From positions 1 to 33,466 of the forward strand of contig JAHIPI010000074.1 in the NCBI GenBank assembly GCA_018894435.1: 33,466 bases of DNA, in the 5' to 3' direction. Of this stretch, positions 1 to 33,466 are shown piece after piece. A program made the position numbers and the translations under genes. A model generated the notes under the pieces. It saw nothing but the letters and a program-made list of their open reading frames with translations, had not been told where the DNA came from and did not search any database. The DNA is from Candidatus Omnitrophota bacterium. GTDB lineage: Bacteria > Omnitrophota > Gorgyraeia > JAHIPI01. Every line of letters starts with the position of its first letter. Position 1 is the first letter of the stretch.

Positions 1-287
1 ACACCCAGAACCACTCCTATAAAAAGCATTATTAAAACGGCGATGAAACCGATTGAGAGTGAAATCCTCGCGCCGTAGAGCATTCTCGCAAAGAGGTCAC
101 GCCCGAGATCGTCCGTTCCGAGCAAATTTTCTCTTGAAGGAGGCAATAATCTTTTATTCGGCTCCAAATGGATCTCATTCGGATTATGAGTGGCGATGAT
201 CGGCGCAAAGATCGCGGCCGAGTACATTATAATGATCACCACAAGCCCAAAAAGTACCTGCTTATTTTTTAATATTTCGTTATTCAT
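1..287 (-). CDS. Oligopeptide/dipeptide ABC transporter permease, DppC/OppC type (partial)
   Basis: Inner-membrane permease subunit of a peptide-type ABC importer, partner of the DppB-like permease just upstream. Only the first 95 codons are in the window; the 3' part runs off the left edge. My translation begins MNNEILKNKQVLFGLVVI, giving a short cytoplasmic N-terminus and a first membrane helix. The family landmark LLGTDDLGRDLFARMLYGAR, which precedes the permease domain in DppC/OppC proteins, follows. A second hydrophobic helix (SIGFIAVLIMLFIGVVLG) is cut by the window edge. The ATG at 285-287 overlaps the stop codon of the upstream permease (280-282), so the two are translationally coupled. 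Substrate cannot be told from sequence; oligopeptides are the family default. Confidence 0.9.
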   Translation of the reverse strand, partial: MNNEILKNKQVLFGLVVIIIMYSAAIFAPIIATHNPNEIHLEPNKRLLPPSRENLLGTDDLGRDLFARMLYGARISLSIGFIAVLIMLFIGVVLG

Positions 288-1251
288 ATCTAATCCTAGG
301 ATCGACCCAGGCGTACATAATATCCGCCAAAATCAATCCCAAAAGTGTTAGAAATGTAGCGATAACGCCGACCCCCATTACAACGGGATAGTCGTAATTC
401 ATTATCGCCTCATACCCCATTCTGCCCATCCCCGGCCACGCGAATATCGTCTCAATGATAAAACTCCCGCCTATTAATGCGGGAAGTATCATGCTTGCTA
501 TAGTCACTATCGGCAGAAGCGCATTACGAAGGGCGTGCTTGTATACAACACGGGATTCTTTGAGCCCCTTCGCCCTCGCGGTCCTTACATAGTCCTGGCC
601 GAGCGCTTCAAGCATACTGGAACGCATATAACGCGATATGCCCGCCAAACTTACAAGTGAAGTAGCGGCGACCGGAAGGACAAGCCGCCACAAAAGATCT
701 TTCAATGCCCCGAAGAATGAGTAATATTCCACATACCACGGCCGCATCCCCGATATCGGAAACCACCCCAGGTGTATGCCGAATAACATTATCAAAAGCA
801 GCGCAAACCAGAATGCGGGCGTAGCGTAACCTATAAAAACAGCTACGGTAACGATTTTGTCATAAAACGAATTGGCCCGCACCGCGGAGCTGACTCCGAG
901 GGGAATCGCTATAATATAAATTACGAGGATAGATATTATCCCCAAAAGCAGTGTCGCCGGCAGCCTCTCCCCTATCTTTTTAATGACTGGGACATCGTCT
1001 ATAAACGAATTCCCAAAATCAAGTTTTACCACTCTTTTAAGCCAAAGGCCAAATTGGACCAGCACAGGTTTATCAAGGTTATACAATTCCCTGAACTGGG
1101 CGCGCGCTGAACCCGACACCTCGGGATTGAGGCCGTATCTTATGCTCGCCGGATCCGCGGGGCTAAAATGCATCAAAAGAAGCGTGATAAGCGATATGCC
1201 TAATAGCATGGGGATAATCAATAATAATCGCCGTATTATATAGCTTATCAT
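280..1251 (-). CDS. Oligopeptide/dipeptide ABC transporter permease, DppB/OppB type
   Basis: Inner-membrane permease of a peptide-family ABC importer, 323 residues, the usual length. The N-terminal helix MISYIIRRLLLIIPMLLGIS is typical of DppB, followed by the periplasmic stretch with DPASIRYGLNPE. Several more hydrophobic segments follow, and a clear EAA cytoplasmic loop for contact with the ATPase lies near residues 215-245 (EALGQDYVRTARAKGLKESR, then HALRNALLPIVT). The end EWPGMGR-like segment FAWPGMGRMGYEAI and DPRIRYE is also characteristic. Its ATG overlaps the stop of the solute-binding protein gene by 4 bases (1248-1251, ATGA), and its own stop overlaps the next permease. Substrate unknown. 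Confidence 0.93.
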   Translation of the reverse strand: MISYIIRRLLLIIPMLLGISLITLLLMHFSPADPASIRYGLNPEVSGSARAQFRELYNLDKPVLVQFGLWLKRVVKLDFGNSFIDDVPVIKKIGERLPATLLLGIISILVIYIIAIPLGVSSAVRANSFYDKIVTVAVFIGYATPAFWFALLLIMLFGIHLGWFPISGMRPWYVEYYSFFGALKDLLWRLVLPVAATSLVSLAGISRYMRSSMLEALGQDYVRTARAKGLKESRVVYKHALRNALLPIVTIASMILPALIGGSFIIETIFAWPGMGRMGYEAIMNYDYPVVMGVGVIATFLTLLGLILADIMYAWVDPRIRYE

Positions 1252-2891
1252 TGTCTGTATTTCACCTCACCTGGATCAACATACCAGTCTATAAAATTAT
1301 ATCCTATGCCGGCGGGCGCGGGATCTATGCCTTTAAAACGTTTGGATACCGCCACTGTCGCGTATGGAAAATAGAGAAACGTGTACGGCGCGTCATCCGC
1401 GATCAGTTCGTGTATCCGATTATATATGACTATCCTTCGCTCCTTATCAAAAGTCCTTCTTCCCTCTTCTATTAGGGCGTCGACTTCTTCATTTTTATAG
1501 GAGACAAAGTTGAAACCGCCCTCTTTTTTAGAAGCAGAATGCCACACCACATAGCAGTCAGGGTCTAGGGGAAGTGTCCAGCCCAATATCACCGCCTGGA
1601 AATTCTTTTTATCCACAAATTCGTTAAGAAAAGATGCCCATGCTATGATCTGCACATCAGCCAAAACGCCTATTTCTTTCCATTGGTGCTGAACGACTGT
1701 CGCTATATCTTCTCTATCCTTGTTCCCTTGATTGGTGATCAATTTAAATCTGAACGCTTTACCATTTTTATCCAAAATACCGTCTCCGTCGGTGTCCGCC
1801 CAACCAGCTTCCCTTAATAGCTCAAGTGCCTTCTTTTTATTATACGCATACGCCTCGGCGTTTTTATTGTAATAAGGCGTCTCTTTAAAAAACGGTCCTG
1901 TACACGGCTCGCCCAGCCCCATTAAAACACCGGTGATTATGTCATTTTTGTCTATAGCGTAACTCAATGCCTGGCGCACCCTTTTATCGCTAAAGAGAGG
2001 GTCATTGAGATTATAGCCTATATACGAATAACTGCGGGAAAGGTATTTATACTTATTATATTTGGATTTAAATGCTTTGGCGTCGGTCCGGTAAAAATAC
2101 TGATACGGTGTAAGGCCCATGCTGTCTATGCCGCCTGTTATCAATTCCAAGTACTGCACGGAAAGGTCGGGTATGACTCTGGTTACATATTTGTCTATAT
2201 AAGGCCTGTGTTCAAAATATTCCTTATTTGACCCAAGTATTATATGCTGATCGCTTTTCCATTCCTTAAAGATATACGGTCCGCATCCTATGGGATCTCT
2301 TTTGAACTTAGTGCTAAGAAAGTCTTCCCCCTTCAGTAAATGCTCCGGCACTATGGACATGCCCAGTTTTGATACGGCCGGAGCGTACGGCTGCGAATAT
2401 ATGAACCTTACGGTATAGTCATCGATTACATCTATCGATTTTATATCCATAAAGTCCGATGAATATGGGCAGGCATTCTTTGGGTCAAGTATGGCCTCAA
2501 ACGTAAATTTTACGTCGCGGGCTGTTAAAGGTATGCCGTCGTGCCATTTTATATTTTTATGCAGAAAGAAGATTATCTCTTGTCCGTCTTCCGAGCGAGA
2601 CCATCGCTCGGCAATATCCCCGACTATGTTGAGGTCACGATCCACTTTGGTGAGGCCGTTAAAGACAAGCCCTGTCACGCCGCTTGAAGCAGTATCGGTG
2701 GCAAGAAAAGGTATCAGGTTTCTCGCGTCGGCTATTGAACCCGTGACATAAGCATCTCCGCAGGGTTCTGCCCCGCAAAAATAAGACGAGCTCAAAATAA
2801 AAAGAAAAGCCGCCATTACGCATAGCGGCTTTGAGAATCTATTCTTAAAAAAATATGTCTTATTCGGGCTGGGACGGAATCGTTTTTTCAT
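1248..2891 (-). CDS. Extracellular peptide-binding protein of ABC importer (SBP family 5)
   Basis: Periplasmic or membrane-anchored substrate-binding subunit of the peptide importer whose permeases follow. Family 5 hallmarks are visible: early NLIPFLATDTASS, GLVFNGLTKVDRD, the AERWSRSEDGQEIIFFLHKN block, WHDGIPLTARDVKFTFEAI, GCGPYIFKEW and KRVRQALSYAIDKNDII. A DTDGDGILDK calcium-loop-like segment often seen in this family is also present. The N-terminus is basic, followed by the hydrophobic run MAAFLFILSSSYFCG, consistent with a signal sequence; the Cys is not in a canonical lipobox. The start is uncertain. The longest frame begins at 2924 with a good GGGAAGG Shine-Dalgarno 6 nt upstream but gives a long pre-signal leader; I list MKKRFRPS at 2891. 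Both overlap the end of secG. With the 2891 start the protein has 547 residues, normal for the family. Confidence 0.88.
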   Translation of the reverse strand: MKKRFRPSPNKTYFFKNRFSKPLCVMAAFLFILSSSYFCGAEPCGDAYVTGSIADARNLIPFLATDTASSGVTGLVFNGLTKVDRDLNIVGDIAERWSRSEDGQEIIFFLHKNIKWHDGIPLTARDVKFTFEAILDPKNACPYSSDFMDIKSIDVIDDYTVRFIYSQPYAPAVSKLGMSIVPEHLLKGEDFLSTKFKRDPIGCGPYIFKEWKSDQHIILGSNKEYFEHRPYIDKYVTRVIPDLSVQYLELITGGIDSMGLTPYQYFYRTDAKAFKSKYNKYKYLSRSYSYIGYNLNDPLFSDKRVRQALSYAIDKNDIITGVLMGLGEPCTGPFFKETPYYNKNAEAYAYNKKKALELLREAGWADTDGDGILDKNGKAFRFKLITNQGNKDREDIATVVQHQWKEIGVLADVQIIAWASFLNEFVDKKNFQAVILGWTLPLDPDCYVVWHSASKKEGGFNFVSYKNEEVDALIEEGRRTFDKERRIVIYNRIHELIADDAPYTFLYFPYATVAVSKRFKGIDPAPAGIGYNFIDWYVDPGEVKYRQ

Positions 2892-3210
2892 TGGCAGCCG
2901 GCATATCCTTAGCTTTGGAAGCATCCATCGCCTTCCCGGTTTCTTGAGATACGGCTCCAGACGATTCCATTAGAGACCTCGAACGGTTGGACGACATTAT
3001 TGCCAGCGTCATACAGGTGATTATAAATATTACGGCGGCAGCTGCTGTCGCCTTCATTAAAAAGTTTGACGCAGAGGTGCCAAATATAGTCTGAGTTGAT
3101 CCTCCAAACATCTCGCTCACGCCGCTGCCTCTGCCTGCCTGCATGAGTATGACCAATATCAATACCATGCTCACGATTATATGGATCGCCATGACAAAAT
3201 TATACAACAT
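2860..3210 (-). CDS. secG: Preprotein translocase subunit SecG
   Basis: Small inner-membrane subunit of the SecYEG translocon that aids SecA-driven export. The 116-residue product has the family layout: a first helix MLYNFVMAIHIIVSMVLILV, the conserved cytoplasmic loop ILMQAGRGSGVSEMFGGST with the QTIFGT motif, and a second helix ATAAAAVIFIITCMTLAIM. A hydrophilic, poorly conserved tail of about 40 residues (from SSNRSRSL to the end) follows. It starts 4 bases after the tpiA stop, the common gapA-pgk-tpiA-secG arrangement. Its tail overlaps the start of the peptide-binding protein gene, whichever start codon that gene uses. Confidence 0.95.
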   Translation of the reverse strand: MLYNFVMAIHIIVSMVLILVILMQAGRGSGVSEMFGGSTQTIFGTSASNFLMKATAAAAVIFIITCMTLAIMSSNRSRSLMESSGAVSQETGKAMDASKAKDMPAANEKTIPSQPE

Positions 3211-3214
3211 TCTA

Positions 3215-3982
3215 TTAAACTCCCTTCTTCGCGGATTCCCTGACTATCGGGACAAACTGTTCTATCTTTAAGCTCGCACCGCCTACCAGAACGCCGTCTA
3301 TATCTTCCTGATTGATAAGATCTTTTATGTTGTCCGGTTTTACGCTTCCGCCGTATTGTATCCTTACATCATCGGCAGTATCTTTATCATACAGCTCGCC
3401 CAACAGCCCCCTGATATACTTATGGACTTCCTGGGCCTGGTCCGGCGTGGCCGTCTTTCCTGTACCTATCGCCCAGACAGGTTCATAAGCTATTATCATA
3501 TCGCGGACATCTTCCTTTGCGAGGCCTTTCAAGCCGTTTACTACATGGTCCTTAACAACGTCAAAGGTGAGATTTTTTTCCCTCTCGTCAAGTTTTTCTC
3601 CGACGCACATTATGGGTATAAGCCCTTCACTAAGTGCGGCTTTTATCTTTTTATTGACGGTTTCATTAGTCTCGTTAAAATACTGCCTTCGCTCCGAGTG
3701 CCCGATGACTACATACATGGCACCCGCTTCCTTTAGCATGACAGGCGATACTTCTCCCGTAAATGCCCCTTCTTTTTCCCAGTACACATTCTGCGCGCCC
3801 ACTTCTATGCTGGAATTTATGAGCATATCCGACACCTCGCTGAGCGCAGTGTAGGGCGGAATGACTACTACGTCAATATTTTCTATATCCGCCAAATCCC
3901 TTTTTAGGGCATTGACCAGCTCTATGGACTCCACTATGGTCTTGTGCATCTTCCAGTTGCCTGCTATTATTACGCGCCTCAT
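3215..3982 (-). CDS. tpiA: Triosephosphate isomerase
   Basis: Interconverts dihydroxyacetone phosphate and glyceraldehyde 3-phosphate in glycolysis and gluconeogenesis; cytoplasmic. The 255-residue TIM barrel is full length. The catalytic residues are in place: Lys11 in GNWKMHK, His95 in VIGHSERRQYF, and Glu167 in AYEPVWAIGTGK. The C-terminal phosphate-binding GGSVKPDN and GVLVGGASL segments are also present. It is the third gene of the gapA-pgk-tpiA-secG operon. Unlike its neighbours it is not tightly coupled to the gene before it: a 65-base gap filled by a heptamer repeat separates it from pgk, and no strong Shine-Dalgarno precedes its ATG (only GAAAGCTGAAA from the repeat). Confidence 0.98.
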   Translation of the reverse strand: MRRVIIAGNWKMHKTIVESIELVNALKRDLADIENIDVVVIPPYTALSEVSDMLINSSIEVGAQNVYWEKEGAFTGEVSPVMLKEAGAMYVVIGHSERRQYFNETNETVNKKIKAALSEGLIPIMCVGEKLDEREKNLTFDVVKDHVVNGLKGLAKEDVRDMIIAYEPVWAIGTGKTATPDQAQEVHKYIRGLLGELYDKDTADDVRIQYGGSVKPDNIKDLINQEDIDGVLVGGASLKIEQFVPIVRESAKKGV

Positions 3983-3985
3983 TTT

Positions 3986-4048
3986 CAGCTTTCAGCTTTC
4001 AGTCTTCAGTCGTCAGCTGCTGATAGCTGATGGCTGATGGCTGATAGC
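3986..4048. repeat. Nine-unit heptanucleotide tandem array between pgk and tpiA
   Basis: On the plus strand the gap reads as nine consecutive 7-base units: CAGCTTT, CAGCTTT, CAGTCTT, CAGTCGT, CAGCTGC, TGATAGC, TGATGGC, TGATGGC, TGATAGC. The first five share CAG at the start and the last four share TGAT; the two blocks are roughly complementary in register (TCAGC versus GCTGA), so the transcript could fold back around the centre. The array ends at the pgk stop codon and begins 3 bases before the tpiA start, so it provides the whole intergenic region, including the tpiA ribosome-loading region. Confidence 0.85.
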
Positions 4049-5235
4049 TATTTGTCGTTAAGCGCTGCTATGCCCGGTAAGGTCTTTCCTTCCAGGTATT
4101 CCAGCGAAGCGCCCCCGCCTGTGGATATATGCGACATCTTATCTTCCAGGCCGAGTTCGTATATCGCCGCCGCGGTATCGCCGCCGCCGATTATTGTAGT
4201 CGCCTTTATTGTCGTAAGAAACCTTGCCAGCTCTTCTGTGCCTTTAGAAAACGGTTTTATCTCAAAAAATCCCACGGGGCCGTTCCATACTACCGTCTTT
4301 GAATCTTTGAGGACCTTTTCGAATTCCTCTATCGTCTTGGGCCCGATATCCAAACCTATTTCGCCGTCGGGTATCTCTCTCGTATTGACAATTTCTGTCT
4401 TAGCGGCCGCGTCCACCTTGTCGGCCACGACATGGTCGACCGGAAGCAAAATCCTGACGTTCTTTGCCTTGGCCTTTGACAATATATCTTTAGCCAGATC
4501 CACTTTATCGGCTTCCAACTTTGATTTTCCTATATTTATGCCCTCGGATTTAAGAAACGTGTAAGCCATAGCGCCGCCGATGAGTATGGCATCCACTTTA
4601 TCCATCAGATTCGTTATGACGCCTATCTTATCCGATACCTTTGCCCCGCCCAGTATGGCAACATACGGTTTCACAGGGTTCGTGGTGGCCTCTTCGAAAT
4701 ATTTTATCTCTTTATCTACCAGGAATCCGGCAACGGATGGAAGATATTTTGTGATGCCCTCAGTAGACGCGTGAGCTCTGTGGCATGTGCCAAATGCGTC
4801 GTTTACAAATATATCGGCAAGCGATGCGAGCTTCTTTGCAAATTCCGGGTCATTCTCTTCTTCTTCCGGATGGAAGCGCAGGTTTTCAAGAAGTACCACA
4901 TCCTTAGGCTTCATTTCCGAAACGGCCTTTTCTACATCCGGGCCTACGCAATCGTTCAGTTTTGTGACCTTTTTCGCCAAAAGCTCGCTCAATTTTTTTC
5001 CTACAGGGTCCAGCCTCAGCTCATCTTTAACCTTTCCGTCAGGCCTGCCGAGATGGCTCATCAATATGACTTTTGCGTCGTTCGAGATGAGATACTGGAT
5101 AGTCGGAATAGCCCCTTTTATCCGGCTGTCGTCCGTTATAGCCAACGATTTTTTATCAAGCGGCACGTTGAAGTCTACCCGCACGATGACGCGTTTATTT
5201 TTTACGTCAATATCCTTCAGCGTCTTCTTGTTCAT
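4048..5235 (-). CDS. pgk: Phosphoglycerate kinase
   Basis: Transfers phosphate from 1,3-bisphosphoglycerate to ADP; cytoplasmic glycolytic enzyme. From the chosen start ([19 protein letters not shown]) the protein has 395 residues, the normal family length. Motifs are VRVDFNVPL near the N-terminus, the substrate-binding [20 protein letters not shown], the hinge [19 protein letters not shown], and the C-terminal nucleotide loop GGGDTAAA. The frame is open upstream to 5292, but the ATG at 5235 overlaps the gapA stop as ATGA and is preceded by GAAAGG at proper spacing, so the 19 extra residues are rejected. Confidence 0.97.
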
Positions 5236-6284
5236 AAGCCTTTCGCCACCATCAATTCGATTAGATCCACCACTCTGCATGAATAACCCCATTCATTGTC
5301 GTACCAAGAAAGCACTTTTATGAAATTATCCTGCAATACCTTTGTGCTCGGCCCGTCTACGATGGAGCTTAAGGGGCAGTGGTTAAAATCTACGGAGACT
5401 ACTGGGTCCATAGTAAACCCTAATATGCCTTTCAGCTTTCCTTCGGATGCTTCACGAAGCGCAGCATTTACCTCTTCTACCGTAGTCTTTTTCGATAAAT
5501 TGCAGGTAAGGTCCACAACCGAAACATTCGGTACGGGGACGCGGATTGCAAAGCCGTCTAGCTTACCTTTTAATTCCGGAATGACAAGCGATATAGCTTT
5601 TGCGGCTCCTGTAGAGGTCGGTATCATGGAGACTGCCGCAGCGCGCGCGCGTCTAAGATCCGAATGCGCCATATCCTGGACTCTCTGGTCGTTTGTATAA
5701 GCGTGTATGGTCGTCATGAGCCCTCGCTCAATCCCCCATTTATCATTCAGGATCTTGGCGACCGGCGCAAGACAGTTGGTCGTGCAAGAAGCATTTGATA
5801 CGACATTGTGGTTTTTCGGGTCATACTTATCGTCGTTTACGCCCATAACGATCGTTATATCTTCGCCCTGGGCAGGAGCGGATATAATGACTTTCTTCGC
5901 GCCGCCTTTTGTAATGTGGTTCTCGGCGCCCCTTACTTCTTTGCCTTTTTTGTTGACGCCGTCTTTTTTAATGGTAAAAAGGCCTGTGGATTCTACTACT
6001 ATCTCAACGCCGAGTTCTTTCCATGGCAGCTCTGCGGGGTCTCTTTTGGCAAGGACCTTTATAGTCTTTCCGCCTACCGAGATAGCATCTGCCCCAAGCG
6101 CCTTTACTTCTTCGGGAAAACGGCCGTGCACCGAATCATATTTAAGTAGGTGCGCGTTTGTCTTTGTATCGGTTATGTCGTTTACTGCTACCAATTCTAT
6201 GGATTTGGATTTCATCTCAAGGATCGCCCTCGCGACCATTCTGCCTATTCTTCCAAACCCGTTTATACCAATTTTCGTCGCCAT
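5232..6284 (-). CDS. gapA: Glyceraldehyde-3-phosphate dehydrogenase, type I
   Basis: Oxidises and phosphorylates glyceraldehyde 3-phosphate with NAD(P). It is 350 residues long, slightly more than the usual 330-340. The Rossmann start is [18 protein letters not shown], the catalytic Cys167 lies in SNASCTTNC, and the C-terminal [11 protein letters not shown] is intact. An extra stretch of roughly ten residues rich in Lys/Gly (residues about 106-122, [15 protein letters not shown]) lies between TGLFT and the [13 protein letters not shown] strand, where many homologues have a short helix. It is the first gene of its operon: a consensus promoter lies at 6407-6435 and a strong GGAGGA Shine-Dalgarno at 6291-6296. 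The leader carries a repeat element. The stop overlaps pgk. Confidence 0.98.
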
Positions 6285-6296
6285 TTGTTATCCTCC

Positions 6297-6318
6297 GAAT
6301 TTTTGCGTGCAAAAATTC
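6297..6318. repeat. Perfect 10-bp inverted repeat in the gapA leader
   Basis: GAATTTTTGC and GCAAAAATTC flank a 2-base loop, giving a stem-loop in the leader RNA that ends immediately before the gapA Shine-Dalgarno (6291-6296). It is followed on its upstream side by a CTCGGGA...TCCCTCG repeat. The same pairing of a TTTGC/GCAAA hairpin with that repeat occurs near 13303-13385 and 19528-19587. Confidence 0.8.
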
Positions 6319-6367
6319 GTCCCGAGCAAGCGAGCTCGCTTTTTAGCTAGCGAGCGCGTCGAGGGAC
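6319..6367. repeat. Dispersed repeat, GTCCCTCG...CTCGGGAC family, copy 1 (gapA leader)
   Basis: On the minus strand it begins GTCCCTCGACGCGCTCGC and ends GCTTGCTCGGGACG. It contains the palindrome GCGAGCTCGC and a further CTCGCT/AGCGAG stem, so the whole element is self-complementary. It lies in the transcribed leader between the gapA promoter and its ribosome-binding site. Related ends are seen near 13335-13385, 19551-19587 and inside smc at 26616-26639. Confidence 0.7.
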
Positions 6368-6406
6368 TACCTTAACACACTACATTTAACATTGTGAAGA
6401 AGCTTA

Positions 6407-6435
6407 ATTATATCAATATATCAAAATAGAATCAA
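6407..6435 (-). promoter_or_regulatory. Sigma-70-type promoter of the gapA-pgk-tpiA-secG operon
   Basis: Minus strand: -35 TTGATT (6430-6435), 17-base spacer, -10 TATAAT (6407-6412). The expected start is near 6400, leaving a leader of about 115 nt that contains the hairpin and repeat described at 6297-6367. The promoter sits just after the end of fmt, so the glycolytic genes form a separate transcription unit. Confidence 0.8.
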
Positions 6436-6447
6436 GGGATTTTTCCG

Positions 6448-7383
6448 CTAACCCAGCCTTGCGCCCGGTTTTACCGAATGGCCTCTTAAAAATAATTCCG
6501 CCGGCATCACTTTCTTGCCTTCAATTTGCAGCTCCAAAATGGAAAGTGCGCCGTCTTTTGTCTTTACTATAAATCCCTTTTCCTGATCAGCCAGAACGAC
6601 CTCTCCCGGAGATGCGTTACCGAAATCTCCCCCTTTTCGCGGCTCTGCTTCTATGATTTTAAGCGTCCGCCCTTCCAGATTGGAATATGTTCCCGGCCAT
6701 GGCGTAAGCGCTTTTATTATTCTCAGTATTTCACCGGTAGTGGAATTCCAGTTTATAAGGCCGTCTTCTTTTTTGAGCTTGGGCGCGAAGGTCGCCTCTT
6801 TTTCATCCTGCTTTCTAAATTCGGCCCTGCCAGCTTCCAGTAATCGCAACGCTTCCATAAATAAGTCTGCGCCCATTACCGTCAGTTTATCGCTAAGCGA
6901 ATCGCCATTATCGGTATCTTTTATATCCGATTCTTTCTGAAGTATGATATCGCCCGCATCAAGCCGTTCGTTCATTCTAATGATGGTAACGCCGGTTGAT
7001 TTTTCGCCTCGAAGAAGCGCCCTCTGTATCGGCGCCGCTCCCCTATATTTAGGTAAGAGAGAGGGATGTATATTCAAGGCGCCGAATTTGGGCATTACTA
7101 GAAGCGCTTTTCCCAGCATGCTCCCGTAGGAAACAACTAAAAATACATCGGCTTCCATATCCTTCAGTTTGGCAGTAAATGCCGGATCATTTACATCGGC
7201 CGGCTGCAAAACTGAGATACCGTATTTCTCCGCTTCGATCTTTACTGGAGGCGCAAGGACTTTCAAATGCCGTCCCTTTTGCCTATTCGGCTGAGTCACC
7301 ACGGCAAGGATGGAGGAGCTTTTTGAAATGCGCTTTAGCACCTTTACCGCAAAGTCCGATGTGCCAAAAAATATTATCTTCAT
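6448..7383 (-). CDS. fmt: Methionyl-tRNA formyltransferase
   Basis: Formylates initiator Met-tRNA using 10-formyl-tetrahydrofolate. The 311-residue protein has the normal two-domain length. The N-terminal Rossmann domain starts MKIIFFGTSDFAVKVLKRI. The catalytic block NIHPSLLPKYRGAAPIQ places Asn104 and His106, and the acidic residue is in RLDAGDIIL (142-145). The C-terminal OB-like domain follows from about residue 205 (LINWNSTTGEILRIIKAL). The start codon lies directly after the ribF stop (one-base spacing, AGGGGC upstream), so it is coupled to ribF. No deformylase gene (def), its frequent partner, is in the window. Confidence 0.97.
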   Translation of the reverse strand: MKIIFFGTSDFAVKVLKRISKSSSILAVVTQPNRQKGRHLKVLAPPVKIEAEKYGISVLQPADVNDPAFTAKLKDMEADVFLVVSYGSMLGKALLVMPKFGALNIHPSLLPKYRGAAPIQRALLRGEKSTGVTIIRMNERLDAGDIILQKESDIKDTDNGDSLSDKLTVMGADLFMEALRLLEAGRAEFRKQDEKEATFAPKLKKEDGLINWNSTTGEILRIIKALTPWPGTYSNLEGRTLKIIEAEPRKGGDFGNASPGEVVLADQEKGFIVKTKDGALSILELQIEGKKVMPAELFLRGHSVKPGARLG

Positions 7384-8325
7384 TCATGCCCCTACGTTCT
7401 TAAAATATCTTTTCGCGAGAGCCATATCTCTTTTTACTCTTCCGGCTAGTTTATGTTTATCTCTAAATTTCTTCTCATTCCTGACCTTCTTTAAAAAGGT
7501 TATCTCTATATCACGGCCGTATATCGCTTTATCAAAATCAAAAATATGCAATTCTATAACCGGTTCCGCATATTTTTTGTGCGGGTGAAAGGTCGGGCGA
7601 AACCCTATGTTTACTACTCCCTGGTAAGATCTACCGCCAAATTCCGCCTTCACTATATATACGCCGCTCGGAGGCATTGCCTCATGGTGCGGATCTATAT
7701 TGGCTGTAGGAAAACCTATCTCTCTGCCGCGCTTTTCCCCCTTCACAACAGTGCCGAGTACTGTAACACTTCTGCCCAATATTTTTTTTGCCTCGGCCAG
7801 GCGACCGGACATTATAAGCCTACGTATCAAAGTACTGCTTATGATTCTCGTGCCTGACTTCAAAGGCTTCAGTGATCGTACGTCAAAGCCTAATCTTCTC
7901 CCTATATTTTTTAAATGGCGGACATCGCCGGATCGGTTCTTTCCCAGGACAAAATTCTCGCCCACCAATAATAGCTTGGTATTTAACCGCCTCTTTAGTA
8001 CCTTATCCGCGAATTTTAAGGGCGGGCTCTGCGCAAAATCTTTTGTAAAATTTATTATTACCGCTATATCTACTCCCTTTGCCTCTAAAAGCCGCATTTT
8101 GTGCGCCGTAGAAATCACCGAAGGCGGAGACTCTTTAGGCATCAATACTTTTAAAGGATGCGGTTCAAACGTAATGACACAGCTCTTTCCTTTTATGATA
8201 CGGCTATATTTTTTTAGTTCTTTTAAGATCTCCTGGTGCCCCCTGTGAACACCGTCAAATATGCCGATCGTGACAACGGTAGGGCCTTTGATATTTAAAT
8301 CTTTTATGCCGCGTATAACCCTCAT
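7384..8325 (-). CDS. ribF: Bifunctional riboflavin kinase / FAD synthetase
   Basis: Converts riboflavin to FMN and FMN to FAD. The 313-residue protein has both domains. The N-terminal nucleotidyltransferase carries the signature GIFDGVHRGHQ (residues 21-31) and a SSTLIRRLI motif of the ISSTxIR type. The C-terminal flavokinase domain carries GREIGFPTANI, GVYIVKAEFGGRSYQGVVNI and ELHIFDFDKAIYGRDIEI. It lies between truB and fmt, within the common truB-ribF neighbourhood. The FMN it makes would be the ligand of the riboswitch found near 25105 in this window. The truB-ribF gap (8326-8382) contains a palindromic repeat. Confidence 0.97.
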   Translation of the reverse strand: MRVIRGIKDLNIKGPTVVTIGIFDGVHRGHQEILKELKKYSRIIKGKSCVITFEPHPLKVLMPKESPPSVISTAHKMRLLEAKGVDIAVIINFTKDFAQSPPLKFADKVLKRRLNTKLLLVGENFVLGKNRSGDVRHLKNIGRRLGFDVRSLKPLKSGTRIISSTLIRRLIMSGRLAEAKKILGRSVTVLGTVVKGEKRGREIGFPTANIDPHHEAMPPSGVYIVKAEFGGRSYQGVVNIGFRPTFHPHKKYAEPVIELHIFDFDKAIYGRDIEITFLKKVRNEKKFRDKHKLAGRVKRDMALAKRYFKNVGA

Positions 8326-8344
8326 CCCCTAACCCCCCGCAATC

Positions 8345-8377
8345 TTCCGCCAAAGGCGGATCCGCCTCAGGCGGAAA
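8345..8377. repeat. 33-bp nested palindromic repeat, intergenic copy (truB-ribF)
   Basis: The outer arms TTCCGCC and GGCGGAA enclose a perfect 14-base palindrome, AGGCGGATCCGCCT on one strand. It differs at a single base from the element at 15402-15434, which lies inside the ligA coding sequence. Here it begins 6 bases after the truB stop. Confidence 0.85.
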
Positions 8378-8382
8378 CCTGG

Positions 8383-9069
8383 TTAGAATTGGCAGATTAG
8401 ATCTGCCGGCTTCAGTTTGTCCAGCGCTACTGCTTGCGATATATCGTATTTGCCGGACCTCGTCCGTCTCAGTTCCGCCATATGGCCGGCGCATCCCAAC
8501 CGTTCGCCTATATCTTGGCAGAGCTGCCTGACGTAAGTACCTTTTGAACAGGAAATATCAAAAATCACATCGGGAAGCGAAATATCTTTTATGCGCATCT
8601 CCTTAATATTTATCCTGCGCGGCTCTCGCGCAACCTCAATGCCTTTTCTTGCTAATTTATATAACGTTTCACCCTTTTGCTTAATCGCGGAATACATAGG
8701 CGGCACCTGTTCGCTCTCTCCCGCGAAGCTCATAATAGCATCCTTGACCATACCGGGAGATATGCCCGTTAAAGAACCTGTGCGTATAACCTTTCCGGAC
8801 GCATCGCCTGTATCGGTAGCACTTCCCAAGCGTAAAGTAACGGCATAATCTTTGTCTTCGTTAAGCAGCGAGTCCGATTTTTTTGTCGCTTTACCTACCA
8901 GGATTATAAGCACACCTGTAGCAATCGGGTCAAGCGTCCCCGCATGGCCTACTCTCTTAGTATTTAAAACTCTTCTTACTATATTGACCACATCGTGGCT
9001 TGTCATGCCTTTCGGCTTGTCCATGACTAATATTCCGTCCAAGCCGTCTACGAACGCCTGTCTGATCAT
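8383..9069 (-). CDS. truB: tRNA pseudouridine(55) synthase
   Basis: Makes pseudouridine 55 in the T-loop of tRNAs. The catalytic motif GHAGTLDPIATG (Asp47) is intact, as are the N-terminal DGILVMDKPKGMTSHDVVN and the later PPMYSAIKQKGETLYKLAR and CSKGTYVRQLCQDIG blocks. At 228 residues it is shorter than the roughly 300-residue E. coli type: it ends soon after the catalytic domain (ALDKLKPADLICQF) and lacks most of the C-terminal PUA-like extension. The ATG overlaps the nrnA stop by 4 bases (9066-9069). A palindromic repeat follows the stop, and truncation by that repeat cannot be excluded. Confidence 0.96.
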   Translation of the reverse strand: MIRQAFVDGLDGILVMDKPKGMTSHDVVNIVRRVLNTKRVGHAGTLDPIATGVLIILVGKATKKSDSLLNEDKDYAVTLRLGSATDTGDASGKVIRTGSLTGISPGMVKDAIMSFAGESEQVPPMYSAIKQKGETLYKLARKGIEVAREPRRINIKEMRIKDISLPDVIFDISCSKGTYVRQLCQDIGERLGCAGHMAELRRTRSGKYDISQAVALDKLKPADLICQF

Positions 9070-10043
9070 AATAGAAACTCTTCCGCCGTATCTAAAACTT
9101 TTATTATCGCTTTATCGAGCGGCTCCTTCAATACACATCCGGATGCCTTGGGATGGCCCCCTCCTCCAAACTTGCTTGCCAGCACATTGACATTGGCGCT
9201 TCCTTTGGAACGGAAACCGACGTGTATACTCTGGGCGTTCTCTAGGTCTTCCCTGAAAAATATCGATATCTCAGTGCCTTCTATCGCCCTGGCAAAATTT
9301 ATGAATCCGTCGGTCCTGTCAGGCGTAGCGTGCGCTTCTTCCATCATCTGTTTGGTTACACATATATAAGCAATCTTACCGTTTTTAGTCACCTTAATGG
9401 TACCGAGCGCCTTGGCCAAGAGCTCCATATCGCCGATATCTTTTGTCTCATAGACCTTCTCCGCTATCTTTGCCGGCTTTATTCCCAATTTTATGAGATC
9501 ACCGCATATCTTGTGTGTTTCGCTAGTCGTGGAATCGTACCTGAAGGAACCCGTATCTGTCAATATGGACACATAAAGTACCGTGGCGATGTCATCAGTA
9601 ATATTCAACCCCATCTCCCTATATAACTTATAGATCATCTCCCCGCAGGATGAGGCATCCGGCTCCACCCAGTTGAAGTCGCCGAAATTCTTGTTGCTGA
9701 CATGGTGGTCTATGTTGATTATGTTTATCTTCTCTCCCGGGGCATTCAAAAGGCTCGCTATCTTGCCGCTTCGCTCTACAGTGGGGCAATCCACTATTAT
9801 CACGTTGGAATAATCTTTAGCTCCTATATTGTTGCCTACGATTATCTTATTCCACGACGGTAAAAATTTATACCTGTCCGGGACAGGGTCACTGTTTACC
9901 ATTATTGCGTTTTTGCCCAGCTGTTTTACCATATAATAAATCCCGATTTCGCTCCCTATGGCATCTCCTTCTACATTTATGTGCGAAGTAATCAGGTAAT
10001 TATCGTATTTTTTGATGGCATCCGCCACGTCTCTTATGCTCAT
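9066..10043 (-). CDS. nrnA: DHH/DHHA1 phosphoesterase, NrnA-like (oligoribonuclease / pAp phosphatase)
   Basis: Predicted to degrade nanoRNAs and 3'-phosphoadenosine 5'-phosphate. The DHH domain has motif I HINVEGDAIGSE (residues 21-32), motif II VDCPTVERSGKI, the DHH motif INIDHHVSN, and STLTDTG-like SILTDTGSF. The DHHA1 domain ends with the GGGGHPKASGC signature. The length of 325 residues is normal. Motif I has Glu25 where the B. subtilis protein has the first Asp of DxD; Glu can also bind metal. It sits between rbfA and truB with ATGA overlaps at both ends, the standard rbfA-nrnA-truB order. Confidence 0.94.
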   Translation of the reverse strand: MSIRDVADAIKKYDNYLITSHINVEGDAIGSEIGIYYMVKQLGKNAIMVNSDPVPDRYKFLPSWNKIIVGNNIGAKDYSNVIIVDCPTVERSGKIASLLNAPGEKINIINIDHHVSNKNFGDFNWVEPDASSCGEMIYKLYREMGLNITDDIATVLYVSILTDTGSFRYDSTTSETHKICGDLIKLGIKPAKIAEKVYETKDIGDMELLAKALGTIKVTKNGKIAYICVTKQMMEEAHATPDRTDGFINFARAIEGTEISIFFREDLENAQSIHVGFRSKGSANVNVLASKFGGGGHPKASGCVLKEPLDKAIIKVLDTAEEFLL

Positions 10044-10405
10044 GCATCCTCCTTCGTCTCTTTTTCTTTGTGTAATCTATCGAATAACTTCTCTATTTTA
10101 TTCGTGTATTCCTGAGATTTGTCTATCTTAAATACTATCTCGGGAGTAAGGCGCAGCTTAAGCCGGTCGCCTATGGCGTTCTTTATAAAACCTTTGGCAT
10201 TATTAAAAGCGACTTCCGTGGATCTTGTCTCTTTTTCATTGCCCAATACTGTATAGTAAACCTTTGCGTAACGAAGGTCCGGCGTAATTTCCACCCTTGT
10301 TATAGTCGTAAAGGCAATCCTTGGGTCCTTAAGCTCCTCTTGTATCATCGTACCTATTTCCCTTCTTATTGCATTTGCCACTCTCTGCGGACGCTTCCTC
10401 GTCAT
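10040..10405 (-). CDS. rbfA: 30S ribosome-binding factor A
   Basis: Small KH-fold protein that assists late maturation of the 16S rRNA 5' end and the 30S subunit. The 121-residue product matches family length. Visible landmarks are the N-terminal RPQRVANAIRREIGTMIQEE, the LKDPRI motif, TITRVEITPDLRYAKVYYTV and the C-terminal LRLTPEIVFKIDKS. It is coupled by 4-base ATGA overlaps to the CCA enzyme gene before it and to nrnA after it. Confidence 0.97.
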   Translation of the reverse strand: MTRKRPQRVANAIRREIGTMIQEELKDPRIAFTTITRVEITPDLRYAKVYYTVLGNEKETRSTEVAFNNAKGFIKNAIGDRLKLRLTPEIVFKIDKSQEYTNKIEKLFDRLHKEKETKEDA

Positions 10406-11709
10406 AATATCTCCGTTTCGTGTATTAATAATTGTGTTCTCGCAAATGCTAATTCATCTTGCCTTGTAGTAACCACGCCGTCTATCTTAGCATAAAGCGT
10501 CTTTTGCAGTATTTCGGCAAAATACGGTCCTGGCTGCTTGCCGAGGCGCTTAATATCTTCTCCTCCTATTGAAAGGCGGGCCCATTTATACTTTTTCAAA
10601 AATGCGCCAATTCTTCTTTTCGCAAGTTGGCTGGTACATTTAGCCATTATAAAGAGCAGCGCCTCCGAAGTAAGCGGTACGAGTACGCTGTATATCTCAC
10701 TCGGCCTCGTAGTTTTTTTTGCCGATAGAAGCGCAAGGATCTTCTTCTCGGATTTTTTCACCGCGGCTATGCTTGACCTGTCGCTGCGCTTCATCATAAG
10801 CCTGGCGCATACTTTCATGGCTTCGCTGAAACTAAGGCTGTCTATCAGCGCCATAAAATAGACAAGCCACAAATATAGGGGCCGTTCTTTGAAAAAATCG
10901 CCGCCGTATAATCCAGCCGCCTTTTTTACATTTCTGCAGATCTCCTCCTCGGCAGTACCAAATCTTACCTTTGAGCTTATAAACCTGAGCTCATCAAGGC
11001 CGTTCATCCTCTTTGTGACCTTAACAGGATCTTTTTCTCCGAGCAATAGCTCTATCTCCGTACGCAACCTCTCTCCGGAGACCCCATCAAACATCCGCGC
11101 GCCTTTCGCATTTCTGATAAGCCGGGCCGTAACGTCGTCCATTCTAAAGCCATACCTTTGTTCAAAACGAACCGCTCTGAAGATCCGGGTGGGATCGTCT
11201 ATAAAGCTCTTTTCGTGCAGTACCCTTATTCTCTTTTTCGCAAGATCTTTTGTACCGCCAAAAAAGTCTATCAGCGTTCCGAAATCTTTGCGATTTATAC
11301 TGAGTGCCATCGCGTTTATCGTGAAATCGCGCCTTTGTAAATCGTCTTTTATCGAACTGAATTCCACCAAAGGAAGCGCGGCCGGTTTCTCGTAGAACTC
11401 CCGCCTAGCCGTAGCTATATCTATTTTTATCCGGGGCTTTTTTCGCATTATCAAACTTGCCGTTCCGAATTTTTTATGCACCACGAGCGCCGCGCCTATT
11501 TTATGGGCACAAAGCGCGGCAAACGCCGGACCATCGCCTTCTACCACAATATCCAAATCCATATTTTTAACACCCAGCAGGATATCGCGGACTAAACCGC
11601 CTACCAAATACGCCTTATACCCTCCTTTTTCTGCCAACTTTGCTATTTTATTAACGATCAGGAGAATATCTTTCGGCAATAATAAACGCAAATTATGGGT
11701 CATTTTCAT
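10402..11709 (-). CDS. CCA tRNA nucleotidyltransferase / poly(A) polymerase family protein
   Basis: Class II nucleotidyltransferase expected to add or repair the tRNA 3' CCA end. The head domain has GGLVRDILLG followed by the catalytic DLD pair, then the B-motif RRDFTINAMALSI and the D-motif DPTRIFRAVRFEQRYGF. The C-terminal half is helical without an HD motif. Family members can be CCA-adding, A-adding, CC-adding or poly(A) polymerases, and motifs alone do not separate these. The longest frame opens with GTG at 11724 (440 residues). I prefer the ATG at 11709 (MKMTHNLRLL, 435 residues) because GGAAG lies 8 bases upstream. The stop overlaps rbfA (ATGA). Confidence 0.92.
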   Translation of the reverse strand: MKMTHNLRLLLPKDILLIVNKIAKLAEKGGYKAYLVGGLVRDILLGVKNMDLDIVVEGDGPAFAALCAHKIGAALVVHKKFGTASLIMRKKPRIKIDIATARREFYEKPAALPLVEFSSIKDDLQRRDFTINAMALSINRKDFGTLIDFFGGTKDLAKKRIRVLHEKSFIDDPTRIFRAVRFEQRYGFRMDDVTARLIRNAKGARMFDGVSGERLRTEIELLLGEKDPVKVTKRMNGLDELRFISSKVRFGTAEEEICRNVKKAAGLYGGDFFKERPLYLWLVYFMALIDSLSFSEAMKVCARLMMKRSDRSSIAAVKKSEKKILALLSAKKTTRPSEIYSVLVPLTSEALLFIMAKCTSQLAKRRIGAFLKKYKWARLSIGGEDIKRLGKQPGPYFAEILQKTLYAKIDGVVTTRQDELAFARTQLLIHETEIL

Positions 11710-11748
11710 AATATCATCTTCCACTCAATATACTCGCTAAACGCTAAA

Positions 11749-12636
11749 TTACGGCCTTGGATGAAACTGCCTGTGAATCATCTTGAGCCGTTCTTTATTT
11801 ATGTGGGTATAAATCTGTGTTGTTGAGATATTGACGTGTCCTAACATCTCCTGAACCGACCTCAAATCCGCCCCTCTTTCCAAAAGATGTGTCGCGAAGG
11901 AATGTCTCAGAGTATGAGGGGTTATGTTCTTTCCGATGCGCGCCAATTTCGCATAAGATTTTATGATCTTCCAGAACATCTGCCGGGTCATCTTATGGCC
12001 GAGCCTTGTAAGAAAAAGGCCCTTTTCGGAAGCGGATCTTACGAGTTCGGGCCTTATCCTATCACGGTATCTTTTAATCGCCGTCTGGGCCGCTTTGCCG
12101 AGGGGCACAATCCTCTCCTTGGAGCCCTTACCGAAACACTTGACAATGCCCAGCTCAAGATTTGCGTCCTGGTCATCAAGATTGACCACCTCCGAAACTC
12201 TCATCCCCGTGGCGTACATGACCTCAAGGCACGCTTTGTCTCTTATTCCTATCCAGCCCTTTAAGTTGGGCGTTCTCAAGAGCCGGTCCACCTCATCCGT
12301 TGAAAGCGCGTCGGGCAGGTGCTTCCACAGTCTAGGCGTGTCTATAACGCTGGTTATATCGGTCTTAACAAAGCCTTCTCTGGTGAGAAACCTGAAAAAT
12401 GTCTTCATCGCGGCAAGCGAGCGCGCGATTGAATTGGCGGATAATCCTTTATCCTTTTCGGAGAGCATAAAATCCGTTACGTCGGATTTCTTTGCGGCGA
12501 CAAACGAGGATACACCTTTTTTTTTAAGATACCCTGAGAATTTGTATAGGTCCCTCTCGTAGGATACGAGAGTATTTTTAGCTAATCCCCTTTCAATGGA
12601 AAGGTAATCCAGAAATTGCGCTATATTGTCTTTCAC
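11749..12636 (-). CDS. xerD: Tyrosine recombinase XerD/XerC
   Basis: Site-specific recombinase of the type that resolves chromosome dimers at dif. The 295-residue protein has the SAM-like N-terminal core-binding domain (residues 1-90) and a complete catalytic domain: Arg146 in ATGMRVSEV, Lys170 in CFGKGSKER, His241 and Arg244 in HTLRHSFATH, His267 in MLGHVN and the nucleophile Tyr276 in TTQIYTHI. It lies within a housekeeping operon rather than beside an integration site, and only one copy is in the window, so a Xer role is favoured over a phage integrase. XerC and XerD cannot be separated by eye. A dif site was not identified. Confidence 0.93.
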   Translation of the reverse strand: MKDNIAQFLDYLSIERGLAKNTLVSYERDLYKFSGYLKKKGVSSFVAAKKSDVTDFMLSEKDKGLSANSIARSLAAMKTFFRFLTREGFVKTDITSVIDTPRLWKHLPDALSTDEVDRLLRTPNLKGWIGIRDKACLEVMYATGMRVSEVVNLDDQDANLELGIVKCFGKGSKERIVPLGKAAQTAIKRYRDRIRPELVRSASEKGLFLTRLGHKMTRQMFWKIIKSYAKLARIGKNITPHTLRHSFATHLLERGADLRSVQEMLGHVNISTTQIYTHINKERLKMIHRQFHPRP

Positions 12637-12659
12637 GGCTATCTGTATAAGGTTAAGCG

Positions 12660-13289
12660 TTAAGTTACGGATGCGTTGACAAAGCCGTTATGCAGCTTTT
12701 CAGCCCCTATCGTACTGGACGGCCCGTGCCCCGGATAGACTATAGTATTATCATCCAGGACCAGCAATTTTTCCCTTATAGAATCTATCAACTTCTTTTC
12801 GGAACCGTAAGGAAAATCGGTCCTGCCTACACCGCCCATAAACAAGGTGTCGCCGGTAAAGACGAAACCCCTCCCCAAAAGCGATATACTGCCCGGTGTA
12901 TGGCCCGGCGTATGTATGACCTTAAGCCCACAGGATCCTATCTCTATGATGTCTCCTTCTTCAAGGATACGGCTCGCTTCCGGGCTTTTTATGGAGAAAC
13001 CGAAAGACGCGGACATATTAAGTTTGGAATTACGCAAAAAGTCTACATCCAGTCTATGGATATAAATAGGCGCCTTGAATTTGCCATTTGACGAGATATG
13101 ATCGCCATGGCCGTGTGTATTTATTACGCACTTTATATTGAATCCGTGTCTTTCTATTTCCCGCTTTATCCCGTTACCGTCTGAGCCGGGATCTATAATA
13201 GCGGCTTCCCTCGTCTGGGGATCTGCAAGGATATAGCAGTTGGTCTCAAGGGCGCCGACCACAACCCTTTTTATAAACATCTTGTCCAC
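12660..13289 (-). CDS. Metallo-beta-lactamase-fold hydrolase (glyoxalase II-like)
   Basis: Cytoplasmic binuclear metal hydrolase of 209 residues. The metal motif is THGHGDH (His59, His61, Asp63, His64), followed by HTPGHTPGSISLL, the GDTLFMGGVGRTDFPYGS block and the final YPGHGPSSTIGAEK histidine. This subgroup of small proteins includes glyoxalase II-like thioesterases and related hydrolases; the substrate cannot be assigned. It starts with GTG (13287-13289), preceded by GGAGG at 13298-13302. The Shine-Dalgarno directly abuts the hairpin repeat lying between this gene and the lipoprotein gene. Confidence 0.9.
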   Translation of the reverse strand: MDKMFIKRVVVGALETNCYILADPQTREAAIIDPGSDGNGIKREIERHGFNIKCVINTHGHGDHISSNGKFKAPIYIHRLDVDFLRNSKLNMSASFGFSIKSPEASRILEEGDIIEIGSCGLKVIHTPGHTPGSISLLGRGFVFTGDTLFMGGVGRTDFPYGSEKKLIDSIREKLLVLDDNTIVYPGHGPSSTIGAEKLHNGFVNASVT

Positions 13290-13302
13290 TTTTTAAGCCT
13301 CC

Positions 13303-13385
13303 GATTTGCTCCTCTATCACCCGGTGAGCAAATCGTCCCGAGTAAAATCGAGGGGCGAATTGCCCTCTATAGAGGGATTTTACTC
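13303..13385. repeat. Dispersed repeat with hairpins, CTCGGGAC family, copy 2 (lipoprotein / MBL junction)
   Basis: Three self-complementary parts are visible: GATTTGCTC/GAGCAAATC (13303-13311 with 13326-13334), GAGTAAAATC/GATTTTACTC (13340-13349 with 13376-13385), and the palindrome CCCTCTATAGAGGG (13363-13376). On the minus strand the central part reads CCCCTCGATTTTACTCGGGACG, split here as CCCCTCGATTTT plus ACTCGGGACG, the same framework as the gapA leader element. The lipoprotein stop codon (13380-13382) lies inside one arm. The element ends at the GGAGG of the next gene. Confidence 0.75.
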
Positions 13386-13868
13386 ATCTGTTTTTATATA
13401 TTTACGCATCCTTTTATATGAAAACTCGTCCTGTACCACCCTTCCCACCCTCGCAACAATCCGCCGATTGTTTGTGTTGTCTTTTACGCACTCCATCCGG
13501 TTCTTCATCCTCTCCATCACCGCTTGCATATCATTTATCTGGACATCCAGTTTCTTTGCCTCTTCCTCGTCCAGAAGGTCTCTCATGGCCGTCAGGTACT
13601 TGAGCGATTCGTTCAGATTAAAGACATCCCTGGTATAATTTGTATCGTCCGTCCTCTCCAGTTCAGCATGCCAGTTATGCCAAAGGATGTAATTCTTTAC
13701 ATATCTCTCGGGCGCGGGCCTTGGTTTATAATCCTCTACCTGATAGAAAGAGTAATCCTCTTTTCCGGGATCCTTTTTTCGTACAAATTTTTTCATAATA
13801 TCGCCGCATCCGGCTAAGACGATGACCATTAAAACCACGCACCATATTAATAAAAATTTCTTCGTCAT
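13380..13868 (-). CDS. Predicted lipoprotein, function unknown
   Basis: The 162-residue protein begins with a lipoprotein signal: basic MTKKF, a hydrophobic core and the lipobox VLAGC with Cys21 as the lipidated residue. The rest is hydrophilic: a Tyr-rich segment (EDYSFYQVEDYKPRPAPERY), then a helical, charged region with DLLDEEEAKKLDVQINDMQAVMERMKNR, likely coiled coil, and a basic end. I do not recognise a family. It follows ligA by 10 bases and precedes the metallo-hydrolase gene. The final codon and stop are embedded in a repeat, so the natural C-terminus may have been altered by repeat insertion. Confidence 0.8.
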   Translation of the reverse strand: MTKKFLLIWCVVLMVIVLAGCGDIMKKFVRKKDPGKEDYSFYQVEDYKPRPAPERYVKNYILWHNWHAELERTDDTNYTRDVFNLNESLKYLTAMRDLLDEEEAKKLDVQINDMQAVMERMKNRMECVKDNTNNRRIVARVGRVVQDEFSYKRMRKYIKTDE

Positions 13869-13878
13869 ATTGTTCCCT

Positions 13879-15927
13879 TTATTTTATCATATCTTTAAAC
13901 TCTTCTTCGCTGACTATCTTTACGCCGAGCGACTTTGCCTTGTCGTATTTGGAACCTGGCTCGGCCCCGGCCACAACTATGCCTGTCTCTTTGCTGACGC
14001 TTGACGATACTCTTCCCCCGAGCTTGCGGACAAGTTCCTCCGCTTCGCTTCTTGTTATAGAAGATAATCCTCCCGTAAAGACAATGCTCTTCCCATCAAA
14101 AATGCCCTTTCGCCCGGAGACTTCTTCTTCCATCCTTACGCCGGCTTTGCGAAACTTTTCAAGGACCTTAAGATTCGCCTTATTGTTGAAAAAAGCATGT
14201 ATGCTTTCTGCTACTATAGGCCCTATCTCTTTATGCGACTCGAGCGATTCTATGCTCTGCCTGGCTATCCTATCTATTGAACCGTAATGCTTATATAAAA
14301 GCCACGCCACATGAACCCCGACATGGCGTATGCCAAGGGCAAATATAAGCCGAAAGAGCTCGTTTTGTTTACTCTTTTCGATACCGTCTATTAAATTCCT
14401 GGCGGATTTGTCGGCGAATCGTTCCAGGTTCTTCACGTCCTCAAATCCGAGATAGTAGAGGTCTCCGTAGTCACGCACCATCTTCTTCTCTACCAGCTGG
14501 CTTACAACCCTCTCGCCCAGCCCCTCTATATCCATGGCGCCCCTTGAAGCAAAATGGATTATCCTCTGCTCTATCTGCGCCCGGCACGAAATATTATCGC
14601 ATCTTACGGCGACCTCATTTTCGGGCCTTATAGTACCTGCTCCGCAAACAGGGCATTCTTTGGGCATCCTGAACTTCTCTTCTCCCCCGGTACGCCGCTC
14701 CTTTACTACGCTTATGACCTGCGGTATGATCTCGCCGCTCTTTTCTATAATAACGGTATCACCTATTCTTATATCTCTTCGCTCTATCTCGTCTATATTG
14801 TGAAGCGTAGAGCGCGATACCGTCGAGCCTGATATGTGGACGGGTTTTAATAAAGCAACGGGTGTCAGGGTCCCGGTCCTCCCTACCTGCACGATAATAT
14901 CCAGAAGTTTTGTTTCCTTTCGCTCCGCCGGAAATTTATACGCTATCATCCAGCGGGGGCTTTTAGTAGTCGAACCCAGCTTTTTCTGGTAGTCAAAAGA
15001 ATTAACTTTCACTACCATGCCGTCAACAGGATACTCGAGCGTGTCCTTTTTCTTTTCCCAGCTGTCACAATATTTTATCACATCCTCTATCCCGGAAAAC
15101 TTCGCGATATGAGGATTGACCCTCATGCCCGCAGAATCGAGATACCGAAGAAGTTCGTACTGGCTGCTTATTTTAACACTGAGAAGCGCGCCTACGCCAT
15201 GCACCAATATGCTCAGATGCCTTTTTGCGACTATCGCCGGGTCCAGAAGTTTAAGCGAGCCGGCCGCGGCATTCCGCGGATTCGCAAAAAGTTCTTCGCC
15301 CGCCTTTTCTTTTTCGGCATTGACCTTCAGGAAATCCTTTTCCGACATATATACTTCGCCGCGGACTTCCATTAAGGCCGGCACTTTACGATGATCTTTC
15401 TTTCCGCCAAAGGCGGATCCGCCTCCGGCGGAAAGGCGAGCCGGTATAGCCGACATAGTCAATATATTATGCGTAACTACATCACCTTCTCTGCCGTCGC
15501 CCCTTGTCGCGCCGCTTTCCAGTTTTCCGTTTTTATAAAGAAGCGAGATGCTCGCGCCGTCAACCTTAAGCTCAACAACGTACTCAACTTTATCTATTCC
15601 TAAATTCTTTTTGACGCGTCCGTCAAATGCCCTGAGTTCATCCGCATTGTAAGTATTATCCATACTCAGCATCGGCACTATATGTTTTGCGGCCGGAAAC
15701 TCTCCGGTCGGCGCCCCGCCCACCTTTTCGGTGGGAGAACCAGCTGCTTTAAACTGCGGATACTTCCCCTCGAGAGAGGCCAATTCCTTTAAAAGGCCGT
15801 CGTATTCCTGATCGGAAACAGTTGGAGCGGCATCTTCATAATATAACTTATTATATCGCTCTATCTCATTTCTTAATCTTTCGATGCGCTTTTTCACATC
15901 CGCGTTCTTCAACTTATCTTCCCTCAT
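13879..15927 (-). CDS. ligA: NAD-dependent DNA ligase LigA
   Basis: Seals nicks in DNA replication and repair using NAD+. Domains in order: Ia (YYEDAAPTVSDQEYDGLLKEL), adenylation domain with the nucleophile Lys in ELKVDGASIS (residue 121 from this start; E. coli Lys115), OB fold, four-Cys zinc finger (CPVCGAGTIR...CDNISCRAQ), helix-hairpin-helix domain, and a C-terminal BRCT domain (FDGKSIVFTGGLSSITRSEA onward). The frame opens at 15963. I chose MREDKLKNADVKKRIERLR at 15927, and a TTG at 15912 after AGGGAAG is a serious alternative. A palindromic repeat at 15402-15434 is translated in frame between IPARL and VPALMEVRGEVYMS, adding about a dozen Gly-rich residues to the adenylation domain surface. 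Confidence 0.97.
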   Translation of the reverse strand: MREDKLKNADVKKRIERLRNEIERYNKLYYEDAAPTVSDQEYDGLLKELASLEGKYPQFKAAGSPTEKVGGAPTGEFPAAKHIVPMLSMDNTYNADELRAFDGRVKKNLGIDKVEYVVELKVDGASISLLYKNGKLESGATRGDGREGDVVTHNILTMSAIPARLSAGGGSAFGGKKDHRKVPALMEVRGEVYMSEKDFLKVNAEKEKAGEELFANPRNAAAGSLKLLDPAIVAKRHLSILVHGVGALLSVKISSQYELLRYLDSAGMRVNPHIAKFSGIEDVIKYCDSWEKKKDTLEYPVDGMVVKVNSFDYQKKLGSTTKSPRWMIAYKFPAERKETKLLDIIVQVGRTGTLTPVALLKPVHISGSTVSRSTLHNIDEIERRDIRIGDTVIIEKSGEIIPQVISVVKERRTGGEEKFRMPKECPVCGAGTIRPENEVAVRCDNISCRAQIEQRIIHFASRGAMDIEGLGERVVSQLVEKKMVRDYGDLYYLGFEDVKNLERFADKSARNLIDGIEKSKQNELFRLIFALGIRHVGVHVAWLLYKHYGSIDRIARQSIESLESHKEIGPIVAESIHAFFNNKANLKVLEKFRKAGVRMEEEVSGRKGIFDGKSIVFTGGLSSITRSEAEELVRKLGGRVSSSVSKETGIVVAGAEPGSKYDKAKSLGVKIVSEEEFKDMIK
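15402..15434. repeat. 33-bp nested palindromic repeat, in-frame copy inside ligA
   Basis: This differs by one base in 33 from the intergenic element at 8345-8377. It is read through by ligA on the minus strand as SAGGGSAFGGK, in a position where LigA proteins usually pass directly from the IPxxL segment to the xVLEVRGEV-type strand. The length of 33 bases is a multiple of three and the reading frame used has no stop. Confidence 0.85.
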
Positions 15928-16639
15928 TAAGCCGGGCGGCCAATACAGGCGGAAGCCCTGCATCTATGATCTTCTTCGCCGCCTTTTTTACATCGTAGGG
16001 GGCTCTCTTTATTTCCGCGTAACTTTTTTCGGTATCAAAGACCGCGTAAGACGCGCGCGGATCGCCGTCTCTCGGCTGGCCTACCGAGCCCACATTAATT
16101 ATGTACCGTGCGCCTTTTTCTATTTTGACTTCGGATTCCGGTAAAAATGCCACGCCCTTCCGGCCTTTGGCGCAAATCAAGGGCAAGTGAGAATGGCCTA
16201 TAAAACATAACTCACCCTTCATGAGGCCGAATGTCGCCAGTGCCTGCGATGTATCAAGTATATAATGAAACTCTTCCGGCTCGTTAAGAGAGCCGTGGAC
16301 GGCTGTAATATTTTCATCCTCATAAACGAGGCTAAGTGCTTTAAGATACTCTTTTTCCTCTACAACAAGCCTCTTCGATGTCCACTCTATGGCTTCTTTT
16401 GCAAAGTCATTAAAGTATGATGTTGTCAATATGCCGGCAGAGGCCCAATCGTGATTACCCGCGACTACCTTATCGGTAATCTTCCGCGTAAGGTCTATGC
16501 AGTCAGAAGGTTCGGCCCCGTAGCCGACTATATCTCCGATGCAGATATATATATCTATATTCTCTTCTTTTAGAGAAGTTATAACCGTTTGAAAGGCCTC
16601 GCCGTTTGAGTGCACGTCCGAGAATATGCCGTAACGCAT
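15914..16639 (-). CDS. Calcineurin-like metallophosphoesterase (YfcE/MJ0936-like)
   Basis: Binuclear metal phosphodiesterase of 241 residues with all motifs: Asp8 and His10 in FSDVHSNGEA, Asp36 in CIGDIVGYG, GNHDW (61-65), the histidine in AVHGSLNE, and FIGHSHLPL. The NVGSVGQPRDGDPRASY segment near the C-terminus is characteristic of this subgroup of small bacterial and archaeal phosphodiesterases. The natural substrate is unknown. It follows the TPR gene by 17 bases and overlaps the ligA start region, which suggests one transcript. Confidence 0.9.
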   Translation of the reverse strand: MRYGIFSDVHSNGEAFQTVITSLKEENIDIYICIGDIVGYGAEPSDCIDLTRKITDKVVAGNHDWASAGILTTSYFNDFAKEAIEWTSKRLVVEEKEYLKALSLVYEDENITAVHGSLNEPEEFHYILDTSQALATFGLMKGELCFIGHSHLPLICAKGRKGVAFLPESEVKIEKGARYIINVGSVGQPRDGDPRASYAVFDTEKSYAEIKRAPYDVKKAAKKIIDAGLPPVLAARLNEGR

Positions 16640-16656
16640 AGGGAATATCCCTAATA

Positions 16657-17379
16657 TTATTTTTTAAGCTTCCCCGCTTCTATGAGTTTCTCTTTCGCCT
16701 TTTCAAGATGCTCTCTTGATAGCTGCATATGATAGGGGTCGTCCGTGAATACCGTAAGGCAGCGCTGCCATTCTTTGTATTCCGATTCTATATCCCCCTC
16801 TTTTCTGTAGGCATGCGCTATCAATCTGTCTATATAGCTCGGGTGCTTATATCTTATTGCCGCCCTAAAATGCCGTATACCCTCTTCATAATTTTTAAGC
16901 TTATGGTAATATATCCATCCCAGGTTAAACCAGAGATCGTAGACGTTCCTGTTTCGCGCAATGCCTTCTTTTAAAAACCTGATGCCTTCATCAATATACA
17001 TATCCTTTTCCGCTATTCCCGCAGATTCGGCATAGGCATAACAGTTATAAGCAAGGTGCCATGCGCCAAGCTCCCATGCTTCCAAAAAATGCGGCTGCAT
17101 CCATGTTATGGAGCGAAGGATCGGTATTATGTCGAACCATTTTCCCTCATGCCAAAGTTCGTCCAGCTTGAGCCACAGTAAATCGACCGCCAGCCCGCGG
17201 AAGCCGCCTATCACAAAATTGGTAGCAAACTCTCCCGGCATAATAACTATGGCTTCCTCAAGGTCTTCGGTAACGCGGCTATAATTTATAGATGCCTGAA
17301 GGACAAGTATCGCCATGAAAGATGCCGCAATAAATCCCGCGATAATATACTTATGGATACGCGGCGTGTAAAAGTGCAT
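16657..17379 (-). CDS. Membrane-anchored TPR-repeat protein linked to an ABC-2 exporter
   Basis: The 240-residue protein has one N-terminal membrane segment (residues about 11-31, YIIAGFIAASFMAILVLQAS). A region rich in Trp follows (GLAVDLLWLKLDELWHEGKW), then at least two TPR-like helical pairs (NVYDLWFNLGWIYYHKLKNY, EEGIRHFRAAIRYKH). No catalytic motif is visible. The start codon overlaps the stop of the ABC-2 permease gene (TGATG), and the ABC ATPase precedes that, so the three proteins probably act together, the TPR protein perhaps as an extracytoplasmic or scaffold partner. That role is inference from gene order only. Confidence 0.82.
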   Translation of the reverse strand: MHFYTPRIHKYIIAGFIAASFMAILVLQASINYSRVTEDLEEAIVIMPGEFATNFVIGGFRGLAVDLLWLKLDELWHEGKWFDIIPILRSITWMQPHFLEAWELGAWHLAYNCYAYAESAGIAEKDMYIDEGIRFLKEGIARNRNVYDLWFNLGWIYYHKLKNYEEGIRHFRAAIRYKHPSYIDRLIAHAYRKEGDIESEYKEWQRCLTVFTDDPYHMQLSREHLEKAKEKLIEAGKLKK

Positions 17380-18143
17380 CAGATCTCCCTTTCGGCAAAT
17401 AAAAGGTATCCCAAAAGAAGCATTATTACCGAATAGATAAGGCCGTAAGAAGCGGCCTTGCCTATATATGCGAGCGAAACCTTTGCGCCTAACACGATGG
17501 CATCCTGAATATTGAAATTCTCAAAATTCGGCAGTAATGTATAAAGGGTTATGAGCAATGACTTCATCCCGACTGAAGTAAATTTCTCCGCCAGATGATT
17601 AAGATAATTTGTCAGGTGGCCCACCAAAAATATCAATATCCCGAAAGTTATATTAAACATCTCCGACGCAATTGTAGATATGCACAAAGTTATAGAGCCG
17701 AGCACAATAAACTCTATGGACATTAAAAAAAGCGCTTTTATAAGTTCTGGGTTAAAAGTCTTTCCTTTAAGGTATATGATTATAAAAAGGATCAGGCTCA
17801 TAAACACCATATTTGCCATTATCGCGTAAACGGCGCCTAAAAACTTGCCGAACAAAAATTCTGTCCTTGATACCGCTTTGGTAATGACTGTGGTAACTGT
17901 CCTCCTCTCCATCTCGCGCGGGAGTAGCGCCGCAGTCAGAAAGACCGTTATAAGCATGCCCATAAATCTTATTATGCCGAGCGATGTATCCTGTATTATC
18001 TTAAGCTCTTCACTGGGCGCAAACACCACAAAAAACCTTGTGGACGCTATAGATACAGCCGCAAATATGATCAGGGTATTAAGGAGTCTGTTGCGGAGCG
18101 CTTCTTTGTAGGTTATAGAGGCTATGGACAATATATTATTCAC
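17379..18143 (-). CDS. ABC-2 type transporter permease
   Basis: Membrane subunit of an ABC exporter, 254 residues. The N-terminus IASITYKEALRNRLLNTLII is the usual cytoplasmic entry into helix 1. The conserved LPREMERRTVTTVITKAVSRTEF segment of ABC-2/NosY/GldF-like permeases follows, with about six hydrophobic helices. It is coupled to the ATPase gene by a 4-base overlap (18140-18143) and to the TPR gene by TGATG. The substrate is unknown; related systems export polymers, lipids, copper-enzyme factors or antibiotics, so none is assigned. Confidence 0.9.
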   Translation of the reverse strand: MNNILSIASITYKEALRNRLLNTLIIFAAVSIASTRFFVVFAPSEELKIIQDTSLGIIRFMGMLITVFLTAALLPREMERRTVTTVITKAVSRTEFLFGKFLGAVYAIMANMVFMSLILFIIIYLKGKTFNPELIKALFLMSIEFIVLGSITLCISTIASEMFNITFGILIFLVGHLTNYLNHLAEKFTSVGMKSLLITLYTLLPNFENFNIQDAIVLGAKVSLAYIGKAASYGLIYSVIMLLLGYLLFAEREI

Positions 18144-18994
18144 TTTTTTGCCTCCTCTTTGATAAGTTTAATAAATAGGTCCTTTAATGAATCCCGCTTA
18201 TCGGCGACATCTACTACTTCATAACCGCTTTGTCCGGCGGCAGCACGCAGCCGTGTCATGCTCTCAGCTGCTTTGGGCCCCCTCAAAGTCAACGATAATT
18301 CGTCTTTTGAAACAAGCAGCTCTTTGAGCCGCCCTTTCCTTATAAGCTTCCCTTTATGTATGATAGCTATAGAATCGCAGGAATCCTGCACCTGCGATAA
18401 TATATGGCTGGATAAGAATATCGTCTTTCCCCTGGATTTTAATTCCAAAAGAAGATTCTCAATTTCGGTAGTGCCTATGGGGTCAAGACCCAGAGTAGGT
18501 TCGTCTAAAAAAAGTACTTCGGGGTCATTAACAAGGCTTATAGCAAGCCCTATTCGCTGAAGCATGCCTTTCGAGAAATTGCGTATCCGCATATTCTTAA
18601 AAGCGCCCAAGCCGACTTTATCTATAAGATAATCTATTCTGTCCCTGCTTAAACGGGAAGCGTGCTTGCCTAAGGAGCCATAGAAGCCCAGTAGTTCTAC
18701 AGGCGTCAGGAAATCATAATAGTAAGGGTGTTCGGGAAGATATCCTATTCTATTTTTTGAGGCGACATCGCGCGGGCTTTTACCGAGTACTGTAGCTCGG
18801 CCGCTCGTGGGAAATATGAGGCCGAGTAGTAATTTTAATAGAGTAGTCTTGCCGCTTCCGTTTGGGCCGAGCAGGCCGAATATCTCCCCTTTTTCCACAT
18901 CCAAAGATATGCCATCCAGCGCCTTGAAGACCTTTTCGCCCATTACATTTTTGTAATACTTGCTGAGATTCTTGACCTCAATGATCTTTTCCAT
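18140..18994 (-). CDS. ABC transporter ATP-binding protein
   Basis: ATPase of the ABC-2 exporter encoded by the next gene. Motifs in order: Walker A GLLGPNGSGKTTLLK, Q-loop region IGYLPEHPYYYD, signature NFSKGMLQRIGLA, Walker B VLFLDEPTLGLDPIG and switch histidine SSHILSQ. The C-terminal 70 residues (LRGPKAAESMTRLRAA onward) resemble the regulatory tail common in CcmA/DrrA-like subunits. From the ATG at 18994 (MEKIIEVKNLSKYY) it has 284 residues, preceded by GGAGAGG five bases upstream. An ATG at 19009 overlapping the acylphosphatase stop would add five residues. Confidence 0.94.
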   Translation of the reverse strand: MEKIIEVKNLSKYYKNVMGEKVFKALDGISLDVEKGEIFGLLGPNGSGKTTLLKLLLGLIFPTSGRATVLGKSPRDVASKNRIGYLPEHPYYYDFLTPVELLGFYGSLGKHASRLSRDRIDYLIDKVGLGAFKNMRIRNFSKGMLQRIGLAISLVNDPEVLFLDEPTLGLDPIGTTEIENLLLELKSRGKTIFLSSHILSQVQDSCDSIAIIHKGKLIRKGRLKELLVSKDELSLTLRGPKAAESMTRLRAAAGQSGYEVVDVADKRDSLKDLFIKLIKEEAKK

Positions 18995-19008
18995 TTTATC
19001 CTCTCCCA

Positions 19009-19284
19009 TCAAAATCGAATGCGAAAATTCTTAAATTCGTCCTTTGTTTCATCCCACACAATATCTTGTGAGGATATGTAGTGTTTCATAGGGCCATTCT
19101 TTATCTTATTTATAAAAGTGACGAGGTCCGCTTCCTCGCCCTCGCATAAAACCTCCACCCTGCCATCGGCTAAATTTTTTACCCAGCCTCCGAGCTCGAG
19201 GTTAACGGCGATATTCTCTGCGGTAAACCGAAAACCGATACCCTGCACTGTTCCGGAATAATAGACGTGTAAACGCTTATGCAT
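19009..19284 (-). CDS. acyP: Acylphosphatase
   Basis: Small cytoplasmic enzyme hydrolysing acyl phosphates. The 91-residue product carries the substrate-binding loop SGTVQGIGFR with Arg19 and the catalytic Asn37 in GGWVKNLADGRVEV; the C-terminus FKNFRIRF is typical. The reading frame stays open upstream to 19677, but that extension runs through a tRNA gene and repeats and would be translated as a nonsense leader, so the ATG at 19282-19284 (MHKRLHVYYSG) is chosen. Its stop overlaps a possible ATG of the ABC ATPase. It may be transcribed by readthrough from the tRNA-Pro promoter at 19615-19643, as no closer promoter is apparent. Confidence 0.93.
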   Translation of the reverse strand: MHKRLHVYYSGTVQGIGFRFTAENIAVNLELGGWVKNLADGRVEVLCEGEEADLVTFINKIKNGPMKHYISSQDIVWDETKDEFKNFRIRF

Positions 19285-19322
19285 AAAAAGATGGCCCTTC
19301 GACGCACTTACTCCGTTCGTTT

Positions 19323-19390
19323 GTGGTTCGACTCTGCTCACCATCCTTCGCGAACCATCCTGAGCAAAGTCGAAGGACTCAGGGCCATGG
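19323..19390. repeat. Dispersed repeat, TGAGCAAAGTCGAAGGA type, intergenic copy
   Basis: The plus strand carries GTGGTTCGACTCTGCTCACC and, facing it, ATCCTGAGCAAAGTCGAAGG, both variants of the widespread CCTGAGC...GTCGAAGG palindromic repeat. It lies between the tRNA-Pro trailer hairpin and the acylphosphatase gene. A related copy lies inside the smc coding sequence at 26641-26713. Confidence 0.65.
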
Positions 19391-19397
19391 TGAGCAA

Positions 19398-19437
19398 GGG
19401 AAAGCTTCCAGCCGATATAATAGCGGGAAGCTTTCCC
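19398..19437 (-). terminator. Strong 12-bp hairpin after tRNA-Pro (processing or termination signal)
   Basis: GGGAAAGCTTCC and GGAAGCTTTCCC pair perfectly around a 16-base loop, starting 12 bases past the encoded CCA end of tRNA-Pro. There is no long T-run after the stem on the minus strand (TTGCTC), so simple intrinsic termination is uncertain. It may instead protect the precursor end. Confidence 0.45.
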
Positions 19438-19448
19438 GCGTCGAACCA

Positions 19449-19526
19449 TGGTCGGGGCGGGCGGATTCGAACCGCCGACCTCTTGGTCCCGAACCAAGCG
19501 CGCTAGCCAAGCTGCGCTACGCCCCG
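19449..19526 (-). tRNA. tRNA-Pro (anticodon CGG)
   Basis: The minus strand folds as a full cloverleaf. The acceptor stem is CGGGGCG/CGCCCCG. The D arm is GCGC-loop-GCGC. The anticodon stem CTTGG/CCAAG holds the loop TTCGGGA, giving anticodon CGG for codon CCG. The variable loop is AGGTC, and the T arm GGCGG/CCGCC holds TTCGAAT. The discriminator A is followed by a genome-encoded CCA (19449-19451). The length is 78 bases with CCA. It has its own promoter (19615-19643), and a 10-bp hairpin sits directly before its 5' end. Confidence 0.96.
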
Positions 19527-19527
19527 A

Positions 19528-19587
19528 CAAATTTTGCGAAGCAAAATTTGATCCCGAGGTTGCGATGAGCAAGAGCAACCGAGGGAA
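19528..19587. repeat. Dispersed repeat with hairpin, CTCGGGA family, copy 3 (tRNA-Pro leader)
   Basis: CAAATTTTGC/GCAAAATTTG is a perfect 10-bp inverted repeat with a 3-base loop (19528-19550). It is followed by the CTCGGGA...TCCCTCG framework, which has a GGTTGC/GCAACC stem. The order (hairpin nearest the gene, repeat farther out) is the same as in the gapA leader. It occupies nearly the whole transcribed leader between the tRNA promoter and the mature 5' end. Confidence 0.75.
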
Positions 19588-19614
19588 TATATCATAATTA
19601 TAATGTAATAGATG

Positions 19615-19643
19615 ATTATAGTATCTCAGGTGAGTACAGTCAA
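19615..19643 (-). promoter_or_regulatory. Sigma-70-type promoter of tRNA-Pro
   Basis: Minus strand: -35 TTGACT (19638-19643), 17-base spacer, -10 TATAAT (19615-19620). The predicted start near 19608 gives a precursor leader of about 80 nt occupied by the hairpin repeat. Confidence 0.8.
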
Positions 19644-19683
19644 CCAAAAAATTCCCTGCCCTCGCGCTTGGCTGCAAGAAAAG

Positions 19684-19730
19684 AGGGTCAGACCCTAGTT
19701 ATGTTAACTACGTTTTTAGGATCTGGCCCT
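19684..19730. terminator. Imperfect hairpin with GGGTCAGACCC-type ends, downstream of the TIGR04073-like gene
   Basis: AGGGTCAGACCCT (19684-19696) and AGGATCTGGCCCT (19718-19730) form an imperfect 13-bp inverted repeat. An inner stem TAGTTA/TAACTA lies around TGT. On the minus strand the structure follows the stop of the gene at 19752 and is followed by CTCTTTTCTT, so it could terminate that transcript. The AGGGTCAGACCCT end also looks like a dispersed repeat. Confidence 0.45.
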
Positions 19731-19751
19731 ATAAGCAAAATTGCGGCTATT

Positions 19752-20090
19752 CTATTGTTCGTGCGGAGAAAACAAAAATTCAGGCTCTACAATAGGTGCA
19801 TAATCGGCAGGGAACGGTATCGGAAAAGTGACTACCTCATAAACCCCTACCAGGGTCCTTGCAAAAAATTTGTAAATTCCGTCTATTAGGCCCCAGCTTC
19901 CGGCGGCAACCGGCCCCTCATCATAAAAGGTATCCTGAATTGCTTTAGGAATCTCAATGGCGCCCGTGGCAACATTGGCCAATCCGCGGCCAAGTTTCCT
20001 CAGCATGTTCTGGGCAAAACATGTGGATTGTATAGAAAATAGGCCCATAAGAATCACAGATACTATTATGACTACCGTCTTTTTCCCCAT
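19752..20090 (-). CDS. Small secreted protein resembling exosortase-associated family TIGR04073
   Basis: The 112-residue protein has an N-terminal signal sequence (MGKKTVVIIVSVILMGLFSI) with a probable cleavage after CFA at about residue 26. The mature part has the pattern I associate with TIGR04073, a short family found in genomes that encode exosortase: RKLGRGLANVATGAIEIPK, followed by a Gly-rich hydrophobic middle and a Pro/Tyr-rich end (TFPIPFPADYAPIVEPEF). The function is unknown. It has its own promoter (20142-20169) and a strong GGAGGAAATA Shine-Dalgarno, and it appears monocistronic. No exosortase or PEP-CTERM gene is in the window. Confidence 0.72.
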   Translation of the reverse strand: MGKKTVVIIVSVILMGLFSIQSTCFAQNMLRKLGRGLANVATGAIEIPKAIQDTFYDEGPVAAGSWGLIDGIYKFFARTLVGVYEVVTFPIPFPADYAPIVEPEFLFSPHEQ

Positions 20091-20141
20091 TATTTCCTCC
20101 GTTTTAAAAGTATCTCTTTATAATTCCTAAACTATATCTAT

Positions 20142-20169
20142 AGTATAATCTAATTTCCCCAAATGTCAA
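20142..20169 (-). promoter_or_regulatory. Sigma-70-type promoter of the TIGR04073-like gene
   Basis: Minus strand: consensus -35 TTGACA (20164-20169), 16-base spacer, -10 TATACT (20142-20147). It lies just downstream of the ribE stop, and no clear terminator separates it from the riboflavin operon. Confidence 0.75.
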
Positions 20170-20183
20170 GGGGATAGGGGATA

Positions 20184-20819
20184 TTAAAAGAAGCCGTGCT
20201 TTTTCAGAAACTCGGCATCTATATCACCCGAGGCCCTTCCGGCGCCGGCGTGCGCATATTTGGCAAGAATGTCACACTCTATATTGACCTTATCCCCTGA
20301 TTTTTTGGAGCCTAGCGATGTCTCTTTCAAAGTGAGAGGTATAAGCGCTACCTTGAAAGACCTCTGCGTGATTTCTGCAACCGTAAGGCTTACGCCGTCA
20401 ACCGAAACAGACCCTTTAGGGGCAATGTATCTCATCTTGTCTTCAGGGATTCGTATTTCAACTTTATAATTGTTTGTCTCTTTTTTTACTGCGCTTATAA
20501 CACCTACGCAATCTATGTGACCCGTAACAAAATGGCCGGATATCCTACCCCCCACTTTTAACGACCGTTCGGCATTGACTATATCGCGGTCTTTTATATC
20601 GGAAAGCGTCGTCGCCCTTAATGTCTCGGCCATAATATCAAATTGCAAAATGTTTCTATCGATTGAAGCGACGGTAAGGCAGGCCCCGTTTACGGCTATA
20701 CTGTCACCTACTTTTGTGCCAGGGGATAGGTGTCCGGCCTTCAGGTAAAGTTTTACACCGGACATATTCCTTGCCACCCTCTCGACTAATGCCCTCTCTT
20801 CTACTATGCCTGAAAACAT
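20184..20819 (-). CDS. ribE: Riboflavin synthase, alpha chain
   Basis: Catalyses the final step, dismutation of two 6,7-dimethyl-8-ribityllumazine to riboflavin. The 211-residue protein consists of two lumazine-binding barrels: MFSGIVEE start, DSIAVNGACLTVAS, GRISGHFVTGHIDCVG in the first, and GSVSVDGVSLTVAEI in the second. The frame is open to 20855, but MFSGIVEE at 20819 is the canonical N-terminus, has AGGGGAG upstream and overlaps the ribD stop as TGATG. It is the last gene of the FMN-riboswitch operon. Some nomenclatures call this gene ribC. Confidence 0.97.
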   Translation of the reverse strand: MFSGIVEERALVERVARNMSGVKLYLKAGHLSPGTKVGDSIAVNGACLTVASIDRNILQFDIMAETLRATTLSDIKDRDIVNAERSLKVGGRISGHFVTGHIDCVGVISAVKKETNNYKVEIRIPEDKMRYIAPKGSVSVDGVSLTVAEITQRSFKVALIPLTLKETSLGSKKSGDKVNIECDILAKYAHAGAGRASGDIDAEFLKKHGFF

Positions 20820-21925
20820 CAAAACTCCCCTCTTATTACGATATCCGGCCCGCATGTCTCGACTCTGACATCTTTGAGTCCTGTCGCATCTTTTATGGAA
20901 CTACCTGACCCGCCGCAAGCTGTGGGGGCACTTTTGCCGCCTATTATTTTTGGCGATATGAAAAAATATGCCTCGTCGGCCAGCCGGTTCTTTACGAGCG
21001 ATGCGCATAATTCGCTTCCGCCTTCGCACAAAAGTGACATAATCCCCCTCGCGTATAGATATCTCAAAAGCGATATCAGTTTTACGCGGCCATTTTCACG
21101 CGGCAAAAGAACAACCTCCGCGCCCTTCTTTTCCAGCGACCTCTTCTTCTTTAAAGAAACCCCCTTGCCGCAGGCTATTAAAATGGCGCCGTCGCCTTTT
21201 GAGTTTTTTAATATGCGGCTTGCCTTGGGAGTGCGAAGATCGGTATCTAAAATTATCCGTAAAGGCTGTTTCTTAAAAGCGGGGCAATGCCTGTTATTCA
21301 AAAGAGGGTCGTCTTTCATCAATGTATTTACGCCCACCATAACAGCGTCATTTAGCGCGCGTAATTTATGGACAAGGTGCCGCGATTCCTCCGAACTGAT
21401 CCATTTTGAGCACCCATCTTTGTCCGCTATCTTGCCGTCCAGGCTTTGCGCAATCTTTAATGTCACGTACGGCAGGCGCTTTTTCATAAATTTTATAAAA
21501 GGGCGGTTGAGGCTCCTCGCCTCATCCTCCAATATGCCGCATTCTGTCTTTATGCCGGCTTTTTTTAGGCAGGTCAGGCCTTTTCCATTATTTAGCGGGT
21601 TGGGGTCTTTCATCGCAAAGACCGCTCTTTTTATGCCGCTTTTTATTACCAGATCAGCGCACGGCGGTGTTTTCCCATAATGCGCGCATGCTTCGAGCGT
21701 GCAATATAAGGTGGCGCCTCGCGCATCCTTGCCGGCCCGCTTTATTGCCAGGGCTTCCGCGTGCGGCGCGCCTGCTTTCCTGTGGTAATCAGCCGCTACT
21801 ATTCTGCCGTTCTTCACCAAAACTGCGCCCACGACGGGATTAGGCGCAGTCATGCCGATGCCCTTTTCGGCCAAAGAGAGAGCTATTGCCATATATTTTC
21901 TATCTCGCGGGTGGAATATTTTCAT
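20819..21925 (-). CDS. ribD: Bifunctional pyrimidine deaminase/reductase RibD
   Basis: Performs the deaminase and reductase steps of riboflavin synthesis. The N-terminal zinc deaminase domain has APNPVVGAVLV, PHAEALA (His55, Glu57) and CTLEACAHYGKTPPC with zinc ligands Cys80 and Cys89. The usual Pro before the first zinc Cys (EPC) is Ala here. The C-terminal reductase domain starts near residue 150 (LPYVTLKIAQSLDGKIAD) and includes SRHLVHKLRALNDAVMVGVN and LCEGGSELCASL. The length of 368 residues is normal. The ATG at 21925 overlaps the PHP gene end by 26 bases and lacks a clear Shine-Dalgarno; an ATG at 21892 is possible. Confidence 0.96.
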   Translation of the reverse strand: MKIFHPRDRKYMAIALSLAEKGIGMTAPNPVVGAVLVKNGRIVAADYHRKAGAPHAEALAIKRAGKDARGATLYCTLEACAHYGKTPPCADLVIKSGIKRAVFAMKDPNPLNNGKGLTCLKKAGIKTECGILEDEARSLNRPFIKFMKKRLPYVTLKIAQSLDGKIADKDGCSKWISSEESRHLVHKLRALNDAVMVGVNTLMKDDPLLNNRHCPAFKKQPLRIILDTDLRTPKASRILKNSKGDGAILIACGKGVSLKKKRSLEKKGAEVVLLPRENGRVKLISLLRYLYARGIMSLLCEGGSELCASLVKNRLADEAYFFISPKIIGGKSAPTACGGSGSSIKDATGLKDVRVETCGPDIVIRGEF

Positions 21926-22757
21926 TTTGCATTTTTATATTATCTGCTTCCTTTTTCAGGGCTTCCACGAACGAATAAGGGACCTTGACCTTACCCAAAA
22001 GGACCTCGCCTTTGCCGGTACCATGGCAATCGGAACCGCCGGTGATCAGTAAGCCGTGCTGCGATGCCATCTCTTCGTAACGCGTCATTACATTTGGGAC
22101 ATGCTCGGTACGGTATACTTCTATGCCGCGAATACCGTCTTCGACAAAACGCGCTATAAGGTCATCTCTGCCCAATACGCGCGGATGCGCCAATACGGGG
22201 ACACCGCCCAATTTTATTATCATATCTACTGCCTCTTTGGGCGTAAGCTTATATTTTCTAACGTAATGGGGCGACTCATTTCCTATGTATTTTCTGAACG
22301 CTTCGTTTATTGACGCCGTAATACCTTCGTTGTATAAGGCTATCGCTAAATGCAGCCTTCCTACCGCGCCCGGCCCGCTCACCTTGAAAACCTTTTCAGC
22401 GTCTATGTCCACTCCCGCGCTTTTTAGTTTATCCACCATGGCGTAAATACGCCCGAGCCTCGCCTGGCGTATCTTTTTTAGTTTATCTTCAAACCACTCG
22501 GCTTTCCAATCGATAAAATAACCAAGTATGTGTATCTCGAGATTCTCTTCCTCGGCCGTCAATTCTACGCCGGGTATTATCTCCATGCCATATTTCTCAG
22601 CTGCTGCCATGGAAGGCGTTATCCCGTCGACCGAGTCGTGGTCGGTAATCGCTATTGCTGATAGCCCCTTTTTATGAGCAACTTTCACGACCTCCTCCGG
22701 AGTAAAAGTACCGTCAGAATGAAAGGTATGGACGTGAAGATCCGCAAATTTTTTCAC
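21900..22757 (-). CDS. PHP-domain phosphoesterase (TrpH / RNase AM-like)
   Basis: Predicted metal-dependent 3',5'-nucleoside bisphosphate phosphatase or 5'-3' exoribonuclease of the YciV/TrpH group. PHP motifs are ADLHVHTFHSDG, AITDHDSVDG, IIPGVELTAE, the HPRVLG block and a final GGSDCHG. The frame also opens at an ATG at 22808 overlapping the nusB stop, but that N-terminus (MNPALPAGQSS) is encoded by a 30-bp palindrome and has no clear ribosome site. The GTG at 22757 (reading KKFADLHVHT after the start) has AAAGGAAG six bases upstream, so I prefer it, giving 285 residues. Its place between nusB and ribD puts it under the FMN riboswitch. Confidence 0.88.
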   Translation of the reverse strand: MKKFADLHVHTFHSDGTFTPEEVVKVAHKKGLSAIAITDHDSVDGITPSMAAAEKYGMEIIPGVELTAEEENLEIHILGYFIDWKAEWFEDKLKKIRQARLGRIYAMVDKLKSAGVDIDAEKVFKVSGPGAVGRLHLAIALYNEGITASINEAFRKYIGNESPHYVRKYKLTPKEAVDMIIKLGGVPVLAHPRVLGRDDLIARFVEDGIRGIEVYRTEHVPNVMTRYEEMASQHGLLITGGSDCHGTGKGEVLLGKVKVPYSFVEALKKEADNIKMQNENIPPAR

Positions 22758-22776
22758 CCCGCTCTTCCTTTCTTTT

Positions 22777-22806
22777 GAACTCTGCCCTGCAGGAAGGGCG
22801 GGGTTC
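22777..22806. repeat. 30-bp imperfect palindrome at the nusB-PHP junction
   Basis: The arms GAACTCTGCCCT and AGGGCGGGGTTC (10 of 12 positions pairing as Watson-Crick, the rest as possible G-U) flank a 6-base loop. It begins immediately at the nusB stop and ends upstream of the preferred PHP ribosome site. It may be a small mobile repeat or an RNA hairpin limiting readthrough or decay. Confidence 0.65.
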
Positions 22807-23218
22807 ATCTTTTTGCTTTCTCTTTACTTATCTTGTCGAGTATGCCGTTAACGAATTTTCCCGAATCTTTGTCCCCGTACTTCTTTGCTATATCTATGGC
22901 CTCATTTATGGAGACCTTCGGAGGAATATCGTCAAGACGAAGTATCTCAAAAGCGGCTATCCTGAGTATGTTTCTGTCTACGACTGCCATCCTGTCTATC
23001 TGCCAGTTGGTCGCGTATTTTGTTATGGTCGCGTCTATCTCTTTCATATTTTCGACCACGCCCTTTACAAGCTGGCCTGCGAATTCACTGATAGAATTTT
23101 CTTTTTCGGATTCCCTTTCCCAGAAAAATTTCAAAGCATCCGCATAGCCGTCCCCTGTCATCTCTATCTGGTAGAGGATCTTTAGGGCGTATTCGCGCGC
23201 TTTTGTCCTTTTTCTCAT
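22805..23218 (-). CDS. nusB: Transcription antitermination factor NusB
   Basis: All-helical RNA-binding protein that, with NusE (S10), binds boxA in rRNA leaders. The 137-residue product has the family layout: KAREYALKILYQIEM at the N-terminus, IDATITKYATNWQIDRMAVVDRNILRIAAFEI, and the conserved PPKVSINEAIDIAKKYGDKDSGKFVNGILDKI at the C-terminus. It follows ribH by 14 bases, the widespread ribH-nusB arrangement, and here lies within the FMN-controlled operon. Confidence 0.97.
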   Translation of the reverse strand: MRKRTKAREYALKILYQIEMTGDGYADALKFFWERESEKENSISEFAGQLVKGVVENMKEIDATITKYATNWQIDRMAVVDRNILRIAAFEILRLDDIPPKVSINEAIDIAKKYGDKDSGKFVNGILDKISKEKAKR

Positions 23219-23232
23219 GTTATAGGCTCCGT

Positions 23233-23697
23233 TTAGATTTTTTCAAGGAGATTCGCCATCTCAATAGCGCTGAGCGCTGCGTCTCTCGCTTTATTGCCAT
23301 GTTTCGCCCCTGTCCTCTCTATCGCCTGTTCCAGATTATCGGCGGTTATCACACCGAAAATGCAAGGTATGCCGGTATCAAGCGAAACCTTGGCTACCCC
23401 TTTGGCTACTTCGCCTGCTATGTAGTCAAAATGCGGAGTATCGCCGCGGATTACCGCCCCAAGGCATATAACCGCGTCATATTTCTTTGACTTAGCTATT
23501 TTCTGCGCCACGATGGGAATTTCAAAAGAACCGGGCACCCAGATTACGTCTATTGACTTGTCATCGGCGCCATGCTGCTTAAGCGTATCGAGCGCGCCCT
23601 CAACGAGCTTTGAGCTAAGAAACTCGTTAAAGCGTGAAACGACTACGCCGAACTTCTTATCCTTTGCTATCAGATTGACCTTCACCACGTTTCCCAT
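23233..23697 (-). CDS. ribH: 6,7-dimethyl-8-ribityllumazine synthase
   Basis: Condenses the pyrimidine from the RibD pathway with dihydroxybutanone phosphate from RibBA. The 154-residue protein is full length, with [56 protein letters not shown] (containing the catalytic His in PHFDYI) and the C-terminal [18 protein letters not shown]-rich AAGGGGGGGG Shine-Dalgarno precedes the ATG. It is the second gene of the operon. Confidence 0.97.
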
Positions 23698-23716
23698 GTC
23701 TACCCCCCCCTTATTT

Positions 23717-24913
23717 TTATGCTTCTAAAAAGTGCCCTAATTTCTCCTTCTTCGTCGCCAAATACCTCTTATTGACCTTGTTCGGCGATACTACAAGCGG
23801 CACGCGTTCCGTGACTTTTAAACCATAACCTTCCAGGCCTATTATCTTCTTGGGATTATTCGTAATAAGCCTTATCTCTTTGAGTCCCAGATCCGCCAAA
23901 ATCTGCGCGCCTATGCCATAATCCCTAAGGTCAGCATCAAAACCAAGCGCGGCATTTGCCTCTACCGTGTCAAGCCCGCCATCCTGAAGGGCGTACGCCT
24001 TAAGCTTATTGGCAAGGCCTATACCTCTTCCCTCCTGCCTCATATAAAGAAAAACGCCTTTGCCTTCTTTATTTATCATCCTGAGCGCGCGCTTAAGCTG
24101 CTCGCCGCAGTCGCATCGGTGCGAACCGAAGACATCGCCCGTAAGGCATTCGGAATGGACGCGGACAAGTACCGGGATCTTGCCGCATTCCCCTTTTATC
24201 AGCGCAAGGTGGTGCGATTTGTCGATCTTGGATTCGTAAACTACCAGTTTAAATTCGCCGGCATCCGTCGGTATATGAGTCTCTGTCAATTTCTCCACTA
24301 ACTTCTCGCGCCTTCTCCTGTATTCTATAATCTCGGCTATAGTGCATATCTTAAGGCCGTATTTCAAGGCAAATTTATCCAAATGGTGGCTGCGCGCCAT
24401 TGTACCGTCTTCATTTAAGATTTCGCATATTACACCGGCGGGATAGAGCGAAGATATCTTCATAAGGTCAACGCACGCCTCCGTATGGCCGGCTCTTACA
24501 AGAACGCCGCCTTCCCGCGCCCTCAATGGAAATACATGGCCGGGTTTTACGAGGTCTGCGGGCTTTGTATTTTTACTTCCTAAAAGTCGTATGGTATGGG
24601 CTCTATCTTTTGCGGATATACCTGTAGTAATACCCTTTTTTGCGTCAACAGATACCGCCCATGCAGTCTTAAAAGGATCTCCCGGAGACCCTACCATTGA
24701 GTAGATACCCAGCCCATCTAGCATAGCCCCTTCCATCGGTACACAGACAAGCCCCCGGCCGTATCTGACCATGAAATTTATATCTTCGTCCCGGACCTTG
24801 GACGCAGCTATGACAAGATCGCCTTCGTTCTCTCTCTTTTCGTCATCCATGACGATGACCATTTTGCCGGCTTTCAGATCCCGTATGATATCCCGCATAT
24901 TATTGGCTTTCAT
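23717..24913 (-). CDS. ribBA: Bifunctional DHBP synthase / GTP cyclohydrolase II
   Basis: Supplies both precursors of riboflavin: dihydroxybutanone phosphate from ribulose 5-phosphate, and the pyrimidine from GTP. The N-terminal DHBP synthase domain (residues 1-200) has [31 protein letters not shown] and [17 protein letters not shown]. The C-terminal cyclohydrolase II domain has the three zinc cysteines in [18 protein letters not shown] and the [19 protein letters not shown] block. The length of 398 residues matches the fused type. It is the first gene of the operon, 190 nt downstream of the FMN aptamer, with AAGGA seven bases before the ATG. Confidence 0.97.
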
Positions 24914-25040
24914 GGCAATCCTTATCCCGCCTCGTAAGAATTATATTCCTCAGACAACCCCGCACTCGGCGGGATTAATTCGCACCTATAACTTATGTCG
25001 CTCCATTGCCTAATAATGCTCCATAAGTTATGTGCTCATT
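24914..25040 (-). other. ribBA mRNA leader with a 10-bp inverted repeat
   Basis: This is the part of the non-coding stretch between the riboswitch terminator and the ribBA start. ATAACTTATG (24988-24997) and CATAAGTTAT (25022-25031) form a perfect 10-bp inverted repeat with a 24-base loop, and CCCGC/GCGGG forms a smaller hairpin near 24957-24973. Neither has a T-run. The role is unknown; a leader hairpin or a small dispersed repeat are both possible. Confidence 0.5.
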
Positions 25041-25073
25041 AAAAAACAAAACCCCGAAGATATTTCTCCGGGG
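25041..25073 (-). terminator. Intrinsic terminator of the FMN riboswitch
   Basis: Minus strand: CCCCGGAGA, loop AATA, then TCTTCGGGG, a 9-bp stem with one G-U pair, followed by TTTTGTTTTTT. The 3' arm ATCTTCGGGG repeats the sequence of the aptamer's 5' end, so the P1 3' strand (GAAGATT) could pair with this arm as an antiterminator when FMN is absent. Confidence 0.88.
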
Positions 25074-25104
25074 CATGACAAAATAGTAAAAAACCGCATC
25101 TTTT

Positions 25105-25222
25105 AATCTTCTTTCATCTAGACTTTACTATCGGCCCCGGAATCGCGCCGGGTCTGCCCCGCTATTGCAAGGCTCGTAGGCTTTCACTACCGGTCGAGGA
25201 ATTCCACCTCACCCCGAAGATT
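25105..25222 (-). ncRNA. FMN riboswitch (RFN element) controlling the riboflavin operon
   Basis: The minus strand shows the conserved RFN core in order: AATCTTCGGGGTGAGGTGGA, ATTCCTCGACCGGTAGTGAA, AGCCTACGAGCC, the GGGGCAGACCCGGCGCGATT stretch, CCGGGGCCGATAGTAAAGTC and TAGATGAAAGAAGATT. Paired ends AATCTTC and GAAGATT make P1 of 7 bp. It starts at the predicted transcription start and is followed by an intrinsic terminator, so FMN binding is expected to stop transcription before ribBA. Confidence 0.96.
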
Positions 25223-25228
25223 AGTGGT

Positions 25229-25257
25229 ATTATAATCTAAACTTAGTACCGTGTCAA
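25229..25257 (-). promoter_or_regulatory. Consensus sigma-70 promoter of the riboflavin operon
   Basis: Minus strand: -35 TTGACA (25252-25257), 17-base spacer, -10 TATAAT (25229-25234), a perfect consensus. The expected start at about 25222 coincides with the 5' end of the riboswitch. Its -35 is 18 bases from the -35 of the divergent GGDEF promoter. Confidence 0.9.
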
Positions 25258-25275
25258 GCGCATTTTTGCATCCTC

Positions 25276-25304
25276 TTGACATTCCCTTTTTATTGGGGTA
25301 TATT
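25276..25304 (+). promoter_or_regulatory. Sigma-70 promoter of the diguanylate cyclase gene
   Basis: Plus strand: -35 TTGACA (25276-25281), 17-base spacer, -10 TATATT (25299-25304). The predicted start at about 25311 is only about 5 bases before the first ATG, with no room for a Shine-Dalgarno, so the transcript is leaderless or translation starts farther in. Confidence 0.8.
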
Positions 25305-25315
25305 ATATAGTCACT

Positions 25316-26563
25316 ATGAACGGTCCAGACGATAAGTTAAAAAGTACGGGTAAGAGCGCTCAAGAGCTGGCTGAACTTCTCAAGGAGGAGCTGGAGAGGG
25401 TGAAGTCTGAACTGCTCCTTCTCTACGAGGTCTCCAATGCCATGCGGACCACCCTTGAGCTGGAACAGATATTATATATCATATTGACGTCCATTACTTC
25501 TCATGAAGGGCTCGGATTTAACAGAGCCATGCTCTTTCTGCTCAACGAAAAAGATAAAACGCTTGATGGTAAGATGGGCATAGGCCCCCATAACATAGAA
25601 GAAGCCACAAAAATATGGAAGGGTATAGAAGACAGAAAAATGGCTCTTGAAGACCTTATAAACGCTTACGATAATTTCAAGCGCGATGCGAATTCGCAGC
25701 TTCATAATCTTGTAAAAAGCATAAGAATTCCGCTCGGCGAAGGACAGGGTGTAATCACGATGAATAAAAACCAGGGTATAATCGCCCTGACTGCTCTCGA
25801 GGGAATGTCTTTCGAAATCCTTGCCGAAGAAACGCGCCTAAGCGCTGAAGACAGATACTTAAAAATGCTCGGAACAAAATACTTTGTTACGGCGCCCTTA
25901 AAGGCTAAGGATAAGGTCGTGGGAGTAGTATTGGCCGACAATATATTCACCCAAGAACCTATTACTAAAGCCGATGTACGCATGCTCAATCTTTTTGCCA
26001 ACCACGCAGGACTGGCTATAGAAAATTCGCGGCTTTATGAAGAGACCGTATACTTATCGAATACCGATTGGCTTACAAAATTATGGAATCACGGTCATTT
26101 CCAAGTTGCCCTGACAAATGAGATAAAGAAGGCCCGTGAAACCGATATGCCATTAAGCCTCCTCATGATGGATATCGACGATTTTAAAAACTATAATGAC
26201 CGTTTCGGCCATGTTGCCGGAGATTTTATAATAAAGGAGATGGCGAAAGTTATGGTCGAGGCATCCCGTAAAAAAGATTGCGTCTGTCGCTACGGCGGCG
26301 AAGAATTCGCCATCATTCTACCTCAGACCACAAAAGACGATGCCAACCACATAGCTCATAGGTTAAGAGAAAAAGTCCAACAGTACTATTTCCCGAATCA
26401 GGAATACCAGCCGAAAAAGGTATTTACCTTCAGTTGCGGCGTATCTACCTTCCCTAAAGATGTTGCGGATAAAGACGCGTTAATAAAAACCGCTGACGCC
26501 GCCCTTTACAAGGCGAAAAAGGCGGGAAAAGACCTGATAATAATGCACGAACCGGCTGCTTAG
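25316..26563 (+). CDS. GAF-GGDEF diguanylate cyclase
   Basis: Predicted to make cyclic di-GMP from GTP in response to a signal sensed by its N-terminal domain. The only plus-strand protein gene, 415 residues. A charged coiled-coil start (residues 10-35) leads into a GAF-like domain (about 38-240, ending LFANHAGLAIENSRLYEE), a short linker and a GGDEF domain from about 250. The active site RYGGEEF (GGEEF at 327-331) is intact, as is the metal site DIDDFKNYND; the inhibitory I-site RKKD (318-321) lies five residues before it. The ATG at 25316 is nearly at the predicted transcription start. A GTG at 25400 in frame, after AAGGAGGAG, is an alternative that would remove 28 residues. No membrane segment, so cytosolic. 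Confidence 0.93.
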   Translation: MNGPDDKLKSTGKSAQELAELLKEELERVKSELLLLYEVSNAMRTTLELEQILYIILTSITSHEGLGFNRAMLFLLNEKDKTLDGKMGIGPHNIEEATKIWKGIEDRKMALEDLINAYDNFKRDANSQLHNLVKSIRIPLGEGQGVITMNKNQGIIALTALEGMSFEILAEETRLSAEDRYLKMLGTKYFVTAPLKAKDKVVGVVLADNIFTQEPITKADVRMLNLFANHAGLAIENSRLYEETVYLSNTDWLTKLWNHGHFQVALTNEIKKARETDMPLSLLMMDIDDFKNYNDRFGHVAGDFIIKEMAKVMVEASRKKDCVCRYGGEEFAIILPQTTKDDANHIAHRLREKVQQYYFPNQEYQPKKVFTFSCGVSTFPKDVADKDALIKTADAALYKAKKAGKDLIIMHEPAA

Positions 26564-26574
26564 ATGGGGATCCC

Positions 26575-29500
26575 TTATGTGAGGAGTTTCTCTGGCTCGG
26601 CCGCCTTCTTCTCTTCGTCCCTCGACTCTACTCGGGACGAACCCTGAGCTTGTGGTTCGACAGGCTCACCACGCTTCAAACCACACTGAGCACCGTCGAA
26701 GTGTCGAACGGGTTCCTTCTCTTTCTCTTCCGAAGCCACGGCCTGCGCTCTCGCTTCATCGTGGAATTTGACCGAAACTATTTTGGATATACCGGATTTC
26801 TCCATTGTGATACCGTACATAACATCGGCCATTGTGATAGTACGCTTATTGTGGGTGACTACGATAAACTGCGATGTCTTGGTAAATTCCCTTATCGCTT
26901 TGGTAAAACGCTCCACGTTAGATTCGTCTAAGGGGGCATCGACCTCGTCCAAAAGGCAGAACGGACTCGGTTTTACTTTAAATATTGCGAATATCAGCGA
27001 TATCGCTGTAAGCGCCTTTTCTCCGCCTGAAAGAAGGGTGATACTTTGCAATCTCTTTCCGGGCGGCCTGACAGCTATTTCTATACCCGATTCAAGGACA
27101 TCGTGTTCGTCCAAAAGAAATACCTCAGCCTGTCCGCCTCCAAATAGATACCGGAAATAATTTTTAAATTCAAACTGTATCTTTTCAAATGTCTCCATAA
27201 AAAGCTTGCGTGTCGTCTTGTTTATCTTGGATATAGCTTCCTTGAGCGATTCTTTTGCTTTTACGAGATCTTCGCGCTGCTGGCTCAAAAAGTTAAACCT
27301 GTCTTCCAGCTCTTTATGCTCCTCTATCGCTACCAGATTTACGGTCCCCATTGACTCGAGCTTGCGCTTAAGCTCCTCTATCTCTCCTCGAAATGATTCC
27401 CAGTTCGAAGACGGATCGTATTCCACCTTATCATGGTCTATGTCGACCTTATAAAGTTGGGCCATTCTATTCCTAAGCGTCTCTGCCTTAAAAGATATTT
27501 CGGAACTTTTCATGTTTAAGTTGTGGTCTTTATCCTTATCTTCGTTTGACAACTTGTATAGCTCGGCCAGACGCTTTTCTATCATTTCTATAGCCGAAGA
27601 ATTTTTCTCTTTGTTGGCACTTATTCGCGCGATCTCTTCGGTTATTGTCTTTGCTTCGTTAGATAGTTCGACGACCTCCGCTCCCAGCTCTTCTATCTCC
27701 GAAGAAAGCTCGTCCGCCCTTCTCACCGAAGATTCTATCTCGTCTTTTTTCTGCGCGAGAGACAGGCTGTAAGTATTAAAGGATTCTCTTTGGGCTTCTA
27801 TGTTCTGCGAAAGCGTGGCCTTTTCTTTGGAAATAGCCTGAATCTCTGTTTTGACCTTTGTTATCAGTATTACTATCTCTTCACGCTCTCTGGAAATATT
27901 TTTTATCGCTTCTTCGGAATTGACAAGAAGATTATGGGTATTATTCTCCTCCGCCTCGATCTCCACCAAGCACTTTTCCAGGTCGTTCTTCTTGGAGGAA
28001 ATGTCGTTCACTTCGTCCTGGATTTCTTCCCTTTCGAGATTAAGGAGCGATAACTCCTCGGAGAGCCTCTCATCCTCTTCTCCGACCGATGATAGGCGGC
28101 TCTTTTTACTGTGATATTCCGCCTCTTCTTCCCTGAGGATACTTTCTAAGGAGACGATCTTTTCTTCAAGGCTTAAAAGTTTTGCGCTTAAATCCCCTTT
28201 CGCCGCTTCCATCTTGCCGATAAGATCCCTCGTGGATTCTATGGCGGAGGAGGCCTCTTTCAGGCGCAGTTCTCTGCCGATAATACCCTCGTCCTCTCCG
28301 AATACTCCCGACCCTCCCGCTATAAAACCTCGCGCTAGAACCTCACCCTTTTTAGTCACCAGTCTTACGTTAGCTGAGGAATCCGGAGAAATATAATGTA
28401 GTATCTTTTCGGCCTTGTCTACACTTTCAACAAGATAGGTATTGCCAAGAAGTCCTGCCACTACCTTTTTAAGGCTGTCTTTAGCCGTAATGAAGTCGCT
28501 TAATCTGCCTACGATATCGTCTTTTGAAAGATGAGATGCCGGGGCCTCGTTCGAATCTGTTATCTCATTGGATACTATGAAAGTTGCGCGTCCTTTTTTG
28601 GTTGTCTCCAGATATTCGACCGCCTTTAAAGCGCTCTCTCTGTCTTTTGCCACTATACACTGAATATAATCGCCGAGCGCTGCCTCGGCTGCCCTTTCAA
28701 ACCCTCTCTTTGCCTCGACCATATTGCCCAAAACACCCTCTATGCCTTCTATCTTTAAATCGCCACTATCAAGCGATTCTAAAAGCGCTTTTGTGCCGCC
28801 TGTAAATCCTTCGTGTTTCTTTATGAGGTCTTCCAAAAAAGATTTTTTGGATTCAAGCTTAATAAGCGCGTCCCGTTCTTTCTGCAGCTCATCTTCCGAG
28901 GCCCTGACAGACGTAAGAAGCGCTTCTTTTTCGCCAAGTATCCTATCTTTTTCCGCGCGGATATTGTTAAGCCGGTTTTCCGTATCCTTAAAGTCCCTGT
29001 CGGCCTCCGCTAGTTTCTCTTTTGCGGCCTTTGCTTCCTCCTCCACCTTTTCCGCTTCCAGGCTAAGACGCCTTAAACGCACAGACCTATTCTGTATATC
29101 GCTCGTAAGTTTTATAACCTCATTTTTGGATTTTGACCGCTCTGCCATATAGTTGATGAGGTTTTTACGGCTTTCTATCACATTCTTTTCGCTCGTCCTT
29201 ATTTCCGCTTCCAGCTCCAAAAGCCGCTTTTCTTCATCCTCCAAAACACGCACTTTTGCGCCTTCTAGGTCGGAGATTATGGCAAATTCGTTTTCAAGCG
29301 CTTCTATTAGTTTTTGTGCCGAGAGATGCCTCGATTCTATAGAAGTTATTTCGGCCCTTAAGCTTTCGATCCTTGCCGAGAGTTCGGCAATCCGCTCTTT
29401 GTCTACGATTATCTTATTCTTATTCTGCTCTATTAACGACTCCTTGGAGAATTTGGAATTCTGCAGTTGGGCAAACTTCGCGTCTATACCGGCAAAAGAT

Positions 29501-32001
29501 ATTCTTTCCGATTCAAGATTTGATGAGAGGTCTTCTATATCGCGGGATATCTTACTGATCTCATCTTTTATTTCAGATGCCTCGGATTCCTTCTCTTCTC
29601 TTTCGCGCTTAAGGATCTCATATTCATAAAATGCCGATTTAGATTCCAGGTCCTTAAGGCGGTCAAAACGCTCTTTATAGCGCTCCGCTTTCCTCGCCTG
29701 CCTCGTTATTGAATCTATCTGGCGCTTGACCTCTGTAACTATATCATTTACCCTGAGAAGGTTATTATCGGTATCTTCCAGCTTCCTTACCGCTTCCCTT
29801 CTCTTGGATTTGTACTTGGTTATCCCGCTGGCTTCTTCAAAAATAAAACGCCTGTCCTCGGGGCGGCTGCTTATTATGAGGTCTATCTTGCCCTGCTCTA
29901 CGATGGAATATGCCTCGGCCCCTATGCCCGTACCCATAAATAGTTCGTTGACGTCCTTGAGTCGGACGGGGGCCTTGTTTATAAGATATTCGCTCTCTCC
30001 TGAACGAAATAACCGGCGGGATACTACGACTTCATCGACATCGATCGAAAGGTTTCTATCTTTATTTGACAGGGTAAGCGAGACCTCGGCCATATTTATC
30101 GGCTCTCTGTCATCAGTCCCGTTAAATATGACATCTTCCATTGCGGAACCGCGCAAAGACTTAACAGACTGCTCGCCCAATACCCATTTTATGGCGTCGA
30201 TAATATTGCTATTATGGACAATGATATCGTTGGCAACGAAGTTGTGGTGCCCTTCAACGGTAAGGTCATAGACCCATTCAGGCCCCTTTACCCGCTCAAT
30301 TTTAACGATCTCATCCCAATAAATATCTGACCGCGCCAGATTCTTCAGATGATCCAAAATCAGTCTGGCTAAAGTGCTTATCCGGCCATGTTCCTCAATA
30401 ACACATAATACTTCATTCAGGCCTTCGCGGCTTGCATAACATCTATTCTCGTAATAGGCGCTTAACTTAGGATAAGTCTTGCGCAGTTTCTTGACGTTGA
30501 TCTTCGTTTCTTTAACCAGCAATTTTACTAACTTATTTACCTCCGGGATCAGGTCCAAATTGGGGTTTCCAGTATAATTTGCATTCTCTATCGATTTCAA
30601 CCTGGCTGCTTTTACGCCGACAAAATCGAGTCGCCGGACCAGTTGTTTAATGTTATTTATTCCATAGACATACACGGAATAATATTTTCTCTTTTTCTTA
30701 TCCCTTGTGTTTGTCGCCGCCTTTAGTTTTTCTCTGATAACCGACTGTGTCCCAAACCGGAGCAACAAAGTAGCGATATCCTCCGCGAGGCCGCACGAAG
30801 CCGTGGAATATTCTATATAATCGCAATTCTTTCCTCCTTTTCTGTCCGCGGATATATAGCCATCGCCTTCAAAGAGCGCCGAAAGAAATTCGGCGGCAAT
30901 CTCATCGTCTGCACCGAATATCTGTTTAGGTATTCTTTTTGAAGAAGATTTTTCTCCTATGCCGATACCGAATACTCTATCCAAAAATTTGCAAAGCGCG
31001 TGGGAATATACTAAAACGTCTTTTGTGTTCTCTTTATACGAGAAGACTTTCGCTTCTAATCCGAAAACATTTTTGACGCATGAGGCAAAATCCTTGATAA
31101 GCGCTTCGTCGCTATTGACAAACCACACCTGGTTTGCGGTGGTATTTCGGCCCTCGGAAAGTACATAGCCCAAGAATCTGGCGATATCCCTGTCAAGTTG
31201 AACGGGAATTTTAATCATACCGCATCCCTTGGATTTAATCTTAGTCACGACCTCACAAACATTGGGCATCGCTTGTTTTTTTAACAACTGAGAAAATATT
31301 GCGGCATTCAACGCTTGGCCGTCTCCTACTGATCTCAGCTGGTTAAAATTGGCGCCTATATCCTGAGCCAACTTCCCTAATCCATGCGCTTCTTCTGCCA
31401 GATTATCAACATAGCACCCAATCTTTTCGGAGTATGGGATATAAACAGAATCTTGCAGTAAAAATTCTTCCAATAACGATTCTACTCGCAAAATATTGTT
31501 AGAGTCGTACGGTTTTAATTGCCTCGGTCGCGCTATTTTGACTTTTTCCTTGAGCTCTTCGGCCTTGAGCGAGATAACCTGGCCATCGCGGATACTGAAA
31601 AAGGGGTGATAATGGGTGGTTGTTATTGTGCGGCCGCTTTTTGTCTTTACTTTAAGCAGAAACGATGGGGATTTTCTTTTTATGAAGGCAAGAACAGGCT
31701 TGTATTCTATTTTCAGGGTGCGGGGATTTAACGAAAACACTTTTGCCTGATCGATACTATCGGAATAAGCGCAGTAACCGTCATCAAGTAGTTTTACCCG
31801 CTTATTATTTTCAATCGCTGTCTCTACCAATGGGCCGATTTTTTCCCGTCGGCCGTCAGACAATAAGACCTCTGTTTCGCCGTCCACGCACTTGCCGCAT
31901 CCGTTTGGGCCTACTACCGTAGTTATTCCGGGCTCGAAATAAAGTTTAGTCTTTTCGGCAAAAGATTTAAATCCTACTATTTCTAATTTTTTAAAATACA
32001 T
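26575..32001 (-). CDS. smc: Chromosome segregation ATPase SMC, interrupted by an intein
   Basis: Structural maintenance of chromosomes ATPase that compacts and segregates DNA. The frame encodes 1808 residues, of which 38-597 are an intein; the spliced protein would be 1248 residues. N-extein MYFKKLEIVGFKSFAEKTKL ends in the Walker A GPNGCGK (Lys37). The C-extein resumes SNIIDAIKWVLGEQ, followed by a long coiled coil, a hinge (around FTGGTKALLESL to ALKAVEYLETT), the second coil, signature LLSGGEKALTAIS (from residue 1656) and Walker B FCLLDEVDAPLDE. The usual family end KIVSVKFHDE is followed by about 59 extra residues; some of them (about 1765-1795) are encoded by dispersed repeats. Own promoter at 32050-32078; convergent with the GGDEF gene, only 11 bases apart. 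scpA/scpB are not in the window. Confidence 0.97.
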   Translation of the reverse strand: MYFKKLEIVGFKSFAEKTKLYFEPGITTVVGPNGCGKCVDGETEVLLSDGRREKIGPLVETAIENNKRVKLLDDGYCAYSDSIDQAKVFSLNPRTLKIEYKPVLAFIKRKSPSFLLKVKTKSGRTITTTHYHPFFSIRDGQVISLKAEELKEKVKIARPRQLKPYDSNNILRVESLLEEFLLQDSVYIPYSEKIGCYVDNLAEEAHGLGKLAQDIGANFNQLRSVGDGQALNAAIFSQLLKKQAMPNVCEVVTKIKSKGCGMIKIPVQLDRDIARFLGYVLSEGRNTTANQVWFVNSDEALIKDFASCVKNVFGLEAKVFSYKENTKDVLVYSHALCKFLDRVFGIGIGEKSSSKRIPKQIFGADDEIAAEFLSALFEGDGYISADRKGGKNCDYIEYSTASCGLAEDIATLLLRFGTQSVIREKLKAATNTRDKKKRKYYSVYVYGINNIKQLVRRLDFVGVKAARLKSIENANYTGNPNLDLIPEVNKLVKLLVKETKINVKKLRKTYPKLSAYYENRCYASREGLNEVLCVIEEHGRISTLARLILDHLKNLARSDIYWDEIVKIERVKGPEWVYDLTVEGHHNFVANDIIVHNSNIIDAIKWVLGEQSVKSLRGSAMEDVIFNGTDDREPINMAEVSLTLSNKDRNLSIDVDEVVVSRRLFRSGESEYLINKAPVRLKDVNELFMGTGIGAEAYSIVEQGKIDLIISSRPEDRRFIFEEASGITKYKSKRREAVRKLEDTDNNLLRVNDIVTEVKRQIDSITRQARKAERYKERFDRLKDLESKSAFYEYEILKREREEKESEASEIKDEISKISRDIEDLSSNLESERISFAGIDAKFAQLQNSKFSKESLIEQNKNKIIVDKERIAELSARIESLRAEITSIESRHLSAQKLIEALENEFAIISDLEGAKVRVLEDEEKRLLELEAEIRTSEKNVIESRKNLINYMAERSKSKNEVIKLTSDIQNRSVRLRRLSLEAEKVEEEAKAAKEKLAEADRDFKDTENRLNNIRAEKDRILGEKEALLTSVRASEDELQKERDALIKLESKKSFLEDLIKKHEGFTGGTKALLESLDSGDLKIEGIEGVLGNMVEAKRGFERAAEAALGDYIQCIVAKDRESALKAVEYLETTKKGRATFIVSNEITDSNEAPASHLSKDDIVGRLSDFITAKDSLKKVVAGLLGNTYLVESVDKAEKILHYISPDSSANVRLVTKKGEVLARGFIAGGSGVFGEDEGIIGRELRLKEASSAIESTRDLIGKMEAAKGDLSAKLLSLEEKIVSLESILREEEAEYHSKKSRLSSVGEEDERLSEELSLLNLEREEIQDEVNDISSKKNDLEKCLVEIEAEENNTHNLLVNSEEAIKNISREREEIVILITKVKTEIQAISKEKATLSQNIEAQRESFNTYSLSLAQKKDEIESSVRRADELSSEIEELGAEVVELSNEAKTITEEIARISANKEKNSSAIEMIEKRLAELYKLSNEDKDKDHNLNMKSSEISFKAETLRNRMAQLYKVDIDHDKVEYDPSSNWESFRGEIEELKRKLESMGTVNLVAIEEHKELEDRFNFLSQQREDLVKAKESLKEAISKINKTTRKLFMETFEKIQFEFKNYFRYLFGGGQAEVFLLDEHDVLESGIEIAVRPPGKRLQSITLLSGGEKALTAISLIFAIFKVKPSPFCLLDEVDAPLDESNVERFTKAIREFTKTSQFIVVTHNKRTITMADVMYGITMEKSGISKIVSVKFHDEARAQAVASEEKEKEPVRHFDGAQCGLKRGEPVEPQAQGSSRVESRDEEKKAAEPEKLLT
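26616..26713. repeat. Two dispersed repeats inside the smc C-terminal coding sequence
   Basis: The plus strand at 26616-26639 reads CGTCCCTCGACTCTACTCGG then GACG, a short copy of the CTCGGGAC family. Directly beside it (26641-26713) lie ACCCTGAGCTTGTGGTTCGA and TGAGCACCGTCGAAGTGTCG, of the CCTGAGC...GTCGAA family also found at 19323-19390. The smc frame runs through both without a stop, adding HFDGAQCGLKRGEPVEPQAQ and GSSRVESRD. Confidence 0.8.
30211..31890 (-). mobile_element. Class 1 intein with LAGLIDADG (DOD) homing endonuclease, in the SMC P-loop
   Basis: 560 residues in frame between Walker A Lys37 and the following Ser. Splicing blocks: Cys1 in CVDGETEVLL (block A), TTTHYHPFF with Thr90 and His93 (block B, TxxH), VYDLTVEGHHNFVAN (block F, 540-554) and the terminal VHN with penultimate His559 and Asn560 (block G); +1 residue Ser. 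The endonuclease has two dodecapeptide motifs, FLGYVLSEG (239-247) and LSALFEGDG (336-344), with acidic residues Glu246 and Asp343 kept, so it looks active. About 100 residues between block B and the first motif and 180 after the second are candidate DNA-recognition regions. Removal restores GPNGCGKSN exactly. Confidence 0.96.
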
Positions 32002-32049
32002 AATATCTCTTATTTAAGCTGCCGAGTGTTCGAGTTAGATTATATTATA

Positions 32050-32078
32050 AATATATACTATTTATTTACAAAAGTCAA
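32050..32078 (-). promoter_or_regulatory. Sigma-70-type promoter of smc
   Basis: Minus strand: -35 TTGACT (32073-32078), 17-base spacer, -10 TATATT (32050-32055), within a very AT-rich stretch. The predicted start near 32043 leaves a leader of about 40 nt to the ATG at 32001, with AAGAGATATT as a weak Shine-Dalgarno. The remaining gap to the ETF gene (32079-32174) shows no clear terminator. Confidence 0.75.
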
Positions 32079-32174
32079 GATATGAATAAAACAGAAAGTA
32101 AGAAAATAGGCTTCTTAACCTTCTTAATGTAAAAAATGAAAGGATGAAAAAGTGAGATTTATGCATCCGCGGAT

Positions 32175-33377
32175 TTACTTGCCCGTGATTTTTTTAAACG
32201 CCTTTGTGAGCTCCGGGACGACCTTGAAAATATCGTCGCAAATGCCGTAAGTGGCGATTTTAAAAATAGGCGCTTCGGGGTCCTTGTTTATAGCTATGAT
32301 TATTTTTGCTGATTGCATGCCTATCAAATGTTGTATTTGGCCGCTTATTCCGCAGGCGATATAAATTTTTGGGCATACGGTCTTTCCGGTCTGCCCTACC
32401 TGGTGAGAGTACGGTATCCAGCCGGAGTCAACGGCTGCGCGCGAGGCGCCTACCGCCCCTCCTATAGCCAATGCCAGCTCTTTTATAATTTTAAAATTCT
32501 CCGGGGCCCCTATTCCGCGGCCGCCGGAGACTATTATGTCTGCTTCCGAGAGATTGACCGTAGATTCTATCTCTTCCACAATATCCAGTAGTTTTGTCCT
32601 TGACGATAAAAGCGAATCGTCTATCTTCTCTTCTATCAACTCGCCTTTTTTCCCCGCCACAGCCTCCGCTTCTTTCATCACCTTATGCCGCACGGTCGCC
32701 ATCTGCGGCTTGTGGTGAGGGGTAATGATAGTCGCCATTATATTTCCGCCGAAAGCAGGCCTCGTCTGCAAAAGAAGCTTATCTTTGGGGTCTATATCAA
32801 GCCCCGTGCAATCCGCGGTAAGGCCGGTGCCTATCCTTACGGCCACTCTTGATATGAGGCTTCTTCCCATCGTCGTCGCGCCGCATAAAAGTATCTCAGG
32901 GGAATATTTTTCTATTAATTTGACGATCGCTTCCGTATATGGTTCGTCCTGATAGGCGCCCAGCTTCGGGGAATCTACCAGATAAACCTTGTCTGCGCCT
33001 CTTTCAAAGATCTCGACGGCCTTATCTTTCATATTATTCCCTAAAAGTACGCCGCATAATTTCATCCCCAACTTATCCGCCAGCTCTCTCCCCTTCCCCA
33101 GGAGCTCCCACGAGACAGTTTGTACGACGCTCTTCTTCTGCTCGCAGAATACCCACACATCCTTACTTGGCTTGCCGGATACCGGCCGGACTTGGACGGT
33201 GTCTTTTTTTAATTCTATCGCCTTAAATTTGCATGGGTCGACGCAGGCGCCGCAGAAATTACATTTATTGAGATCTATTACGGCCTTCTTTTCTTTCATC
33301 TCTATAGCGCCAAATGGGCATGCCCTTACGCAGAGCTTACAACCGGTGCATTTATCGAGTATCACCCTTATTGACAT
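32175..33377 (-). CDS. etfA: Electron transfer flavoprotein alpha subunit with N-terminal 2[4Fe-4S] ferredoxin domain
   Basis: FAD-binding subunit of an electron-transfer flavoprotein, 400 residues, longer than the classic 310-330 because of a ferredoxin head. Two four-Cys motifs are complete: CTGCKLCVRAC (Cys10, 13, 16, 20) and CNFCGACVDPC (Cys39, 42, 45, 49). The ETF-alpha N-domain follows from about residue 70 (DVWVFCEQKKSVVQTVSWEL). The C-terminal FAD domain carries VSGGRGIGAPENF, GGAVGASRAAVDSGWIPYS, HQVGQTGKTVCPKIYIACGI (with the next residues SGQIQHLIGM) and INKDPEAPIF. Similar ferredoxin-ETF alpha proteins occur in anaerobes such as the Acetobacterium caffeyl-CoA and lactate systems. 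Three bases separate it from the preceding gene, expected to be etfB or an oxidoreductase. Confidence 0.94.
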   Translation of the reverse strand: MSIRVILDKCTGCKLCVRACPFGAIEMKEKKAVIDLNKCNFCGACVDPCKFKAIELKKDTVQVRPVSGKPSKDVWVFCEQKKSVVQTVSWELLGKGRELADKLGMKLCGVLLGNNMKDKAVEIFERGADKVYLVDSPKLGAYQDEPYTEAIVKLIEKYSPEILLCGATTMGRSLISRVAVRIGTGLTADCTGLDIDPKDKLLLQTRPAFGGNIMATIITPHHKPQMATVRHKVMKEAEAVAGKKGELIEEKIDDSLLSSRTKLLDIVEEIESTVNLSEADIIVSGGRGIGAPENFKIIKELALAIGGAVGASRAAVDSGWIPYSHQVGQTGKTVCPKIYIACGISGQIQHLIGMQSAKIIIAINKDPEAPIFKIATYGICDDIFKVVPELTKAFKKITGK

Positions 33378-33379
33378 CT

Positions 33380-33466
33380 TTAATACGCTCCGTATTTTTT
33401 AACGAATCCCAGCGCCTGATTATAATTTTCAAAACTTATATCCTCAGTGATAGGGCTATCGGCGTG
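33380..33466 (-). CDS. 3' end of an upstream gene (partial), product not identified
   Basis: The last 28 codons and stop of a minus-strand gene entering from the right edge. The visible C-terminus reads HADSPITEDISFENYNQALG then FVKKYGAY. The stop (33380-33382) is two bases from the etfA start, so the genes are cotranscribed. By the usual gene order this could be the ETF beta subunit, but the tail alone does not show it; a dehydrogenase partner is equally possible. Confidence 0.6.
   Translation of the reverse strand, partial: HADSPITEDISFENYNQALGFVKKYGAY

Follow-up and report, generated by a model that had tools for sequence, protein, structure and literature searches.

The two-hairpin module in front of the GAPDH gene of the window (the whole 33,466-nucleotide stretch of Candidatus Omnitrophota DNA that was analysed) is very probably, with a probability of roughly 0.83 on the sequence comparisons described here, a copy of a non-autonomous, target-specific mobile DNA element of ~50–110 bp that consists of two adjacent hairpins. 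Its position in the leader probably results from the insertion site and not from a dedicated regulatory role, which would be secondary at most. What the copies have in common as a neighbour is the motif GGNG (CNCC on the bottom strand), not a leader.

The GAPDH leader contains, on the minus strand, the hairpins hp1 and hp2; this strand reads GTCCCTCGACGCGCTCGC...GCTTGCTCGGGAC, then GAATTTTTGC-ACGC-AAAAATTC, then GGAGGATAACAAATG. The hairpins end flush at GGAGG, with the ATG a few bases beyond (Table 1). The whole module was matched at 6291–6367 by covariance model R2 (E = 3.4e-8) and folded better than its shuffles (z about –2.8 to –3.5). A perfect 10-bp hairpin ending at the Shine-Dalgarno, described in the earlier note, was borne out: the pattern of a 10-bp stem with a 4-nt loop matched 6296–6319, with 0 matches expected in shuffles. 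The repeat family claimed for the same leader held in one respect only. CTCGGGAC is real as the 3' arm of hp1, which is a larger imperfect hairpin; as an isolated 8-mer it showed no enrichment in the window (16 one-mismatch matches against 18 expected), so the repeat is meaningful only within the module. The GGAGG is placed outside the element because a G-rich Shine-Dalgarno is also present at orthologous sites free of the module, and because of the target counts given below. PGK and TIM follow GAPDH in the gene order. The GAPDH protein was closest to Elusimicrobia MAGs (80%), a resemblance that is not a taxonomic placement.

The same module in the same orientation, said to precede a metallo-beta-lactamase-fold (MBL) hydrolase gene and a tRNA, was found again at both places. 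The tRNA is tRNA-Pro; the copy there stops one base short of the mature tRNA, and its hp2 is the same as hp2 in genus g22. The window also holds a second dispersed palindrome, TTCCGCCAAAGGCGGATCCGCCTC(A/C)GGCGGAAA, in two places that are 97% alike, and similar CCGCC palindromes occur in the hp1 tip at L039, L041, L048 and L053.

Table 1. Module copies and neighbouring features in the window.
Feature	Position	Strand	Remarks
hp1, GAPDH copy	6319–6367	–	GTCCC..GGGAC base stem, conserved UC/CU tandem mismatch, longer inner stem, variable tip
hp2, GAPDH copy	6297–6318	–	GAATTTTTGC-ACGC-AAAAATTC; flush with Shine-Dalgarno
GGAGG	6292–6296	–	GAPDH Shine-Dalgarno and target motif of the element; outside the element
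GAPDH gene	5232–6284	–	PF02800/PF00044; downstream of module
MBL copy, whole	13297–13356	–	same orientation as GAPDH copy
hp1, MBL copy	13335–13356	–	
hp2, MBL copy	13303–13334	–	long-loop type; flush with GGAGG at 13298–13302
MBL-fold hydrolase gene	12660–13289	–	PF00753; downstream of MBL copy
tRNA-Pro copy	19528–19586	–	hp1 19552–19586, hp2 19528–19550
Mature tRNA-Pro	19449–19526		
Lone hp1-type palindrome, without hp2	26617–26638	+	antisense, inside 3' part of SMC ORF
SMC protein	26575–32001	–	1808 aa, intein-interrupted, LAGLIDADG endonuclease domain (PF14890, PF14528)
FMN riboswitch	25102–25225	–	105 bits; upstream of ribBA-type gene
ribBA-type gene	23717–24913		
Second dispersed palindrome	8345–8377, 15402–15434		

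The covariance search that had been proposed as a check gave 23 matches in the organism's own 1.57 Mb genome (model of the 3' half, E≤1). All but one of them (L046) lie before a Shine-Dalgarno and a start codon; with this strong leader bias and the massive compensatory change among the copies described below, the scattered, uncompensated copies that had been named as the opposite outcome did not occur. Among 39 relatives searched with the covariance model, G032 gave 53 matches and G038 gave 31, both in other families of the same class; no match came from the remaining three genomes in the window's own family. Across the class (292 genomes in 227 genera), model R2 matched in 74 genomes, which belong to 58 genera (E≤1e-4), copy numbers throughout being lower bounds. 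A phylum survey gave matches solely in the same class, the makeup of the other classes sampled not being stated. This patchy distribution, including the lack of copies in the rest of the window's family, counts for mobility. Viral contigs gave 17 hp1-like matches, none with hp2, which were judged unrelated to the module.

Base pairing in the module is strongly conserved. In an alignment of 131 distinct rows fitted to the model, 95.9% of cells pair and two-sided changes occur in 17 of 17 pairs; cells with such changes numbered 383 compared to 100 in shuffles, slid structures collapsed, and a MAFFT alignment of 20 sequences agreed. Covariation this overwhelming, together with a fixed orientation, a fixed distance to the start codon and several highly expressed carriers (GAPDH, EF-Tu, ribosomal S16, L35, L36 and L31, AtpE), speaks for a regulatory RNA acting in cis, or a stabiliser of the mRNA, whose leader hairpins would control translation or decay of the abutting gene. 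The character of the helices, however, points elsewhere. Over all stems, C–A mismatches (57) were nearly as frequent as G–U pairs (85), and hp2 combines more than 200 two-sided changes with just a handful of G–U cells; such near-parity and scarcity of G–U are unlike what is usually seen in a transcribed RNA helix under selection. The downstream genes, moreover, share no function or theme, orthologous leaders exist without the module, and a search of own and relatives' copies against Rfam, at gathering and at relaxed thresholds, returned nothing at the modules. Since copies also stand antisense at tRNA 3' ends and before tRNA-Ser, the module is not always 5' and sense. We consider a regulatory RNA of this kind very unlikely.

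Besides the base stem, the most conserved feature is CTCG/CTCG, which contains the UC/CU mismatch and is present in 95 of 130 copies. On the opposite strand it reads CGAG/CGAG, a tandem G–A mismatch context that may stabilise a DNA hairpin. Folding energies with DNA parameters gave no strand preference (63 of 130).

The positions of the 130 distinct copies are accounted for by the target motif. An automatic classifier, a few of whose assignments to Shine-Dalgarno plus GTG (e.g. L182 and the second copy of L066) may be tRNA or other sites, placed 92 copies before a Shine-Dalgarno and ATG, GTG or TTG. Another 14 stand directly at mature tRNA 5' ends (Ser, Val, Met), mostly of tRNA-Ser, which starts with GGAG, and nine are at tRNA 3' ends in antisense orientation (Ser, Leu, Gly, Cys, Thr, Val), with the junction after NCC. 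The remaining 15 were unclassified, several being tRNA-Ser-like sequence, contig ends or ATGG without a Shine-Dalgarno; further loci involve tRNA-Ala and tRNA-Asp. The first four bases after hp2 were GGAG in 105 of the 130 copies, and most others were another GGNG or GGGC. The start codon follows at 9–15 nt in all copies with Shine-Dalgarno and ATG except one, and an ATG-started ORF was found at that distance for 65% of modules. The control, every GGAG site in the loci examined, gave 16% and is itself a set rich in modules. The antisense tRNA copies lie beyond the reach of any leader RNA, and the motif covers every class of site; the leader bias arises because the short target GGNG is in most cases a Shine-Dalgarno. 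Of the three options offered in the earlier note, a mobile repeat preferring 5' leaders thus came close to being right, except that the preference for leaders is itself an effect of the GGNG target.

Several individual sites are unusual. A few copies (L161 and L190) directly abut ATGG without a Shine-Dalgarno, possibly before leaderless genes. At L362 (G266:C14:14100-14900) the module and the 5' half of tRNA-Ser are repeated ahead of an intact module and tRNA-Ser, as if a duplicated tRNA had taken up an insertion in its anticodon region. A group I intron lies near the module-bearing tRNA-Ser of L253; at L011 the module is closely preceded by a group II intron domain.

Comparison of orthologous sites, made between species-level genomes and not near-identical strains, revealed both empty and occupied states. 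The GAPDH leaders of G001–G003, three genomes of the window's family, run from promoter to Shine-Dalgarno without the module, and in at least G003 the same upstream fmt gene as in the window can be read. In genus g22, the module is present in the EF-Tu leader after fusA in G201 and G139 and has partly decayed in G021; G096, G210 and G247 lack it there. The junction is readable here because G201 and G096 share a flanking palindrome: ...CCCTACAATAAG/module/GGAGG in G201 compared to ...CCCTACAATTAT/GGAGG in G096. At YebC, G234 and G111 are empty, G139 holds a single copy, and G178 holds a decayed orthologue of the G139 copy and, between it and the GGAGG, a fresh copy. No target-site duplication was found at the EF-Tu and YebC sites. 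A second copy was likewise butted onto hp2 of an older one at L321 and L330, and copies 86–95% identical occur within one genome in unrelated flanks. Beside the module site in the EF-Tu leaders of L263 and L264 stand GTAG-headed perfect palindromes (GTAGGGGACGG..CCGTCCCCTAC and GTAGGGAACAGG..CCTGTTCCCTAC) that look like true GTAG-type repeats. A recurrent sequence of ~19 nt, AAGTAGCGAAAGACAAAG, precedes several modules in genus g22 (L271, L288, L295, L252, L262) and often bridges an older, truncated module and a new copy.

Some orthologous copies have been kept between species with pairing intact (e.g. L280/L284), in several species pairs, which could reflect selection for function. With the many housekeeping genes in a simple tally of carriers, this retention lends some weight to later co-option, by which a mobile element put in place by insertion would now serve in many leaders as a functional 5' UTR hairpin. 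Decayed copies beside new ones suggest, however, that copies are not maintained, and apparent retention could be fresh insertion at the same site. Co-option seems to us doubtful, if conceivable for some of the leader copies.

For the mobile element itself, we propose that it inserts directly beside 5'-CNCC-3' (mainly CTCC) on the bottom strand, with the polarity 5'-CNCC / hp2' - hp1' -3'; the gene strand then reads GGNG, mainly GGAGG. The motif stays intact and no visible target duplication is left. In compact AT-rich genomes most occurrences of this motif are Shine-Dalgarnos, tRNA-Ser 5' ends or the NCC at which a tRNA ends, so that copies accumulate in leaders and beside tRNAs, doing little harm there. 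The observed placement can be explained by target choice together with the loss of insertions that hit genes. The short target fixed to one side, the hairpins and the lack of a duplication resemble single-stranded insertion by HUH enzymes such as those of IS200/IS605 or TnpAREP. From this we infer that the element probably moves as a single-stranded DNA hairpin, by means of a recombinase of the HUH/Y1 or a similar type that acts in trans.

One precedent for such movement is the classical REP (or BIME) mobilised by a RAYT (TnpAREP), with hp1 and its two-base bulge as the REP and hp2 as an accessory hairpin. Both are small imperfect palindromes, many-copied, intergenic and non-coding; the conserved double mismatch recalls group 2 REPs, and E. 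coli TnpAREP depends on a hairpin bulge of two mismatches (PMC8266576). In G000, GTAG often forms the 5' flank, and RAYT genes were present in 22 of 25 genomes tested. The GTAG tag is frequent in G000 only, however, and neither it nor CGTC is conserved class-wide. RAYT genes are in general not flanked by modules, and two module-bearing genomes have no Y1 gene at all. In contrast to a REP or BIME, the module has two unlike hairpins in constant order with its GGNG target on the 3', hp2 side, and lies upstream of genes, whereas REPs are found mainly downstream of coding sequence (PMC3733652). With the tag and the RAYT linkage missing, membership among REPs fails, and we regard the module as unlikely to be one. 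As for Y1 transposases generally, RAYT included, their genes were present independently of modules and not flanked by them; they were rejected as the mobiliser for want of both linkage and correlation. In a search with the hp2 pattern, hp1 was directly adjacent in 28 of the 30 loci examined, the other two being lone hp2, and at none of the 30 did a gene lie between the hairpins, as it would in an autonomous copy.

IS200/IS605 elements and their non-autonomous derivatives resemble the module in that their ends are hairpins, they insert strand-specifically next to a short target (a tetranucleotide for IS608; PMC5934647) and they cause no target duplication. They differ in that no transposase copy with module ends was found and that the two hairpins of the module stand immediately next to one another and to the target. 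Bacterial MITEs (RUP, Correia, ERIC, YPAL; PMC2229807) are likewise short, non-coding and dispersed and affect flanking transcripts, but most duplicate their target and carry TA at their ends as well as terminal inverted repeats; classical MITE membership fails as the module makes no duplication, and we found none described as tied to Shine-Dalgarnos or tRNA ends. A literature search, largely outside subscription journals, gave no description of a Shine-Dalgarno-targeting repeat. We file the module as a new sort of small mobile palindromic element that acts like a REP, a MITE or an IS200-type miniature element. More tentatively, it may belong to an undescribed mobile family with its own non-RAYT hairpin-recognising recombinase, directed to the complement of the Shine-Dalgarno and to tRNA ends (CNCC); such a family would have dozens of copies per genome, and new copies, stacking between older ones and the ribosome-binding site, would rewrite the 5' leaders of essential genes.

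Strong covariation and a fixed distance to the start codon are thus no proof of a regulatory RNA. The mobilising enzyme, once found, could yield a recombinase that targets a motif of 4–5 bases. The best known small bacterial repeats, the REPs, lie mostly downstream of genes, whereas this module sits at ribosome-binding sites and mature tRNA ends. If the mobile-element reading is true, landing flush against Shine-Dalgarnos and tRNA ends without damage to either would amount to a safe-harbour strategy of a distinct kind, and the element would naturally supply essential genes with new 5' leaders.
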